Virus record (IMG/VR): IMGVR_UViG_3300041407_000352 | Span: 1-58,007 of that record | Length of the DNA stretch: 58,007 nt | Origin: a virus | Direction: 5' to 3' (one strand) | Shown: positions 1-58,007 of the stretch, one piece after another | Position numbering within the stretch: the stretch's first letter is position 1 | Layout: every line of letters begins with the position of its first letter | Notes under the pieces: generated by a model | Database searches by the model: none | Told to the model about the DNA's origin: nothing | What the model saw: only the letters and a program-made list of their open reading frames with translations | Program-made: the position numbers and the translations under genes

Positions 1-13
1 CCGCAACGCAAAC

Positions 14-101
14 GGAGGTGTGGCCGAGTGGTTTAAGGCAACGGTCTTGAAAACCGTCGACTGTAACAGGTCCATGAGTTCGAATCCCATCGCCTCCGCC
101 A
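14..101 (+). tRNA. tRNA-Ser (anticodon TGA)
   Basis: The acceptor arms GGAGGTG and CGCCTCC pair, the T-arm contains GTTCGAATC, a long variable arm typical of class II tRNAs is present, and the anticodon loop reads CTTGAAA with anticodon TGA. The CCA end is encoded. It is intact and is the first feature in the window, with its 3' end pointing into the prophage, so it is the probable attachment gene. In that case the phage supplies the 3' part of the tRNA. Confidence 0.96.
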
Positions 102-110
102 TCTTTATAC

Positions 111-140
111 GACAAAGCCCTGATTTTTCAGGGCTTTGTC
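111..140 (+). terminator. Rho-independent terminator after tRNA-Ser
   Basis: A perfect 13-bp stem (GACAAAGCCCTGA and its complement) closes a TTTT loop and is followed by GTTTCTGGGG. It sits 9 nt after the tRNA CCA end. If the phage integrates in the tRNA, this terminator may be phage-supplied. Confidence 0.85.
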
Positions 141-305
141 GTTTCTGGGGTTTGAAGAAATCAGCGCCGCTTGGCATGTGTTCCATAACTATTATGGAAG
201 TGTTCCAGAACTCATCGGTTTCCAACCCTCCTCCCGGCGTTCTGCCGACCGAGTGCCAATCCTTTTTCTGACTGCTACGCTGTCCTCTTCACGGAGGAAA
301 TCACA

Positions 306-515
306 ATGCCCAACTCAGACCTGCTCCCTTCCCTACTGTACAAAATTAACGAAAACCAGCTTGCCTTGGAGGCTGCCATCATGGAGCTCACGGATTGGGT
401 CGAGCAGCGCGGCGCAACCGAGGTTGGTGGCAACGTGCGCGGGGCCTTGGAAACGATCGACAAGAACGAGGAGTTCATCAAGATGACTCTTGCGGTTCTC
501 ATGACACCAGAGTGA
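306..515 (+). CDS. Small hypothetical protein, 69 aa
   Basis: The start ATG follows a good Shine-Dalgarno (GGAGG, 8 nt away). The product is acidic and mostly helical, with no signal peptide or membrane segment. I do not recognise a named domain. It is the first gene after the tRNA and may be a lysogeny-expressed accessory gene. The alternative frames over it are poorer. Confidence 0.7.
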   Translation: MPNSDLLPSLLYKINENQLALEAAIMELTDWVEQRGATEVGGNVRGALETIDKNEEFIKMTLAVLMTPE

Positions 516-556
516 CAGCTCGTCGCCTCACCCTCGCTCGAATCCTGCGCCTCAAT

Positions 557-576
557 TACTGTATATCCGAACAGTA
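557..576 (+). promoter_or_regulatory. LexA-type SOS box
   Basis: TACTGTATATCCGAACAGTA has the CTG-N10-CAG core (CTG 559-561, CAG 572-574) with the AT-rich flanks of a gammaproteobacterial LexA box. It ends 10 nt before the ATG at 587, so bound LexA would block transcription into that gene. A second box of the same form lies at 40611-40630. Confidence 0.8.
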
Positions 577-586
577 TAGATAAGGC

Positions 587-961
587 ATGACTGTGGACCC
601 GCTTGAAATCGAAGACACCAGCGACTGGCTTGGCTGCCCCACTGAGCTTGAGACCAGTCGCTACTTCCTGCGCGTGACCGAAAACGAGGTGCAGGAACTG
701 ACCCTGCAATTGCGCAAAGCCCGCGAAGACATTTTTGGCCTGGTGAAAATGCATGCTGACGTGTCCGCGGAACGGGACCTACTTCGGGGAGAATTGAAAC
801 GCATACAGCTTGACCTATCGATTGTGCGTCGGAAAGCCATAGATATCGAGACCAAAAGTAACTGGGAACTCATGTCTAAGGACAGAGTAATAAGCGAGCT
901 CTACAACAGAATTCAGAAACTCACGGGAGAGGACCCGCGGTTAAAACTTCCACACAACTGA
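587..961 (+). CDS. SOS-controlled coiled-coil protein, 124 aa, unknown function
   Basis: The ATG lies 10 nt after a LexA box, with only a weak Shine-Dalgarno (TAAGG). The protein is soluble and charged. Residues about 25-110 form a long amphipathic heptad pattern rich in L, E, R and K, consistent with a dimeric coiled coil. No catalytic motif is seen. The site context indicates expression on DNA damage, when the prophage would also be induced. It is convergent with the acyltransferase gene, which ends at 1022. Function unknown. Confidence 0.75.
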   Translation: MTVDPLEIEDTSDWLGCPTELETSRYFLRVTENEVQELTLQLRKAREDIFGLVKMHADVSAERDLLRGELKRIQLDLSIVRRKAIDIETKSNWELMSKDRVISELYNRIQKLTGEDPRLKLPHN

Positions 962-1021
962 ACCAAAGGTTGCTGACGGCGAACTAATATAATTCGGCGC
1001 CAGCAACTGAGCAAGTTTATA

Positions 1022-2065
1022 TCAGACGCCAGCCACAGAAAGCTCTTCGCGCTTCACTGTCTTCTTGCTTCTCAGAAATGGCTGCTCAACGTACTTATAT
1101 GACAACGCGCCCGCTACGATAGATAGCAGTGCGGATATGAACATGCCCAGCCAGAAATCACGCGTCACGCAATTGACAACGAGTTGCTGAATCGGGAAAG
1201 CATAAATGTATACACCATACGAAATATCAAACCGCCCATGAATCAGCTTATCTTTGAACGATAGACCAATGATAATTGTCAGCACGGCAATACTGGCTGT
1301 GCCAAGTATTTGGACTTCTGGTCTACCTCGCAATAGCCATATCAACAACAGCGAGATCGCCACCATTGGAATGCGATACTTCATCCACGACGCCCTGGTC
1401 ATTGACATCAGCGCGCCGGTACAGAAGGCTATTCCGAACAACGATAGGTAGCTCATCGGCACGTTAAAGACGGCAAAGTCGACCCACTTTATTCCGAGGG
1501 TTGCATTGGCGGCGCACGCGGCGAAAAGCAGGCACACCACACTCTTCCAAGAGTTGAACAGCGACAACACCGCCCCGATGATTACGTAACAGAGAAACTC
1601 AACCGGCAGGCTCCACAAGCTGCCATTGATGGCATCCTTAAAGGTAAAGTCGGAGAATACTGTTGGTATTGTTCTACCCATAAAGGCAGTAAACAAAAAA
1701 ACCGTCTTAAATTGAACCGTCGAGAAGAGATAGTCGTAAATGCTAGCTGCCGTAAAAATAAGCCCGATTACATAAACCATGATAATCGAGCAAACAAACA
1801 GACCAGGGAAAATCCTCTTGCAGCGCTTGACCATAAACTCTACAAAGCCCGCCGAATTGGAGAAACTTTTAGGCATAAAATAGCCCGAGATGGAAAAGAA
1901 TATAACTACTGCTACAAATCCGAATGTATCCCAGCTCGGCACCGATGGTTCTGGCCTGCCAGATATCGGAAAATGGTGAGAAAATAGAACTAGGAACGCA
2001 GCGAAATGCCGAATCAGATCAAACGAATTTTCTCTGTCTGTTATTTTTATATCCATACCTGACAC
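1022..2065 (-). CDS. Membrane acyltransferase (acyltransferase-3 / OafA type), probable O-antigen modification
   Basis: The product has about ten hydrophobic segments. Its N-terminus carries the Arg-x10-His motif of acyltransferase-3 enzymes (R19 and H30 from the GTG start). Such inner-membrane enzymes move acyl, usually acetyl, groups onto surface polysaccharides, and phage copies often change the O-antigen so that related phages cannot adsorb. I chose GTG at 2065 because GGGGAGAG lies 7 nt upstream; ATG at 2056 is the alternative. At about 347 aa it is a normal short single-domain member. It looks less GC-rich than the tail genes and stands alone at the end of the element, as expected of a conversion gene acquired by transfer. 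The exact sugar target is not predictable. Confidence 0.88.
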   Translation of the reverse strand: MSGMDIKITDRENSFDLIRHFAAFLVLFSHHFPISGRPEPSVPSWDTFGFVAVVIFFSISGYFMPKSFSNSAGFVEFMVKRCKRIFPGLFVCSIIMVYVIGLIFTAASIYDYLFSTVQFKTVFLFTAFMGRTIPTVFSDFTFKDAINGSLWSLPVEFLCYVIIGAVLSLFNSWKSVVCLLFAACAANATLGIKWVDFAVFNVPMSYLSLFGIAFCTGALMSMTRASWMKYRIPMVAISLLLIWLLRGRPEVQILGTASIAVLTIIIGLSFKDKLIHGRFDISYGVYIYAFPIQQLVVNCVTRDFWLGMFISALLSIVAGALSYKYVEQPFLRSKKTVKREELSVAGV

Positions 2066-2258
2066 GTTGAATCTCTCCCCATGTAACAACTAAAGAATCA
2101 CGTTAGACATAAGCAACATTTCGTTTTTAACACGAATAATCGCAAAGCCCACCTCGAAAGCCCGAGATTCTACACGATCAGGGTAATTTTGGGATCCAAG
2201 AGCTCGCCCGTGAATCACCATAGCCGCAGTTATGGATCTAAAAAATTGTTAGAAGGAA

Positions 2259-2679
2259 TTAGCGATTCACTTCCCGGACGTAGGCCTGGCAGGCAGCCAG
2301 TGCGATCAGTCCTTGGTCACCGGCGTCGGTGATGGCGATAATTCGTTGAGCATGCACTGGGTCAAGTCGGGCGCGTGATCGTCCATGAACCACGCAGCTG
2401 GCTGAATCCGTGGCGTCGAGAAAGACTGACAGCAGCAAATCAGCAGTTGCAAGGCGATCGCGGATGCGAGCCTGTCCTGATCAGCCCGGATCTGGGTGGT
2501 AGCCGCATTACTGATGGCGGTTAAATCTCCTTTCGGCGAACTGCATGCCGTAGCGCCAGCCCTGAATCTGCAAGGTTACTGCGGCGCTGTCAGCCATCAA
2601 CCATCAACCATCAACCATCAACCATCAACATCGTGATCAGTGCCAGCAGGCCGAGCAGCTTCTGAAAAGGAGTGATCAC
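2259..2679 (-). pseudogene. Decayed Rz-like i-spanin gene
   Basis: From a GTG at 2679 the minus strand encodes a short N-terminal segment with a hydrophobic helix (TPFQKLLGLLALI). It then breaks into stops and frame changes at and after the CCATCAA repeat. In a different frame it ends with QRIIAITDAGDQGLIALAAC and a few more residues, stopping at 2259-2261, which resembles the C-terminus of lambda-type Rz spanins. An intact Rz/Rz1 pair lies at 30.2-30.7 kb, so loss of this copy would be tolerated. It lies downstream of the endolysin in the same direction, the usual place for a spanin, with a lipoprotein gene now between them. Confidence 0.6.
2594..2628. repeat. Heptamer tandem repeat (CCATCAA)x5
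   Basis: Five perfect copies of CCATCAA run head to tail. The unit is not a multiple of three, so a change in copy number shifts the reading frame of any gene crossing it. Here it lies inside the decayed spanin gene, near the end of its transmembrane segment, and probably contributed to its inactivation by slipped-strand mispairing. Confidence 0.9.
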
Positions 2680-2856
2680 GGGCACATCCTAGAAAAAGAC
2701 GTGAAAACCCAACCTCAAGGTCTGGATAGCAACCTTCACCAATTTCTGCGAAATATTCATAGATCGAGTCAGGGGGAATACCGATACAATGGACTTGCGG
2801 CGCACACACCATCAGCCGCCAAAGCTTGTCTCACTAAGTGCTTAAGGGAAAATTTG

Positions 2857-3195
2857 ATGCGCTTGTTTTTAATGCCCGCCGGACTGATTGCATTGTCAGT
2901 AGCGGGCTGCACCTCTGCACCCAATTCGCCAAACATTACTCTGAACTCTAAAAAATTACCGGAGGAGTACGCCCGGTGCGTTTTCCCTAAGTTACAGAAG
3001 GATAATTCAAACACGGCAATGTCGGCGTCTAAGGGACGCTACAGAATCGTGGTCCAAAGCAGAGTATTGGCAGACGATATTCTCGAAGTCTACAAAACCT
3101 CACAGGGCAGTGAAATCGCGGTGTACCAGCGTATTCAATTGGCATCAGCAGTTGGGCGCGGTGCCCTTGAGCAGGCTGTACACGATTGCTTGTAA
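2857..3195 (+). CDS. Small lipoprotein, 112 aa
   Basis: The start ATG follows AAGGGA. The N-terminus has a basic residue, a hydrophobic stretch and a lipobox ending AGC (cleavage before Cys at about residue 18), so the mature protein would be lipid-anchored in the envelope. The rest is a small, unrecognised domain with Cys residues near the middle and at the C-terminus. It is the only plus-strand gene here, set between the endolysin and the broken spanin with just 3 nt to the endolysin stop. That suggests an inserted accessory gene. A role in superinfection exclusion is possible but not shown. Confidence 0.8.
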   Translation: MRLFLMPAGLIALSVAGCTSAPNSPNITLNSKKLPEEYARCVFPKLQKDNSNTAMSASKGRYRIVVQSRVLADDILEVYKTSQGSEIAVYQRIQLASAVGRGALEQAVHDCL

Positions 3196-3198
3196 ACG

Positions 3199-3624
3199 CT
3201 ACGGTACATCCTTGAAAAAGATGTGCCGCCCAAGCTTCAGCATCTGCTTGGCGCCCCTCGCCCAAGTTGGTGGCTTCGGCATTGTCGTCGCATAATAGTG
3301 AGTGGCACCGCCGGTAGGATCCGGCACCTTGCCATCGATCACTTGGTCAGCAGCGATCTGCGCCTTGGCGAACTCGCGAAACGGAATCGTCTTGGCGCCA
3401 CTCAGGTAGACGAAATTCGGATCGTTCTTGTTCCAGCAGCTGAACTGAAACGGCTTCTGGCACACGCCAGCGAAACCCTCCCCCCACCAGGAACGGTCCT
3501 TGCCATCGAATACACGGTTGCGAATGGTCCAGGCCACGGCGATCTGCCCGGCCAAGCTTTCACCGCGGGCTTCACCCCACAGCGTGCGCGCTAGAATGTC
3601 GCGGTCTTTTTCAGTTACTGGCAT
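3199..3624 (-). CDS. Endolysin, SleB-like cell wall hydrolase
   Basis: The product (141 aa) shows the Hydrolase_2/SleB pattern: ARTLWGEARGE near residue 15, AVAWTIRNRV, a Q-F-S-C-W region, and THYYA toward the C-terminus. These enzymes cut peptidoglycan glycan strands, and in phages they lyse the host. The conserved Glu of GEARGE is the expected catalytic residue. The ATG at 3624 has TGGAGAAAAG upstream. There is no signal peptide, so release depends on a holin, and candidates lie at 30.7-31.4 kb. It is the last gene of the late leftward operon and has its own upstream hairpin. Confidence 0.87.
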   Translation of the reverse strand: MPVTEKDRDILARTLWGEARGESLAGQIAVAWTIRNRVFDGKDRSWWGEGFAGVCQKPFQFSCWNKNDPNFVYLSGAKTIPFREFAKAQIAADQVIDGKVPDPTGGATHYYATTMPKPPTWARGAKQMLKLGRHIFFKDVP

Positions 3625-3639
3625 CACTTTTCTCCAGGC

Positions 3640-3664
3640 AAAAAAATACCCGCTCAATGGCGGG
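3640..3664 (-). terminator. Intrinsic terminator upstream of the endolysin
   Basis: On the minus strand a 5-bp CCCGC/GCGGG stem is followed by a T-run. The endolysin Shine-Dalgarno comes directly after. The same hairpin, T-run and SD layout recurs before 9645, 10285, 18707 and 23613. Confidence 0.65.
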
Positions 3665-3672
3665 CTACATCT

Positions 3673-4032
3673 TTAGTTCGGGTATGTCGGAATGGTTGGC
3701 CAGGTGATCACTTCAGGATAACCAGCCTGGTCTGAGAGCCTGTTGAGGTCAACCCGATACCTCTTCCATTTCTTTAGTAGTGCCGATTCAGCCAAAGTCG
3801 CTTCGTCGATATCCACAGCATCCTGAAGTGGTGTGATCGCATAATCAGCCTTCGCCCGAAGACTTGCCGCTTCCACAGCAATATCCGCCTTGATCTGCTC
3901 ATCAGTCTTCGGCGGTTCAACAAACTCGGAGTCATCCATGACCGTTCCGCCGTTTACTGCGGCGTACTCATAGATGTCGATATCGGGGGCTACGACTTGC
4001 TTCAAGCCCTCAATCGTTTTGATGATCAACAT
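3673..4032 (-). CDS. Tail fibre assembly protein (Caudo_TAP type)
   Basis: The 119-aa product ends with a segment of the form W-x-x-Y-R-x-x-L-N-x-L and then TWPTIPTYPN, resembling the C-terminal signature of phage tail fibre assembly chaperones (typically WP..P). The start codon overlaps the stop of the upstream fibre gene (TGATG), so translation is coupled. It should help trimerise or attach the fibre encoded next to it. Confidence 0.83.
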   Translation of the reverse strand: MLIIKTIEGLKQVVAPDIDIYEYAAVNGGTVMDDSEFVEPPKTDEQIKADIAVEAASLRAKADYAITPLQDAVDIDEATLAESALLKKWKRYRVDLNRLSDQAGYPEVITWPTIPTYPN

Positions 4033-5033
4033 CAGTTTTTGCCTCCCACGATTATCACGTTGATCACAGAGAAGTCACGGGTGCTTCCACCCGGCACACC
4101 TGTGACGATCCTGACCTTGTTCTGCGTGCGAGTTGAGCCGTTGGACCCGTTCTCATAAACGATTGCCTGAACCGCTGCGTCATCGCACGCCATGCCTACT
4201 ACGGAAAACGAGGTGTGATCCATAGGGGTCGCGAAGTTAATGTCATAGATTCCAGTCGACACCTTGGTGATGGAAGCTACGTTGAAGTTGTTGACGATCG
4301 AAGGACCAGAACCCACAAACATCACCGATGCATTGATTAATCCTTGCTTGCTACCAGTGATCTTTGCCGCCAACGCAGCAACTAAATCAGTCTGATCACT
4401 CAGCGACCCCTTGAGTTTGCCCCACGCCAATCCGTCGTTCCGGCCTGTGCCGCCTTGAGTGATGCTCAGCGCTGTGGTGAGTCCTGACAGGGAAGTGATA
4501 TCGGTATTTGCCCCCTTCGCGGCTCTTGCGCTGACCTGGGCCTGAAGCTTTCCGAATGCCGCAACTACGAGATCTGTTGCGACAACGGGCGCTGCGTCGG
4601 TGGTTACGAAACCTGTGAGCGCAGCACCTAGCGCCCTGGCGTCCGTGAAGTACTTGTTGGTCCCCTCTGGCAGCCCGCCGGTGTCCGTTAGGTTTAGCGC
4701 GGTCCGAACGCCTGGAAGCGTCGGTGTAACACCGAGCACAGCCAGCACGCCGCCGTATTGATTCACCAGCGCACGCAACGCGTCCGCCGAATCCTTCACG
4801 TAACCCTGAAGCGGTGCCAGCGCGTAACCACCAGCGGCTGCAGTGGCACCCTGGTACGGAGGCGAGATTGCCAAGGCCGTATCGCTGATGATGTTGATGA
4901 CTTCGTACCAGCCGCCATCCGGCCCGCGGAAACCATCCCCGACACGGCCATTGACGAAGAAAGAAGTCCCCGTACCGATCACGGCATTGGAATTTTGGGT
5001 GACAGAAACCGTACCGGCTTTGTACCAAGGCAT
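4032..5033 (-). CDS. Tail fibre protein
   Basis: The 333-aa product begins MPWYKAGTVSVTQNSNAVIG, a common N-terminal fold of Pseudomonas and enteric phage side fibres that binds the tail. Residues about 110-220 hold ALNLTDTGGLPEG and AxxQGGTGRND-like repeats, typical of fibre shafts. The C-terminal part (about 230-333) would be the receptor-binding tip. It is coupled to the assembly protein after it. A long second frame across the gene is a GC artefact. Confidence 0.85.
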   Translation of the reverse strand: MPWYKAGTVSVTQNSNAVIGTGTSFFVNGRVGDGFRGPDGGWYEVINIISDTALAISPPYQGATAAAGGYALAPLQGYVKDSADALRALVNQYGGVLAVLGVTPTLPGVRTALNLTDTGGLPEGTNKYFTDARALGAALTGFVTTDAAPVVATDLVVAAFGKLQAQVSARAAKGANTDITSLSGLTTALSITQGGTGRNDGLAWGKLKGSLSDQTDLVAALAAKITGSKQGLINASVMFVGSGPSIVNNFNVASITKVSTGIYDINFATPMDHTSFSVVGMACDDAAVQAIVYENGSNGSTRTQNKVRIVTGVPGGSTRDFSVINVIIVGGKN

Positions 5034-5056
5034 GGAGTACTTCCTAATCGAGGTTG

Positions 5057-5734
5057 TTAGACGGCGAGTTTTGCGAACACAGCCGGCAGGAAGAAGGCGA
5101 AAGGGTTGGAGAATCCATCAGTGACGGCGTACAGCGTCCCGGTGCTAAAGCTCCAGAGGGTTTTGACCAATCGACCAGCAGGAGAGCCAGTCAACATGTT
5201 CATGCCGAAGGTGTTGATCAGCATGTATTCGTTTTCCGGGAAGTTAAACGGCACGGTGTAGAAGCTACGAGTGCTGCCGGTTGGAGAGGTCTCCGAACGC
5301 ACATAGGCCCAGTTCTGAAATGCACGCGTGAACAGCGCCGTCGACGTGCCGGAGTCAAACAACAACTTCGAGGAGCCGTCCCACAACCGCATACCATAAG
5401 TTGCTACTGGCTGGGCGCCGAACGTGGCCGCGAAGTACCGTCCGTTCGGCTGGTTGGTGTTCACGTCGTAGGCTCGGACATAGAAACCGGTCCAGCTCCC
5501 GGCCGATCCAATCACCTGCATGGCGGTAAGGCCACCGACACCTCCAGTATCAGGCCGGCAAAACACCAGTGGTGGCTCCTGGCTGGTGATGACGCGCGGA
5601 AAGAAGGTGGTTGACCCAAGGCCTGACTCCTGCGTCGGCGCATAACGTCCGGTACAGATGACATTGAGCCGTGCAAACTCCGAGTCGATCACCACCTGGT
5701 TGCTGTTGTTGACGAAACTGAGGCCAAAACTCAT
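5057..5734 (-). CDS. Tail-tip associated protein, 225 aa, unknown
   Basis: It follows J and the 107-aa gene in the same operon, with its ATG overlapping the preceding stop. It is soluble and rich in aromatic, Gly, Ser and Thr residues, like a beta-structured virion protein. It contains YGMRLWDGSSKLLFDSGT, which matches the start of the preceding small protein (YGMRIWGADGTL), so the two are related and probably arose by duplication. Likely a tail-tip or fibre accessory protein. No enzyme motif seen. Confidence 0.75.
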   Translation of the reverse strand: MSFGLSFVNNSNQVVIDSEFARLNVICTGRYAPTQESGLGSTTFFPRVITSQEPPLVFCRPDTGGVGGLTAMQVIGSAGSWTGFYVRAYDVNTNQPNGRYFAATFGAQPVATYGMRLWDGSSKLLFDSGTSTALFTRAFQNWAYVRSETSPTGSTRSFYTVPFNFPENEYMLINTFGMNMLTGSPAGRLVKTLWSFSTGTLYAVTDGFSNPFAFFLPAVFAKLAV

Positions 5735-6057
5735 CAGGCAAACCTTATGACCATCAATCGCATGGTCCCACTGGTGGATAAACTCGTTGCGAAGGTGCGT
5801 GTGTGGTTGTAGACGCGTGCCACCCCCGACAACATTTCCGTTTCAAACTGCCACGATGCCGCTTCGTTGTACGGCCCGACCGGGATCACGATCGCCACCG
5901 AGTTGGAGGCATCGCAACCCGGGACAGCGAAGTCCTGATTTCCCTTCCCGGCAGTTGCAAATGTGACCTGGGTGGATAAAACCACCCGCATGGTGAACGA
6001 GTTTTCGTCGACCTGAAGCGTCCCATCGGCGCCCCAAATCCGCATCCCATAAGCCAT
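5734..6057 (-). CDS. Small tail-tip associated protein, 107 aa
   Basis: It lies 3 nt after the J stop and overlaps the next gene by one base. The N-terminus MAYGMRIWGADGTLQVD is shared in form with an internal part of the 225-aa neighbour. The protein is beta-rich with no membrane segment. It probably decorates the tail tip next to J. Function by position only. Confidence 0.75.
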   Translation of the reverse strand: MAYGMRIWGADGTLQVDENSFTMRVVLSTQVTFATAGKGNQDFAVPGCDASNSVAIVIPVGPYNEAASWQFETEMLSGVARVYNHTRTFATSLSTSGTMRLMVIRFA

Positions 6058-6060
6058 TTA

Positions 6061-9000
6061 TCACCCCAAGTAACCAAGACGTACACGCAGCACGTTGTTC
6101 ACGTCGTAGACGGACAAGTTCAGCGAGTTGATGACCAGGCGGCCCTGCCCTGGGACGATACCGTTGATCTCCAGCGTTCCATCCTTGTTGAGGATCCACC
6201 CCTGCACACCAGGAATGTAGTTTGTGGAGCTGATGTAACTGCCGATCTTGGCGTTGGTGATGGTGCCGTCAGCGATGAACGCTGAGTTCATGAATACCTG
6301 ACCACCCTGCACCGCGAACGGAACCGAGATGGCGCCACCAGCGATGGTGTTGACGATGGCGAATCGATCGGCACTCACCAAGAACTGGCTTTGCAGACCC
6401 GCGCCGGTGTTCTCGATTCCAAGACCAATACCGGCAGCCACGTACTGACCGCCGGCCGTGACCTGCATTTTCACCGACCACATGGTGCTCAGCTTGCCCG
6501 CCGTATCGGCGTAGGCCGTCGAGGTCTGCTGAATGGCCGCAGTGTTCTGCTCAATCGCCGTGCCGTTTTGCCCAACGGTTACGCTGATCTGATCGATCTT
6601 CGTCGCAGTTGCTGACTCGTTGGTGGCGACCACCTGCTCCAGCTCGGTGATGTTGGCAGCGTTTTCGCCAAGCTTTGCATCGAAGGTGGTGATGCGCTGC
6701 GCGAACGCCTCGTTTTCAGAGGTGCGAACCCGAGATTCCGAAGCGATCGCCGCGGTGCTGGTCCAACCTTTGAGCGCATCCGCCAGGTCACCTTCGCCGT
6801 TGTCGTCGCGGGATGCTGCGCGCAACGCCTCAAATGCGGTTGCCTGGGCGGTCACTACGCCGTCGATCTCATTAATGCTCGCGGTGTTGGTGGCCACCTG
6901 CTGCGCCAAACCATTGGCCGTATCAATCGTCTGTCCGACATCAAGCCAGTAGGTAGCATTTGGCGGTGGTGAGCTGACCGGAACATCTCCGGTGGCCTGG
7001 TAGATCCTCTTCCCGGAAACGACCAGATCACCTTCAACGTAGGTGGCTTCAGGGTCGTATCCGCTAAGGCCGTCGAGCGCGTCAATCTGCGCCTGCAAGC
7101 CTGGGATTTTGTTTATCTCGTCCAGCAGGTCTTGGCCCAGTTCCGTCTCGCCAATCTGGCCGGCAATCATCTCCAGGATGGCCGCCGCATCCGCGCTTGA
7201 CTGCCCCATGACACCAATCCCGATCGGGTACCAAGGCCCGATGTTGCCAATGCGGTCTACCAACCGCGCCCAGAAGAAAAACGTCACGCCGGCGCGCAGC
7301 CCCAGCATCGAGTAATCACTTTGCGGGTATGACAGGTCGGTCAGCTTGGTAGCGGCCTCCAGACTGGTCGTCGGTCCGTACCAGATTTCCGTGCGCTGGG
7401 TATCCTCCGCATCATCCGGGAAGCCCCATTTGAGGTAGATGCCGAACAGCAAAGGAGTGGCCGTGAGGTATGAAACCGCCGGCGGCAATCCATCCTTGCC
7501 CTTGAGATTCGTCAGCATCGAGCTACGCCAGATCGACGAGATGTCGAAGGCGCTGACCGCACGGACGCGGGCCAAGTAAGCCCCTGCATAGATGCCGACG
7601 ACATCCACGCCGGTGGAGCCTGTACGCGGCAGCTTTATCCAGTTGCCGCTGTCCTTGCGCCACTCGACGTCATACGCAACTGCGCCGTTCACCGCCGGCC
7701 AGATGATGGACATGGTAGACACGGCAATGCCCTGGGACACGACAGAATTCGATGTGACAGTAACGCTTGCCGGCGCTGGAACGACGGTGATCGGAATGAC
7801 GCTGATCGGCCGTTCTTCTAGTCGTGCACCAGTGTCGATATGAGCGAACTTGCTCGGGTCGTACTGGACGGCCGAGATTTCGAAAACGCCAGGCTCTGGC
7901 CGAGACACGCTGGTCACCCGATACAGTGGAACAGCTAGGTCGTCGGCATCCAGCGCCCAGACGAGTTCGGGTTCCGGCACCGTAGAGAAGGCAACCGTCA
8001 CGGTCACCACGCGTCCCGCCACGGATTGCACGGTACGGCCCTCACACTTGCCGTTAGGCAGATTCAGGATCAAACGGTCCCCAGCCTTGGCCTGGGTGTC
8101 GCGGTCAAGCGTGATAGCGCGGCCAGCAACCTCCGAGATGCGCCCGCCGATCGCGCGGCCGGCCAACAGTTCGTCAGCCACGGGAATGACGTAGCCAGGC
8201 AGCGGGATGCGACCATCGAGACCAACACGGAAGTTGATCCCGCGATCCTTCGAGTTGGTCAGAAGCGCCCACTTCCCACGCCGCTGCGCTTCAGACTCAC
8301 GGGTGCAGCCGATCGCGCTGATCTCCAGTGGGTTATCGCCGTAGCGCCGCTGAAGCTTGGCATCGGTCACCGCGGTGACGTCGGTGTCGTAGTTGTTGGC
8401 TGGGTTGTCGTAGCTGATCAGGGCTCGGCTGTAGCGGGTGCGCTCCGATGCACTCGAGTAAGTGAACTTGCCGTCGAGGACATTCGCCCGGGTATAGGCG
8501 AAGTCGAAGTCAGTGGCGCGCGGCATGTCGGACAGCGTGAAGACTTGGCCCTGAGCCCAGTAGGTCATGCCCCGGTAGATCGCCGAGATATCGCGCAACA
8601 GTGCCCACGCATCGGCTTTGCCCTGCAGGTTCAGGTTGCAGATGAAGCGCGGCTCTTGGCCGCCTTTACCATCCGGCACCAGTTGATCGCAGTACTGGGC
8701 GATCCGGTACAGCTCCCACTTATCGACCTGCCATGGCTTGATGCGGCGCCCCAAGCCGAAACGGTCATTCACCGTGACGCCGTAGGTGATCCACGCTGGG
8801 TTATCGGTCCAAGCCTCCTTGAGGGTGCCATCCCAGATCCCTGTATAGCTTCGAGTTTCCGGGTTGTAATTGCTCGGCACCAGCCACTTGCGGGCATGGC
8901 ATTCGATGGTCACCGCCGGGATGTTGCGAAACTGCTCGGCCGAGAACTCGATGTAGAGCAGCGCTGTGTTCGGATACCGAAGCTTGGCGTCGATGACTTC

Positions 9001-9645
9001 GGTGAAGCCAGCGATCTGCATGGTGTCGGCGATTTTGTTGTTGTTCTGGTTCTGCGTAATGCGGGTGACGCGGATCAGCCAGCCACTGGTAGCGGCGGGC
9101 AAATCAATGCGGCGGGTTCGCTCATAGGTGCTGGTGGTTTTGCCGTCGACGGCTTCGCTCAGCACCTGTTGATAGGCGCCGCCGTCGGTGGCCAGCTCAA
9201 CCTTGTATTCAATCCGGTAACCATTCACGTTGCCGCTGGCATCAACCGATTGCAGCGCTGGCCAGGCGAAGCGCAGGCGCACCGCTGACAGCTCAGAATT
9301 GCTGATCGCTCGAACCCACGGCGTGCCGCTGCGCAATTCGATACCCAGAGAGGTTTCGTTCTCGATCGACGGGATACCCTGTATGTAACTCTGCTCGACC
9401 GAACCGCTGCGGAACTCCCATTTCAGGTTGGGAAAGTTCATATTGCCCTGGGGATCTTGCAAGGGCGTGTTGTCGAGGAAGATGTCTTGCGCGGTCGGGT
9501 TGCCGGCGAACTCACCCTCCCCGATCGCGATCAGGATCTTGGCCACGGCCACCGAGCGCAAGCTGTCCGGCACCTCGGTCGGCGTCTTCGGTTTGTCCGA
9601 ACCACCCTTGGCGCCAAAGACGTCAATTTTCTCTGCTGCGCCCAT
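6061..9645 (-). CDS. Tail tip / host specificity protein J
   Basis: The length (1194 aa) and position, after the tape measure and M-L-K-I genes, match lambda gpJ. The N-terminal part (about 1-480) contains the conserved tip-hub sequence (for example WAYKxEL-like and GPAxDL-like blocks, and a QYCDQLVPDGKGG loop). Fibronectin type III-like repeats lie about 620-820. Residues 840-1060 form a helical, Ala- and Thr-rich region with coiled-coil character. The last about 130 residues would contact the host receptor. The ATG follows TGGAGAAAAG. J is the usual determinant of adsorption, so its C-terminus is the part most likely to differ among relatives. Confidence 0.93.
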   Translation of the reverse strand: MGAAEKIDVFGAKGGSDKPKTPTEVPDSLRSVAVAKILIAIGEGEFAGNPTAQDIFLDNTPLQDPQGNMNFPNLKWEFRSGSVEQSYIQGIPSIENETSLGIELRSGTPWVRAISNSELSAVRLRFAWPALQSVDASGNVNGYRIEYKVELATDGGAYQQVLSEAVDGKTTSTYERTRRIDLPAATSGWLIRVTRITQNQNNNKIADTMQIAGFTEVIDAKLRYPNTALLYIEFSAEQFRNIPAVTIECHARKWLVPSNYNPETRSYTGIWDGTLKEAWTDNPAWITYGVTVNDRFGLGRRIKPWQVDKWELYRIAQYCDQLVPDGKGGQEPRFICNLNLQGKADAWALLRDISAIYRGMTYWAQGQVFTLSDMPRATDFDFAYTRANVLDGKFTYSSASERTRYSRALISYDNPANNYDTDVTAVTDAKLQRRYGDNPLEISAIGCTRESEAQRRGKWALLTNSKDRGINFRVGLDGRIPLPGYVIPVADELLAGRAIGGRISEVAGRAITLDRDTQAKAGDRLILNLPNGKCEGRTVQSVAGRVVTVTVAFSTVPEPELVWALDADDLAVPLYRVTSVSRPEPGVFEISAVQYDPSKFAHIDTGARLEERPISVIPITVVPAPASVTVTSNSVVSQGIAVSTMSIIWPAVNGAVAYDVEWRKDSGNWIKLPRTGSTGVDVVGIYAGAYLARVRAVSAFDISSIWRSSMLTNLKGKDGLPPAVSYLTATPLLFGIYLKWGFPDDAEDTQRTEIWYGPTTSLEAATKLTDLSYPQSDYSMLGLRAGVTFFFWARLVDRIGNIGPWYPIGIGVMGQSSADAAAILEMIAGQIGETELGQDLLDEINKIPGLQAQIDALDGLSGYDPEATYVEGDLVVSGKRIYQATGDVPVSSPPPNATYWLDVGQTIDTANGLAQQVATNTASINEIDGVVTAQATAFEALRAASRDDNGEGDLADALKGWTSTAAIASESRVRTSENEAFAQRITTFDAKLGENAANITELEQVVATNESATATKIDQISVTVGQNGTAIEQNTAAIQQTSTAYADTAGKLSTMWSVKMQVTAGGQYVAAGIGLGIENTGAGLQSQFLVSADRFAIVNTIAGGAISVPFAVQGGQVFMNSAFIADGTITNAKIGSYISSTNYIPGVQGWILNKDGTLEINGIVPGQGRLVINSLNLSVYDVNNVLRVRLGYLG

Positions 9646-9659
9646 GCTTTTCTCCAGGC

Positions 9660-9682
9660 AAAAAAAACCGCCTCATGGGCGG
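9660..9682 (-). terminator. Hairpin and T-run upstream of J
   Basis: Minus-strand CCGCC-catga-GGCGG is followed by seven T residues and then the J Shine-Dalgarno. The stem is short (5 bp), so termination may be partial. Confidence 0.5.
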
Positions 9683-9703
9683 CTGTGTTGTCCAGCGGTT
9701 TGG

Positions 9704-10285
9704 CTACATCTGGTCTTCTGCGTAGATCGCGGCACTGATGATCGCGCCGCCCCACCGACGCTTGCCGATGCAAAGCGGTACCGGATTTCCTGATGCCGTG
9801 GTGTTCTTCGCGCTGCCGAAGGCATAACCCGGGGTGTTCTCGGGGGCTGCGCTCGTCTTCAAACCGCTGGGCTGCGGACTCAACATTTGGATAACACCAC
9901 CGGCAACCAACGCGATACCCACAGGAAGTAGAGCCTGAAAGCCAGGTATGAATGAAGCGACGATAAGTATTGCGCCAACGATAGTTTGGAGGATCCCCGC
10001 TCGCTTGCTGCCAGTGATCACAGGGGCAATGCGGATCTCACCCGATCCGCAGTATCCAAGCTCTTTTTCGTCAATATTTTTTGATCCGCGAAACACGGCA
10101 AATTCCATACCTCGCGATTTTGCGTTTGAAATGAAACGCTCAAAGCCGGGGATCTGAATGCACAGTGCTTTTATGGCTTCCGCCGGAGAGCGCACCGACA
10201 GTCTGAATAACCGACCGAATTGCCGCAGTTGCCCGTAAAGCCTGATCGTGGTGATGGGCTGATAGTCGATAGAAAATGCTGCCAT
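9704..10285 (-). CDS. Tail assembly protein I
   Basis: The 193-aa product from ATG 10285 (SD TGGAGAAAA) has the lambda gpI features. An N-terminal small domain starts TIRLYGQLRQFGRLFRLSV, and a central hydrophobic glycine-rich region at about 115-150 (VGAILIVASFIPGFQALLPV) resembles a membrane helix pair. A tail ends in CIGKRRWGGAIISA. It lies between K and J, although two small extra genes and three plus-strand genes separate it from K. In lambda, gpI acts in tail tip assembly and is not kept in the virion. Confidence 0.87.
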   Translation of the reverse strand: MAAFSIDYQPITTIRLYGQLRQFGRLFRLSVRSPAEAIKALCIQIPGFERFISNAKSRGMEFAVFRGSKNIDEKELGYCGSGEIRIAPVITGSKRAGILQTIVGAILIVASFIPGFQALLPVGIALVAGGVIQMLSPQPSGLKTSAAPENTPGYAFGSAKNTTASGNPVPLCIGKRRWGGAIISAAIYAEDQM

Positions 10286-10301
10286 TGTTTTCTCCAGGTA
10301 T

Positions 10302-10330
10302 AAAAAAACCGCCCTCGGGCGGTTTTTAAA
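10302..10330. terminator. Bidirectional terminator between I and the lipoprotein gene
   Basis: AAAAACCGCCC and GGGCGGTTTTT face each other with a minimal loop, giving A/T runs on both sides and function in either direction. The leftward side is followed at once by the SD of gene I. Confidence 0.75.
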
Positions 10331-10332
10331 TC

Positions 10333-10755
10333 TCACAGCGTCGTAGGCAAAATATCTATCTGCCCATCGCCACCAGTAAACACTCGGTACTTCTTCACTG
10401 AGTTTTGCGCTGCCACCGCATCTCGCTCGATACGCTCGGCGCCCATCCCACACATTCCTGATCCAGAATATGCGGCACCCAAAGTCAACGGACCTGGAGG
10501 CAAAAAGAATGCGGCTTTCTGACCTGGGTCAAGCAATGCAACCTTCTCACCGTCAATGAAAACAGCCATTGAGCAGAAACTACCTGTATGTCCCGAGTCG
10601 CGTATCACCTGTACTGTTCCGAAACTACCTGCAGGCTTGCTCTGGAATTTCAAAAGCTGCTGGGCTGGTGCCTGCGATGCTTGGGAAGAAGGAACTGGTG
10701 ATGTCGAACACCCAGCCAACAGCATAACCGCCACCGCTCCTATCAAAATCCGCAT
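10333..10755 (-). CDS. Lipoprotein inside the tail operon, 140 aa
   Basis: From ATG 10755 (SD GAGGAAG) the protein starts MRILIGAVAVMLLAGCSTSP, a clear lipoprotein signal with cleavage before Cys15. The mature part is Ser/Ala/Gln-rich and then a beta-type domain with Cys residues (FCSMAV, GMCGMG). It lies between K and I and is bounded by its own terminators, so it is an accessory gene within the tail module. Phage lipoproteins near tail-tip genes, such as Cor or Llp types, can block receptor use by superinfecting phage. That role is an inference from position. Confidence 0.83.
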   Translation of the reverse strand: MRILIGAVAVMLLAGCSTSPVPSSQASQAPAQQLLKFQSKPAGSFGTVQVIRDSGHTGSFCSMAVFIDGEKVALLDPGQKAAFFLPPGPLTLGAAYSGSGMCGMGAERIERDAVAAQNSVKKYRVFTGGDGQIDILPTTL

Positions 10756-10807
10756 GATTCTTCCTCGTCCTGAAAGGGGGTGACTGTACCACCGGGGTGC
10801 CATGAAA

Positions 10808-10834
10808 CGAAAAAGCCCAGCTGTTGGCTGGGCT
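10808..10834 (-). terminator. Terminator after the 61-aa gene
   Basis: An 8-bp stem AGCCCAGC/GCTGGGCT with a 5-nt loop is followed on the minus strand by TTTTTCG. It separates the 61-aa gene from the lipoprotein gene. Confidence 0.75.
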
Positions 10835-10860
10835 CTAATCATAAATATGCAAGACAACGC

Positions 10861-11046
10861 CTACACGGTGTACTGAATGTCGAATTCGGGATAGACCCTA
10901 CCAAATTCCTTGGCAAGTAAATTGATAGCATCTTGTGCCGTATAAGCGAAGATTGGCCTGCTACCAGTGCTTCTGGTAGCCGTGTTGCCTGGTTTCATTC
11001 GAACATACTTTACAGTGAAGTAACTCTTCTTAGGAGGCGTCGCCAT
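10861..11046 (-). CDS. Small hypothetical protein, 61 aa
   Basis: ATG 11046 follows AAGGAG. The product begins MATPPKKSYFTVKYVRMKPG and is basic at its N-terminus. It ends in a short acidic helix and strand (LLAKEFGRVYPEFDIQYTV), resembling a small alpha-beta fold. No known domain is recognised. It is transcribed with the late genes. Confidence 0.65.
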   Translation of the reverse strand: MATPPKKSYFTVKYVRMKPGNTATRSTGSRPIFAYTAQDAINLLAKEFGRVYPEFDIQYTV

Positions 11047-11129
11047 GGTAGCTCCTTGCTTTGTTGGCCCAGCCCTGATGGCTGGTTCACCAAAATCTAT
11101 CACGCCGCCCCCGGACATCCAAATCCTGT

Positions 11130-11172
11130 TCCCCAGTAACGCCCCACACTGACCGAGTAGTAGGCTCCTGCC
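11130..11172 (+). repeat. 43-nt leader repeat, copy 1
   Basis: It aligns with 11541-11583 at about 34 of 43 positions. The conserved blocks are CCCCAGTAACGC at the start and CGAGTAGTAG near the end. Both copies lie upstream of a plus-strand small gene (75 and 24 nt before the start codon). They probably are duplicated promoter or leader sequences for these accessory genes. Confidence 0.6.
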
Positions 11173-11246
11173 TTCATGCAACGGACACTTCAGTTTTTTG
11201 CGAACCGAAGGTAGGTACCATCCACACCCTGAATTCGGAGGACGGC

Positions 11247-11510
11247 ATGACAGACACCACTTTCAGCTTTAAATACCTCGGCCACACAAGACGAGACGAC
11301 GGCCTGATTGGGCGATACCACATAGAAGTGACCGACAGCAGCAGCGGCAAGACCGCGACGATCTCTGTTGAGCCCAGACACCTTGCGTCTGCCCGGAGCA
11401 TGAAACGGATTCTTCTAGATCGATGCATGTTCTATAGGGCAACAAAGGCGTCACACGACCGGATGCTTCTCGCACTTCTCGATAAGCAGCCTGAAGTCAT
11501 CCAAGCGTAA
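11247..11510 (+). CDS. Small accessory protein, 87 aa
   Basis: ATG 11247 follows CGGAGGAC. The product has a beta-strand-rich N-terminal half (FSFKYLGHTRRDDGLIGRYH) and a helical C-terminal half. No domain is recognised. It runs against the surrounding leftward tail operon and has its own repeated leader upstream, the signs of a moron gene expressed independently of the late operon. Confidence 0.72.
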   Translation: MTDTTFSFKYLGHTRRDDGLIGRYHIEVTDSSSGKTATISVEPRHLASARSMKRILLDRCMFYRATKASHDRMLLALLDKQPEVIQA

Positions 11511-11540
11511 CTCGGCACGCTGGACTTTCGCCTGTACGAA

Positions 11541-11583
11541 TCCCCAGTAACGCACCACAACCGGCGAGTAGTAGCCTCATCCC
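11541..11583 (+). repeat. 43-nt leader repeat, copy 2
   Basis: Second copy of the element at 11130-11172, here 24 nt before the GTG start of the 93-aa gene. The conserved CCCCAGTAACGC and GAGTAGTAG blocks keep the same spacing. Confidence 0.6.
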
Positions 11584-11606
11584 CATATTCTCAAGGACGA
11601 TGCCCA

Positions 11607-11888
11607 GTGATACTCATCAATTCTGAGCGCGCGCGGTTGATTAGAAGCAACATCTGCGCACCGGGCTCGTACAATCTTCTGGTTGGATCACTCCGATCCG
11701 CCCTATTGGAGGCTCTAGCGAGTACGGACGTTCCTGGCTTTGCGATCTGCAATGCCTTCGTTCCGCTTAAGCGCTCGCTGACCGCAAATGACATTCTGGA
11801 AATCCATGCATTGGCAGATCAGATTGGTCAGTCGAGTGACCCGGATCTATCGGCTATCGGCATGACCTACAAAAAACGCCTCTGTTAA
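11607..11888 (+). CDS. Small accessory protein, 93 aa
   Basis: GTG start with AAGGA upstream. The protein is helical and soluble with a mid-region IxNAFVPLKRSLTANDILEI pattern. It lies behind the second leader repeat and is transcribed against the tail operon, like its neighbours. I do not recognise the family. It could be a lysogeny-expressed host-modifying protein. Confidence 0.65.
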   Translation: MILINSERARLIRSNICAPGSYNLLVGSLRSALLEALASTDVPGFAICNAFVPLKRSLTANDILEIHALADQIGQSSDPDLSAIGMTYKKRLC

Positions 11889-11976
11889 GTACCCAACGGA
11901 TTACCCAGTCCTTTGCCTGCAAGCCCAAGGACTGGGATTGCGCCAATTTCGGCGCGTTTATGACCTGGAGGTCATT

Positions 11977-12237
11977 GTGAGAGAAGGACAAACGCAATTC
12001 CCATATCTGCTGATAACTGATCACCCTGAGGTAATGGTGATCATTTCTTCGGTTTCGGTAGATAGGCAGTTTGTAGGCGATGCCGGGATTTATTCGTTCT
12101 GGACAGAAAAGCCCTATGACGAACTTTTTTCAGCGTTTAGCGCAGAACAAAAAGGCTTCGCGCTCGTTCAAGTTGAAGAGGTTCGATACAACTTTGCGGA
12201 TGGCAAACTGTCGGGAATCATGGCACACATTAACTGA
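11977..12237 (+). CDS. Small accessory protein, 86 aa
   Basis: The GTG at 11977 is chosen because GGAGG lies 6 nt upstream; an upstream alternative start has no SD. The product is a compact alpha-beta protein (FPYLLITDHPEVMVIISSVS). It is the last of three plus-strand genes and its 3' end overlaps the 3' end of the leftward 67-aa gene by 8 nt. Family unknown. Confidence 0.65.
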   Translation: MREGQTQFPYLLITDHPEVMVIISSVSVDRQFVGDAGIYSFWTEKPYDELFSAFSAEQKGFALVQVEEVRYNFADGKLSGIMAHIN

Positions 12238-12433
12238 CCCGTGACCGTCCGCCAGTCCAGAGCACCTTGCCATCGACTACCTCGATCTTGGCGCCCTCGG
12301 CCATGCGATAAGGCCCGCTGAGCACATACTCAGCGCGGCCATCCTGAACATCGACCACAACCGGATCTCGGTTGGGATTTGTAAAGCCTCGACGCCAAGC
12401 GACGGCCGGGGAAAATGGATCTGGCTGACTCAT
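12230..12433 (-). CDS. Small hypothetical protein, 67 aa
   Basis: ATG 12433 follows AGGAGAG. The product begins MSQPDPFSPAVAWRRGFTNP and continues as a beta-rich segment. It lies 25 nt after the stop of K in the tail operon, so it is a late gene. No domain is recognised. Confidence 0.68.
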   Translation of the reverse strand: MSQPDPFSPAVAWRRGFTNPNRDPVVVDVQDGRAEYVLSGPYRMAEGAKIEVVDGKVLWTGGRSRVS

Positions 12434-12458
12434 AACGCTCTCCTGCGGACTTGCCGCG

Positions 12459-13223
12459 TCAGTTAATAGATGGTGCATTTTTGTGCCTGAGAATCAGGCG
12501 TGTTCGGTCCATCCACGGCCCACCAAAAATGATGATCTCGCTCGGGCGGCCGTACAGGTGGTGCAGCAGGAAAGGCCCGGGGCCGAAGGTGTTCGATTCT
12601 TCGCCGGGTAGCACTGAGTCAGTGCCGAGGTAAATGCCAGCATGGTTCGGGTGAGCCGTGCGGCCGACCGCCATAACGATCATGTCGCCGCGTTGCGGCC
12701 GGTCGACTTGCAAGAAGCCGGCAGCCTCGTATTTGGATTCGTACAGACTTTCCGCCTCATCACACTCCCACCACCCCTCTTCGCGTTTAAAGGCCTCGAA
12801 CTCAAGCCCCCACTCGCGCTTGTACCAGTCCGCGCAGACCTGCCAGCAGTCCCAAGCCCCGTGCACAAACGGCCGGTTGAGCAGCGCCGTGTCGCCGCTT
12901 GGTGTAATGCTGCGCAGATCACCTTCCGGCCAACTGAGGATGTGCCAGGGCATGGTTGTCGCCTCGCACATGGCCAAGTCATGCGGTGACGGCCGGCTGG
13001 TTGCGTCAGGGTGGGTGTGGAAGATGCCGATCACCTCACCCACGTCTTCCGCCGCGGCGTAGTCCTCCGGATCAATTCGAAACTCTTCGGTCGGCTCAGT
13101 GGCGATGTTCCGGCACGGGAAGTACCTCTGCTTCCTGCCAATCGCCAGCAACAACCCGCAAGCCTCTTTCGGATAGTGGGCGGCCGCGTGCGCTGCCATG
13201 GCGCTCAAGATGTGCTTGCGCAT
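12459..13223 (-). CDS. Tail assembly protein K: JAMM plus NlpC/P60 domains
   Basis: The 254-aa product has an N-terminal JAB/MPN metalloprotease domain with E20 and the full JAMM motif (H69, H71, S79, D82). A C-terminal NlpC/P60 domain follows, with the nucleophile Cys in WDC (C126) and a His in HPNHAG (H194). This two-domain build is that of lambda gpK, which belongs to the tail tip assembly set and may cut peptidoglycan during DNA entry. ATG 13223 follows CGGAG and lies 2 nt after the L stop. Confidence 0.92.
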   Translation of the reverse strand: MRKHILSAMAAHAAAHYPKEACGLLLAIGRKQRYFPCRNIATEPTEEFRIDPEDYAAAEDVGEVIGIFHTHPDATSRPSPHDLAMCEATTMPWHILSWPEGDLRSITPSGDTALLNRPFVHGAWDCWQVCADWYKREWGLEFEAFKREEGWWECDEAESLYESKYEAAGFLQVDRPQRGDMIVMAVGRTAHPNHAGIYLGTDSVLPGEESNTFGPGPFLLHHLYGRPSEIIIFGGPWMDRTRLILRHKNAPSIN

Positions 13224-13225
13224 GG

Positions 13226-13978
13226 TCAACTCCGTGCGATCAGGGACACCGCGGGGAATCCGCCGTGAGGTAGTTGGTTGTTCTCGCCGAAACGCAATTT
13301 GCAGGACTTGAGCCCGCCCTTGCACTCGTCCTTGCTCGGGTCGTCCGTGGGGTTGTCGTCGTCATCGAACATGGCGCCGCCGATGTAACCGCAATTCGGG
13401 CCGCGGTAGCCGCCGGTCATTGCCCAGTGACAGAAGGTCGTCATCTGGCGCCCTGGCAATCCGTGGTTGTCGATCTCACCTGGTGAGGACAGCTCCCATT
13501 GCACTACCTCGCCGTCTTCGCTGGTCTTCTGATCGATAAACCAGATTTCCAGCGCTTCTTGTGTCGGGTCGGCAGTCGGATTGCCTTCCGGAAAGTTCGC
13601 CGCGTCCAGATACTTGACCATCGTCTCGCGCACGGTCAGCTGAAACTTCAACAGGTCGTCGAAAGCTAGGCACAGCGCAGTGATGCGCCCGTTGACGTTG
13701 GCCGCCATGAAAGTGGGCCGAGTCGCGCTACCGTTGCTGTCGGCGCCGATACCCTCGATCTGTACTGGCCAGGCCACGTATTCGTTGCCCTGCCAAATGA
13801 TCGACTTAGCCGGCAGCTCTTCAGCTGAGCCCTCATAAGCCAAAAGCTCATCAGGCGTGTGCGGGATGGCGTGAGCGTGAAAGCGCAGAACGTCCGCCCC
13901 GTACTCGGTGCCATCGATTTCAAACAGCCGCACTTCCCCGCCGGGCTCCAGCTTCTGGATGTCCGTAATCAAAGCCAT
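13226..13978 (-). CDS. Minor tail protein L (Fe-S cluster type)
   Basis: The length of 250 aa fits lambda gpL. Four Cys in the C-terminal third (C183, C196, C219, C226), in the arrangement C-H-W-x10-C ... C-x6-C, match the iron-sulphur cluster ligands of gpL. It is between M and K as in lambda and forms part of the tail tip. Confidence 0.92.
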   Translation of the reverse strand: MALITDIQKLEPGGEVRLFEIDGTEYGADVLRFHAHAIPHTPDELLAYEGSAEELPAKSIIWQGNEYVAWPVQIEGIGADSNGSATRPTFMAANVNGRITALCLAFDDLLKFQLTVRETMVKYLDAANFPEGNPTADPTQEALEIWFIDQKTSEDGEVVQWELSSPGEIDNHGLPGRQMTTFCHWAMTGGYRGPNCGYIGGAMFDDDDNPTDDPSKDECKGGLKSCKLRFGENNQLPHGGFPAVSLIARS

Positions 13979-13989
13979 GCGGCGTTACC

Positions 13990-14328
13990 TCAGGGGTGAA
14001 AGGTTTGTTCGAAGGTAGCGGTCAGCGTGTAAACCGAACCGCCTTTGTGCGACGGCTGAAAGCCGGTGCATTTGTAGAGCCCGAGTTCGCCGAGTGGCGG
14101 CGTCCACAGGAAAGCCTTTGCCCCCTTGTGGCGGCGCAGGAACGTGATGATTTCCTTGATCCGTTCCGAGCTGCCAGTGTGGGTGACCGGCCAAGACTGT
14201 TGTTCGTTGTTGATGCCGTCCGACACAGACTGGCTGTAACCGTCACCGAAGCCCTTGGTGCGAACGCGCTGCCTGATGTCGCCCGTCGCACCCTTTTCCG
14301 ACTGCCAGGTGAATCGCTCAATTGCCAT
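13990..14328 (-). CDS. Minor tail protein M
   Basis: The 112-aa product begins with a beta-rich segment (FTWQSEKGATGDIRQRVRTKGFGDGYSQ, residues 5-32) and ends YTLTATFEQTF, as in the lambda gpM/phage_min_tail family. It starts 3 nt after the tape measure stop and is followed by L. Confidence 0.9.
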   Translation of the reverse strand: MAIERFTWQSEKGATGDIRQRVRTKGFGDGYSQSVSDGINNEQQSWPVTHTGSSERIKEIITFLRRHKGAKAFLWTPPLGELGLYKCTGFQPSHKGGSVYTLTATFEQTFHP

Positions 14329-14331
14329 GGA

Positions 14332-17319
14332 TCACCCCTTGATGGCCCTGTTGATTTTCCCGCCCTGCCTCAGGTCCTGGCTCACGAGCTTCTGGTATCG
14401 CTGATCAACGAAGTCGGCCAGGTCTTTGCCGAATTGCTGATACGCAGGGTCGTCGGTCGTGGCACTAGTTGATCCGTCGCTGGCCACTGTGACCCTCACG
14501 TTGATCTGCGTTGCGCCGCCAGGGCCACCAGCGCCACCCATCGCGGCAACACTGGTGCCTGAAGTCAGCGGCGTGACGCTACCTCCATTTGCGCCGGTCA
14601 TGAGGAAGGACTTCCCGCCCTCGTTGTAAAGCTCCGGGCCGAGTTCGTTTACCTCATACATCGAGTTCGGGGCTACAGGCCCACCGGCTGCGCGGTAACC
14701 AGAGAAGTCGACATTCGAGTAACCCGCCTGCGTAGATCCCGCAGACACAGGAGCAGAACCGCTCCCTGCAAAGTAACTTGTAGCAGCACCCACCAAACTG
14801 CCGAGTAATGCCGAACTGGCTTGCCGTGTGGCGATGCGCGCCATGTCTGCGAGGATCGATTTGGCGAAGTCCGCGAACGACAACTTGCCGGTCATTGCGA
14901 AGTTGACGATTGCGTTCTCCATCGAGCTGAACGCACTGGTGAACAGGCTTTTCGTCTGCCCAGCCACATCCCGAGCCGACTCCAGGTAGTTCTGCCACGC
15001 CGACGATGCGCCGGCGCTCCAGTCACCCTGAGCAGCGGTCATCTCCTCGTAGTTGGATTGCACCGTGTCGTGCAGGTCTTGCTGTGTGGCTTTCAGCGCG
15101 GCCAGTTTCTGGGTGTACTCGTCGAGGCTCATGCCGCGCGAACCATCGCCATACTGGTTGGCCAGTTCCAGACGCTGCTGACTGAAGCGATCGTCAATGC
15201 CGTTTTGCTGATCCGTCAGCCCGCGCTGCCGATCACCCTGGCCGAGACCGGAAGCTGCGCGCAAGCCCTGCTGCCGAAGTGTATCGACCTGTTGCTGAAG
15301 CGCGCTTGTGTAGGTCTGGACGGCCAAGGTCTGCTTGTTTAAGCGGCCTTGCTCGTTTGTAGCGATGATCGACAGCTCGTTTTCGCTGTCCTGCTGTGCC
15401 TTGACCATCGCTGAGCGCGCATCGGCAATCTTCTGATCGATCTGGATGACTTGCGCGGCAGTCGTGCCCTTTTTGGCCTTGGCCGCTTCAAGCGCATCGA
15501 TTTCCGACTGATAGCTTTGAGCAACTTCTTCCGACTGCTGCTTCAGCAGGCTGATCCGTTGCTCGGTGTAGCTGGCCAGGGAGATAACGCCAGCACGCTG
15601 AGATGCTTCCAATTCCTTGTCGGCGTTTTTGTAGTAGGCCAGGGTCTCAGCCAAGGCATTCTTCGCGTTGTTGAAACCGGTTAGATCAGCGCCGCCTGCA
15701 GCGGCCTTCGGATCCTTGAACTTGTCGTTGATGTTCGCCAGGTTCTTGTCAACGACTGACTGCTCTAGACGCTTGTCCTTGGGGTCAGCCTTACGGATAT
15801 CGTCGAGTTGCCGGCGATATTCCTTCAGTGCATCTGCGCGCCTTTGCTCATTAGTCCAAGAAGACTTGGTTAGTGCGTCGACCTTGGCCATCGCAACAAC
15901 GGCGTCTTTCTGGACCTTCGCCTGCTCACCCTCATACTTTGCAATGTCAGCTTCAGCGGCCTTTTGATCCTCCAGCATGTTCAGCCGGTCACGGTAGAAG
16001 CCAATCATCTCCTGCTTGTTTTGAAATAGGCCAACATCGCCGGACTCTGCTCGGGCGAGGTTCCGCTGAGCTTGTTCGATATCAGAGCCGATGTCGCTAC
16101 GGCCGATGTTTTTCAGGTTGTCGGCTGCTCGCGCGACTGCGTTATATCCCTTTTCCCAGAAGCTGAGGTTTTCAAGGATCCTCGGAGTGCGTTCATTGAT
16201 AGCGTCGGCATATTGCTCGGTCGCCAGCTTCACCGCGCCGGCGTGGTCGCCTTGCTGCTCCAGTGCTTCGATCTGCGAATAAACCGACGCCGTCAGGTAG
16301 TGATACTGCTCATTCAGCGCAGCCGACGCCTTGACCGGGTCGTCGGCCAGCTTGGAGAACTCAGCTACCGTCTCGCTCACAGCCTTGCCGGTGGCTTCCT
16401 GCATCGACACGGCGGCCTGAGTGATCCCGGCGAAGCTCTCGCCAGCGATCTTCCCGTTGCCAGCCAGCAGAGCCAGGACCTCGGCAGCCTGCCCGGTGGT
16501 GCCGACAGTAGCGCTCACCTGGCGCGCCATATCGCCCAGTTGCCCGGCACTCACACCGGCGTAGTTGCCGGTGAGGATCAGTGATTTGTTGTAACTGTCC
16601 TGCTCTTCGCTGCCCTTGTAATAGGCATATGCCAGTGCGCCCACGGCTGCGGTGGCCAGCGCGAGCGGCGCGAGGATGGCGAGTAATCCCGCCGCACCTG
16701 CGCCTGCGCCCGCCCCGAGCTGCGCCACAGCACGAACGCCGCTACCCCAGTCGCCCGAGGACAGCGCATTGCCGAGTTGAGCGACGTTTTCTTGCGCCTG
16801 GCGAGAGCCGAGTTTCAATCGGTCGAAACCAGTGGCGGTTTTCTCCAGAGCGGCATAATTGCCGTTCAGCTTGCCCAGTGCGGAGTTGTACTGGTCCTGA
16901 CTGATGCGGCCGGCATCAAGGTGCTTACCCAGTTGCTCGACCTGAGTATCCAGCTTGACCATGGCTGCGCGGGCCGGGTCAATGGCACCGAGCAGGCTGT
17001 TTAAAGCCTTCTGCTCATCTAGGGTCGACTTGGCCAGGGCCACTTGCTGCTTATCGAGCTGCGCGGTGATCTTGGAGAATTCAGCCTCACCGTACGCGCC
17101 TGTCTTGGTGAGTTTCGTCAGGCTCTCACGCTGCTTCGCCAGTTCCTGCGTAGTGGTCGCGCCTTTCGATAGCGACTTCTCCAGCGCTTCCATCTCTTTC
17201 ATCAGGCCGACGGCGGATTGCTCGGCGCGATCGCCAGCCTTGGTCAGCTTGTCGAGATCGGTCGCAGCGTTGGCGGCATCAGCCGAATCGACCTTGATGC
17301 CGAGTTCTGCAATGTTCAT
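14332..17319 (-). CDS. Tail tape measure protein
   Basis: At 995 aa it is the second longest gene. Residues 1-170 are coiled coil. About 195-240 is a hydrophobic Gly/Ala-rich segment (GAGAGAAGLLAILAPLALA) likely to insert in the host membrane. About 400-740 is again long helices rich in Gln, Lys and Glu, and the end has a Gly/Ser-rich region and a short conserved tail. Its length sets tail length and predicts a tail of roughly lambda size. SD AAGGTG precedes the ATG. It follows the G/GT chaperones, as in lambda. Confidence 0.93.
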   Translation of the reverse strand: MNIAELGIKVDSADAANAATDLDKLTKAGDRAEQSAVGLMKEMEALEKSLSKGATTTQELAKQRESLTKLTKTGAYGEAEFSKITAQLDKQQVALAKSTLDEQKALNSLLGAIDPARAAMVKLDTQVEQLGKHLDAGRISQDQYNSALGKLNGNYAALEKTATGFDRLKLGSRQAQENVAQLGNALSSGDWGSGVRAVAQLGAGAGAGAAGLLAILAPLALATAAVGALAYAYYKGSEEQDSYNKSLILTGNYAGVSAGQLGDMARQVSATVGTTGQAAEVLALLAGNGKIAGESFAGITQAAVSMQEATGKAVSETVAEFSKLADDPVKASAALNEQYHYLTASVYSQIEALEQQGDHAGAVKLATEQYADAINERTPRILENLSFWEKGYNAVARAADNLKNIGRSDIGSDIEQAQRNLARAESGDVGLFQNKQEMIGFYRDRLNMLEDQKAAEADIAKYEGEQAKVQKDAVVAMAKVDALTKSSWTNEQRRADALKEYRRQLDDIRKADPKDKRLEQSVVDKNLANINDKFKDPKAAAGGADLTGFNNAKNALAETLAYYKNADKELEASQRAGVISLASYTEQRISLLKQQSEEVAQSYQSEIDALEAAKAKKGTTAAQVIQIDQKIADARSAMVKAQQDSENELSIIATNEQGRLNKQTLAVQTYTSALQQQVDTLRQQGLRAASGLGQGDRQRGLTDQQNGIDDRFSQQRLELANQYGDGSRGMSLDEYTQKLAALKATQQDLHDTVQSNYEEMTAAQGDWSAGASSAWQNYLESARDVAGQTKSLFTSAFSSMENAIVNFAMTGKLSFADFAKSILADMARIATRQASSALLGSLVGAATSYFAGSGSAPVSAGSTQAGYSNVDFSGYRAAGGPVAPNSMYEVNELGPELYNEGGKSFLMTGANGGSVTPLTSGTSVAAMGGAGGPGGATQINVRVTVASDGSTSATTDDPAYQQFGKDLADFVDQRYQKLVSQDLRQGGKINRAIKG

Positions 17320-17346
17320 CGACTCACCTTGAATAAGTGCCCGTGA

Positions 17347-17670
17347 TTACGGGCTGTTGTCGCGGGCTTCAGCCATCACCGCGATGGCTTCCGATTCCAT
17401 TACGCGGATATCCTGAAACACGCCGGGGCGATCCTTCGCCGAAACACCGACGAGTTTCATCACCTCCGGCAGAACGCCGTAGTCGAGGCCGGTTGCGCCG
17501 CATGCACCTGTGCGCCATTGAGTCCACATCGAATCCATGACGAGGAACGACTTCCAGTTGTCCGGCCAGACTTCGAAGGTTTCGTCGTAGTCCTCCGGTG
17601 AGAAGCCGAACAAGGCCATCTGCTCGGCTGAGCCGTCGGCCTCATAGAGCGCACGGGCAGCGGCGGTCAG
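17347..17670 (-). CDS. Tail chaperone T part, read by -1 frameshift from G
   Basis: This frame is open from the slippery site at 17670-17676 to 17347 and has no strong start of its own; an ATG at 17619 lacks a clear SD. It encodes LYEADGSAEQMALFGFSPED and then a W-P-D-N-W segment of the DUF1799/gpT type. It is expected to be made only as the C-terminal part of a G-T fusion of about 234 aa, which bridges the tape measure and the tube protein in tail assembly. Confidence 0.82.
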   Translation of the reverse strand: MTAAARALYEADGSAEQMALFGFSPEDYDETFEVWPDNWKSFLVMDSMWTQWRTGACGATGLDYGVLPEVMKLVGVSAKDRPGVFQDIRVMESEAIAVMAEARDNSP

Positions 17671-18050
17671 TTTCCCAGGCGGGCTTTGCCGAAGGCTTCG
17701 CTGTACGCCCTCACGACGGCATCCGATACACCGATGCAGCTCTTCACCAGGGCCGTGATCGACTCATCATTGAGCTTTTCGCCGAACCCCCACGACACGA
17801 CCAGGTCCTTGATTTGATCGACTCCCTGCTCCACCTCAGCTGCGGTGATTTCCGTAAGGGTTGGTTCGGCCTCCTTGAAACGCTCACCGATCGCTTCCGC
17901 TTTTGCCTTCCAGGTATCGAAAAGCTCGGCCAGTGCGGTGCGATCGCGATACTTGAATGTAAACGGCACCATGGCCGGCTTATCACCGACCTGCGGGATA
18001 GCCACATCGACGGTGAACGTAGGCTTGGGCGCAATCGAAAACTTTGCCAT
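17667..18050 (-). CDS. Tail assembly chaperone G
   Basis: The 127-aa protein begins MAKFSIAPKPTFTVDVAIP, then an FxYRDRTALAEL segment and a helical acidic C-terminus, as in Gram-negative phage tail assembly chaperones. Its last sense codons CTG GGA AAC form the slippery sequence for the -1 frameshift to the T frame. It lies between the tail tube gene and the tape measure gene. Confidence 0.88.
   Translation of the reverse strand: MAKFSIAPKPTFTVDVAIPQVGDKPAMVPFTFKYRDRTALAELFDTWKAKAEAIGERFKEAEPTLTEITAAEVEQGVDQIKDLVVSWGFGEKLNDESITALVKSCIGVSDAVVRAYSEAFGKARLGN
17670..17676 (-). other. Programmed -1 ribosomal frameshift site GGGAAAC
   Basis: Minus-strand G GGA AAC fits the X-XXY-YYZ slippery rule in the zero frame and is immediately followed by the TGA of G. 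Lambda uses GGGAAAG at the same place. The -1 frame reads on without a stop through 17 codons into the T segment. Confidence 0.85.
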
Positions 18051-18059
18051 GGAAACCCC

Positions 18060-18707
18060 TTAGGCGTTGTAGCGAGTTGGGCGTGAGGCGAACGACAGAG
18101 TGATGGTCCGCGTCATGATGTTGTTGCGGCTCAGCGTCGGGGTCGCGGTGATCGACACGTACGCGTAGTAGTAAATGGTCGCGCCGCCCGGAAGATTTGC
18201 GCGCACCAGCCGCGGCTCTTTGTCTTCGTCCGCCGCTTCGACGAGTGCGACGTATGCCTGGGCCGGATCATCGGCGACTGGCAACGTCATGCTGCTTGCC
18301 GATTTGTTGGTGGGCAGTTGACGATCGTCGTCGTCCTCGAGGAAGCCGTAGGTGAGGAATTGCTGCTCGCCGCCGTTGGCCGTCGGCTCAGTGATTTGTG
18401 CAATCTGTGTCCAGCCAGAAGCAGAGCGAACCTTGCCCGCACCGGAACCCGCGGGGTAGTTCTTCACGCTGGTGGTGTCCAACCCTTCAGCGGCGAACTC
18501 GCCGACTTCAGAATCGATGACGCGAGCCGGGCGACCATTCAGCTTCGCCCAGGCGGAGTCGATGACAATCACGTCACCGTCGGCCAGGCCGTGCGCAGCC
18601 GCAGAGAGCACCGCCGGCTTGGCGTTGCTGATGGCAGTAAAAGGCTTCGCGAGGCTCAGCGTGGCCGCAATCTCGAACGTAGTGCCGTTGGGAATCTTGA
18701 CGCTCAT
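18060..18707 (-). CDS. Major tail tube protein
   Basis: The 215-aa product lies directly upstream of G and after the tail terminator gene, where lambda has V. It is beta-rich, with an N-terminal IPNGTTFEIA segment, a surface ADGDVIVIDS domain, and a C-terminal ITLSFASRPTRY strand. ATG 18707 follows AGAGG. High expression is expected, and it has a hairpin just upstream. Confidence 0.85.
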   Translation of the reverse strand: MSVKIPNGTTFEIAATLSLAKPFTAISNAKPAVLSAAAHGLADGDVIVIDSAWAKLNGRPARVIDSEVGEFAAEGLDTTSVKNYPAGSGAGKVRSASGWTQIAQITEPTANGGEQQFLTYGFLEDDDDRQLPTNKSASSMTLPVADDPAQAYVALVEAADEDKEPRLVRANLPGGATIYYYAYVSITATPTLSRNNIMTRTITLSFASRPTRYNA

Positions 18708-18730
18708 GGGTTTTCCTCTTTGCAGAAATG

Positions 18731-18754
18731 ACAAAACCCGCTCAATGGCGGGTT
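18731..18754 (-). terminator. Hairpin and T-run upstream of the tail tube gene
   Basis: A 7-bp AACCCGC/GCGGGTT stem on the minus strand runs into TTTTGTC. It lies between the inserted Cys-rich gene and the tail tube SD. Confidence 0.6.
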
Positions 18755-18784
18755 CTGGTTTTGCCCAACGGGCGAATTTTCGTA

Positions 18785-19045
18785 CTACTCGACTTCCATG
18801 TTGCTCCGGAACTCATCAAGCGGAAGACCTGACTTAGAACCGACCACGACCCCAGTCAGCCCGCATCCAGGACAACAGGCATGCTTCTCCTGATACCACT
18901 TGAGAACTTCAGAAGGCTTCAGCCATAGGCCGCAACCAGTACAGAGACAGCGTTCACTGGCCGCTATTTCTTCACGGTTATCCCAACTATGGTTTTCTGC
19001 CCACTCTCCCAAAATCTGGAGCCGCTGCTTCCTACTCTCATCCAC
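18785..19045 (-). CDS. Small zinc-ribbon protein, 86 aa
   Basis: GTG start with a G-rich SD. Two Cys pairs, CLCTGC and CCPGC, about 24 residues apart, predict a zinc ribbon. The N-terminal 30 residues are an acidic helix (LGEWAENHSWDNREEIAASE). It interrupts the otherwise standard tail-terminator to tail-tube order and has a terminator after it, so it is an accessory gene. It is not a paralogue of the zinc-ribbon genes at 51-53 kb. Confidence 0.7.
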   Translation of the reverse strand: MDESRKQRLQILGEWAENHSWDNREEIAASERCLCTGCGLWLKPSEVLKWYQEKHACCPGCGLTGVVVGSKSGLPLDEFRSNMEVE

Positions 19046-19095
19046 CTTTGAGCCCCCCCTCTGTCTTCGATGATGGAATATTACTCCCCCACAGA

Positions 19096-19512
19096 TCAGT
19101 TGGTATCGGCTCGGTACTGGAAGGAAACCGGCAGAGTGAAGGTCGTGTCGTCGGGTATGCCTGGGCCGGGATCGACTGGCGTCATGGTCACGACCGTCAC
19201 AGCGCCTTTAGTGTTTCGCTCGTACAGCGGAAACAGTGCGGCAATCTGATCTGCCAGTGCGCCGGTTGCACCTCGGTATTTGCCCGATGGCGTCACGATG
19301 CTGACCTGAAACACGCCGGTGTACAGCTTGTGGTCGCCGCCGAGCGTGTTGCTCGCAGTGTCGGCGGGCAGCGTGAACGCCTTCAGGTAGGTCGCGCCGT
19401 CGACAGGCGTGTATGCCTCGTTCTCGACGACGACTTTCAGCGGTACCGGCAAGGCTTTAGCCCAGTTGATCAGTTTGGCCTCGTAGATCGAGGCGATGAT
19501 GTTGTGGCTCAT
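19096..19512 (-). CDS. Tail terminator protein (DUF4128, gpU-like)
   Basis: The 138-aa protein has the DUF4128 pattern: an N-terminal helix IIASIYEAKLINWA, P-rich strand segments, and a C-terminal SFQYRA. These proteins cap the tail tube and set up head-tail joining. Its start overlaps the upstream gene's stop by 4 nt, and it precedes the tube gene as in related phages. Confidence 0.82.
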   Translation of the reverse strand: MSHNIIASIYEAKLINWAKALPVPLKVVVENEAYTPVDGATYLKAFTLPADTASNTLGGDHKLYTGVFQVSIVTPSGKYRGATGALADQIAALFPLYERNTKGAVTVVTMTPVDPGPGIPDDTTFTLPVSFQYRADTN

Positions 19513-20105
19513 ATCTGATTGTTCCTGATGGCCTCCTGCACGATCTGCTGAAAGCGGGCCACAGTGATGCGGACCATGCCACCAGGCGCCTGGGTCGAAT
19601 GCCCGAACTCTAGCGGGATAGCGTACGGCAGGTTATTGATTAGGTAGGCAGTCTGCCCAGCAGTGAAGTCGCTTACCGCCGAAACCAGTGCAGCGATCGT
19701 CTCTTGTCCGCTCGGGTCCACTTCTTCAAACGTGACGTTCTCGACGACATCGATCGAGAGGTGCCAATTCGCCCGAAACCTCCCGCCGACGTAGCCTTCT
19801 GGCGCAACAATTTCCATGCCATCGTTCAGCTTACGACCTGGCTTGAGCCTGCCTGCTTTAGTAAGGTTGCCTAGATCGCTGCGCATGTTGCTGTTGTGAT
19901 CGTCGACAGCCTTGTTGTACTCGCGAGCTACCGTGTTCTGCGCCCAAATCTCGGGATTGCCCACCGGTGACATACGGATGACACTGCTGCCGACCTCGAT
20001 GATGATTTCGCGCAGGCTGGCGTCGATGGCTTCCGTGGCCTGGGCCGCAAACTCGGCGAGGCTCAGTGCGAAACTGCCGGACTGGCCAACGCCGGCGCGG
20101 CTCAC
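19509..20105 (-). CDS. Minor tail / neck protein (gpZ or HK97 gp10-like)
   Basis: From GTG 20105, which overlaps the previous stop (GTGA), the 198-aa product has an N-terminal helix (LSLAEFAAQATEAIDASLRE) and a stretch FRANWHLSID. It ends with a YAIPLEFGHSTQAPGGMVRI motif, characteristic of HK97 gp10/lambda Z-like tail completion proteins. It acts at the head-tail joint. Confidence 0.83.
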   Translation of the reverse strand: MSRAGVGQSGSFALSLAEFAAQATEAIDASLREIIIEVGSSVIRMSPVGNPEIWAQNTVAREYNKAVDDHNSNMRSDLGNLTKAGRLKPGRKLNDGMEIVAPEGYVGGRFRANWHLSIDVVENVTFEEVDPSGQETIAALVSAVSDFTAGQTAYLINNLPYAIPLEFGHSTQAPGGMVRITVARFQQIVQEAIRNNQI

Positions 20106-20470
20106 GACCGCACCTGCAATTCGTAGAGGACTGAGGTACCGGCGGGGTTGATCTCTTTCAGCGGAGGGACGATTGACCAAGTGCGACCTTGAACGATGAC
20201 CTTGCTCAACAGGTCCGGCACCCACGCAAGCCCCTGCGCGGCGACCTTCAGTTTCTTGTCGCCCTGCTTGATAAGGCTATTGCTCTGGAATTCTTGGCCG
20301 GTGAAGTCGAGCAGGATGCCTTGGGCAGTCTGCTCGGTGACGGTGTCAGGCGGTGCGGTACCAGTTTCCGGGTCGTACTCGCCGATGGTGGTTGCCCGAA
20401 TGGTCACGGGCTGGCCGAACTCTGTGATCATCTCCAGAGCCATCACGGCCGTTTCGTCGTAGAAGGCCAT
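20102..20470 (-). CDS. Head-tail adaptor protein
   Basis: The 122-aa product contains G-Q-P-V-T-I-R and ILLDFTGQEF, and ends with GRTWSIVPPLKEINPAGTSV and a short strand. This is a beta-barrel pattern seen in phage head closure and head-tail joining proteins. ATG 20470 follows TGGAG. Overlaps the next gene by 4 nt. Confidence 0.75.
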   Translation of the reverse strand: MAFYDETAVMALEMITEFGQPVTIRATTIGEYDPETGTAPPDTVTEQTAQGILLDFTGQEFQSNSLIKQGDKKLKVAAQGLAWVPDLLSKVIVQGRTWSIVPPLKEINPAGTSVLYELQVRS

Positions 20471-20495
20471 GGTGGCTCCAGCATTAGTGAGGGGA

Positions 20496-20687
20496 TTAAC
20501 TATTTAGCCATTCGTCATATAGCTTGCTCGCCTGTTTGCGACGCAACTGCAGCATTGCGTCAGCATAATGCCGCGCCTCTTCTGCCAACTCACTTGCGTC
20601 AATTGGCCCTCTGCCTGCAATAGCTGTAATCGCAGCCGCTGCATATAGGTCCCATGCTTGAAGATCCTTATCAGTGTCGTGTGCCAT
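20496..20687 (-). CDS. Small hypothetical protein, 63 aa
   Basis: ATG 20687 follows AAGGAGGCGG, a very strong SD. The product is fully helical (DLQAWDLYAAAAITAIAGRG, then EEARHYADAMLQLRRKQ). It is in the head-tail connector gene cluster. Family unknown. Confidence 0.72.
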   Translation of the reverse strand: MAHDTDKDLQAWDLYAAAAITAIAGRGPIDASELAEEARHYADAMLQLRRKQASKLYDEWLNS

Positions 20688-20720
20688 CGTCCCGCCTCCT
20701 TAGTAAAGGTAGACGTTAAC

Positions 20721-21224
20721 TTACGCTCGGACTGCGAACAACCCGCGCCGCTGCAAGTAGTCGGCAAACTGCGTGGCGCTCGGCCGATCAGGCGACGCCG
20801 GCAACAGTCGGCCGCTGGTGTTGGAAATCGTGGCGTACTCGCGAGTTACCGCGCCTTCGACACGCTCGAGCGTCACAGCACCTTTGCGCTTGTCGATCGG
20901 GTCGATGTCATCGGTGTGGATCTCGGCAGCCAAAGCCATCTGGCCGTACTGGATACGCGCAGGCAGGTAGTTGTCGGGCTTGATCTGGCAGTCCAGTTCA
21001 ACCCCGCGGCGCGGCCAGGCCAGAGCCTGATCGCTGTCCATCTTGCGACCCTTCCAGGTCTTGCCATCCATCGCCAAGGCGGCCCGGCGAAGCAGTGCTT
21101 CTTGCGCTGGCTCGTCCGCAGGGATGGTCACACCGAACTTCACGGCGTACATGACCAGGTCCGCGACGCTCGCGTAGCTTTCGGCGTCTGGCTTGCCGGT
21201 GCCGTCCTCGATGATGAGTGTCAT
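20721..21224 (-). CDS. Head completion protein, DnaT-like domain
   Basis: The 167-aa product has the N-terminal pattern DAESYASVADLVMYAVKFG, then ALLRRAALAMDGKTWKGRK and WPRRGV. This pattern is usually named a DnaT-like ssDNA-binding domain but is found in phage head-tail connector clusters. Position between capsid and adaptor genes points to a connector role rather than DNA replication. Confidence 0.8.
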   Translation of the reverse strand: MTLIIEDGTGKPDAESYASVADLVMYAVKFGVTIPADEPAQEALLRRAALAMDGKTWKGRKMDSDQALAWPRRGVELDCQIKPDNYLPARIQYGQMALAAEIHTDDIDPIDKRKGAVTLERVEGAVTREYATISNTSGRLLPASPDRPSATQFADYLQRRGLFAVRA

Positions 21225-21286
21225 GGATCAACTCGCTGGATTGAGCTTTAAATGATTGGCCGCCGGCTTACCGACAGCCAGCAGTA

Positions 21287-21859
21287 TCACGCCTTGGACA
21301 GATCAGCGACGAGCTTTTCCAAGGATTCTTTGGAGGCGTTGGCCCGGTAGGGAACGCCAGCAGCTTCGAGCTTAGCCTTCATGGCCTCGACTTCCACGCC
21401 TTCGTCCGCCCTCAGTTCGGTGAGCTGGTTGCGCAGCGTCTCGTTTTCCGTTGCGAGATCGTCGCGCGCACTGGACAAGTCAGCCATCTGCACGCGAATA
21501 CCGTCGAGCGCATGAAATAGGCGGATTGCGAGTTCACCGGCTTCGGGCTTTTCAATTTCGCCAGCGTCGAGCCCGTCGATCACACCCCGGACCGTATCGC
21601 TTTCGATCTGCAGCTTGCCGATCAGGTCTTCCAGCTCGGCACGATTGTCACCAGCATCAACGATCAGCACTTGGCGCGACTCAGCTTCTATCGCCGTCAC
21701 TTCGATGCCGACATTCTCGTAGGCTTCAACCACCTCCGGCCAAACGCCGACGACGACAACCCCGGTCACGCCTGCTTCTGGGCGGTCGAAGTGCTCCGGG
21801 TTGCGATAGCGCTTATCTGGATCAAAGCCAGAGCTTTGAGTGGAATAGATGAGTTCCAT
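21287..21859 (-). CDS. Head-region protein with coiled coil and C-terminal HeH-like domain
   Basis: ATG 21859 follows ACGGAG. The product has an N-terminal beta region (1-65), a helical and coiled-coil part (70-150), and a C-terminal MKAKLEAAGVPYRANASKES segment followed by a helix. This resembles the HeH/LEM-type helix-extension-helix often found at the end of phage structural proteins. It follows the capsid gene. Exact role unknown. Confidence 0.72.
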   Translation of the reverse strand: MELIYSTQSSGFDPDKRYRNPEHFDRPEAGVTGVVVVGVWPEVVEAYENVGIEVTAIEAESRQVLIVDAGDNRAELEDLIGKLQIESDTVRGVIDGLDAGEIEKPEAGELAIRLFHALDGIRVQMADLSSARDDLATENETLRNQLTELRADEGVEVEAMKAKLEAAGVPYRANASKESLEKLVADLSKA

Positions 21860-21906
21860 GGATTTCTCCGTAGCGGCCATTTCTGGCCGCTGTCAGGGGG
21901 TGAGCG

Positions 21907-22857
21907 TTAAGGCGTGGTCGTCAGGGTGATCATCACGCCGGCAGTGACCTTGTCGCTGTCTGAGTGCTTGACCCAGTTGGCCGCCGAGCCTACGGCTGCC
22001 AGCGTCGGGTTTGCGCCACCGACGGCGTCTTTCCAGCTGTAACCCAGCACGTCGATGTTGACAGTGCCCTCGGCGCGGTAGCCGATGCCGAGGTTTTCTT
22101 CGTCGTCCACGTTGTACGAGCGGAAGCCCGGGGCTTGGGACTCGGTAATCACCACGGCATTCGGCAGCAGGCCGAAGATCACATCCGCCGGAGCGGTGTC
22201 GGTGACCAGTACCGGCTTGCCGAGGGTGCCCGGGAGGCCGCCATAGATCACGACACCGGCTTCTTCGTAAACCTTGTTGGCAATGGCCTCGTCGACGATG
22301 TCGAAGTAAGCGCTGGAGTGCATGACCCACAGGGCAATGCGGCCGAACTTGTCACCGAACTTGCGCATGCCGCGAGTCAGGGTTTTCTTGCCATCGGTTT
22401 CAATGTTGGCCGTGACCACCATGCCAGCGTTGGAGCTGATAGCGGCACGCAATGCAGCGGTGGCGTACTGGATGAAGCCTTCCAGGGTAGCGTCGGCAAC
22501 ATCGGCGCCAATGATCTGGGAGAACTCATCGACCGGACGACCGCGACGCTTGAACGCCTCTTCGGTGGTCTGGTACGGGCCGTACTTCCACGGCGCTTTG
22601 ACGCCGACAGCCTCGCCGGCGCCGATCTTCTTAGCAGTCACCTTGCCAACGGAGTTTACGTCGCGGTGTTCCAGCGAGCCGCCGATCTTGTAGAAGGAGC
22701 GCTTGCGGAAGTCGCCTTCAATCAACTCGTTGTCGAGAACGATCGCGCCGTTGGACGATGCATTGAACACGTCGAGGTTGTCCTGGACGCGCTCCAGGTA
22801 TGCGGTTTGCGCCTCATCGTTGTAGATAATCAGGTCGCTGTTAACAGTTGTAGCCAT
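21907..22857 (-). CDS. Major capsid protein
   Basis: The 316-aa product lies after the scaffold gene, with a strong SD (AAGGGGATT). It begins with helix and strand sequence TAYLERVQDNLDVFNASSNG. Central parts (FKRRGRPVDEFSQIIGADVA, GKFGRIALWVMHSSAYFDI-like) resemble a family of HK97-fold major capsid proteins of Pseudomonas siphoviruses. No protease gene is fused or nearby, so the scaffold is separate. Confidence 0.88.
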   Translation of the reverse strand: MATTVNSDLIIYNDEAQTAYLERVQDNLDVFNASSNGAIVLDNELIEGDFRKRSFYKIGGSLEHRDVNSVGKVTAKKIGAGEAVGVKAPWKYGPYQTTEEAFKRRGRPVDEFSQIIGADVADATLEGFIQYATAALRAAISSNAGMVVTANIETDGKKTLTRGMRKFGDKFGRIALWVMHSSAYFDIVDEAIANKVYEEAGVVIYGGLPGTLGKPVLVTDTAPADVIFGLLPNAVVITESQAPGFRSYNVDDEENLGIGYRAEGTVNIDVLGYSWKDAVGGANPTLAAVGSAANWVKHSDSDKVTAGVMITLTTTP

Positions 22858-22869
22858 GGGTGAATCCCC

Positions 22870-23613
22870 TTACTTGGGCAATTGCAGATATGCGGTTTGG
22901 CCGTGCTTGCGCTGGTAATCGCGCTTTTGCTCGGAGGTCATTTCGGAGCGTTTGAATGCAGCCTGGCCGCCACCCCCGCCCGGGGCTTGTGTGCCTGAAG
23001 CCCTTGGCCACAGGTGAGGCGCGCTTTCGCGCAGTGATTCCGCCCATTCGAGCGGAGTCAGTGGGGTTTTGCCGTCTTTGCCGAGGATGGTCTGGCCAGA
23101 CTCATCGACGGCGACCGCTTCTCCCTCTTCATTCAGTGAGAAAACGCCCTTGGCGCGCAGGATGATGTCGTCGGTTGCTTCCGGCAGAGCGCCGGCTTTC
23201 AGTGCAGCACCGCGCACCGAGTCGCCCAGGACTTTGCCCTGGAACTTGGCAGCGAAGGCTTCTGCCTTCTCGGCGCGCGTGGTGATCGCCTTCAGTTGTT
23301 TGTCGGTATCAGCACGCAGGCGCTCGGTGCGACGGTTAAAGACTTCGTCCACCTTGCCCTCTGTCAGCAGCTTGGTTTCTTCGTCCTGGCCGGCCCGACT
23401 CAGCAGACCTTTGACGGCGTCGATGTCGATACCTTCAAACTGGGTTTCGAACTGGGTCAGCTTGCCGGTGGTGTCTTTCAGCTTGCCCAGCAGCTCCGTA
23501 TTTTTGGTTTTCAAGCCTGAAACGGATGCTTCAACGGCAGTCGCGATAGCAGCCTTGATTGCCGGGTTATCCAGGTCGATTTCGTTATCTTCTGCCACTT
23601 TGATGCACCCCAT
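22870..23613 (-). CDS. Capsid scaffolding protein
   Basis: The protein of up to 247 aa is almost wholly helical. Residues about 25-130 form a coiled coil (LKTKNTELLGKLKDTTGKLT), and the C-terminus is basic and Gly/Gln-rich. It directly precedes the capsid gene, the standard scaffold position. ATG 23613 has a weak SD; GTG at 23598 (MAEDNE-like start) is an alternative. Confidence 0.82.
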   Translation of the reverse strand: MGCIKVAEDNEIDLDNPAIKAAIATAVEASVSGLKTKNTELLGKLKDTTGKLTQFETQFEGIDIDAVKGLLSRAGQDEETKLLTEGKVDEVFNRRTERLRADTDKQLKAITTRAEKAEAFAAKFQGKVLGDSVRGAALKAGALPEATDDIILRAKGVFSLNEEGEAVAVDESGQTILGKDGKTPLTPLEWAESLRESAPHLWPRASGTQAPGGGGGQAAFKRSEMTSEQKRDYQRKHGQTAYLQLPK

Positions 23614-23640
23614 GGGTATGTGCCGCCCGCTTTGCAGGCA

Positions 23641-23663
23641 TAAAAAAACCCGCTAAGTGCGGG
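23641..23663 (-). terminator. Hairpin and T-run upstream of the scaffold gene
   Basis: Minus-strand CCCGC-actta-GCGGG is followed by TTTTTTTA. It lies in the gap between MuF and scaffold, next to the plus-strand gene at 23728. Confidence 0.65.
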
Positions 23664-23727
23664 CGCATTTAATTAGAATCTCGGTCTCACTTTCGCTTAG
23701 AAAAGTGAGTTGTAGGATAGGAATCCA

Positions 23728-24225
23728 ATGAGCGAAGCAGCCAACACCAGCAAGTTCAGCATCATATTTCCCGTCGCATGCACGCTGATCGGAGTCTTCG
23801 CCACAAGCACCTTCACTTGGCTAACTAGCTATCAAACGGCATCCCTGAACCAGAAAAGCGCGTGTATTCAGCGGATAGACACACAGGAAAAACTTCTCAG
23901 GGAGAAAGGTGAGACTTTTCTCGCAGCAATGGGGGACATGCTCAATTATTCAATTTTTCCGAAAACCTCCACCGCCCGAGAACTGGCGGAAAATGCAGGC
24001 CCCCTTATCAAGGCGGGAGTCGTGATGTCTGCATATGCCCCGCCAGAGCTTGGGCTCAGGTCAATGATGATCTCCAACTCAGTTCGAGCAGGAGCTCTTG
24101 CTTCTATGCACAAGCTCGACGAGGAAGCTGCAATGGGAACAATCGACGAGTCCTTCGGAAAGTGGCACTCCGCTTATTACGATGCGCTGAACTCACTCGA
24201 TAAGCAGCGTCAAAAGTGTGAATAA
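23728..24225 (+). CDS. Membrane-anchored accessory protein, 165 aa
   Basis: ATG follows ATAGGAAT. Residues about 11-32 are one hydrophobic helix (IIFPVACTLIGVFATSTFTW), followed by a mostly helical soluble part with two Cys (positions about 46 and 164). It is read against the head operon and sits between the MuF and scaffold genes. An inverted repeat CACTTT...AAAGTG precedes it. These are signs of a moron expressed in the lysogen. The topology suggests a single-pass inner-membrane protein. Superinfection exclusion is possible but not shown. Confidence 0.75.
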   Translation: MSEAANTSKFSIIFPVACTLIGVFATSTFTWLTSYQTASLNQKSACIQRIDTQEKLLREKGETFLAAMGDMLNYSIFPKTSTARELAENAGPLIKAGVVMSAYAPPELGLRSMMISNSVRAGALASMHKLDEEAAMGTIDESFGKWHSAYYDALNSLDKQRQKCE

Positions 24226-24226
24226 C

Positions 24227-25312
24227 TCAGATCCCTGCGCGCTCAAAAGCCAAGGGTTCCAGCTCCTTCATCTGCGCCAGGTTCAAAGGCGCAAAGTTGC
24301 GATCGAGCTGTAGGTCGGCAAATCGCTCAACGCTCAACCCGCCTTCACGGAACAGCTTGGCCCGAACAGGACCTATCGCCACGTCCTGAAACGCCGCCGG
24401 TTGCTGCTGAAGCCAGTGGTAGTAATCGAGGCTCGCACTGACCTGCCCCGCCCCACCAGCACCGACCGAAGCGCGCGTTGCGTCCTTGGCAAACATCTCG
24501 CTGAGCTTGGTCAGCATAATGAACGTGGTGCGGCAGTTCGGGTGAAACGGCGGCCGAGGGCCAGAGTTAACTGGAAAGCGCCGCTTGTCCATCGAGCGAC
24601 ATTGCTGGCTGGTCTTGCTATCCAGGGTGGCGACCATTTCAATCTCGGCCACGATGTCCGTGTTGGCTTTGGCCACTTCCATGCGAGCCTGTGACGACAC
24701 ATGCTGAATCGCGGTGTGCACGACCGTGCTGGCATTGCGATTGGTCGTAGCCAGGACGCCGTCCTTGTACCCCGCCGCGTTGGTGCCTCGGATATTGCGG
24801 ATGACTTGGAAGTTCGTCTGCCCCTCGAAGAATCCCTGTCGAATAGTGCCGGTAACTCGCTCCCGCTCGGCAGTGGTCCAGCCCTTGATGAAAGACTTCA
24901 GCAGCTTCCCGCCGCTGGTGCCGCGCACGCTGAGTGGATTCGTCAGCACCGCCGCCCTGATCGCCGCCGCCGTAGGCGCCGCAACGTCGAGCGAGACGCC
25001 GACCGGCGCAGACCTGGCCAAGCTTGTGGCCTCGAACTCAGCTTCATAGTTGGCAATGTCGATCAGGTCGAGGTTCAGCTGCACGCTGTAGCGATCGAAT
25101 ATGCCCAACAGCAAACTATCCACTTCCTTCAGCAGCGCTTCCAAGCGCTTCGCGTTGTACTCGGTCAGGTCCGACTGAGTCAGCCGGTCACGGATCGAGC
25201 GGTCGATCTCCTTCAGGAACGGAGCGAACTTGCCGACCTCCCCTGCCTTGAGCTTTTCGAGAAAAACCGCGTGCCTGATCGTGGCGTCAAGGATTGCTTG
25301 GTTTACCGCCAT
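24227..25312 (-). CDS. MuF-type head morphogenesis / minor capsid protein
   Basis: The 361-aa product contains the Mu gpF signature near the C-terminal half: WxATLDSKTSxxCR-like TLDSKTSQQCRSMDKR, then PPFHPNCRTT. These proteins enter the head with DNA or help assembly. The N-terminal half is helical. The gene overlaps the portal gene by 26 nt. Confidence 0.9.
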   Translation of the reverse strand: MAVNQAILDATIRHAVFLEKLKAGEVGKFAPFLKEIDRSIRDRLTQSDLTEYNAKRLEALLKEVDSLLLGIFDRYSVQLNLDLIDIANYEAEFEATSLARSAPVGVSLDVAAPTAAAIRAAVLTNPLSVRGTSGGKLLKSFIKGWTTAERERVTGTIRQGFFEGQTNFQVIRNIRGTNAAGYKDGVLATTNRNASTVVHTAIQHVSSQARMEVAKANTDIVAEIEMVATLDSKTSQQCRSMDKRRFPVNSGPRPPFHPNCRTTFIMLTKLSEMFAKDATRASVGAGGAGQVSASLDYYHWLQQQPAAFQDVAIGPVRAKLFREGGLSVERFADLQLDRNFAPLNLAQMKELEPLAFERAGI

Positions 25313-26702
25313 TTGGTGTTACCTCATCATCCAGGCCCAGGCCGTCGCCCTGCTCTTGAAGCTCGCCATCAATCTGCAAGTCCGTGCGCTCCGGGGCAAT
25401 CAAGCCTAGTTTGCGCAGATAAGACCGCAGATCCGCCTTCGCGAAGCCACCGTTCTGCCACAGGCCAACCAAGGCAGTGATCATTTGCGGATCAGCCGTC
25501 AGCTCAACGAATTCCTGATTGACCTGGTAGGCGACCTTGTCGGAAACACCCATGTACTGGCCGCACCACATGATCGCTCGGGTATAGGCCTCGCTGACGT
25601 TCGCCACGCAGCCGGCCAGCACCGATGTCGATGCAGACTGATCGCCGCGAGACTCGGTAGCCGTTTTGGCCGCCAATGAAGCGACAACCATGCGAGCACC
25701 CAGCTCGATCATCATCTGGTTCTTGTCGTTCATTGCCTCCCTGACCAGAGTGTTCGGCAATGGCTGCGCGTAGCCGAATGCGCCACCGACTGGCAACATC
25801 ATTGGGGCGCGGGAGCCGACGTAAACGCCGTTCTTCTCCATCCAGTCGCGCCATTGCTCATCCAAACCAGAAATCCACGGCTGAGCCTGGCCACACCAGA
25901 AGACGCTGTCTTCGTAGTCGGCGCTGTTGCGGTAATGCCCCAGATTGATCATCGCGATGTCGTACAGCGGCGACTCGTCGATTGACGGATCGTTGTTTTG
26001 CGCGCCGACGAAGGTGAACGGGATTTCCTTAAGCCTTCCGGTGATTCCTTCAGGAGTGAATGTGTCCGTGACCTCAAGCGGCCCGCCACCTCTCGGCCCG
26101 GACCGACGCCAAACTCGGCAAACGAAGCCATCAGGCTCAAGCGCAAGCTCACGGAACTGCTCGATCACCTTGAAGCCAAAACCGTCCTCAACCTCCAGCA
26201 TCTCCCGCAGTACGACCAGCGTCAGAACGTTGTGACCATTCACCATGCCGGTGCGCCAGTTAATTATGTCCTCGGCGCAATACGACAGGATCACCGAGTG
26301 ACCACCAGCACCATTGTCTTGGTGGTAATCGACGTACAGGCCGTGCCGACCAGCCTCCAGCACCTTTTCAAGCGTGCCTTGCGAGTGCTGGTAGATGCTC
26401 ACTCCTGAGCCGTTGGCATTGTCCTGCAAATACTCCAACTTCTTCGGTACATCGAGCGTCGGGTCTTTATGGAAGGCTAAGCCCAGCAAGCCGTTGCGTG
26501 TGTGCCCAGTAGCGTTCTTGAATACGGCGCGCTCGCGATATGCCTTGTTTCGGTCGGCGTTCTCAGGCGACTTGTCGTGAGCGTTAATGTACGGCAACCG
26601 AGAAACCACCCGGTGCTGACCGGCGCAGATATCGCGAACGGTAGCCCAACGCTCCAGCACTTCGATGTAATCCGCCCGCTTGAAGGAGACGTCGTTGCTC
26701 AT
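25287..26702 (-). CDS. Portal protein (DUF4055 type)
   Basis: The 471-aa length and the N-terminal sequence YIEVLERWATVRDICAGQHR, then FKNATGHTRNGLLGLAFHKDP, match the DUF4055 portal family. It starts with an ATGA overlap to the large terminase and is followed by MuF. It forms the dodecameric channel for DNA entry. Confidence 0.9.
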   Translation of the reverse strand: MSNDVSFKRADYIEVLERWATVRDICAGQHRVVSRLPYINAHDKSPENADRNKAYRERAVFKNATGHTRNGLLGLAFHKDPTLDVPKKLEYLQDNANGSGVSIYQHSQGTLEKVLEAGRHGLYVDYHQDNGAGGHSVILSYCAEDIINWRTGMVNGHNVLTLVVLREMLEVEDGFGFKVIEQFRELALEPDGFVCRVWRRSGPRGGGPLEVTDTFTPEGITGRLKEIPFTFVGAQNNDPSIDESPLYDIAMINLGHYRNSADYEDSVFWCGQAQPWISGLDEQWRDWMEKNGVYVGSRAPMMLPVGGAFGYAQPLPNTLVREAMNDKNQMMIELGARMVVASLAAKTATESRGDQSASTSVLAGCVANVSEAYTRAIMWCGQYMGVSDKVAYQVNQEFVELTADPQMITALVGLWQNGGFAKADLRSYLRKLGLIAPERTDLQIDGELQEQGDGLGLDDEVTPNGGKPSNP

Positions 26703-28000
26703 CGGGCGTATCCCATTTTGATTGCGGTGACCGGCTTGATAATCGGGTACTCGCGGTGAATGAAGTAACCACCGCCGTCGTTGGCGTGGTCGTTGCCTTG
26801 GCTCTTGTCCGGCTCGCCGTTGGGCGCCCAGATCTGTTGCTCAAGGCCATCGGCATACGTCGGGCAGGTGAACGGGTTGACCAGGTAACGCCGCTCGCCC
26901 TGCGCGTTGCAGAACATGGCGTTCATGGCGTTGATCCGATCCTTCACAGGCGGGTTGGCCGCCGGCGCGATGACTGTGAAGCCTGCCTGCTTGAGCATGG
27001 CGATATCCGTGACGCTAGCGTTGACCGACTTGCGCGAATCACCAGAGGCGTCCGGGTAGATCCGAATCTCGCAGGTCTTCTTGTAGTCGTTACCGGTGTG
27101 CTCCCAGTAGCGTTCCTTGATACGACGGATCATGTCCGGCGTGTCGTAGCCATCCATCAGCTCATCCACCGCGCGGGGAAGACCTTGGTCACGTTTGACG
27201 TGGGTCACCGCTGCCATCTTGCCGACGTTGAAGTCCATGCCGATGAACAGGGGCTCACCCGGCTGCACAGTGTCGAAGCACTGATTCAGCTTGCGGTCGT
27301 ACGTGTGGTAGATCGAACCGGACGTCAGGTTGACGAACTGGCCGTTCAGGTATGCGAGGATCAGCTGCGGCGGATACGACTCCATCAGCGATTCGATGTA
27401 GTCGCTTGGCAGATTCAGCTCGTTGTCGAACGTGCTGGCCTGCACGAGGCCGTACATCTCGTTCAGCTTCGGCTTGTCGCGGAGCTGCTTCACGAACTGC
27501 AGGAAGACGAACTTGAAACCTTCCGGCGTCGTGGTTACGTCCACCCCGTTCTTCAATCCCGGCAGGTTGTAACGCATCCGGGCGATGATCTTGCGCCAGG
27601 CCTGCTGCGCCTTGATCGACGTCAGCACGTCCAACTCATCCACCAGGGCGTGGCCAATCTTGAAACCGACGATGGTCTGCGGCTTCTCCATCGACCGGCA
27701 AATCACAGTGCCGCGATACTGCCGGCCGCTGTAGATGTGAACCTCGTGGTTCGCCTGGTTGATCTTGGTCTTCAGGCCCCAGTCAAAGGCCACCTCTTCC
27801 ACTGTCGGATAGAAGATGTCCCGGATCTGCGGGTAAGTCGGTGCGAAGTAGCCAGCGTTGACACCGGGCCACTCCATGAAGTGCTTGCACAGCGCCGAGC
27901 ATCCGACCCAGGTCTTTCCTGAGCCGAACCCTGCAACGAATGCGCGGAATTTGTGAGGCAGTGTGAGGAAGTGAGCCTGCGGAACGTTAAGGCTCGGCAT
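26699..28000 (-). CDS. Terminase large subunit
   Basis: The 433-aa product has a Walker A GFGSGKT (G24-T30), Walker B LVDELD (D121-E122), and a C-terminal RNaseH-like nuclease beginning FIGMDFNVGK, with later Asp residues such as PDASGD. ATG 28000 follows GAGGAAG, so that start was taken over one 5 codons earlier. It overlaps the small subunit and the portal. Confidence 0.94.
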   Translation of the reverse strand: MPSLNVPQAHFLTLPHKFRAFVAGFGSGKTWVGCSALCKHFMEWPGVNAGYFAPTYPQIRDIFYPTVEEVAFDWGLKTKINQANHEVHIYSGRQYRGTVICRSMEKPQTIVGFKIGHALVDELDVLTSIKAQQAWRKIIARMRYNLPGLKNGVDVTTTPEGFKFVFLQFVKQLRDKPKLNEMYGLVQASTFDNELNLPSDYIESLMESYPPQLILAYLNGQFVNLTSGSIYHTYDRKLNQCFDTVQPGEPLFIGMDFNVGKMAAVTHVKRDQGLPRAVDELMDGYDTPDMIRRIKERYWEHTGNDYKKTCEIRIYPDASGDSRKSVNASVTDIAMLKQAGFTVIAPAANPPVKDRINAMNAMFCNAQGERRYLVNPFTCPTYADGLEQQIWAPNGEPDKSQGNDHANDGGGYFIHREYPIIKPVTAIKMGYAR

Positions 28001-28448
28001 TCGGCTTCCTCGCATCCACCACGTCTACTTGAATGCGGGTGGGGATTGCCGGCTCTTCGTCCGGCTCATCTTTACGGTGCCGGTTGACGTAGATGTCACC
28101 GACTTCCTTCGCGGCCTGCTCCAGCAACTGGGCAGTCAGCGACATGTTCTTGGACTTCTCGGCCTTCTCAGCCATGCGGCCGAGTGTCCGGAGTCGATAT
28201 GCTCGGTTGGCGATCGGGATATCTGCCGTCTCTTCGCGAAAACGCTTACGGGTGTCGTGAAACAGCGTCACCCACTTCTTCGCCAAGTCACGGCCTGCAC
28301 GCTTGGTCGGGTCTTGGGCTTCGCATTGCTGACGGCTGACTTCAATGCCGAACTCTTCTCGGACAGCCGCTGCAACCTGCGAAGGAGTGTCAAAGCACGC
28401 CAAGGCCTGAACCATGAAGCCTTTCACCTCACTGTTCAGGGCTGCCAT
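27987..28448 (-). CDS. Terminase small subunit (DUF2280 type)
   Basis: The 153-aa product begins MAALNSEVKGFMVQALACFD, then VAAAVREEFGIEVSRQQCE, the helix-turn-helix of DUF2280 small terminases, followed by WVTLFHDTRKRF. It overlaps the large subunit by 14 nt. It recognises the packaging site, which is not identified here. Confidence 0.9.
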   Translation of the reverse strand: MAALNSEVKGFMVQALACFDTPSQVAAAVREEFGIEVSRQQCEAQDPTKRAGRDLAKKWVTLFHDTRKRFREETADIPIANRAYRLRTLGRMAEKAEKSKNMSLTAQLLEQAAKEVGDIYVNRHRKDEPDEEPAIPTRIQVDVVDARKPNAEP

Positions 28449-28479
28449 AGGGTAATTTCCGTCTTGGGTCTGTCAGGGG

Positions 28480-29103
28480 TCAGGCCGATCTGAGCAGACA
28501 GGTTCCGCAGGCCCTCGATATGTTCAATTTCCCCACCTCAGCAGGACTGTTTGCAGCATCCACCAACGCTTGAACGTCTGGGCTCGCACCGTAGCGGCGG
28601 ACCACACCGACGAACTCTTCGACGTCGTGTCCGCGCATCTCAAGCTTGGGCAGACCTTCTTGGGTGAACTTGGGTGCGCCGTACTGATCCTTCGCCTGGG
28701 CGATGTGATAAAGCTCATGCTCAACCAGCGCGCAGAAGTCAGCGTCGCTGCACTGCGAGCAGTAGTCGGCAGCCAAAGTGATGATGAAGGCCGGCACATC
28801 GCCGAACCAATCCATCATCTGTTGTTCCATCCGGGCTTTCTGCCATCCACCTGCGCGGAACGCTACCTGTTCCGCCTGACCTACGACCGTTCGTCCCTTT
28901 TTGCTGAATGCAGCCGATGCCCACATCACGCGGATGTCAGCGTCGATCAGATGGGTATGGTCTTCGTTGTGGATGCTGCCGGTATCGGAAAGTATCTCGG
29001 CTTGGAGCCACTCCCATACTTCCGGAGCTGGAGTGAGGCGTATGCCGAAGTTGGGCTGCAGAGACAGGTCAAGCAGAGACTCAGGCGGGATAGGTCTGTC
29101 CAT
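28480..29103 (-). CDS. Putative phage metallopeptidase (HExxH type)
   Basis: The 207-aa product has a zincin motif HELYH (in LVEHELYHIAQAKD), followed 25 residues later by RGHDVEEF, which could supply the third ligand. Such genes often sit next to small terminase genes in Pseudomonas phages. C-terminal Cys (ACGTC) is also seen. Substrate unknown. Confidence 0.83.
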   Translation of the reverse strand: MDRPIPPESLLDLSLQPNFGIRLTPAPEVWEWLQAEILSDTGSIHNEDHTHLIDADIRVMWASAAFSKKGRTVVGQAEQVAFRAGGWQKARMEQQMMDWFGDVPAFIITLAADYCSQCSDADFCALVEHELYHIAQAKDQYGAPKFTQEGLPKLEMRGHDVEEFVGVVRRYGASPDVQALVDAANSPAEVGKLNISRACGTCLLRSA

Positions 29104-29141
29104 TGCCCACCTGAAGTTCTACACATGTGAAAGGGTTGTTG

Positions 29142-29645
29142 TTAGCGGATACCCAGGGCACTAGAGGACAAAGCATCAAACTGGTCAGCAGGATTTCTTC
29201 CAAGAGCAGTGGTGATTGCGAGGGCAAGCGTGAAGTATTGATTTCGACGATATTGCGGCACACTAAAGCGATTGGACTCTTCACCGGAGAACTCCGAGAT
29301 AATCGTTCCATCCTCCCTGATGTCCAGAAAATAAACTTCTATCCAGATGTCTCGATCCAGGCTGTCGGTGAACTTCCGCTCAAATGAGTAGCGGCCGTAA
29401 AGCCCGCCATCATCAAGAAATACCAATAATTTAGCGCGCGCCTCGCCAAACGGGCTTGAAATCCGAGCCGATTGCCCGTCCTCGGAATGCACCAAATTCA
29501 CCCCAAACGTTTCTGCATCCTCGCTTGCAAACTCGCTCGCCAACGCAACAATAACTTTCCTCGCGTAACCCCGGATTTCCTCGGCGGCGCTTTTTGCATC
29601 TCGCGCTCGATCGGCAATGCTCATATTGAGTTCAGGAAAGGCCAT
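29142..29645 (-). CDS. Hypothetical protein, 167 aa
   Basis: ATG 29645 has GGAG 9 nt upstream; an ATG two codons earlier is too close to it. The N-terminal third is an amphipathic helix (DRARDAKSAAEEIRGYARKV), followed by a beta-sheet region. No motif is recognised. It shows somewhat lower GC than the head genes, so it may be an accessory gene at the end of the late leader. Confidence 0.7.
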   Translation of the reverse strand: MAFPELNMSIADRARDAKSAAEEIRGYARKVIVALASEFASEDAETFGVNLVHSEDGQSARISSPFGEARAKLLVFLDDGGLYGRYSFERKFTDSLDRDIWIEVYFLDIREDGTIISEFSGEESNRFSVPQYRRNQYFTLALAITTALGRNPADQFDALSSSALGIR

Positions 29646-29792
29646 GCTCATTCACTCCATTAATTGTGCGCATGAGTATGGCAGTGCTTCGCGCACCTCG
29701 CCGGCGACTAAGGACGCTTCATCAGCCCGCCACCTTCTTCAAGTCGATTGGTCTATGGTTATCCAACTGATCAACTCATAGAGGAAATTCGA

Positions 29793-29981
29793 ATGATCGA
29801 GCGCATCACTGAGGGCCTGGTAGTGCAGGCTGCCAGGGAGTGTGCGGCGCGGAAGAATGAAAGCGATGCGACTGCCGTAGCCAATGCTCAGGAAGCGATG
29901 GTTGCGCTCAAGGTCAAGCTCAGCTCAGAGGAATACGATCAAGCATTGGCAAAGCTTTATCGCGAGTATGAGGAGTCCTAA
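29793..29981 (+). CDS. Small hypothetical protein, 62 aa
   Basis: ATG 29793 follows GAGGAA. A wholly helical, charged protein (MIERITEGLVVQAARECAAR ... EEYDQALAKLYREYEES). It is on the plus strand between leftward genes. Unknown function; it could be a small DNA- or protein-binding adaptor. Confidence 0.68.
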   Translation: MIERITEGLVVQAARECAARKNESDATAVANAQEAMVALKVKLSSEEYDQALAKLYREYEES

Positions 29982-29992
29982 CGCATACGTGA

Positions 29993-30181
29993 TCAGCTCA
30001 CCATGATGTTGGTTTGCACCTGGGCGTGCCCCTGCAAGAGTGATACGACCAAGCCCTGAGGCAGGCCGGCGGACTTGGCAGCGTCTACCGCTTTGGCGAT
30101 GGCGCTATCCAACTCGGTGACGACCTTATTGATGTCCGGGCTCATCGGCAGAGCGTGGCGCAATCGGGTCACGTTGCTCAT
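29993..30181 (-). CDS. Small hypothetical protein, 62 aa
   Basis: ATG 30181 follows TGGAGAG. The product (MSNVTRLRHALPMSPDINKV, then helices) is soluble. A 36-nt palindrome lies 14 nt upstream of its start, so it could be regulated by a factor binding there. Family unknown. Confidence 0.68.
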   Translation of the reverse strand: MSNVTRLRHALPMSPDINKVVTELDSAIAKAVDAAKSAGLPQGLVVSLLQGHAQVQTNIMVS

Positions 30182-30195
30182 GCTCTCTCCAATGT

Positions 30196-30231
30196 CGCGA
30201 CACAATTTGCTGATTCGCGAAACGTGTCGCG
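30196..30231. repeat. 36-nt palindromic element, copy A
   Basis: CGCGACAC at 30196-30203 pairs with GTGTCGCG at 30224-30231. The inner arms are imperfect (two mismatches). It shares 13+10+13 geometry with copies at 37344-37379 and 47104-47139. This copy is intergenic, between the spanin stop and a small gene's start. Confidence 0.8.
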
Positions 30232-30241
30232 AACTACCTGT

Positions 30242-30739
30242 TCATCTGTTCATCTGTGCAGCCGAGTAAGCCGCCTCACACGCAACGCCGGCTATTCGGC
30301 TTCGATCAAGCGCTGCTGCCAGGCTTCCCGCTGTTTCGTCAGCGCTTCTACGCAAGTCGGCGAGCAGAACGGTAAGGTCGGCTCTTGCCTTGCCTCCGCT
30401 GGCAATCTCGGCAGCACAGGACTTTCGGGCGGCAAGCAGATTGGTGATTTGCTGCTGCAAGCTGCGAGCGCGGCCGTCAGCAATAACAACGGCAGCCGTA
30501 ACATGCTCAGCCTTGGTTTTCGCATCGTCGGAGACTCGGTTGATGTCATCAGTGATTTGCCGTTGCAGGCGCAGCGTGTTGCCGAGCGACGTCACCCTAG
30601 CTGTGGCCATGTCTCGCTCGGTCGCTACGGTTGCGCGATCAGCCTTTACGGCATCCAACCGCCACGAGAGGTAGCCGATGGATACCAGCGCAACGAGGAC
30701 GACCCACAACCACGTCGGAACCATCCGCAGAAAACTCAT
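30242..30739 (-). CDS. Inner-membrane spanin Rz (DUF2514 type)
   Basis: The 165-aa product has one N-terminal transmembrane helix (WLWVVLVALVSIGYL) and a periplasmic helical coiled-coil region. It ends RSRIAGVACEAAYSAAQMNR, as in DUF2514 i-spanins. With Rz1 it fuses inner and outer membranes in the last step of lysis. Its ATG overlaps the holin stop (ATGA). Confidence 0.9.
   Translation of the reverse strand: MSFLRMVPTWLWVVLVALVSIGYLSWRLDAVKADRATVATERDMATARVTSLGNTLRLQRQITDDINRVSDDAKTKAEHVTAAVVIADGRARSLQQQITNLLAARKSCAAEIASGGKARADLTVLLADLRRSADETAGSLAAALDRSRIAGVACEAAYSAAQMNR
30292..30504 (-). CDS. Outer-membrane spanin Rz1, embedded in Rz
   Basis: It is read in a different frame inside Rz. MLRLPLLLLTAALAAC is a lipoprotein signal with lipobox LAAC, followed by a Pro-rich region (LPPESPVLPRLPAEARQEP) and a short C-terminal helix. 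AAGG lies 6 nt before the ATG at 30504; an in-frame ATG at 30525 has no SD. The nested arrangement is that of lambda Rz/Rz1. Confidence 0.87.
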   Translation of the reverse strand: MLRLPLLLLTAALAACSSKSPICLPPESPVLPRLPAEARQEPTLPFCSPTCVEALTKQREAWQQRLIEAE

Positions 30740-31080
30740 GGGATCTTTCTCTCCGATGCCTTTCTGACTTTGTCGCAGGCCATGCAGTGCTCACAGTTCA
30801 GCGTACGGCAGAGCCAGGCCTTCACCGGCTGCCAGAACGTGACCATGAAGATGTGGCGGGCGCCGGCCAGTGCCAGGGACACATGCAGCGTCAGTCCGGC
30901 GGTGGTCGGGCCGAAGAAGATGTTCTGACTCCGAACCATCACCACAAATCCGCTAATGGCGATCGTCGAGTAGATCAGCTTCCCAAGGATGCCGTCCCTT
31001 ACCTTCCCGCTCAGTACGCACCAGGTCGCCCAGAGCGAAATCAGGCCGACCGCGATGGAGTTGATCAGTTCGTAGTTCAT
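30736..31080 (-). CDS. Holin or antiholin, candidate 1
   Basis: The 114-aa product has three hydrophobic segments (about 7-24, 33-52, 58-82) and a Cys-rich basic C-terminus (WLCRTLNCEHCMACDKVRK). Overlaps the spanin by ATGA and the previous gene by ATGA. Position between a second small membrane gene and the spanins fits a holin/antiholin pair. Which one makes the lethal hole cannot be told from sequence. Confidence 0.75.
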   Translation of the reverse strand: MNYELINSIAVGLISLWATWCVLSGKVRDGILGKLIYSTIAISGFVVMVRSQNIFFGPTTAGLTLHVSLALAGARHIFMVTFWQPVKAWLCRTLNCEHCMACDKVRKASERKIP

Positions 31081-31409
31081 GGTGGATTGCCTCCCCCGAA
31101 CCGCTGGCGAATGAACGCCCAGAGGTCAGCGGCTTTTATGGCGCGGGTGATCGCAGCAATCAGCGATCCGCCGAAGGTGCCAAGCAGGAAGCCGATACCG
31201 GCAACGCTGCGAGGCTCGACGACGCCGAGGTAGGTGCTGACCAGACCCGTCAAGTAATGGGCGCAGGCAGCACCCGAGAAAATGAAGATCACCCAGGCCT
31301 TTCGGTCCACCAGGTCGTCCCGGTGCCACCAACTCGCAGCGATTGCCCCGAGCAGTCCAGCTGTGAACCATGTATCCAACCTGTCGAGCAGGCGGTAGAG
31401 AAGCTCCAT
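31077..31409 (-). CDS. Holin or antiholin, candidate 2
   Basis: The 110-aa product has three hydrophobic segments (about 14-28, 37-60, 68-88) with a short charged C-terminus. It is first in the lysis cassette and translationally coupled to the next membrane gene. The endolysin they serve is 27 kb away, at 3.2 kb at the end of the late operon. Confidence 0.78.
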   Translation of the reverse strand: MELLYRLLDRLDTWFTAGLLGAIAASWWHRDDLVDRKAWVIFIFSGAACAHYLTGLVSTYLGVVEPRSVAGIGFLLGTFGGSLIAAITRAIKAADLWAFIRQRFGGGNPP

Positions 31410-31450
31410 GCGCTCGACTCCGTTGGCATGACGTGAATTGAATCAGCTCC

Positions 31451-31508
31451 AACAGCACTCCCAGCTCAGAGCGATGGGTGCGGTGGAGCCGAAAACGAAA
31501 AAGCCCCG
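31451..31508. repeat. 58-nt direct repeat, copy 1, with terminator
   Basis: It shares most positions with 32359-32416 (blocks CACTCCCAGCTC and GAGCCGAAAACGAAAAAGC). It ends at an A-run that is followed by a stem (AGCCCCGGC/GCTGAGGCT, one mismatch), a likely leftward terminator. The two copies flank the plus-strand gene pair at 31654-32146. Confidence 0.75.
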
Positions 31509-31653
31509 GCAAATGCTGAGGCTCGAAAAATTTGGTGCTGACAAAGCTAAACCTTATTCCAAACAGCAAATTATGTATTGTCAGACAATTATTTGAATCT
31601 TTCCCATCACCAAATATCACTTATCTCATGAGCCAGAAAAAGGAGCAGTACTC

Positions 31654-31902
31654 GTGAGCAGTATTGATATTTACGTGATTGAGTACAGACTCTATGGAGA
31701 GCCGAGGTCTTTCATCATCCGCACAAAGCTGATGAACAATGCTGAGGCTTGGCAATGGGCGAGTTGTGACACTGGTATTGCCCCCATTCCTAAGCCAGGC
31801 CGTCCGCCACTGAAGCGCTTCTCTAAGCCAATGGCGGAGCGTTTCGGTATCACCGACGTGAGATGGCGCGAGTCAGTGCCAGTCACGTGGGAGGAGGTAT
31901 AA
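31654..31902 (+). CDS. Small Pseudomonas-type protein, 82 aa (probably DUF6555)
   Basis: GTG start with AAGGAG 8 nt upstream. The sequence IDIYVIEYRLYGEPRSFIIR and MNNAEAWQWASCD, then a basic region and FGITDVRW, resembles a small protein common in Pseudomonas genomes. The family name is from memory and unverified. It runs against the late operon, paired with the next gene (4 nt apart). Confidence 0.72.
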   Translation: MSSIDIYVIEYRLYGEPRSFIIRTKLMNNAEAWQWASCDTGIAPIPKPGRPPLKRFSKPMAERFGITDVRWRESVPVTWEEV

Positions 31903-31906
31903 GTAA

Positions 31907-32146
31907 ATGGCAAACAGCACCTCAGCGGCATCAGACGAACACTTCTGGGATGACCAGTTAGCTAAAAATACCGAGCTATTCCGCCAGGCCGATTTGCTCG
32001 ACGAGGCCGCATACAAGATCATCGAAGAAGACCGAGGTGACGCCTACACTTGGGAGCGATTTTCCGAAGCCAAGGCGCGGGCCGATAACAGTCGAACCGT
32101 CGCCTATCAAGACTGGAAGCGAATCAAGCGAGCGATGCAGAAGTAG
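31907..32146 (+). CDS. Small helical accessory protein, 79 aa
   Basis: ATG follows GGAGG. The protein is acidic-helical (DDQLAKNTELFRQADLLDEA) and ends basic (WKRIKRAMQK). It is co-transcribed with the 82-aa gene. The pair is flanked by the 58-nt repeats. Function unknown. Confidence 0.7.
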   Translation: MANSTSAASDEHFWDDQLAKNTELFRQADLLDEAAYKIIEEDRGDAYTWERFSEAKARADNSRTVAYQDWKRIKRAMQK

Positions 32147-32358
32147 GAGCGCCCGTCTTTCCGAGCTGTCCGCCGAAGACCTTCTCTGCGTCGACGCCCC
32201 TTTGCATCGATCTCGCAGTCCAGTCTCGCGCCACTCTGGAGCATGTTCGGCCAGGGTGCGCGGGCTGCCGGTGTTTTCTCGTGTCACTGCACTTGCCGGC
32301 TTATCAGTGTCCAGGCCTTCCGTGAGGCCGCCCTGGCTGCGGTGAATGAGTCGGCTAC

Positions 32359-32416
32359 AGCGGCACTCCCAGCTCGGAGCATTGGGTGTGGCTGAGCCGA
32401 AAACGAAAAAGCCCCG
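32359..32416. repeat. 58-nt direct repeat, copy 2
   Basis: Matches 31451-31508. Similarity seems to continue a little upstream (GTGAAT, GAGTCGGCT). The repeat pair surrounds about 0.9 kb that carries two accessory genes. The 200 nt before this copy (32147-32358) shows no convincing gene. Confidence 0.75.
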
Positions 32417-32436
32417 CACGAGGCGAGGCTTTTTTA
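32406..32436. terminator. Bidirectional terminator
   Basis: AGCCCCGC and GCGAGGCT form an 8-bp stem with one mismatch, with A5 on one side and T6 on the other. It stands between the plus-strand pair and the leftward 163-aa gene. Confidence 0.78.
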
Positions 32437-32450
32437 ATCGATCTGCGATG

Positions 32451-32942
32451 TCAGTTCGTGAACAATTCCGGATCGAAGTGCCTGTAGATATTTTCCGTCA
32501 GTGCATTCCAAAGCGGGTCAAAGCTACCGGATTCAGCGTCGCCCAGAAGGATGTGAACAGGCTGCTCTATTCCCTCAACATGAAATAAGTATTCGTTTGC
32601 ATCTTCTTTGGCGGATATCCGGAAAATAACCGACTCGCTTGACTGCAGCGGCGTTTCGGGATTCAGAGTTACCCTAAGCGCAAAATGAAGCATGCAGTCG
32701 TTCTGATCCTCAAGCAACTGAGCCCTAATGGGAGTGAACTCCGAGCCGCTTAGAGTCCCGAGCTCCACATACGAATGCGTAGAACCGTCTGGACTTTTCC
32801 AGCCCGGCAGAGGCAATCCCAAAAAAAGCCTGTAGCTGTTGGGCAGCTTCGAAACTATCTCGGCAAGATTCTCCCAGTACCGATTTTTCTCTGTGTTGAA
32901 TTCCGTGAGTCGCTCGAGCAATAGCTCATACATCGTGGCCAT
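32451..32942 (-). CDS. Hypothetical protein, 163 aa
   Basis: ATG 32942 follows GGGAGG (a strong SD), preferred to an upstream start. The product is acidic with a helical N-terminus (YELLLERLTEFNTEKNRYWE) and a beta-sheet body. Its GC is lower than its neighbours'. It sits between two terminators, so it is probably an independent accessory gene. Family unknown. Confidence 0.7.
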   Translation of the reverse strand: MATMYELLLERLTEFNTEKNRYWENLAEIVSKLPNSYRLFLGLPLPGWKSPDGSTHSYVELGTLSGSEFTPIRAQLLEDQNDCMLHFALRVTLNPETPLQSSESVIFRISAKEDANEYLFHVEGIEQPVHILLGDAESGSFDPLWNALTENIYRHFDPELFTN

Positions 32943-33020
32943 TTTCACCTCCCTTTGTGGTGGGCAAAAGATGTCACAACTGCCAACGCAGCGATAGCTC
33001 ATGTCACTCTCTAAAAGCAA

Positions 33021-33044
33021 AAACCCGGCACAGTGGCCGGGTTT
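33021..33044. terminator. Terminator downstream of the Q-like gene
   Basis: Stem AAACCCGGC/GCCGGGTTT with loop ACAGTG, flanked by A/T runs on both sides. It would stop leftward early transcripts after the antiterminator candidate, the position of lambda tR'. Confidence 0.75.
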
Positions 33045-33126
33045 CTTTGTGTCAATCCCTTACGCGCAAGATCGACAGGATGGGGGAATATTCTCTCATT
33101 CTCTCACCCTTTGCAATGGCTATTTG

Positions 33127-33672
33127 CTACGCCGCGCAACTTTCGATCAGACCCTCTGAATCCAGCAGTTCTTGAGCGACTGTTAGCGCCTCGTTCACCT
33201 GGTCATCGAGCGCCTTGCGAATGTTCGAGCGCCACCGGTACCGGGTCGATTCGGGTTTTCCATCATTGTCCCAGTTGGTGATGTCATACCACGCTGCCGG
33301 GAGCACCGCCGCGGAACGCTTGCCCTCCACGCCTGCCACCTGCGGGATTGCCCAGGTCAGCACTGCGCACTCACGGAAGCGTTTAGGCGCTGGCGATTGT
33401 GCCGTCTTGATCAGCTCAAGGATTGCCCCATGCTTGCGTTCGTCGTGGGTCGAGTACTTCGCGACCAAGGCCCGCCAGTGAGCCGGAGAAAGAGTTTTAT
33501 GCAGCCGGCCAAACACCCAACAGTCAGTGAGGAATGCCGCCTCCTTGCCGACGATCTCCCCCTTCTGCTTTGCGCACTGCACCTTTGGCTCGAAATCGCA
33601 GCCGCCGGCGGAATTGATGGTTTCGGCGGCGAGCGCCCGGACTACTGCGGATACCACGTTGCGATAGGTCAT
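33127..33672 (-). CDS. Probable late antiterminator (Q analogue by position)
   Basis: The 181-aa product is the last gene of the early leftward operon, after NinG, as lambda Q is. It has a central WVFGRLHKTLSPAHWRALVA helix segment, a basic C-terminal region (STRYRWRSNIRKALDDQ), and two Cys near the start (C25, C33) that could bind zinc. I cannot see a firm Q family signature. The late operon downstream has several intrinsic terminators, which makes such a factor likely. Confidence 0.55.
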   Translation of the reverse strand: MTYRNVVSAVVRALAAETINSAGGCDFEPKVQCAKQKGEIVGKEAAFLTDCWVFGRLHKTLSPAHWRALVAKYSTHDERKHGAILELIKTAQSPAPKRFRECAVLTWAIPQVAGVEGKRSAAVLPAAWYDITNWDNDGKPESTRYRWRSNIRKALDDQVNEALTVAQELLDSEGLIESCAA

Positions 33673-34289
33673 GCTGCTCTCCCCTTCAGCTCTTTTGTTT
33701 TTGCCCGGTAGTCGGCGGTCATCGCCTTCAGTTCTTCGGTGGTGTACTTCTTCGCTTCATGAGGGCCTTCCAGCCAATCGACGGCCTCGGCTCCGATCCG
33801 CTTCACCAGTGCTATCCGGTAATTCACGATGTTCCCGGAGAGCTGGGTGTTACACGGCGAGCACTGGCGGTGGCAGTTCAGCGGCTCGAAGCGCAGCGCA
33901 GGGTTGCTGCCGACGGTGCGGTAATGCCCTGCGTCGTATTTGCCTTGGTGGTGGCGGCCGCAACTGATGCAAGGCAGCTCGGCATCGCGCTCACGCACCC
34001 AGGCGTTGAAAGCGATCTGTGTGTCCTTGAGGTGATCCGCCCGACTCTTCAGCTTCTCCTTGCGGACCTTGATCTCTTTGCGCTCGATATCGGCAAGTGC
34101 CTTGCGTGCACGCACCTGATTCGCCGGTGCATGAGCGATGGCGCAAGCAATCTCGCCGCACACAGCCTGGAAGTCGCGAGCCGGGGTGAACATGACCGCG
34201 CATACCTTGCAGCGCTTGCTGCGTCGTTCGCGCGCCTGGATTCCACCCGACTTAAGCGGCGTGGCGCGCTTCAATTCTGTCCGCTTCAT
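33669..34289 (-). CDS. ninG: NinG / Rap recombination nuclease-like protein
   Basis: The 206-aa product has the NinG organisation. An N-terminal zinc finger (CKVCAVMFTPARDFQAVCGEI-like, with C-x2-C and C-x4-C pairs) is followed by a helical basic region, then a second Cys/His cluster (ISCGRHHQGKYDAGHY, CHRQCSPCN) of HNH-like form. In lambda, Rap cuts branched DNA and aids recombination. It overlaps both neighbours by 4 nt. Confidence 0.92.
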   Translation of the reverse strand: MKRTELKRATPLKSGGIQARERRSKRCKVCAVMFTPARDFQAVCGEIACAIAHAPANQVRARKALADIERKEIKVRKEKLKSRADHLKDTQIAFNAWVRERDAELPCISCGRHHQGKYDAGHYRTVGSNPALRFEPLNCHRQCSPCNTQLSGNIVNYRIALVKRIGAEAVDWLEGPHEAKKYTTEELKAMTADYRAKTKELKGRAA

Positions 34290-34873
34290 GCGTAACTCCC
34301 CAACTGATCACCCGCAGAAAGCGCGTCAGCTTCATTCTCAAAGTGTGCGGACAGAACCAACCGCCAGCAGGCGTTGAAGACATCGCGATAAAGGGGCTCG
34401 AAAGAGGTGTCGTCCATGTTTGCCCAACTGATCGACTTGGCCTCTTTGCGGATCCCCTCGGGCGTGTGCACTAGGTGGAAATGGCCAGCTTCGATCGTCA
34501 CCCACTCGCGGAAGGCTTCGCGGCTCTTGTCTACTGCCGGGAAACGCTCGGCACGAGCCGATTCAAGACCTGAGACATATGCCGCGACCGCGTCCGACAA
34601 TTGGCCCGGCTTGCCGCTCTGTGCTTCGAAGAACTTGGCCAGGCCGTGAATGCCGCGCATCTCCTGGCGCGGAATTAGGCCACCGACCGGCTCCCAGTAG
34701 TCCCAAGCAAGATCAAGCATTGAGAAGAACTTTCCGTGGAACTTGCCGTTGCGCATGCGGGTGAACTTGCCGTGGATGATCTGGCCAGTCTTCCACTTCT
34801 GAACGGTTTCACGGTCAGCCTCGGTGGCCGGTACCAAGCCTTGTGCCGTGCGGATCAATGCGAGCTCAGCCAT
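34286..34873 (-). CDS. DUF1367 family protein
   Basis: The 195-aa product contains KTGQIIHGKFTRMRNGKFHG, then MLDLAWDYWEP and IPRQEMRGIHGLAKFFEAQSG-like blocks, which resemble DUF1367. That family is found between replication and nin genes of many lambdoid phages. Function unknown. Overlaps adjacent genes by 4 and 8 nt. Confidence 0.85.
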   Translation of the reverse strand: MAELALIRTAQGLVPATEADRETVQKWKTGQIIHGKFTRMRNGKFHGKFFSMLDLAWDYWEPVGGLIPRQEMRGIHGLAKFFEAQSGKPGQLSDAVAAYVSGLESARAERFPAVDKSREAFREWVTIEAGHFHLVHTPEGIRKEAKSISWANMDDTSFEPLYRDVFNACWRLVLSAHFENEADALSAGDQLGSYA

Positions 34874-35654
34874 GGGATGCCTTCCCCGATTCCAGTTCCT
34901 CGGCCTGCTTCAGCAGCAGCGCCCGGCGATCTGCCAACGCATTGGCCGCCTCGACCCTCATTTCGTCCTTCCTTGCGGCGGAGGCCGCTCGCATTTCCAT
35001 CATGGAAGCCTTTACGCCTTGAAGCCTTTCGCGCACTGCTGGCGTCGGCCGGGTCACTTCGCCGGTGATCAGGCCCGCCAGTGCACGACCGTCTTCAGTG
35101 ACCGGCACCACGCTCAGGTCTGCCAGATACAACCGACCACGCTCTTGGGGAATGCGCCGCATCTGAACGGCTTTGGTGATCGCAGCAGTGCGCCGGTTCG
35201 CGTCAAACCCGACGGACACATGCCAGTTCACAGCTTTGACGTCATCCCGGGCTTGGGCAACAAGACGTTCGTAAGCGCTGATGAACGCCATTCGCGCGCC
35301 GACCTTGTCACCTGCATCGAGGACAGGCTTCGCCGCCGCTAATGCGAGCTGGATTTCATCGGTCAGCACCACGGTTTCGAACTCGTCATCCGTGGTCATC
35401 GCGATCGCCCAGGCTTCGTCCTTGCCCGGGCGGCCATCTTCGGCTTGAATGCGTTGCAGGACCGCGGCGAGCGTCAGCTTGCCGGTCAGTTCTCGGCGGC
35501 ATGCCTGAAGTGCCTTGCGGATATCCGTCGGAGCGAACACGGCCAGGTCCTCAGCCATCAACTCAGCAGCCGTGGCGCTGATGGTCTGACCGAGGGTTTC
35601 GGCGGTGGCGCAGATTGCGCCGGCGAGTTGTGCGCGATCGTCAGAGGAAAGCAT
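34866..35654 (-). CDS. Replication accessory protein, possible helicase loader (P position)
   Basis: The 262-aa product follows the O-like gene, where lambda has P. The N-terminal half is helical and has a segment ending EDGRPGKDEAWAIA, similar to a motif in phage replication proteins. The C-terminal third is a basic-acidic coiled helix. ATG 35654 follows GGGAGG. Helicase loading is inferred from position. Confidence 0.65.
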   Translation of the reverse strand: MLSSDDRAQLAGAICATAETLGQTISATAAELMAEDLAVFAPTDIRKALQACRRELTGKLTLAAVLQRIQAEDGRPGKDEAWAIAMTTDDEFETVVLTDEIQLALAAAKPVLDAGDKVGARMAFISAYERLVAQARDDVKAVNWHVSVGFDANRRTAAITKAVQMRRIPQERGRLYLADLSVVPVTEDGRALAGLITGEVTRPTPAVRERLQGVKASMMEMRAASAARKDEMRVEAANALADRRALLLKQAEELESGKASHG

Positions 35655-36612
35655 TGCGCGGACCTCCCTCACGGATATTCCGGGCAGCTTCCTGCGCGGC
35701 GTTGATGTTGGCTTGGGTGTCTTCCAGTTGCCGAGCGGTGCGGCCGTTAATTTGCGTCTGAGTGACCCACTGCGTGTGGTAGCTCTCAGCGTTAGCCAGC
35801 AGCTCGCTGACGCTGTGGCACTTGCGAATCAGTTGGGCATCGCTGATCCCGACGTAGTACGCGGCAACGCTGTGGGCGACATCGATGCCGAGGCGGCCGA
35901 TCAGCAACCCAACCTGCCCTCCCACCTTGGCGTTCCAGACTGGCCATGCCTTGTACCGCTTGCGGTAGGACATGGCGTAGTTCGCCCAGGTCTTGAACGT
36001 TTTGCAGGTCTGGTCTTTGGGGCCTGGCATGTCGGCAGGGATTTCAACCCGTGGCGCTTCGGTGCGATCAACGACCAGCACCAACCCGCCGGATCGGTTC
36101 GGCTTGTCCGAGCCATCCTGCAAATCCTGATTACTGGTTACCTGATTGGTACCCTGATTATTGGTACCCTGATTTGTCGGAGATTTTTCCGACCCTAGCC
36201 CGGATTTTTTTCCGACCTTGCTCGGAGATTTATCCGAGGCAGATCGGATATTTTTCCGACCATCGATAGCATCAGAGGTCGGATATTTTTCCGACCCATC
36301 CAATTTGCGATTCCACTCTTTGGCCTTCTCGGTCAAGCGAACGAGCGTGATGCTCGAAGTACTCGAAAGCTCAATCAAGCCGGCGTCGCGCAGAGCTTTC
36401 AGCAAGCGGTAAGCGGTGTCCGGTTTGTCGGTGAGCAGCGGCAGTTCTTCAACGATCTTGCTCTTGCTCAGGGCGAAGTAGATTCCCGTATCCGTCTTGA
36501 TTGGATTGGCCCAGCTCGGGCTCTCGTAGACGAAGGCAAACAGTAGGGCTTGCTGAGAATTCAGCCCCCACTCCAGCGCCTTCACCTGGTTGATCGTGAC
36601 GGTGTATTGCAT
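35641..36612 (-). CDS. Replication initiator (O-like) with origin inside the gene
   Basis: The 323-aa product has an N-terminal winged-helix domain (1-100; phage_rep_O-like: WGLNSQQALLFAFVYE). A low-complexity linker follows (about 105-165), rich in S, K, P and then N, Q, G, T. The C-terminal domain (about 190-320) contains FKTWANYAMSYRKRYKAWPV, seen in DnaD-like or O-like C-termini. The linker is encoded by five 16-bp iterons and a repeated CCTGATT region, the plan of lambda O and ori. It likely binds the iterons and recruits the helicase. Confidence 0.87.
   Translation of the reverse strand: MQYTVTINQVKALEWGLNSQQALLFAFVYESPSWANPIKTDTGIYFALSKSKIVEELPLLTDKPDTAYRLLKALRDAGLIELSSTSSITLVRLTEKAKEWNRKLDGSEKYPTSDAIDGRKNIRSASDKSPSKVGKKSGLGSEKSPTNQGTNNQGTNQVTSNQDLQDGSDKPNRSGGLVLVVDRTEAPRVEIPADMPGPKDQTCKTFKTWANYAMSYRKRYKAWPVWNAKVGGQVGLLIGRLGIDVAHSVAAYYVGISDAQLIRKCHSVSELLANAESYHTQWVTQTQINGRTARQLEDTQANINAAQEAARNIREGGPRNAFL
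36126..36294. other. Probable phage replication origin (iterons)
   Basis: Five copies of a palindromic 16-mer close to TCGGATATTTTTCCGA start at 36177, 36200, 36222, 36244 and 36279; four are spaced 22-23 bp, about two DNA turns. Next to them CCTGATT starts at 36126, 36141, 36153 and 36168, giving a second repeat set. The layout is like lambda ori, with iterons and a neighbouring repeat-rich region inside the initiator gene. Confidence 0.85.
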
Positions 36613-36613
36613 G

Positions 36614-37420
36614 TCAGCCCTTCCCGACCAGTTTGGTCAGTTCAAGGAAGCGATCCACGTACCAGTGAGGTTGGGTTTCGCGAGGGGATTGAGGATTAGT
36701 CAAATTCTTGCCAAAACGAAGGCCCTGATCAGTCACCGACCAAAAGTCGACCATTTCCTGCTTGGAGTTCTTGCGCTGCAGCTGTTTGAGAAAGCCCCTG
36801 ACGGCCAACGCACGGTTGAATGCCGCCGGCGCGACTCGGATGCCGTTGTCTTTGAGCAAGGCCGTGGCTGACTTGGTGGGCATCGAGGAGCCGCCGGCAG
36901 CATCTGGCGCGGCGTCGACGGCGTAGCCTGGGAGAAACTTCGGGTCCAGCCCGTTGTTCTGGGCGATCCTCGTGAGCATGGCCATCTGGCACGATGGCGC
37001 AGGCTTCAGCAGGCGCGTGAAGCACTCCATGATGGCGATCTCGCCAACAACCTTGGTGCCATTGAGCAGAACCTGCTCGCGGGCGCCCTGCTGCTGTTCC
37101 AGCTCGCGCCAGCGGCGAATCACTTTCATGCGCATTGGTGCGCTGTAGCCGGTGAGCAGGCAATCGGTGTGCTCGCGGTCGAGCATGTATTCAACTTGCT
37201 CTCGGTTTTGACCGTCCAGATAGATGTGCTCAAAACTGAGTACATCTAAATTGAGTTCTTTCAGCATCGCTGCGGTGTCGCGCTTCACGTTGGCGTGACG
37301 CTTGCCGGTCACGTTGGCTATCTCGCGGGAGGACATTGTGGTCCGCGACACGTTTTCGGAATTAACAAAACGTGTCGCGACATGGTTCGGGGTATTGCTT
37401 GATTCGAAGTGTTGGTTCAT
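36614..37420 (-). CDS. Rha-type phage regulatory protein
   Basis: The 268-aa product has an N-terminal pRha-like domain: SREIANVTGKRHANVKRDTA, then LDREHTDCLLTGYSAPMRMK and VIRRWRELE. The C-terminal half (about 130-268) is a separate DNA-binding-like region with a DNGIRVAP segment, as in antirepressor-type proteins. GAGG precedes the ATG. The 36-nt palindrome copy B lies within codons about 14-26. It directly precedes the O-like gene. Confidence 0.85.
   Translation of the reverse strand: MNQHFESSNTPNHVATRFVNSENVSRTTMSSREIANVTGKRHANVKRDTAAMLKELNLDVLSFEHIYLDGQNREQVEYMLDREHTDCLLTGYSAPMRMKVIRRWRELEQQQGAREQVLLNGTKVVGEIAIMECFTRLLKPAPSCQMAMLTRIAQNNGLDPKFLPGYAVDAAPDAAGGSSMPTKSATALLKDNGIRVAPAAFNRALAVRGFLKQLQRKNSKQEMVDFWSVTDQGLRFGKNLTNPQSPRETQPHWYVDRFLELTKLVGKG
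37344..37379. repeat. 36-nt palindromic element, copy B (perfect 13-bp arms)
   Basis: CGCGACACGTTTT (37344-37356) and AAAACGTGTCGCG (37367-37379) are perfect complements with a 10-nt loop. It lies within the 5' end of the Rha-like gene, coding for part of TRFVNSENVSR. Two related copies are at 30196 and 47104. Confidence 0.9.
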
Positions 37421-37444
37421 TCTTGCCTCGCAATGTTGTTGAAG

Positions 37445-37472
37445 AAGCCGGCCTCGTACGCCGGCTTTTTTA
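37445..37472. terminator. Terminator between the Rha-like and CII-like genes
   Basis: Stem AAGCCGGC/GCCGGCTT with loop CTCGTAC and a T6 run on the plus strand; the minus side has a weaker TTCTTC. A likely control point for early leftward transcripts, or for rightward RNA. Confidence 0.72.
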
Positions 37473-37606
37473 TGCCTGGCCGTTTGCTGCCTTTCCCCTA
37501 ATAGTGGGTAGGCAGTGATCCAAAAACGGCGTGTCGAAACTCAAAATCTTGAAATGCCAATCCATGGCAATCTCCACCCTCAAAACATTCAGCATGCGAA
37601 AACTTT

Positions 37607-38029
37607 TCAGGCTGCTTTTACCGACGCATCCATCACGTCTAGGCTCTGCCGGACATGGTTGATTTCTTGGCGGATCATGGTCTTCTCCAAAGTGCTGACG
37701 TGGTCGTCGTCGAGCGCCTCGTGTACCGCAATGGTCAGATCGGCCACTTCCTTGCCTACGTTGATCAAGGACTTGGTCAGTGCTTGTGGTTCAGGGGCGG
37801 ACTTGGCGACCAGGTCAAAACCAAACTCGTTGGCCAGGGCCAGCAGTGGGCGCATGTCGCCGGTGTGCAGCAAGATCCCGAATAGATGCTCCACGGTCAG
37901 GTGGTGCGCATCGTTGTCAGGGTTGGCGCGCTGAAGAAGACCTACATGCGGAACGCCCATTTTTGCCGCCAGTGCTTTTGCCTCGTTATCCAGAACAGCG
38001 CTCTGGCAGGCCCGCAGGAAATCTTCCAT
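37607..38029 (-). CDS. CII-like regulator (CP76 family)
   Basis: ATG 38029 has GAGG 8 nt upstream. The 140-aa product begins MEDFLRACQSAVLDNEAKAL and has AAKMGVPHVGLLQRANPDND, VEHLFGILLHTGDMRPLLAL. This is the phage regulatory CII (CP76) pattern, with a helix-turn-helix-like segment. A coiled C-terminus suggests an oligomer. It could activate lysogeny promoters, as lambda cII does. Confidence 0.8.
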   Translation of the reverse strand: MEDFLRACQSAVLDNEAKALAAKMGVPHVGLLQRANPDNDAHHLTVEHLFGILLHTGDMRPLLALANEFGFDLVAKSAPEPQALTKSLINVGKEVADLTIAVHEALDDDHVSTLEKTMIRQEINHVRQSLDVMDASVKAA

Positions 38030-38220
38030 TCGTAAAACCTCGTTTCTGTTTCCGTGGTGGCGATGCGCCAACAAGGCAATAATTCGCTCATCAACTGATC
38101 AGGGATGAACCCATGACCCTTTCTGCTTCCAGTCCCGAACCAGGGGCCAGAGCCAATATTGAAATCCGTTACCTACCTACCTGCTCTGCTTTCTCTGCGG
38201 TCCCTAATAAGGGCTGTGAA

Positions 38221-38412
38221 TCACCGCTTGGGCGGGAAGGCAACCACGTTGCTTTCGGGTGGTGCGCTGTCGCAGATCGCTTTCTTGAGTCCTGGCATCG
38301 CCAGTCGCAAAAGCTCGGAAGCCAAGGCATCCGTGGTGATTCCGATCTCCGACGCCCATCGCGCCAGTTCTTCTGTTGCGCCCTTCCTGAGTTCAACTAC
38401 TGCACTGGGCAT
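38221..38412 (-). CDS. Small hypothetical protein, 63 aa
   Basis: ATG 38412 follows GAGGGGGA. A helical product (VVELRKGATEELARWASEIG, then TTDALASELLRLAM) that could be a ribbon-helix-helix or short helical DNA-binding protein. It lies after the RHH-like gene in the cro operon. The 190 nt between this and the CII-like gene hold no gene I can support. Confidence 0.65.
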   Translation of the reverse strand: MPSAVVELRKGATEELARWASEIGITTDALASELLRLAMPGLKKAICDSAPPESNVVAFPPKR

Positions 38413-38433
38413 GAATCCCCCTCTGTGGCCTTC

Positions 38434-38637
38434 TCAGGCGCGTCTTTTCTCCAGCTCAAACGGCAGCTCTCCGAGCGTTCGCTTGACCTCAAGCGCGGCC
38501 TCGATGATTTCTCGGCTAAGCACGCTGTGTTGCAGCTTCATGTCGCGGGCTACGTCCTTCAGTTCCTGAAAGACTTCGTCATCGAGGCGCACCTTCACCT
38601 GGTGCTCGTGCCGGTGCGCTTTATCGTCGTAGGCCAT
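38434..38637 (-). CDS. Ribbon-helix-helix DNA-binding protein, 67 aa
   Basis: HQVKVRLDDEVFQELKDVAR, followed by VLSREIIEAALEVKR, is a classic Arc-type strand-helix-helix pattern (strand at about 12-18, helices at 20-33 and 38-52). SD GGAAG. Second gene of the early leftward operon after cro. Probably a small repressor. Confidence 0.78.
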   Translation of the reverse strand: MAYDDKAHRHEHQVKVRLDDEVFQELKDVARDMKLQHSVLSREIIEAALEVKRTLGELPFELEKRRA

Positions 38638-38673
38638 AGGTTCACTTCCGATTTCGAGGTGACGGTGCTGGGG

Positions 38674-38889
38674 TTAGGCGGCGGATTTACGGGCCGACTG
38701 CGATCGGAAGCAAAGCTCGCGAGCCGTAATTTGCCCGCTGGTCAACTCTTCTGCTTTGAACGCCTTCTCTGCGTTCATCAGGTGGATACCTGACACCCAG
38801 TACGAAACCGCAGCCTGAGATACGCCGAGAGCCAAAGCTGTTTTGGTCTGCCCGCCGAAGAAGTCGACGAGCCGTTCGATGGGAGTCAT
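38674..38889 (-). CDS. Cro-like repressor (YdaS-type HTH)
   Basis: ATG 38889 follows AGGAGGG; an upstream in-frame start would run through the operator. The 71-aa product has the helix-turn-helix LVDFFGGQTKTALALGVSQA and then AVSYWVSG. It diverges from the CI gene, with an 88-nt spacer that holds the operators. First gene of the early leftward operon. Confidence 0.86.
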   Translation of the reverse strand: MTPIERLVDFFGGQTKTALALGVSQAAVSYWVSGIHLMNAEKAFKAEELTSGQITARELCFRSQSARKSAA

Positions 38890-38904
38890 TTTTGATCCCT
38901 CCTG

Positions 38905-38968
38905 ATAAGCCTGCTTATATCCTAAGTAGAAGGACACTTATTTGCAAGCCAATAAGGAAACTTATAAA
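38905..38968. promoter_or_regulatory. OR-like operators and divergent promoters
   Basis: A 14-bp palindrome ATAAGCctGCTTAT lies at 38905-38918, a related ATAAGgaaaCTTAT at 38952-38965, and a degenerate inverted TAAGT...ACTTA at 38923-38940. On the minus strand TTGCAA-N17-TAGGAT fits a cro promoter. On the plus strand TTTGCA-N16-TATAAA (38941-38968) fits a cI promoter with its start near 38975, 3 nt before the cI ATG. The mRNA would be nearly leaderless. Confidence 0.8.
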
Positions 38969-38977
38969 TTCCAGCGG

Positions 38978-39634
38978 ATGAGCACACTTGCCGAACGAAT
39001 TAAATCCGCACGAATGCACGCCAAACTGACGCAGAAAGCTCTTGCTCTAAAAGCAGGTGTTGAGCAGCCAGTGATTTCGCAGCTGGAGACAGGAAAAAAT
39101 CTTCAAAGCGCACACTTGCCGAAGATCGCGCACGCTTGTGGCGTGAGCGCGATCTGGCTTTCGGAGAACATTGGTCCAATGATCAGTGTCGCTAAGGGTG
39201 ACTCTAACGTCGCCGAAACTCGCCAGCAGCTTGAGTCCTTCCGCTATCCGGTTATCAGTTGGGTTGCTGCCGGAGCTTGGGCTGAAGCAGTGGAGCCCTA
39301 CCCGACCGGCTTTTCCGATCGCTACGAGTTTTCCGAATATGACTCAAAAGGCGCGGCATTCTGGCTTGAGGTCAAAGGCGACTCGATGACCTCCTCCGCC
39401 GGCCAGAGCATTACTGAGGGCACATTGATCCTGGTAGACACCGAAGCTGAGGTCCTGCCTGGCAAATTAGTGATCGCCAAATTGCCCGAAAGCAACGAAG
39501 CAACGTTCAAGAAGCTCGTCAGCGACGGCGGAAAACTATTCTTGAAGCCGCTCAATCCGGGCTACCCAATCGAACCCTTTGACGATAGCTGCCGGATCGT
39601 AGGCGTCGTCGTACGGGCGTTGCAGAAGTTTTAA
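38978..39634 (+). CDS. CI-type repressor, S24 self-cleaving
   Basis: The 218-aa product has an N-terminal HTH (TQKALALKAGVEQPVISQLE, about 18-37). A LexA/CI-type peptidase domain follows, with cleavage site A98-G99 in VAAGAW, nucleophile S136 in KGDSM and likely general base K178 in ATFKK. RecA-stimulated self-cleavage would induce the prophage. ATG 38978 lies just after the -10 box and lacks an SD, so leaderless translation is likely, as for lambda cI from PRM. An upstream TTG start would run through the operator. Confidence 0.93.
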   Translation: MSTLAERIKSARMHAKLTQKALALKAGVEQPVISQLETGKNLQSAHLPKIAHACGVSAIWLSENIGPMISVAKGDSNVAETRQQLESFRYPVISWVAAGAWAEAVEPYPTGFSDRYEFSEYDSKGAAFWLEVKGDSMTSSAGQSITEGTLILVDTEAEVLPGKLVIAKLPESNEATFKKLVSDGGKLFLKPLNPGYPIEPFDDSCRIVGVVVRALQKF

Positions 39635-39720
39635 TTAGTAGAGAGTGAGTTTTTGATTGGGTGCGCACTCAAGATAATGGGCGCCGTCCTAAGCCGTTTT
39701 AACCAACAGGAAAGGAATCC

Positions 39721-40032
39721 ATGAAAAAACTGCTCATTACGGGGCTCATCGCCCTGGCCGCCTTGGCGATCTACACCCAGATAACAATTTTCGTCGTGCC
39801 GCCGATAGGTGCCGTCCCTGAAGGTCGCACAGTGATAATGCTTCGGCTGAACAAGACGAATTTTATCGATAGCGCTGATGCTATATGCGAGCGAATTCAA
39901 GGCAGTGTAAGTCTGCTTTGTCGTGGCATGACAATGGCCGGGGTTGTGGAGAATACGAAAATTCTCGCCCGCCTTCCCTATTCAGAGTGGCTTTACCTGA
40001 TTTCAACAGATGGCAAGACTTACGACAGGTAA
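39721..40032 (+). CDS. Membrane-anchored small protein, 103 aa
   Basis: ATG follows AGGAAAGGAA. One N-terminal hydrophobic helix (about 3-22, LLITGLIALAALAIYTQITI) is followed by a soluble tail with two Cys (about 56 and 67). It lies directly after cI in the same direction, a place often used for genes expressed in lysogens, such as lambda rex. Exclusion or envelope function is inferred. Family unknown. Confidence 0.75.
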   Translation: MKKLLITGLIALAALAIYTQITIFVVPPIGAVPEGRTVIMLRLNKTNFIDSADAICERIQGSVSLLCRGMTMAGVVENTKILARLPYSEWLYLISTDGKTYDR

Positions 40033-40076
40033 ACCATCCTTTTTCGTAAGCGGGAATGCATCCCGGAGGGAACCAT

Positions 40077-40511
40077 ATGCGCAACCGCTTATTGGCATGC
40101 CTGGCATTTTCTTTAGTCTCTACCTCCGTCATCGCCGAACCTACTTTCCTTGAGAGGATCAATGGAGCGTCAGCGGAATGCAGCATCATAGGGTCAGGCC
40201 TCAGTACAGAGGCGTTCATTGCTCGCCGCGACTTTGGCGCTAACAGCAAAAAATATAAGGCCTTGGTTGAGAGGAGCTACGCGGAGTCAAAAGCCTGTGT
40301 TGACGCCGCGAAGCCCAAGATAAAGCCATACTTGAAGGATGAGATTGTCAAATACCCGCAGCTGAAGCCGGCAATCACCAATGCGTATGCCGCCTGGCTG
40401 GGGTACATGGATTGGCTGAGCTCACCCCACGACTGGGGCGATGAAAGTATCGAAAAAACGCAATACGAAGCTTCTATTAATAGGTTGAGAGCTGAAATAG
40501 ACGCTATGTAG
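40077..40511 (+). CDS. Secreted protein with signal peptide, 144 aa
   Basis: ATG 40077 follows CGGAGGG. Residues 1-19 are a signal peptide (RNRLLACLAFSLVSTSVIA, probable cleavage before EPTF). The mature part is helical with two Cys. A hairpin CGGGA-atgca-TCCCG (40051-40065) lies just before the SD. It is in the cI transcript unit and ends at a terminator. Probably an envelope protein of the lysogen. Confidence 0.77.
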   Translation: MRNRLLACLAFSLVSTSVIAEPTFLERINGASAECSIIGSGLSTEAFIARRDFGANSKKYKALVERSYAESKACVDAAKPKIKPYLKDEIVKYPQLKPAITNAYAAWLGYMDWLSSPHDWGDESIEKTQYEASINRLRAEIDAM

Positions 40512-40522
40512 CTCTCCATCTA

Positions 40523-40546
40523 AGCCCGCTAACCGCGGGCTTTTTT
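40523..40546 (+). terminator. Terminator of the cI unit
   Basis: AGCCCGC-taacc-GCGGGCT stem followed by TTTTTT. Ends the transcript that starts at cI. Confidence 0.9.
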
Positions 40547-40610
40547 ACGCTCCCCGGGACGCGGAGTACAAATGTACTCTTCCAGCATTGCTAAATCTGC
40601 CCGCTGCCAA

Positions 40611-40630
40611 TACTGTATATTCATACAGTT
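40611..40630 (+). promoter_or_regulatory. LexA-type SOS box upstream of the DUF1654 gene
   Basis: TACTGTATATTCATACAGTT has CTG-N10-CAG (CTG 40613-40615, CAG 40626-40628). The following gene starts 17 nt later, with AAGGTAAGGA between. Confidence 0.82.
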
Positions 40631-40647
40631 AAGGTAAGGAAAACCGC

Positions 40648-40899
40648 ATGCACCCCTCCCCGACTCCTACAACAAAAAACCGGACGTCCTACGAGCTGGC
40701 AGGTCGCCGCCTGCAAGCGCTCATCACTGCGCCGAGTATTCAGAAGGTTCAGGCGGTTACGGTTTCAAGACTCGATCACGAAACCGTTGAAGACTGGCAG
40801 CGACTCATTGATGAGATCAGCGAAACTGCCGGTGTACTGGTTGAATCTCTAGAGGGTGGCGCCGTCCGTATCGGGTGGCGACAGTACTGCGAAGCGTGA
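40648..40899 (+). CDS. DUF1654 family protein, SOS-controlled
   Basis: The 83-aa product has the DUF1654 pattern SYELAGRRLQALITAPSIQK, then VSRLDHETVEDWQRLIDEIS, ending V-R-I-G-W. It lies between a LexA box and a terminator, so it is a single-gene SOS unit. The family is common in Pseudomonas. Its role is unknown to me, though the regulation points to DNA-damage response or induction. Confidence 0.85.
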   Translation: MHPSPTPTTKNRTSYELAGRRLQALITAPSIQKVQAVTVSRLDHETVEDWQRLIDEISETAGVLVESLEGGAVRIGWRQYCEA

Positions 40900-40903
40900 A
40901 ACA

Positions 40904-40927
40904 AGCCCGCCATCGAGCGGGCTTTTT
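40904..40927 (+). terminator. Terminator after the DUF1654 gene
   Basis: AGCCCGC-catcga-GCGGGCT stem, then TTTTT. It stands just before the pL region and isolates that promoter from upstream reading. Confidence 0.9.
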
Positions 40928-40946
40928 ATCGCCTATTTGAAAATTT

Positions 40947-40988
40947 ATAAGCTTGCTTATTGACCGCAAAGATAAGCACGCTTATATT
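40947..40988 (+). promoter_or_regulatory. pL-like promoter with two CI/Cro operators
   Basis: ATAAGCttGCTTAT (40947-40960) and ATAAGCacGCTTAT (40972-40985) are copies of the palindrome found beside cro. The promoter TTGACC-N17-TATATT (40960-40965, 40983-40988) is nearly consensus, and both operators overlap its boxes. Transcription would start near 40995 and read rightward through the recombination genes. Confidence 0.88.
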
Positions 40989-41046
40989 TGCTCCATCGCA
41001 ACCCAGTCCCCACATCGGGACCGGCAGCGAAGGGCTCAACTCCCGC

Positions 41047-41058
41047 CGCTCTTTAACA
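41047..41058 (+). promoter_or_regulatory. boxA-like antitermination site
   Basis: CGCTCTTTAACA matches the rRNA-operon/lambda boxA consensus (C/TGCTCTTTAACA). It is about 52 nt downstream of the predicted pL start. A small CCGG-loop-CCGG hairpin lies further down, but no good boxB is seen. The leader from 40995 to 41326 has no gene I can support and carries another hairpin (TGCACC...GGTGCA) near 41280-41300. Confidence 0.6.
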
Positions 41059-41326
41059 GCTCAGGATCCTCGCCATCGACTACCCCGGGTTTCAGCCGGT
41101 AAGTGCGAGCTACAAATAGTCGATGCCACGCCAGCTCTGGAACTGGCCGTGCTCACCAGATGTGAGTACGCGAAACCACGCAAGCCGACCTGCGAAGAAC
41201 ACCGGACACGAAATGTGTGACGCAGGTTAGAGATATGAATCCGGCGATGCGCGTGGTGGAGAAACGGAATTTTTCACTGATGCACCTGGTGACGGGTGCA
41301 TTGGGAAAACAACCGGAGACAGCAGA

Positions 41327-41599
41327 ATGCAAATCAACCAGCAGAAAACGGTGCAGGTCGATGTGACCGAGCTGCACCTGCACATCAAGGTACGAGACGG
41401 CTTCGTTGCCGGGCTGAAGGGTGCACAGGGCGAAGAAGTGGGGAGTTACGAAGGCTACGTGCCGGACTTCTTTCCGGGCCAGCATTACGGTGACTACCTG
41501 ATCCTGAACATCGACCTTGAGTCAGGCCAGATCAAGAACTGGCAGAAGCCAGCCGCCAGCGACATCGAAAAGATGCTCGCTCAACGCGACGACGACTGA
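41327..41599 (+). CDS. Early phage protein, 90 aa
   Basis: ATG follows CCGGAGA. The product (VDVTELHLHIKVRDGFVAGL, then a YVPDFFPGQHYGDYLILNID segment) is a compact, soluble protein resembling a hypothetical found in many Pseudomonas phages. First gene after pL. Function unknown. Confidence 0.78.
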   Translation: MQINQQKTVQVDVTELHLHIKVRDGFVAGLKGAQGEEVGSYEGYVPDFFPGQHYGDYLILNIDLESGQIKNWQKPAASDIEKMLAQRDDD

Positions 41600-41710
41600 A
41601 CAACCAGCACCACGACAGCCTGTCGTTAACTGCCTTATGCAGCGATGGTTGAGAGCGTGGGTGGTCACGCTGAAAGCTGCCTTGAACCCACCCGATTCTC
41701 TCGATGAGAG

Positions 41711-41829
41711 CGCATCGGGGTGTGATCTGAGGCTAAGTCTCGGGCAGCGGATGTGCCAACCGGTCGCTTACAGGTCTACACCTTCCGCCGAATGCCGGTT
41801 GAGCCCCGGCCAGATCACACCCCGATGCG
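41711..41829. ncRNA. Highly structured 119-nt segment, possible ncRNA
   Basis: CGCATCGGGGTGTGATCTG at 41711-41729 is perfectly complementary to 41811-41829, a 19-bp stem. Inside, CAACCGG (41757-41763) pairs with CCGGTTG (41795-41801), GGGC (41742) with GCCC (41803), and AGGT with ACCT. Just before it are hairpins AGCGTG/CACGCT and CTCTC/GAGAG. There is no credible gene in 41600-41843. It could be an RNA element, or a DNA site or cruciform. Confidence 0.5.
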
Positions 41830-41843
41830 AAAAAAGCTGCGGA

Positions 41844-42191
41844 CTACTTCCGTTCCTTTGCGTCTCGGTAATAGCTATCGCATATGACTTCAAGTAAATC
41901 TTGGGTGGCCTCGGTCCGCATGCGCAGAACAGTATTCTCAAGTTCTGCTTTGTATTTTGGCTGCGAGGAGAGTTCCCTAATGTCGTTTGCTAATTGAGTC
42001 GACATACGTGGATGTAGCGATATGTATTGCTCTAAAGAAAGCTCCTTTTCTGGATGCTTCTGTCCGCAGACTTGGTAGAGAGCTGCACCTCCGACGGCCA
42101 TTTCATGATCGCTGGCAGCTTGTGCGGTCAAAGCAAAAGTGCAGCCAATAAGTGCGGCGAACACGCCTGTACGCGGTCTTTCCAGCGGCAT
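41844..42191 (-). CDS. Secreted small protein, 115 aa
   Basis: ATG follows CTGGAG. Residues about 1-25 look like a signal peptide (a basic start, then FAALIGCTFALTAQAA). The mature part is helical with two Cys (in YQVCGQKH and LEVICDSYY). It is read against the pL operon and so may be an accessory gene with its own promoter. Family unknown. Confidence 0.72.
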   Translation of the reverse strand: MPLERPRTGVFAALIGCTFALTAQAASDHEMAVGGAALYQVCGQKHPEKELSLEQYISLHPRMSTQLANDIRELSSQPKYKAELENTVLRMRTEATQDLLEVICDSYYRDAKERK

Positions 42192-42383
42192 TTCCTACTC
42201 CAGCTTCTCATGTTTGGCATCAATGCCGACGCAAACCTATCGGCTGAGGCCCATCATTTCTTTAGCTCCACCCCGCTGCCGACACCACCCGCATGCACTC
42301 CCCTCCGCGCCCAACGGCAACCAGCGGAACGGATGAGTGCAGCCGAGTTTTGTTGGATCACCACCGCCACTCTGGAGGCGACC

Positions 42384-42788
42384 ATGTCAGCTCTACGCAA
42401 GCTCATCCCGGAAGACGACTTTCTCGACACGGAGGCTGGTCAGGAATGGCTAGACGAGTCTGTCGATGACCTGCTGAGTCGACGCGATATCGAAGCGCCA
42501 AACCCCGTGGGGCGCAACAAGGTGCTGGTCAATGCAGACCAGCTGCCAGAAGCGCTCGCCGATCATATGGCCGCGCAACCTGATTCAGACCACTGCGTCG
42601 AAAAAATCCTGATAGAGCTGGTTGGCCGTGAAGACGACAGCCTGCTGCATCGCTGGGCGGTCCGCGCAGTTGGCGGTGATCCACTGACAATTCGCGCTAT
42701 GGCGGTCGAACTGATCGCGGTGCATGCCAACGAGTACCGAGACGCAAAGCGTGAGAGCGATAAGGTCGAGCAGGAATGCGGATTTTGA
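42384..42788 (+). CDS. Hypothetical early protein, 134 aa
   Basis: ATG 42384 has GGAGG 5 nt upstream; an in-frame ATG at 42333 is weaker. The product is acidic and helical (LIPEDDFLDTEAGQEWLDES). It starts a series of five overlapping small genes. Family unknown. Confidence 0.72.
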   Translation: MSALRKLIPEDDFLDTEAGQEWLDESVDDLLSRRDIEAPNPVGRNKVLVNADQLPEALADHMAAQPDSDHCVEKILIELVGREDDSLLHRWAVRAVGGDPLTIRAMAVELIAVHANEYRDAKRESDKVEQECGF

Positions 42789-42976
42789 GCCCTCACATCC
42801 TGATCGATGAGGCGCTCGAAAGCCTTGAGCATCCGGACAGCTCTCCCGGCAACAGCATCCTGGTGCAACAGATCATCACCAACCTGATGACCGATCACCT
42901 GATCACCCTTGAAGAGTTCAGCCACTACTGCAAGCGCCTGCTCAAACATTGCCAGCAGCGCAAGGAGTTGCGATGA
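42776..42976 (+). CDS. Small early protein, 66 aa
   Basis: It overlaps the previous gene by 13 nt, with AGGA just before the ATG. The product is helical (HILIDEALESLEHPDSSPGN ... EEFSHYCKRLLKHCQQRKEL). Typical of short early proteins. Unknown function. Confidence 0.68.
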   Translation: MRILSPHILIDEALESLEHPDSSPGNSILVQQIITNLMTDHLITLEEFSHYCKRLLKHCQQRKELR

Positions 42977-43167
42977 GTACTGCACCGGTCAAAACGCTGA
43001 TCGATGAGCAGCTCGATGAAATCGAATCGAAGCTGATCCTGCTCGGCTTCGGCCTTCCCTTCAATGAGGTAATCGGCAAACCCCGCGAATCCTTGGTTGC
43101 CAGCCTGCCGCAACGCTTGGCTGCAACTATGAAGGGCGGCCGGATTGCTGTGAGGGTTCGCTCATGA
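42973..43167 (+). CDS. Small early protein, 64 aa
   Basis: ATGA overlap with the previous stop; AAGGAG lies 6 nt upstream. An acidic N-terminal helix (IDEQLDEIESKLILLGFGLP) and a basic C-terminus. Unknown function. Confidence 0.7.
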   Translation: MSTAPVKTLIDEQLDEIESKLILLGFGLPFNEVIGKPRESLVASLPQRLAATMKGGRIAVRVRS

Positions 43168-43379
43168 AAAGTGTATTTCTCTGTTCCCCAACCAACAGCA
43201 CGATGTTCACGAGCTGCTGCGAAGTGGCGATCTGTGATGATCAGTCGCTGTGCCCCCGGTGCCGAGAGGAGGTGTACCCCGGCCAAGAAGCGACAAATCA
43301 TCAGCGCCACGTAAAACGCTGGGATATGGCCTACGGCCCAACTCGCCGTCGGCTTGCAGCTCAGAAAGCAACATCATGA
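43164..43379 (+). CDS. Small Cys-rich protein, 71 aa
   Basis: ATGA overlap. Cys at CSPT, SCCEVAIC and CPRC could bind a metal. The C-terminus is basic (HVKRWDMAYGPTRRRLAAQK). Possible zinc-finger DNA- or RNA-binding protein. Unknown family. Confidence 0.65.
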   Translation: MKSVFLCSPTNSTMFTSCCEVAICDDQSLCPRCREEVYPGQEATNHQRHVKRWDMAYGPTRRRLAAQKATS

Positions 43380-43492
43380 CAGCCCGCCAGCGCACACGCC
43401 GTCAGCTGCTCTGGCGCGGCTCGTTCCCCGCTCTCACCGTTTACGCCTTCCTGATACTGCTCAGCGCTATCGCTGACCGCGTCACTCAATAG
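43376..43492 (+). CDS. Tiny membrane protein, 38 aa
   Basis: ATGA overlap with the previous gene. A basic N-terminus (TARQRTRRQLLWR) is followed by one hydrophobic helix (SFPALTVYAFLILLSAIA). Coupling and good membrane character support it despite its size. Confidence 0.6.
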   Translation: MTARQRTRRQLLWRGSFPALTVYAFLILLSAIADRVTQ

Positions 43493-43535
43493 CCCACAAC
43501 TTTAAACGCTGCGTGCATCGCGGCAAGGATTCCCC

Positions 43536-44690
43536 GTGTCCGCCACTACTGAATTGGCCGTCGTGCCGCCGCAAGAAACCGCCCTCGCCGTCTACAGCAA
43601 GGAAAAAGGCCTTGAGCCTTGGTTGCAGCAGATCCGCACCAAGATTGACGGCTTCACACCGGACATCAGCACCCGCAAGGGTCGTGAGGCGATCGCCTCA
43701 ATGGCCTACGCGGTCGCCCGCTCAAAGACGGCGCTGGATGATGTCGGCAAAAAGCTGGTGGCAGATCTTAAGGAAGTGCCGAAGAAGATCGACGCCGAGC
43801 GCAAGCGCGTTCGGGACACTTTAGAGGCCTGGCAGGAAGAAGTTCGCCGGCCTCTTAACGAGTGGCAGGCTGCCGAGGATGCGCGGGTCGACAAGCACAA
43901 CTCTGCGATTGAGAAAATCAGGCTGACAGCCATCGACCTGGACGGAATCACCGCCGAAGACCTGGCCGATCGGGTAGCACAGCTTGAGGTAATCGCCTTG
44001 GGCGATGACTGGGAAGAGTTCGAGGCTGAGGCGGCCCGAGCCAAGGACAAAGCCCTGGTCATCCTGCGTGCCGCCCTCACCGCCCGCCGGCAATACGAAG
44101 CTGATCAGGCAGAGCTGGCCCGCCGCCGCGCTGAAGATGAGCTGCGCGAACAGCAAGAGCGTGAGGCTCGTATCGCACGGGAAGCCGAAGAACGAGCCCT
44201 GCGTGAAGCCGAGCAGCGTGCCCAGGCAGAACGTGATGCCGCTGCTCGCCGCGAACAAGAGCTGATCGATAGCGCAGCCAACGCCAAGCGCGCAGCTGAA
44301 AAGGCTGCTGCAGATGCAGAGACAGCAGCGGAACTCCAGCGTCGGCAGCTCAAGCTTCAGGCCGAACAGGCACAACTGGCTGCCGAACAGGCCGAGGCCA
44401 ACCGTCTGGCGGCGGAACAGCGCGCCGAGCAGGCTCGCGTTGCTGCCGAACAGCGTGCAATCCAGGCCGCCGAAGACGCCCGCCTCGCCGAGATCAAGCG
44501 CCAAAACGATGCCGCTGACGAGATCATTCGCCAGGCCGCTTTGCGCGAAGTTGATATCGAGCACAAGAAGGCCGTCAACCGGAAAGCACTTGAAGCGTTC
44601 GTAGCCGACGGCATGACCGAGGAATGCGCGAAGCAGGCAATCACCCTTATCGCGCAACGCAAAATCCCCGCCATTTCAATCCAGTACTGA
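43536..44690 (+). CDS. Long coiled-coil recombination-module protein, 384 aa
   Basis: GTG start with AAGGA upstream. The N-terminal 90 residues contain a KIDGFTPDISTRKGREAIAS segment. Residues about 185-340 are a continuous Ala/Glu/Arg/Gln-rich coiled coil, and a short C-terminal domain follows (AFVADGMTEECAKQAITLIA). Its place next to an ERF annealase and a YqaJ exonuclease is typical of DUF1351-like accessory proteins of phage recombination systems. The family name is uncertain. The coiled coil is a source of several false frames on the other strand. Confidence 0.78.
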   Translation: MSATTELAVVPPQETALAVYSKEKGLEPWLQQIRTKIDGFTPDISTRKGREAIASMAYAVARSKTALDDVGKKLVADLKEVPKKIDAERKRVRDTLEAWQEEVRRPLNEWQAAEDARVDKHNSAIEKIRLTAIDLDGITAEDLADRVAQLEVIALGDDWEEFEAEAARAKDKALVILRAALTARRQYEADQAELARRRAEDELREQQEREARIAREAEERALREAEQRAQAERDAAARREQELIDSAANAKRAAEKAAADAETAAELQRRQLKLQAEQAQLAAEQAEANRLAAEQRAEQARVAAEQRAIQAAEDARLAEIKRQNDAADEIIRQAALREVDIEHKKAVNRKALEAFVADGMTEECAKQAITLIAQRKIPAISIQY

Positions 44691-44697
44691 GGTCGCC

Positions 44698-45459
44698 ATG
44701 AGCAATCTTGCAGTGACAGACAAGGTCGAGCGCTTGCCGGCCATGCAAACCGAATCCGCCACGATCATGGCGATCATCCAGCAGGTGGCCACCAACCCCG
44801 CCGCCGATATCGACAAGATGGAACGGCTGATGGTGATGCACCAGCAGCATCAGGACAGACTGGCGAAACAAGCATTTGACGCTGCAATGGCCGAGATGCA
44901 GAAGAAGCTTCCGGTGATTCGCGAGCGTGGCGCTATTCGCGACAAGTTCAAGAACGTGCAATCCACCTATGCCCTCTGGGAAGACATCAACGAGGAACTG
45001 AAACCTGTTCTTGCAAAGCACGGGTTTGCTCTCTCGTTCCGTATCCCTCGCGGCGCCAGCGGGGTCGAAGTCGAGGGCGTACTGAGCCACAAAGAAGGCC
45101 ATCGTGAAACCACGTCAATACTGCTTCCCGCTGACACCACCGGCAGCAAAAACGCCGTCCAAGCGGTCGCGAGTTCAGTCAGTTACGGCAAGCGTTACAC
45201 CGCAGGCGCCCTGCTCAACTTCACCACCACCGGTGAAGACGACGACGGTCAAGGCGCCAACAAGAAACCCGAACCGCCGGCAGAACCAGTTATCACCGCA
45301 GGCCAAGCCGCCCAGCTCGACGCACTGCTGAAGAAATGCAGCCAGGTGCTGCAGGACAACTTCGCTACCAAATACGGCTGCGCAGCCAACGTCTTCAAAT
45401 CCGAGTTCGATGCTGTTTCAGCACGAATCTCCAAAGCGGCCAGCCGGCCTCAGGAGTAA
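44698..45459 (+). CDS. ERF-family single-strand annealing protein
   Basis: The 253-aa product contains FDAAMAEMQKKLPVIRERGA, FKNVQSTYALWEDINEELKP and a second-half A-S-S-V-S-Y-G-K-R-Y motif. This is the ERF core (about residues 60-180). The C-terminal 70 residues are an acidic linker and a small helical tail. Acts with the adjacent exonuclease in double-strand break annealing. Confidence 0.92.
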   Translation: MSNLAVTDKVERLPAMQTESATIMAIIQQVATNPAADIDKMERLMVMHQQHQDRLAKQAFDAAMAEMQKKLPVIRERGAIRDKFKNVQSTYALWEDINEELKPVLAKHGFALSFRIPRGASGVEVEGVLSHKEGHRETTSILLPADTTGSKNAVQAVASSVSYGKRYTAGALLNFTTTGEDDDGQGANKKPEPPAEPVITAGQAAQLDALLKKCSQVLQDNFATKYGCAANVFKSEFDAVSARISKAASRPQE

Positions 45460-45462
45460 GTC

Positions 45463-46080
45463 ATGCAAATAATCACCGAGATTCAACAAGGCACACCTGA
45501 GTGGCTGGCGCTTCGCCTGGGCATTGTCACCTGCTCCGAGCTCGACAGTTTGCTGGTCAACGGCAAGGGCGAAGCAGGGTTCGGCGCAGGTGCCTTTACC
45601 TACATGAACACCTTGATTGGTGAGCGCATCACCGGTGAGGCGGCAGACCCGTTCACCGGCAACCGCCACACCGAGCGCGGCCATGAACTCGAAGGCGTAG
45701 CACGGAACCTGTACGAGGACCGTGAAGAGGTGAAAACCACTCAGGTCGGAATCATCCTGAACCACGGGATCGGCTATTCGCCTGACTCGCTCGTTGCCGA
45801 AGATGGCCTTACCGAAATAAAAACGAAACTGCCGAAGCTGCAAGTAGAAGTGATCCTCGGTGGTGAAGTCCCCAAAGAGCATGTCGCGCAGTGCCAGGGC
45901 GGACTTTGGGTTTCGGAGCGCGAATGGATCGACTTTGTCTGTTACTGGCCGGGGATGCCGCTGTTCATCAAGCGCGCTTATCGGGACGAGGTGATGATTC
46001 GCAAGCTGAGCGAGCGAGTCAAAACTTTCTACGAGATCCTCGACGAGCGCATGAACAAGGTGCTGGGGATCGCGGCATGA
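45463..46080 (+). CDS. YqaJ/lambda-exo type exonuclease
   Basis: The 205-aa product starts QGTPEWLALRLGIVTCSEL, and has the RHTERGHELEGVAR-like segment, the catalytic Asp in YSPDSL and the E-x-K of GLTEIKTK. These are PD-(D/E)XK nuclease motifs of the YqaJ family. It digests DNA ends for the ERF protein. 3-nt gap to ERF. Confidence 0.92.
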   Translation: MQIITEIQQGTPEWLALRLGIVTCSELDSLLVNGKGEAGFGAGAFTYMNTLIGERITGEAADPFTGNRHTERGHELEGVARNLYEDREEVKTTQVGIILNHGIGYSPDSLVAEDGLTEIKTKLPKLQVEVILGGEVPKEHVAQCQGGLWVSEREWIDFVCYWPGMPLFIKRAYRDEVMIRKLSERVKTFYEILDERMNKVLGIAA

Positions 46081-46319
46081 TCAGCAACCACCTCAACCTC
46101 ATCGAACAGCAGCGACAAGGTGCTGAATCAATCAACGATCGGATCGCTCAATACCTAGCCGCTGGCGGGCAGATCGCCCAACTGAAAAGCCCGCCGCGCA
46201 ATCCCCTGCCACCTGCCCGCTCGGACAAAATAGACCCCGGCACAGTGCTCAAGCGAAAACCCAAAGGGTCGAATTGGGCCGAGCGTCAGGCGCTTCGCAA
46301 AATGGCGGATTCACTATGA
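46077..46319 (+). CDS. Small early protein, 80 aa
   Basis: ATGA overlap with the exonuclease. The N-terminal half is helical, and the C-terminal half is basic and Pro-rich (RKPKGSNWAERQALRKM). Nucleic-acid binding is possible. Family unknown. Confidence 0.72.
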   Translation: MISNHLNLIEQQRQGAESINDRIAQYLAAGGQIAQLKSPPRNPLPPARSDKIDPGTVLKRKPKGSNWAERQALRKMADSL

Positions 46320-46777
46320 GCAAGCGCAAACCGCACAACCTCAAGGCCCGCATCGACCGATCGTGTCGTTCGCTGCTGGCCGCCAACCACGTCGCCGTGG
46401 TGAACATCGACCCCAGCGGTCATCAGGGCATGATCAATTACAAGTCGCTGAAGAACATCGCGCCCGGGAAGATTGGCCAGGCGGTATGTGGCATCGCCCA
46501 CCGCTGGACGATCTACCTCAGCGCTCTCTGTATTGATGCCCGCGGCGATCGCTACAGCAAGTCGATTGAGGTGGCGCCGGATGGCGTCTACCTCTCCGAC
46601 CATCTGGAAGAGGTGATCGAGCATTGCTACAAGAAGCTGCGTGATTCGGCCAATCAAAGCCAGATGGTGGCTTCTGGTTGGATTGCTATTCCTGAATCGC
46701 TATCGCTCGAAGAGGCTCATGCGGCGCGGATTTTTGAAGCGGTCGGGGCTTGGAATCAGCTCAAGGTAGCAGCGTGA
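46316..46777 (+). CDS. Early phage protein, 153 aa
   Basis: ATGA overlap. The N-terminus is basic (MSKRKPHNLKARIDRSCRSL), and a central part GHQGMINYKSLKNIAPGKIG resembles a hypothetical family common in Pseudomonas phages. No catalytic motif is recognised. Confidence 0.75.
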   Translation: MSKRKPHNLKARIDRSCRSLLAANHVAVVNIDPSGHQGMINYKSLKNIAPGKIGQAVCGIAHRWTIYLSALCIDARGDRYSKSIEVAPDGVYLSDHLEEVIEHCYKKLRDSANQSQMVASGWIAIPESLSLEEAHAARIFEAVGAWNQLKVAA

Positions 46778-46852
46778 GACGCTTCCGCGTTCAGCAGCGC
46801 AAACGACAAACCTGGCTGGCGATGCCGGCCAGTGGCATAGAAGAGGTTGGCC

Positions 46853-47230
46853 ATGGCCGAGGAACAGCAGGAGCCGACGGCGGAAGCCAAAAAGCAGCGC
46901 AAGAAGCGCGAGAAGGCAGCAGCGAAGGACGCTGCATTGGGCGTCGAGAGGTTTACGGTTGAAGTCGCCGGGGTGTTCAAGCCTGACGTGAAGAAGGTCA
47001 TGAAGGCTCACGGCATCAACAGCCAGCAGGAGGTTCACCAGTTGTTGCTGATGAACCTGATCGCGGCCGACTTCGAAACCCAGGCTAAGATGCTGCGCTG
47101 TATCACGACACCTTTTGTTGTTAGCGAAAAGGTGTCGCGACTCATCGAAGCGGCCGGCATGAAGTCGCTCGCTGACGACCCGCCCGAACCTGAAGACGAA
47201 ATTGTCGATCCGATCAATCCTTCAATGTGA
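46853..47230 (+). CDS. Early protein, 125 aa, containing palindrome copy C
   Basis: ATG 46853 follows GAGG. A Lys/Glu-rich first 30 residues (charged helix), then a beta-alpha part; the Pro/Asp-rich end is disordered. Residues about 85-95 read TTPFVVSEKVSR, encoded by the 36-nt palindrome, matching TRFVNSENVSR in the Rha-like protein. Its 3' end overlaps the leftward gene at 47214. Confidence 0.72.
   Translation: MAEEQQEPTAEAKKQRKKREKAAAKDAALGVERFTVEVAGVFKPDVKKVMKAHGINSQQEVHQLLLMNLIAADFETQAKMLRCITTPFVVSEKVSRLIEAAGMKSLADDPPEPEDEIVDPINPSM
47104..47139. repeat. 36-nt palindromic element, copy C
   Basis: CGACACCTTTT (47106-47116) pairs perfectly with AAAAGGTGTCG (47127-47137) around a 10-nt loop; the outer two pairs are one match and one mismatch. 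Compared with copy B one base pair has changed on both sides (CG to GC), so pairing is kept. Confidence 0.85.
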
Positions 47231-47441
47231 CGTGACCGCTCCCTGCCCTAGCAATATCAATCAGCTGATTATGCATCAGAAGGCCCAGATCATTGATTGT
47301 CAGGTGAGATCCACCACGCTTGGCGCAAACCGCCAAATCAACAAGCTGATTTGGCATTTTGCCACGCGCTGAAACTTCAAGTGCTGCGCCATTGGAAAGC
47401 AATTCTTCCAGCTGACGCTGAGGCATTTCGGCAATAGTCAT
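47214..47441 (-). CDS. Small antisense gene, 75 aa
   Basis: ATG 47441 follows AAGGAGAG. The product (MTIAEMPQRQLEELLSNGAA, then two imperfect repeats like NQLVDLAVCAKRGGSHLTIN and HNQLIDIARAGSGHVTL) consists of two similar halves. It runs against the pL operon. The internal repeat suggests a small helical-repeat fold. Unknown function. Confidence 0.7.
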   Translation of the reverse strand: MTIAEMPQRQLEELLSNGAALEVSARGKMPNQLVDLAVCAKRGGSHLTINDLGLLMHNQLIDIARAGSGHVTLKD

Positions 47442-47479
47442 TTTCTCTCCTTGATCCGGCCCCTTGCCGGGACGAACAC

Positions 47480-47508
47480 AAATACTCCACTTCAACGAAC
47501 CAAGCCAG
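47480..47508 (+). repeat. 29-nt leader repeat, copy 1
   Basis: AAATACTCCACTTCAACGAA and the next 9 nt match 49525-49553 at 26 of 29 positions. This copy is about 94 nt upstream of the 343-aa gene's start and just behind the promoter side of the small antisense gene. Confidence 0.75.
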
Positions 47509-47601
47509 TTATGTGACGCACTTGTCACGTACTCCAATGCTAGCAATCCCCCCCTTGTCGCATCCGGTCACGGAGGGCGGCGCCTGACTGGAGATAACCC
47601 A

Positions 47602-48633
47602 ATGCAAATTCAACGCGAAGGTCGCGTCACCTTTGGCGAGGCCCGCCTGGCCGTCTGGGAAGAAGGCATTCCACGCGAATGGGACGCCAAGGTCATCTGG
47701 GAACGCAAGTTCAAGCGCGAGGTGTTCAGGCGCATCATCCAGACGCTCAATCGGATTGGCTGGATTGTCAGCGAGCAAACTCACATTTTCACGGACAACA
47801 ATGCTCGCCATTGCGTAAAGGGTGACTTGCAGGCTGATCTCAAAATCTGCGGACGAAGCATTGAACTGGAGTTTTTTCAGAGCGTGAATACGCCGGATCG
47901 CGCAGACCATGGCGGCCGATACCAGAGCGACAAAGAAAAGCACATGCCATACCTGGTGCGCCTGGAGATGGAGCGCACCCGTAGGCGTATTCGCGACTAC
48001 CTGTGCAATGTGTTCACGGGTTATGTGTTCGAGGCGCCCGGCCGGGAATGCGGCCTCGGCGGCATGACCAGTGTTGAATGGATCAATGCTGACTACGTGA
48101 GCAAACGCCGCTTTGGTCCACCGGCTATTCCGCCAGCGAATTACAACTCAGGGTCGGGCGACAAGAAAACAATCGTGCACGGCACCAAGGTATGGACCAC
48201 TGACCGCAAAGGGCGCTGGTTCCAAGGTACCGCTTTCGTCAACATCAACAACATGTGGTGGGTTGCCTACGGAAAGTACGGATACACCAACAAGGCCTGC
48301 TTTGAAATATTTGTCGATCGTCCAGAAAACGCTCGTACAAAGAGCAATGAGCGCCGGCGGCGTCAGCGCCTGGAAGATCTGCTGTCAAAAGCCGTAGCCG
48401 GCATGAACTACCAACGCGCCGAGACGTTGCGCAAAGTGCTTTTTCCCAAGCCCGAGCCGCTGTACATGATCTTAAACGTGAAGGACGGGCTGTATTTCCG
48501 CCCGAACTACAGCGGCTACACCAAGGATACGGTCAGAGCGGGCAAGTACACCCGCGCAGAGCTGAAGCCATACCTGGGTGAAGCAGACGAGAAGGACGAT
48601 CTAAAAGCTGTGCCTATTTCGCAGACCGCCTGA
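47602..48633 (+). CDS. Hypothetical early protein, 343 aa, with UVR-like helical motif
   Basis: ATG follows TGGAGATAA. Residues about 1-130 are an alpha-beta domain with a basic stretch (WERKFKREVFRRIIQTLNRI) and an acidic pattern (DLQADLKICGRSIELEFFQS) reminiscent of restriction-type nuclease folds. About 250-290 RQRLEDLLSKAVAGMNYQRA and the next residues resemble the UvrB/UvrC UVR motif. Possible DNA-acting early protein, not a confirmed enzyme. Conserved-looking across Pseudomonas phages but unnamed. Confidence 0.72.
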   Translation: MQIQREGRVTFGEARLAVWEEGIPREWDAKVIWERKFKREVFRRIIQTLNRIGWIVSEQTHIFTDNNARHCVKGDLQADLKICGRSIELEFFQSVNTPDRADHGGRYQSDKEKHMPYLVRLEMERTRRRIRDYLCNVFTGYVFEAPGRECGLGGMTSVEWINADYVSKRRFGPPAIPPANYNSGSGDKKTIVHGTKVWTTDRKGRWFQGTAFVNINNMWWVAYGKYGYTNKACFEIFVDRPENARTKSNERRRRQRLEDLLSKAVAGMNYQRAETLRKVLFPKPEPLYMILNVKDGLYFRPNYSGYTKDTVRAGKYTRAELKPYLGEADEKDDLKAVPISQTA

Positions 48634-48640
48634 TCCGCCC

Positions 48641-49468
48641 TCACCTATTGCGCTCGGCCGTATCCTTTTCGTCAACTTTAAATTTGAAGCGAGGAATTTT
48701 TATTTTGTACTCAGTCTTGCAAAATTCCGCCTGATAAAGGGCGACATGCTTTCCAATCTCCCCGCTTACTTTTTTCAAAAGCTTATCAAATAAAGCGCCG
48801 TCTCTATTTTTCGCTCCCAAAATCAATCCATTTAACAGGCAAGGGCGGAAGGGAAATATACCTGCACCACCGTCACTTTTTATTACCCGACTCTCTTCCT
48901 CGTACTCCCACTGCTTCGCCTTGGTTAAGAAAAGAATATTTAAAATTCTTTCGTGATCAGACTTTGAACCATCATTCCTAAATACTGGCCGCTCGGATTT
49001 ATACTCAACATCTAGTGCTATCAAGTCTTCATGATCAAAATTCAGCTTCCCATCCGACCAAGCGTTGATCGGTATCTTGAACTCTACTACCGCACCTTTG
49101 TGAAAATCTGCGTAATGAGACCACATTAGAATGCTGTTGGGGATTTTTGATAATGAAAGGACGGAAGCATCTTTCAACAAATCATTCAGCAGATTGCCTC
49201 CTCCAGAGCGGGCCTCAAGTCGCTTGCGGATCTTGCCTAACTCCTGAATTTTATCAACACCCTTCAGAAGGTTTAACCCTAGCCGATCATATAAAACAGG
49301 ATTAGTAGTCTTAATTGGAGATAGTTTTGTACGTGGCGTGGAAGGAAAACAATCAAAAGGATCATTAAAATCTGACGGATGTGTAAATTTTACAGTGCGA
49401 TCCGCTAGAAGCTTGAGAAGACCTTCGCCATTTGGAAGATATTTATAGCGATACATGTACTTAACCAA
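48641..49468 (-). CDS. DUF2971 family protein, accessory gene
   Basis: The 275-aa product has the DUF2971 marks: RYKYLPNGEGLLKLLADRTV, then THPSDFNDPFDC, LMWSHYADFHKGAVVEFKIP and KAKQWEYEEESRV. I chose TTG 49468 because GGAGAGG is 5 nt upstream and the usual N-terminus then begins nearby; ATG at 49456 or 49522 are alternatives. It is clearly more AT-rich than its neighbours and antisense to the pL operon, lying just before the methyltransferase. This fits a horizontally acquired gene. A role in defence or exclusion is a guess. Confidence 0.83.
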   Translation of the reverse strand: MVKYMYRYKYLPNGEGLLKLLADRTVKFTHPSDFNDPFDCFPSTPRTKLSPIKTTNPVLYDRLGLNLLKGVDKIQELGKIRKRLEARSGGGNLLNDLLKDASVLSLSKIPNSILMWSHYADFHKGAVVEFKIPINAWSDGKLNFDHEDLIALDVEYKSERPVFRNDGSKSDHERILNILFLTKAKQWEYEEESRVIKSDGGAGIFPFRPCLLNGLILGAKNRDGALFDKLLKKVSGEIGKHVALYQAEFCKTEYKIKIPRFKFKVDEKDTAERNR

Positions 49469-49524
49469 GCGACCCTCTCCATTACACCCGTCCATACTGA
49501 TCCGCATTTCAGTGCGGAACATAT

Positions 49525-49553
49525 AAATACCCCACTTCAACGAATCACGCCAG
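49525..49553 (+). repeat. 29-nt leader repeat, copy 2
   Basis: Matches 47480-47508 at 26 of 29 positions and lies 17 nt before the methyltransferase ATG. The two copies thus mark the leaders of successive rightward genes and flank the 343-aa gene and the DUF2971 gene. Confidence 0.75.
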
Positions 49554-49569
49554 ACGGCGAGGATCCCCT

Positions 49570-51294
49570 ATGGAAATCACTTACGGCTCGGTCTGCTCAG
49601 GCATCGAGGCGGCAACGCTTGCATGGAAGCCTCTCGGGATGCGCGCCACCTGGTTCGCCGAGATCGAAGCGTTCCCCAGCGCAGTACTCGCCCACCACTA
49701 CCCGAACACGCCGAACCTCGGCGACATGACCAAGCTCGGGGCCCTGGTCCTGGCTGGCAAGATAGAAGCACCGGACGTGCTGGTCGGCGGTACACCCTGC
49801 CAAGCCTTCAGCGTTGCCGGCATGCGCCAGGGACTGCTCGACCCGCGCGGCGCCCTCACCATCAAATACGTGGAGCTCGCAGATGCAACTGACTATGTTC
49901 GCGCCGGCAACAGAAAGTCTCCCTGTGTCATCGTCTGGGAAAACGTCCCCGGTGTCCTCAGTGACAAAGGGAACGCCTTCGGATGCTTTCTTGGCGCGCT
50001 TGCTGGGGAAGACTGCGAACTGCAGCCTTCAGGGAAAAGGTGGCCGGACGCTGGTTGTGTGTATGGACCCAAAAGAACAATCGCGTGGCGGGTCCTGGAC
50101 GCCCAATATTTCGGCCTGGCCCAACGACGCCGCCGTGTGTTCGTTGTCGCAAGTGCTCGAGACGGATTCGATCCCACCGAGGTACTTTTTGAGCGAGAAG
50201 GCGTGCGCCGGGATACTGCGCCGCGCCGAGGCCAGGGGCAAGACGTTACCGGAACAGCTCCTTTCGGCCCTGCGCTCCAGTGCGGATGTGGAGAAGTCTT
50301 CGGCGAAGAACTCGGACCGTACGGCTGCGTGAACTGCGAGGGAGATGAAGGCCCGGCGGTATCGATGTTCGGCGGGATCCCGGCCTTTGGTGGCCACAGC
50401 TTGGAAGGATCGGTCGAGCGCTCGGCGACGTTGACCGCAAAGGACAGCCGGCTCGACATGGAAAGCGAGACGTTTTTTGTTCAGCCGGACGTGATCGGCG
50501 CACTTACCAGCCACGCCTACAGCGGCGGCGCTGGTGGTCGACCTGATGGCGCAGCGGCTGGACACTTCCTTGCGGTGGCGCCATCGCTTCGCGCTCAGTC
50601 ACAGAGCAGTCATCGCGCTGACTCAGAAGCCTTCGTCGTGGCCGGCACACTCAACGCGAACGGCAAAGCGGCCGGCAGCGCCACTCAACAGGATGCAGAG
50701 TCAGGCCTGTTGGTGGTGCACGGTACGCAAGACCCAGGCGTTAGCAGCACTACCGCATTCGCGCTTGGGCGAAACAACGGGCAGGAAAACGCAGTGCTTG
50801 CCTTCTCCTGCAAGGATCATGGGGCAGACGCTGGCGAGATTGCGCCAACCCTTCGCGCCATGAACCACTCCGGAAGCCACGCCAATGCCGGCGGCCAGGT
50901 CGCCGTGTGCATCACTGGCGACATCACCCACACACTGAAGGCCGACGGCTTCGACGGCAGCGAGGACGGCACGGGGCGCGGCCAGCCGATTGTGGCCTGC
51001 AGAGAAATTGCCCAGACCCTGACCAGCAATTACGGAAAGCAGGTGGACAACACAGGCTCCGCCCTGGGACCCAACGTAGTTTCTTCGACCAGTTCGGTAC
51101 GCCGCCTTATCCCCCGCGAGTGCGAGCGCCTCCAAGGCCAGCCCGACGACTACACGCTCATCCCTTGGCGCGGCAAGCCCGCCAGCGAATGTCCGGACGG
51201 GCCGCGCTATAAGGCGATCGGGAACAGCAAGGCGGTCAGTGTCGTTCGTTGGATCGGGCGGCGAATCCTCAGGCAGATAGGCGAGCTAGTTTGA
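49570..51294 (+). CDS. DNA (cytosine-5) methyltransferase
   Basis: The 574-aa product has motif I (GSVCSGIEAA), motif IV with the catalytic Cys (GTPCQAF, C77), motif VI (WENVPG, E124-V126), motif VIII (QRRRRVFVV), and C-terminal motifs IX-X (RRLIPRECERLQG, AIGNSKAV). Between VIII and IX lies a long segment (about 210-520) made of loose repeats with TL or LT followed by a G-rich stretch. Probably protects phage DNA from host restriction. The target sequence is not predictable. GAGG lies upstream of the ATG. Confidence 0.93.
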   Translation: MEITYGSVCSGIEAATLAWKPLGMRATWFAEIEAFPSAVLAHHYPNTPNLGDMTKLGALVLAGKIEAPDVLVGGTPCQAFSVAGMRQGLLDPRGALTIKYVELADATDYVRAGNRKSPCVIVWENVPGVLSDKGNAFGCFLGALAGEDCELQPSGKRWPDAGCVYGPKRTIAWRVLDAQYFGLAQRRRRVFVVASARDGFDPTEVLFEREGVRRDTAPRRGQGQDVTGTAPFGPALQCGCGEVFGEELGPYGCVNCEGDEGPAVSMFGGIPAFGGHSLEGSVERSATLTAKDSRLDMESETFFVQPDVIGALTSHAYSGGAGGRPDGAAAGHFLAVAPSLRAQSQSSHRADSEAFVVAGTLNANGKAAGSATQQDAESGLLVVHGTQDPGVSSTTAFALGRNNGQENAVLAFSCKDHGADAGEIAPTLRAMNHSGSHANAGGQVAVCITGDITHTLKADGFDGSEDGTGRGQPIVACREIAQTLTSNYGKQVDNTGSALGPNVVSSTSSVRRLIPRECERLQGQPDDYTLIPWRGKPASECPDGPRYKAIGNSKAVSVVRWIGRRILRQIGELV

Positions 51295-51528
51295 TCAATC
51301 CCACAGATTGGTATCCCCCTGGATGAGGGGCTGAGCTACTCCATTTGTACGCTGGAGGTCCAGCCAATCCCTGCTTCTTGGCACGTTGAACACACGAACA
51401 TGCAATTGCATCAAGTGCAACGCCGTACCGGATATTTTGTACCAGCCGCAATCTGAACAGCTAACCAATCGTCCTCCTTGAGTTTCTGGAACATCGGTAG
51501 CTGGCTGTTCACAGATAAAACACCGCAT
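51295..51528 (-). CDS. Zinc-ribbon protein, paralogue 1, 77 aa
   Basis: SD GGAGG precedes ATG 51528. C3, C6, C24, C27 in MRCFICEQ and VSCSDCGWYKISGTAL form a zinc ribbon. The later part is helical. It ends with no gap to the methyltransferase stop, antisense to it. It is related to the genes at 52594-52830 and 52956-53195, but has a different C-terminus. Confidence 0.8.
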   Translation of the reverse strand: MRCFICEQPATDVPETQGGRLVSCSDCGWYKISGTALHLMQLHVRVFNVPRSRDWLDLQRTNGVAQPLIQGDTNLWD

Positions 51529-51842
51529 GACTCACCTCCATTTGTGTGTTGCTCAACTGTAGCTGATCCCTCACCGCTCTCCACCGTTTGGGCATTCTCA
51601 ACACGGGTGGGCAGTGGAACGTGAGGCTGTGACCAATCCTCTCACGCAAACCACACCTCCCACGGAAAAGCGCTGAGCCAATCAATCACGTAGTGAATCT
51701 GTTTCACCATCTGTTCTATCAGCATCTGGAAAAGTAACTCCTCAACGAATCGAATTATCACAACAGAGCACCTCGCTAAGCGCACCGGCAAATCACCGGC
51801 ATACGTAAAGCCTATCTCCGATCGCTTAAGCGAGAGGCGAGA

Positions 51843-51875
51843 TACGTAATTAGTGACGTGATTTACGTAATTAGT
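51843..51875. repeat. Direct repeat TACGTAATTAGT x2, 21 bp apart
   Basis: The 12-mer occurs at 51843-51854 and 51864-51875, two helical turns apart, with a third partial match (GTGACGTGATTTACGTAA) between. It lies about 70-100 nt before the 200-aa gene. Looks like a tandem operator. The stretch 51529-51945 has no other gene I can support; small open frames there lack starts with SD. Confidence 0.65.
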
Positions 51876-51945
51876 TGGTAGTTGCGAATTCTCAGTCTTT
51901 CCCGCCACTCCACAGCCCGGGCATGACCCGGCAATAGGACGCCCC

Positions 51946-52548
51946 ATGCCCACAGAAAACAAAATCGCTGAGCCGCTGAAGGTTGAGCGCTCGACAGTGA
52001 CGAAGCTGGTCATCACCGGCGCGGCAAACCTCGATCCAATCAATGTCTTCCTTGAGGACTTGGCCCCCCGCAAGGGCAAGATCACCGTCAGCTGCTGGGA
52101 CAAGAGCTGGCACGCCTACTGGGGCGGCATGTGGGACGGTCTCACCATCGGCCAGTTCTTCTGCCGCCTCGATGAGCACTACATCGTCGGCTATTTCTCA
52201 CCGAGCCTAAGCTCGATGAGGTTTTCAAATGATGCGCTGATGACCCTGGCCAAGAAGTCGGTCATTGACCGGCGCAGGATGCGCAAAGGGTATTGGGAGT
52301 TTGGCGACAGCCTGGATCAGGAAGACGCCCGCGACCTCTTCGACCAGATCGACGACCTTCGCGGTGTTGAGTCGATTTCGGTGGGGCACCAACAGGGCCA
52401 ACTTTTGACCGACTTGTTCGGCCCTGAGTGGTGGCACCTGGTGGACGATAAAGCCGTCGAGTCGAATCCAGACTGGCATTACCTGTGCCGCATTATCGCC
52501 GCGGTGCAACAGGCCCTTGGCCAGGAACAGCAGCAGGTGGCCGCATGA
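51946..52548 (+). CDS. Hypothetical early protein, 200 aa
   Basis: ATG follows a GC-rich hairpin and AGGACG. The product contains KITVSCWDKSWHAYWGGMWD and GYFSPSLSSMRFSNDALMTL, then a helical C-terminus. Resembles a hypothetical protein common in Pseudomonas phages. Overlaps the DUF4406 fragment by ATGA. Confidence 0.77.
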   Translation: MPTENKIAEPLKVERSTVTKLVITGAANLDPINVFLEDLAPRKGKITVSCWDKSWHAYWGGMWDGLTIGQFFCRLDEHYIVGYFSPSLSSMRFSNDALMTLAKKSVIDRRRMRKGYWEFGDSLDQEDARDLFDQIDDLRGVESISVGHQQGQLLTDLFGPEWWHLVDDKAVESNPDWHYLCRIIAAVQQALGQEQQQVAA

Positions 52549-52643
52549 AGCGCATCTACCTCAGCGGGCCGGCGCGGACCTGGCCGACTCCGCTTAAACA
52601 TCGATCAATCGACCTGCCTGGTGGGAGTCGATTGTTGGAATGA
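52545..52643 (+). pseudogene. Truncated DUF4406 gene start, copy 1
   Basis: ATGA overlap and then MKRIYLSGPARTWPTPLK, the N-terminus of a DUF4406 protein. After about 14-17 codons it runs into the antisense tail of the zinc-ribbon gene and stops at 52643. The ATGA overlap suggests it was the original coupled start. Confidence 0.7.
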
Positions 52644-52830
52644 TCCCCACTCCCTGTGCTGCAATCCACCTCTGAGTCAGGTCTACATCGAAGCGCCAGT
52701 CGTGGGCTTTCATTAGAACAAGCACCTTACCTGTGATGCGATAGTGCCCGCACTGCGGGCAAGCTCTTTCCTCATACTTACTACCAGCATCGACTCTCAC
52801 CGCGAGGCCGCCACAAATTTCGCAAATCAT
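52594..52830 (-). CDS. Zinc-ribbon protein, paralogue 2, 78 aa
   Basis: C3, C6, C24, C27 in MICEICGG and ACPQCGHYRITGKVLVLMKA; ends PTIDSHQAGRLIDV. SD AAAGGTG. Antisense to the surrounding genes, inserted between a truncated DUF4406 start (52545) and a second one (52887). Confidence 0.82.
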   Translation of the reverse strand: MICEICGGLAVRVDAGSKYEERACPQCGHYRITGKVLVLMKAHDWRFDVDLTQRWIAAQGVGIIPTIDSHQAGRLIDV

Positions 52831-52858
52831 GAACTACACCTTTCGGCTGTTTTTTAAA

Positions 52859-52881
52859 AAATGTAGTCGATCTCAGAGAGG
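52859..52881 (+). repeat. Duplicated leader AAATGTAGTCGATCTCAG-A-GAGG, copy 1
   Basis: The 23 nt match 53223-53245 except for one base. It includes the GAGG SD for the DUF4406-type start at 52887. It sits directly upstream of the second DUF4406 fragment, after the zinc-ribbon gene. Confidence 0.85.
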
Positions 52882-52886
52882 CTTCA

Positions 52887-53081
52887 ATGCCAACAGATAC
52901 CGGCAAGTCGTTTTACTTCAGTGGACCGATGACCGGCCAGTCTCAAGCAGCCGCCTTATACGTCAATCAGACGACCCGCCTGGTGCGAATCGATGGTTGG
53001 AATTGTCCCGGAGCCTTGTTGTTGCGCAAGCCATTTCCGGGTCAGCTCCACATTAAAGCGCCATCCGCGGGCATGCATTAG
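52887..53081 (+). pseudogene. Truncated DUF4406 gene start, copy 2
   Basis: MPTDTGKSFYFSGPMTGQSQ is a DUF4406 N-terminus with the SGPMTG motif. After about 20 codons (near 52946) it enters antisense zinc-ribbon sequence and the frame ends at 53081. It has its own leader and SD. A non-functional remnant. Confidence 0.72.
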
Positions 53082-53195
53082 CACAAGCGCCGTACCAGAG
53101 ATTCGATAGTGCCCGCACTTCGAGCAGTCTCTTTCCTCGTAGTCACCTCCCGGATCTATATCCGTCGCTTGCTCGTCGCAAATCAAACAGGTCAT
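52956..53195 (-). CDS. Zinc-ribbon protein, paralogue 3, 79 aa
   Basis: ATG 53195 follows AAAGGGGAAG. C3, C6, C24, C27 in MTCLICDE and DCSKCGHYRISGTALVLMHA; ends PTIDSHQAGRLIDV like paralogue 2. Antisense and again inserted in the start of a DUF4406 gene. The three paralogues have diverged over the whole length, so they are not recent tandem copies. Confidence 0.82.
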   Translation of the reverse strand: MTCLICDEQATDIDPGGDYEERDCSKCGHYRISGTALVLMHARGWRFNVELTRKWLAQQQGSGTIPTIDSHQAGRLIDV

Positions 53196-53222
53196 GAACT
53201 TCCCCTTTTTGGCTGATCGATC

Positions 53223-53245
53223 AAATGTAGTCGATCTCAGTGAGG
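53223..53245 (+). repeat. Duplicated leader, copy 2
   Basis: AAATGTAGTCGATCTCAG-T-GAGG is one base different from 52859-52881, and provides the SD for the intact DUF4406 gene at 53252. Confidence 0.85.
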
Positions 53246-53251
53246 TGCCCT

Positions 53252-53578
53252 TTGCCCGCAGCAAACCGAAAGTCGATTTACCTCAGCGGACCGCTGACCG
53301 GCCTCCCCGGCCTCAACTTCCCCGCCTTCGCCGCAATGACCGCCAACTTGCGCGCCGACGGCCACACCGTCACCAACCCCGCCGAGCTCAACCCTGACGG
53401 CGGCTCCTGGAACGACTGCATGCGCCGCGACATCGCCGCCCTGATGAACTGCGACACCGTGGCCACGCTCCCGGGCTGGGAGCATTCAAAGGGCGCCACC
53501 CTCGAAGTGCTGATCGCTGAACGCCTCGGCATGACGGTTGTGAATGCCCATGATCTGGTATCGATGGAGATTGCATGA
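53252..53578 (+). CDS. DUF4406 protein (nucleoside deoxyribosyltransferase-like), intact copy
   Basis: TTG 53252 with GAGG 6 nt upstream is chosen because it aligns with the ATG of the truncated copy at 52887. The 108-aa product has SIYLSGPLTGLPGLNFPAFA and DCMRRDIAALMNCDTVATLP, then WEHSKGATLEV, a DUF4406 fold related to nucleoside 2-deoxyribosyltransferases. The expected role is nucleotide metabolism or modification, unproven. The two truncated starts upstream suggest repeated insertion into this gene. Confidence 0.85.
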   Translation: MPAANRKSIYLSGPLTGLPGLNFPAFAAMTANLRADGHTVTNPAELNPDGGSWNDCMRRDIAALMNCDTVATLPGWEHSKGATLEVLIAERLGMTVVNAHDLVSMEIA

Positions 53579-53985
53579 TGACTGAAGCACAGAAAACCCC
53601 AGCCGCGAGGTGGCGGCAAGAAGGCCAGGCCGATCCACACTGCGAGCACTACAACTGCCGGCGGGCGGCACTGACCCTAGGTGAGCTGACCGATGATGAG
53701 CTGGCCAATGGCGTGTTCCTGCATGGGAACGAGCCGCTGAATATCAACGCGCTGCTCCGCAAGACACCCGGCTATCACTCGGCGGTTGTCTGGCTCACGG
53801 CCGGCAAGGATCGGATCCGCTGGTTGTCTAGAGCGCTTGAGGAGTCAGTTGCCCGGGAACAAGCTCTGCAGCTGCGCCTGAACGCAGCGGATCAGCGGTT
53901 AGATGAATTGGAGTGCGTGCCTCGTCCGAAACTTGAGCTGGCCGGCCATCCAGTGCAGGCATCGGATCAATTTGAATCCCCGTGA
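53575..53985 (+). CDS. Early protein, 136 aa
   Basis: ATGATG start overlapping the DUF4406 stop. A Cys/His cluster near the start (PHCEHYNCRRAALTLGELTD), then HGNEPLNINALLRKTPGYHS, and a coiled C-terminal half. It overlaps the leftward 108-aa gene by about 160 nt at its 3' end. Confidence 0.74.
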   Translation: MMTEAQKTPAARWRQEGQADPHCEHYNCRRAALTLGELTDDELANGVFLHGNEPLNINALLRKTPGYHSAVVWLTAGKDRIRWLSRALEESVAREQALQLRLNAADQRLDELECVPRPKLELAGHPVQASDQFESP

Positions 53986-54154
53986 GAGCGGAAACCCAAG
54001 CGTCGTACGCTTGCTTTTGACGCAACACAGCATCTTCCCATCGGTAGCCCGACACTTCGCGGGAAACCACCAGGGTCATCAGTTGATTGGTTGTTGCATC
54101 GAGATCGAGCAGCAGGTGGTGGGCGTTAAATCGAAAATCATCGGTAGAGGGCAT
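53828..54154 (-). CDS. Hypothetical antisense protein, 108 aa
   Basis: The product begins MPSTDDFRFNAHHLLLDLDA, then NQLMTLVVSREVSGYRWEDA and RQKQAYDAWVSALTGI, a protein-like helical pattern. Its last about 50 codons overlap the previous gene in antisense, and this part looks less protein-like, so its end may have been extended by loss of a stop. SD GGAAC is weak. Confidence 0.55.
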   Translation of the reverse strand: MPSTDDFRFNAHHLLLDLDATTNQLMTLVVSREVSGYRWEDAVLRQKQAYDAWVSALTGIQIDPMPALDGRPAQVSDEARTPIHLTADPLRSGAAAELVPGQLTPQAL

Positions 54155-54261
54155 GACGTTCCACTTGTAATTGGAAAGTGGTCAAAGAGCGTAGCCCTTC
54201 TCCACATGACATCATTGTGACACTGCGCTGCCAATGATTGCGAGCCTCCAGACGATCGGTG

Positions 54262-54504
54262 CTATGGCAACTGGCTGTTTATCCAGCGCTCAGCGACTTC
54301 CATTGCCTCGGCCAATGCGCTTGGATAGTCCGTCCAAGGCCCTTGCAGTTGAGCGACCGCGTTCGCCAAGCCTTGGACCCCGCTCTCTTCCAAAACGTGT
54401 GCCGCGACTGGCGAATCGTCATTGGGTCTTTCCCAATCAAACTTCACGACTAACTTGTGTCCGCGATACACATGCGTAATTGGCGTATCCAGGCCGTGTG
54501 ACAT
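54262..54504 (-). CDS. Small antisense protein, 80 aa
   Basis: ATG 54504 follows AGGAGAG. An alpha-beta protein (THVYRGHKLVVKFDWERPND ... GLANAVAQLQGPWTDYPSAL) that resembles a small phage hypothetical. One of three leftward genes inside the rightward operon (53.8-54.9 kb). Family unknown. Confidence 0.7.
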   Translation of the reverse strand: MSHGLDTPITHVYRGHKLVVKFDWERPNDDSPVAAHVLEESGVQGLANAVAQLQGPWTDYPSALAEAMEVAERWINSQLP

Positions 54505-54606
54505 GCCGCTCTCCTGCGTTTGTTGAGTAGAGCGATGTCTTTAACCTTATTTGGCAACCGACACTATCGAGGCGTTCTGCCATCTCTTGCCCATCAAAGT
54601 CAGTCG

Positions 54607-54906
54607 CTACTTCGACGAAGCCGCTCGACGATAACTAGCACCTCCATCAGCGGCCAGCTGCCGAGCTCGACCGACACCCCAAGCCAGGGTCCTAGTCATC
54701 GATTCGCCGGGCCGCGATTCGACAGACTCTTCATGCAACGCCAAGCCGTCGGGAGCATAAATCCCAATGAACATTTCAGTCTCCCGGGCACGCGAGAGCC
54801 TGACCTGCACGTCAATAAAAGTACCGTCATTGAGAGTTTCATCGTGCGTTCTGGTGTGGAGTTCTGGGTCTGCCCACGCCCAAAAAACATCGCCTCGAAG
54901 TCTCAT
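54607..54906 (-). CDS. Small antisense protein, 99 aa
   Basis: ATG 54906 follows AGGAATAAC. The sequence DETLNDGTFIDVQVRLSRAR and ETEMFIGIYAPDGLALHEES suggests a small beta-rich domain, with a basic C-terminus. Same orientation as the previous gene. The 54907-55071 gap has no gene. Confidence 0.68.
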   Translation of the reverse strand: MRLRGDVFWAWADPELHTRTHDETLNDGTFIDVQVRLSRARETEMFIGIYAPDGLALHEESVESRPGESMTRTLAWGVGRARQLAADGGASYRRAASSK

Positions 54907-55071
54907 GAGTTATTCCTGCCCATCCTTTGTGGGTGTCGACAGAGTTCAAAACTAGACCCATTCGGCCGAAGTGCAACAGGGCCGAAAGGGAATCGGACAG
55001 CTGGTCTGAACAGCTGTACAAATTCAAATTCCCGTACAACTTTCAGCCGCTATAGCGGCAAGGACGAAGTC

Positions 55072-55506
55072 ATGACCAAAGAAAAGCTCGCAGCTGAACT
55101 GAACGGCATCCAATACCCGGCACACCGCTCGATCACGAAAGAACAGATTGCAACAGCGAAGGCTGCCGGCCTGGTGATCGTCTTCGGCGCCAGCGATGAT
55201 CTGATGGAATTCGAAGGTGCCATACGCGATGAGTTTGGTTGCTACGACGGCGGTACTGCGTGGATTGATGCTCAAGGGTTGCTTGATCGCGACCAGATCG
55301 AAAACGAGGACGAAGCGGTCGCGGCCTATGTTGCTCGCCGGAAAGACGCCGAATCGATTACGGCCATATGGGACACGGACGGTTTCAGCTGGATTTACGA
55401 AACGAATATTCCGCATTCAACCTTCGACGTGTGGGACGGCGAGGACGGCTACTGTCGCGGTATTGTTTTCGCGCTGGCTGATCTGAAATCACAGGTGACG
55501 CCATGA
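55072..55506 (+). CDS. Conserved phage protein, 144 aa
   Basis: ATG follows AAGGACG. ELNGIQYPAHRSITKEQIAT, then LVIVFGASDDLMEFEGAIRD, a family seen in many Pseudomonas and enteric phages. Acidic, soluble. Function unknown. ATGA overlap to the following micro-ORF. Confidence 0.8.
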   Translation: MTKEKLAAELNGIQYPAHRSITKEQIATAKAAGLVIVFGASDDLMEFEGAIRDEFGCYDGGTAWIDAQGLLDRDQIENEDEAVAAYVARRKDAESITAIWDTDGFSWIYETNIPHSTFDVWDGEDGYCRGIVFALADLKSQVTP

Positions 55507-55559
55507 TCGCCCTCGCCTGGTTCGCCTACGTGTACTGCTACAAGAGGCCGCGGCGATGA
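55503..55559 (+). CDS. Possible 18-aa coupled hydrophobic peptide
   Basis: Reads MIALAWFAYVYCYKRPRR. It begins with an ATGA overlap and ends with a TGA overlapping the next gene's ATG, so it could be a translated coupling peptide or a tiny membrane protein. No other evidence. Confidence 0.4.
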   Translation: MIALAWFAYVYCYKRPRR

Positions 55560-55981
55560 TTGTAAAAATCGCGTTTGATCCAGCCAATCTGAAAGTTGAG
55601 CACGAGGCCTGGCCCGCATTCGATGCGGGGGGCATTACCCTCAAGATCTGGGCGCTCTACAAGAAGCACTTCGTGACCTCCCAGCACTTTCGAGAATCAC
55701 TGGTGCAAATGGCAGAGCTGTTTGAGCGAATGCTCGACATCGATGACCACGATATTCGGCCTTACATGAACATCGATGAGTTCATGGGCTATCTCGGGGC
55801 CTGCGGCATCTACGGAGCAGTGGTCGGGCCGCGCCATAAGGAGATGGCCGAGTGGGTAGTCAGGTATTGGGATTATTTCAACCTCTCCACCCAGCGGGCA
55901 GTGACTCTGCAGTTCAAGGTTGTGAAAGAAGTCGATGAGACATTAACCATCTGCGGCTTCGGCCCACCCGCCACCGTGTAA
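55556..55981 (+). CDS. Early phage protein, 141 aa
   Basis: ATG overlaps the micro-ORF stop. The product has WPAFDAGGITLKIWALYKKH and a C-terminal beta region. Helical middle (RESLVQMAELFERMLDIDDH). No named domain recognised. Confidence 0.74.
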   Translation: MIVKIAFDPANLKVEHEAWPAFDAGGITLKIWALYKKHFVTSQHFRESLVQMAELFERMLDIDDHDIRPYMNIDEFMGYLGACGIYGAVVGPRHKEMAEWVVRYWDYFNLSTQRAVTLQFKVVKEVDETLTICGFGPPATV

Positions 55982-56000
55982 CCCCTCTTCCACCTACCAG

Positions 56001-56035
56001 CCTGCCGGTGTAAGGCAGGCGAAGAATTCCGCATG
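56001..56035 (+). repeat. Hairpin-SD leader, copy 1 (followed by a dead start)
   Basis: CCTGCC-GGTGTAA-GGCAGG hairpin (56001-56019), then GAAGAATTC and ATG at 56033, which stops after two codons. It matches the leader at 56259-56291 with compensatory stem changes. Confidence 0.75.
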
Positions 56036-56042
56036 CTTTAGA

Positions 56043-56216
56043 TTAAATGCGACTACGAGCCAGGCCCGCCAACATGAGGCAAATCCCAGCAATCAGAAAG
56101 CTCCCCGCCACGTAACCGAAAGTCGACGCCCTCAGAAAATCGTTCACACCTACACCTAGACCGGTGATTGTAAATGGAATACCTGCGACAAATAGCTGAG
56201 ATCGAAGCGCCCTCAT
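56043..56216 (-). CDS. Small antisense membrane protein, 57 aa
   Basis: ATG 56216 has GGAG 8 nt upstream. The product MRALRSQLFVAGIPFTITGL and a second hydrophobic segment YVAGSFLIAGICLMLAGLA give two membrane helices joined by a short polar loop. It lies antisense between the dead start at 56033 and the working gene at 56289, each with the same leader. Confidence 0.72.
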   Translation of the reverse strand: MRALRSQLFVAGIPFTITGLGVGVNDFLRASTFGYVAGSFLIAGICLMLAGLARSRI

Positions 56217-56258
56217 AATACTGTCTCCAATTTCTATATTTCCTAATTAGAACATAGT

Positions 56259-56291
56259 CCGCCGGTGTACGGCGGGCGAGGAATTCGTATG
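56259..56291 (+). repeat. Hairpin-SD leader, copy 2
   Basis: CCGCC-GGTGTAC-GGCGG hairpin (56259-56275), then GAGGAATTC and ATG 56289. Loop GGTGTA is the same as in copy 1 and the stem change T-A to C-G is compensated. Confidence 0.78.
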
Positions 56292-56669
56292 CCTGAAATC
56301 AAGTGCGAATACGGCCACACCCTGCGAATCGGCACCGACGAATGGGTCAACCAGCTTTCTCTGGACCAGCTTCGTTACGCTCGCCAGCAGATGGCTGAGA
56401 AGATCGATAAGGCCGAGCAAGGCCCGCGCCGGACAGTCTGGCTGGTCGATGACGGCGTCAGTATCGCTGGCTTTTATTGCGAAAACGCTTTCGCCGATGC
56501 CGCCGATCATCTGCTCTGGATCTACAAAGACGTGTTCGTGAGGGAAGCGAAGGACTTCGGTGGCGGGCCAGGGTCGGTCCACGACTTCAAGCAATCTATC
56601 CCACACATCGAGCCGCGACGCGTCACTCAGTTCGAATACGACGTCGAGTGGTTTCCCGCAAAACCTTGA
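56289..56669 (+). CDS. Early phage protein, 126 aa
   Basis: ATG 56289 follows GAGGAATT. The product starts MPEIKCEYGHTLRIGTDEWV, has a basic-acidic helix (DQLRYARQQMAEKIDKAEQG) and a C-terminal W-Y-K-D segment. Cys residues suggest a small metal- or nucleic-acid-binding domain. Function unknown. Confidence 0.77.
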   Translation: MPEIKCEYGHTLRIGTDEWVNQLSLDQLRYARQQMAEKIDKAEQGPRRTVWLVDDGVSIAGFYCENAFADAADHLLWIYKDVFVREAKDFGGGPGSVHDFKQSIPHIEPRRVTQFEYDVEWFPAKP

Positions 56670-56713
56670 CCCCTCCCCACCTTCTGCCGCCACGCGCGGC
56701 ATGGAGCATCGCT

Positions 56714-56956
56714 ATGGAAACCGAAATCCTTTCAGACGAAGAGCTGGCGGATCTCACCGGCTACAAGGCCCGGGCCTATCAGCGGCGCTGGCTGACGGAT
56801 CGCCAGTGGGTGTTCGTCGAAAGCCGGGGCAAGCGTCCACTGGTTGGCCGGATGTACGCCCGAATGAAACTGGGCATGATCTCGCCCAACATCGCCGACC
56901 CAAGCCCTCCGCCGGTGGCGCCAGCATGGACCCCTGACTTCTCGCGAGTGAACTGA
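56714..56956 (+). CDS. DUF4224 protein next to integrase
   Basis: ATG 56714 follows ATGGAGC. The 80-aa product METEILSDEELADLTGYKAR ... RRWLTDRQWVFVESRGKRPL matches the DUF4224 pattern, in the excisionase-like place next to integrase. A hairpin TGCCGC...GCGGCA precedes the SD. It may act as or with an excisionase; unproven. Confidence 0.83.
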   Translation: METEILSDEELADLTGYKARAYQRRWLTDRQWVFVESRGKRPLVGRMYARMKLGMISPNIADPSPPPVAPAWTPDFSRVN

Positions 56957-56957
56957 T

Positions 56958-58007
56958 ATGCGCCCTCGCAAAACCGAGCATCACCACCTGCCCCCTCGGA
57001 TGTATCAGCGATCTCGAAAGCGTAAAAACGGCAGTACCTGGACGGCCTACTACTATCGGGACCTGCTCGGTAAAGATATTCCGCTGGGCAAGGACCTCGA
57101 CAAGGCCAGGATCAAATGGGCTGAACTCGAAGCCAAGGAAAAGCCGCTCGACTTGCGCACCATGAAGGGCATCTTCGACCGATATATCCGCGACGTCGTC
57201 TCGAAAAAGGCGCCACGAACTCAAAAGGACAACCTGTCGGAGATCAAGCAGCTCCGGCCGATGTTCGACAGTGCCCCGATCGACTCGATAACCCCGGCAA
57301 CGATTGCCGGGTATCGGGATGCACGGACAGCCAAGGTCCGGGCAAACCGGGAGATAGCCACCCTTTCCCATGTGTTTAACATCGCCCGGGAGTGGGGGCT
57401 GACGACCAAGGAAAATCCGTGCCAGGGCGTGCGTAAAAACAAGGAAACGCCACGGGACTATTACGCGAATGATTTGGTGTGGGATGCGGTTTACAAGAAG
57501 GCAGCTCAAGAGCTGAAGGACGCGATGGACCTGGCCTATCTGACCGGGCAGCGACCGGCAGACGTCCTGGTGATGCGAAGGGATGATGCAGAGGGGGGGT
57601 ATTTGGGAGTGCAGCAGAACAAGACGCACAAGAAACTGCGTATCCAGATGACCACCGACGGCAAAGCAAACAGCCTGGGCCGGCTGATCGCCGAGATAAC
57701 CGAGCGCAACGCCCGGCACGTCTCAAACTACCTGATCGTGAGCCGGCACGGGAAACGGATGACCGCGACGATGCTGAGAAAGCGCTGGGACATAGCGCGA
57801 GAGAAAGCGAAGCTGGCGGCAATGGAAATCGGCGATGAACTGCTGGCGGCGAAGATCGGTGGATTTCAGTTCCGGGACATCCGGCCAAAGGCAGCGTCGG
57901 AAATCATCGACGTCGGCGAGGCGAGTTTGCTGCTGGGCCACACCAAAGGCGACATCACCGAGCGGGTTTACCGTCGGGTCGGTGCCATCGCCAAACCATC
58001 AAAATAG
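56958..58007 (+). CDS. Phage integrase, tyrosine recombinase
   Basis: The 349-aa product has a basic N-terminal arm-binding domain (MRPRKTEHHH, YQRSRKRKNGSTWTAYYYRD), a core-binding domain (about 65-160) and the catalytic domain. Active-site residues are R199 (TGQR), K222, R309 in FRDIRPK, H328 (LLGHT) and Y338 (YRR). The usual His of the HxxR box is R306 here. It reads to the very edge of the window, so the right attachment site should lie just beyond. It follows the DUF4224 gene by one base. Confidence 0.93.
   Translation: MRPRKTEHHHLPPRMYQRSRKRKNGSTWTAYYYRDLLGKDIPLGKDLDKARIKWAELEAKEKPLDLRTMKGIFDRYIRDVVSKKAPRTQKDNLSEIKQLRPMFDSAPIDSITPATIAGYRDARTAKVRANREIATLSHVFNIAREWGLTTKENPCQGVRKNKETPRDYYANDLVWDAVYKKAAQELKDAMDLAYLTGQRPADVLVMRRDDAEGGYLGVQQNKTHKKLRIQMTTDGKANSLGRLIAEITERNARHVSNYLIVSRHGKRMTATMLRKRWDIAREKAKLAAMEIGDELLAAKIGGFQFRDIRPKAASEIIDVGEASLLLGHTKGDITERVYRRVGAIAKPSK

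Follow-up and report, generated by a model that had tools for sequence, protein, structure and literature searches.

Phage morons are accessory ORFs, typically with their own promoter and terminator, lying between genes that are adjacent in relatives (PMC3029335), and short boundary sequences direct the homologous exchange of phage modules (PMC3029335, PMC3974807). Start-associated sequences (SAS and ESAS) are known from Cluster K mycobacteriophages (PMC3203893), and in Vibrio type VI secretion loci successive replacements of immunity genes leave old fragments in a row (PMC5361080). The locus described here has something of each. It belongs to a Pseudomonas phage, represented by an IMG/VR virus record of 58,007 nt (the window, which spans the whole record). 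Its zinc-ribbon (ZnR) genes are, like morons, small accessory genes on the opposite strand that are absent from a close relative, with a lower G+C content (0.52–0.54, vs. 0.57 for the window and 0.64 for the DUF4406 gene beside them); unlike morons, they sit inside a gene start, bring a replacement start with them, leave remnants, and are stacked twice. As with boundary sequences, exchange falls within a brief conserved stretch, namely the first DUF4406 codons, but this boundary is coding and is duplicated by insertion, and so becomes a site for stacking. Repeated leaders right before the starts of many non-structural genes, some with inverted repeats, recall SAS and ESAS; they differ in sequence and host, however, and the Pseudomonas-phage repeat runs into the first codons (MPTENK) and takes part in module exchange. 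The row of old fragments, with members closer to other strains' genes than to each other, parallels the Vibrio arrays, except that the old gene there is kept functional while the DUF4406 locus keeps only start scars. Proteins of this same kind (CxxC..CPxCGxYR) are encoded in the same early accessory region by Pseudomonas phages PP9W (UAW06804.1) and H66 (an unannotated ORF), but with only ~39–47% identity over the matched stretch, and not in a DUF4406 start. A search of the literature on DUF4406 and on Pseudomonas zinc-ribbon morons found nothing about this locus. Morons, short boundary sequences, and start-associated repeats are already established ideas; what is new is the combination, an accessory gene that enters a coding start, carries a replacement for that start, and is stacked twice, intermediate stages surviving in relatives. 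The reading preferred here, with a probability of about 0.68, is that a moron-like accessory element sits in two stacked units where a phage DUF4406 gene begins, having been spread and stacked by exchange between phages.

The two antisense ZnR genes lie between the gene at 51946–52548 and the DUF4406 gene at 53252–53578, each with a DUF4406 start remnant to its left and a new in-frame start to its right. This arrangement of truncated starts, leaders, antisense genes, and intact DUF4406 gene had been proposed in the initial annotation, along with a third ZnR paralogue further upstream, and all of the parts were found in place:

49570–51294, plus strand: C5 cytosine DNA methyltransferase gene (Pfam DNA_methylase, E = 1.3e-34), convergent with ZnR3
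51295–51528, minus strand: ZnR3, a distant zinc-ribbon paralogue of 77 aa, facing the methyltransferase gene (ORF and alignment)
51905–51961, plus strand: repeated start leader CCCGGGCATGACCCGG..ATGCCCACAGAAAACAA, preceding the gene at 51946–52548
51946–52548, plus strand: upstream gene, phrog_3451, with no assigned function (PHROG; 93% nucleotide identity in L125)
52545–~52587, plus strand: remnant 1 of the resident DUF4406 start (MKRIYLSGP...), frameshifted (aligns with the 3446–3490 region of L125)
52594–52830, minus strand: ZnR1, a four-cysteine zinc-ribbon gene of 78 aa (ORF, alignment, tree, predicted model)
52831–52886, minus strand: ZnR1 upstream region, shared with the divergent start and containing the 23-nt repeat at 52859–52881
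52887–~52937, plus strand: remnant 2, truncated (unit-supplied codons 52887–52910, then DUF4406 first codons 52911–52937)
52956–53195, minus strand: ZnR2, a four-cysteine zinc-ribbon gene of 79 aa (ORF, alignment, tree)
53196–53251, minus strand: ZnR2 upstream region, shared with the divergent start and containing the 23-nt repeat at 53223–53245
53252–53578, plus strand: intact DUF4406 gene, a replacement start (53252–53275) fused to a resident-type body (53276 on)

The stop codon of the upstream gene overlaps the ATG of remnant 1 (ATGA). Direct repeats at 364–365 nt spacing, of 183 nt (72% identity), 51 nt (78%), and 23 nt (96%), are far above chance. The intact gene begins with TTG and matches Pfam PF14359 (E = 1.5e-26, 93 bits against a cut-off of 22) as well as the PHROG nucleoside 2-deoxyribosyltransferase family. 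A DNA search of phage records matched the flanking genes only weakly.

More than 100 related DUF4406 loci were gathered, nearly all without a ZnR gene at the start; since the pattern scan used to collect them favors cassette-free starts, this share is no measure of prevalence. The initial annotation had suggested looking for a cassette-free version to define the junctions, and locus L125 provides one. There the two genes that flank the stack in the window are joined directly, window positions 51907–52587 and 53276–53592 matching L125 4126–3446 and 3480–3164 at 93% identity (93–95% for the DUF4406 body against L124 and L125, both cassette-free). The window therefore carries an insert of ~690 nt, with ~35 nt of DUF4406 start on both sides of it; as for morons, the extra genes are absent where the flanking genes adjoin. 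Both breaks had been placed at nearly the same codon, after the SGP(MTG) motif. Remnant 1 aligns with L125 up to about codon 14, frameshift included, and remnant 2 also ends just past SGPMTG. An alternative reading took 52572–52596 for the C terminus of a DUF4406 gene with an internal deletion (ADLADSA*), and was dropped because L125 shows the frameshifted 5′ end continuing. The tail of the junction (..GYAGCCACRCC) could also be read as the 3′ end of a methyltransferase gene, an attractive idea given how many ZnR genes face genes of that kind, but a stretch of ~14 nt is too short to establish it.

ZnR genes were also found at DUF4406 starts elsewhere (L006, L011, L012, L014, L036, L037, L041/L120, L118, and L249). 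Neither of the two outcomes that the initial annotation had named as refuting its reading, cassette-free relatives without gain or loss at the junctions and ZnR homologues never beside DUF4406, was observed. Single units, each with a remnant, a ZnR gene, and an intact DUF4406 gene, are seen in L037 and, within a Pseudomonas genome, in L249. L120/L041 has the same upstream gene as the window (88%), a start remnant, and a ZnR2-type gene, within which the L041 contig ends. Four loci (L005, L012, L014, and L036) have only decayed DUF4406 relics, read by eye, on the right, so the DUF4406 gene can be lost afterwards. No intact one-unit parent with ZnR1 plus remnant was found among the relatives.

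These comparisons define what a unit contains. From left to right, the remnant of an older DUF4406 start is followed by an antisense ZnR gene, and beyond the divergent upstream region of that gene comes a new ribosome-binding site with about eight start codons. The repeated 23-nt leader of the initial annotation is present (96% identity), but it is better described as the upstream region of the ZnR genes, and part of their cassette; it is likewise found in front of ZnR genes without an intact DUF4406 gene beside them (L005, L006, L013, and L118, those of L013 and L118 having other genes as neighbors). What the DUF4406-linked units add is ~8 codons (MPxxxxxKS), in frame with IYLSGP and replacing the resident MKR.

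With co-linear units at regular spacing, one conceivable history would be simple tandem duplication of one unit (ZnR, leader, and DUF4406 5′ end) in this phage lineage followed by divergence, which would give the same order of parts. The two copies are not each other's nearest relatives, however. ZnR2 is 64% identical to ZnR1 at the amino acid level (ZnR3 is 32% identical to ZnR1), and in a tree of 28 ZnR proteins ZnR1 groups with L002 (94/87) and with L003/L004 (99/96), while ZnR2 is nearest to L041 (86% over 56 columns). Forcing the two together as sisters costs 27.5 log units and is rejected (p-AU = 0.004). The leaders split in the same way as the tree: unit 1 has the ending GAGAGGCTTCAATG, which L037 shares and L002 nearly matches, and unit 2 has the ending GTGAGGTGCCC of L249. 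Together these make a recent local duplication improbable, and the AU test largely refutes it; the separate histories proposed for the two genes in the initial annotation are borne out. A very old duplication predating the whole ZnR subfamily, with lineage sorting, is a formal possibility.

The left junctions bear on how often such units have been inserted. Window unit 2 has a left junction that can be aligned with the ones in L120, L037, L249, and L014, although the upstream genes differ (their products end QQVAA, LTYTPKVAA, or AVTA). One junction common to five loci with different upstream genes suggests a single old insertion that has since recombined at the start of DUF4406, a better explanation of the pattern than five insertions. 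This goes against the repeated targeting of the DUF4406 start envisaged earlier. It also weakens a second alternative, two successive homology-facilitated illegitimate insertions of ZnR-start-DUF4406 fragments, each anchored by homology on the right and joined without homology inside the old start on the left. The same structure would be expected, including a homologous right side and a non-homologous left one, and this model has been proposed for the Vibrio immunity-gene arrays (PMC5361080). The shared junction indicates, though, that unit 2 did not arise anew in this phage, and all left breaks fall within the first ~14 codons, where unanchored ones might scatter over the whole gene, so this explanation is unlikely, if somewhat less so than tandem duplication. 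Unit 1 has a junction that fits the shared one only imperfectly in the alignment, and other remnant lengths occur in unit 1, in L118, and in the L006/L011/L012/L036 group, from either later deletion or separate events. It is also possible that ZnR1 and ZnR2 arrived together, already linked, through a single insertion.

A further alternative is a specialized mobile cassette that inserts ZnR into gene starts, resembling a transposon, an integron, or a retrohoming element and served by a recombinase in trans. It would account for the roughly ten loci with ZnR at a DUF4406 start, and for at least seven further non-redundant ones with a start leader to the left and a start module to the right of the ZnR gene (L007, L017, L040, L046, L048, L056, and L062). 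Left neighbors vary, however, and are often convergent genes whose stop codon overlaps that of ZnR, and no conserved sequence, such as an integron-type recombination site, was found at the left ends past the ZnR stop codon. The only ORF within a unit is ZnR, with no recombinase or transposase ORF, and no terminal inverted repeats or fixed unit ends were found in the units. The flanking DUF4406 copies are not an exact target-site duplication either: left remnants read ATC and right copies ATT, a contrast that depends on a single codon, and as these are the codons of two different start classes the two sides stem from different classes. The units thus lack the transposase, terminal inverted repeats, and exact target duplication of a transposon or insertion sequence, and the active targeting of the DUF4406 start suggested in the initial annotation found no support; a mobile cassette is very improbable, the least probable of the three alternatives. 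ZnR genes also occur at many other places, after methyltransferase-like genes and before other gene starts, and the DUF4406 start exchanges ZnR-free leaders as well.

This last point suggests where recombination occurs. Two starts are common among ZnR-free DUF4406 genes, GCATGAAGCGC-ATCTAC, which overlaps the upstream stop codon, and a hairpin leader ending GTGAAACGG-ATTTAC. Start type switches about 22 times along the tree of DUF4406 bodies, and well-supported branches require at least six of these switches; for the first class, shuffling gave a mean of 26.5. Among 85 relatives, body nucleotide 3 carries 0.84 of 0.91 bits of mutual information with start type, and later sites are at background. 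Switching on the body tree, with a link confined to nucleotide 3, shows that start modules are swapped between phages with a breakpoint in the first codons of DUF4406; selection on the codon containing nucleotide 3 could strengthen the link between start and site, but not the switching on the tree. The recombination-prone sequence is therefore the DUF4406 5′ end rather than the 23-nt leader, the two candidates named at the outset. The ZnR unit uses the same point: the bodies of the window, L037, and L249 nest in a clade with mainly MKR starts (SH-aLRT 96) yet read ATT at that codon; ZnR-start bodies in the tree number only three. The DUF4406 start is, in short, a general swap point.

If the stack was built by exchange between phages, as preferred here, an early illegitimate joining would have placed a ZnR gene and its divergent start onto DUF4406. 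General or phage recombinases could then act on the 25–50 nt of conserved DUF4406 5′ sequence flanking the cassette, and homologous recombination in the duplicated start could lead to whole units being gained, lost, or replaced. If a locus of the L002/L037 type underwent unequal exchange with one of the L041/L249 type, unit 1 would be stacked before unit 2, the start in the first locus recombining with the remnant in the second to give exactly the order seen in the window. The truncated starts would be scars of earlier DUF4406 starts, and the gene would survive because each unit supplies a new one. Such a resolved case with zero, one, and two units indicates how accessory genes may enter and pile up via first-codon exchange, and opens the long-standing question of recombination at boundary sequences to testing in simple phage crosses. 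More tentatively, ZnR units may be start-replacing passengers, each bringing a divergent start module able to fuse in frame with the conserved first codons of a host gene, so that a unit could insert into a coding start while the gene survives; the duplicate of those codons that stays behind would be a built-in homology for gaining, losing, or swapping further units. If true, this would be a general, enzyme-free route of accessory-gene turnover in Pseudomonas phages.

Beyond this locus, small zinc-ribbon genes seem to form a large family in Pseudomonas phages, most of it unannotated. Of 400 Pseudomonas genomes sampled, 128 contain relatives of ZnR, as do many viral contigs; these relatives often converge with genes that look methyltransferase-like from their C-terminal motifs and diverge from genes with a repeated start leader. 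The position of ZnR3, facing a methyltransferase gene, is that of the ZnR genes in L035, L042, L054, and L058. C3, C6, C24, and C27 are invariant in 41 members, and the predicted model (pLDDT 90.6; strands followed by three helices) has the two CxxC knuckles and compact beta-rich fold of a zinc ribbon. The fold prediction called for in the initial annotation is a confident one, but without a significant fold match, and searches of Pfam, PHROGs, NCBIfam, PADLOC, and PDB sequences and two fold searches gave nothing significant regarding function. A median dN/dS of 0.26 indicates that the genes are under purifying selection, and they are probably expressed from the minus strand. As a guess, ZnR could be a small accessory factor of the lysogenic state that binds nucleic acid or protein. 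In Hollowayvirus H66 (L274, KC262634) an intact, unannotated ZnR-family ORF lies at ~2937–3180, antisense and upstream of a gene pair ending in an N-(deoxy)ribosyltransferase-like gene.

ZnR units have a conserved upstream block and only weak terminator-like matches, and a search for a sigma-70-like promoter for these genes found none. The block TGATCGCTGAACTGTAGCTGATCCCTCACC is strongly conserved upstream of ZnR in L035 (1912–1941), L042 (3955–3984), and L058 (3955–3984). It is an imperfect inverted repeat with GATC sites and no sigma-70 consensus, and is possibly a promoter or operator.

Other repeated sequences are found nearby. The leader of the gene at 51946–52548 recurs before many genes in related loci, and conserved islands at window positions 49525–49572, 51905–51961, 55043–55084, 55975–56035, and 56255–56300, of 25–60 nt and with 80–100% identity among otherwise different loci, are mostly just upstream of gene starts. 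Several hold an inverted repeat (CCCGGGCATGACCCGG, CAGCCGCTATAGCGGC, or GCCGCCGGTGTACGGCGGGC-like), and repeated start leaders of several classes are thus present among these related phages. The Cluster K SAS GGGATAGGAGCCC resembles GGCATAGGACGCCCC, the Pseudomonas leader just before the ATG, although this may merely reflect a common ribosome-binding site. Further minus-strand ORFs lie amid plus-strand genes in the window at 48641–49540, 53828–54154, 54262–54504, and 54607–54906, and are candidate accessory genes. A second ZnR pair, with the genes 342 nt apart, is found in genome G273 (L250, 1–3237). It was apparently made by deletion between a methyltransferase-side ZnR gene and one at a DUF4406 start, and deletion between two ZnR loci thus seems to be another way in which ZnR pairs can form.
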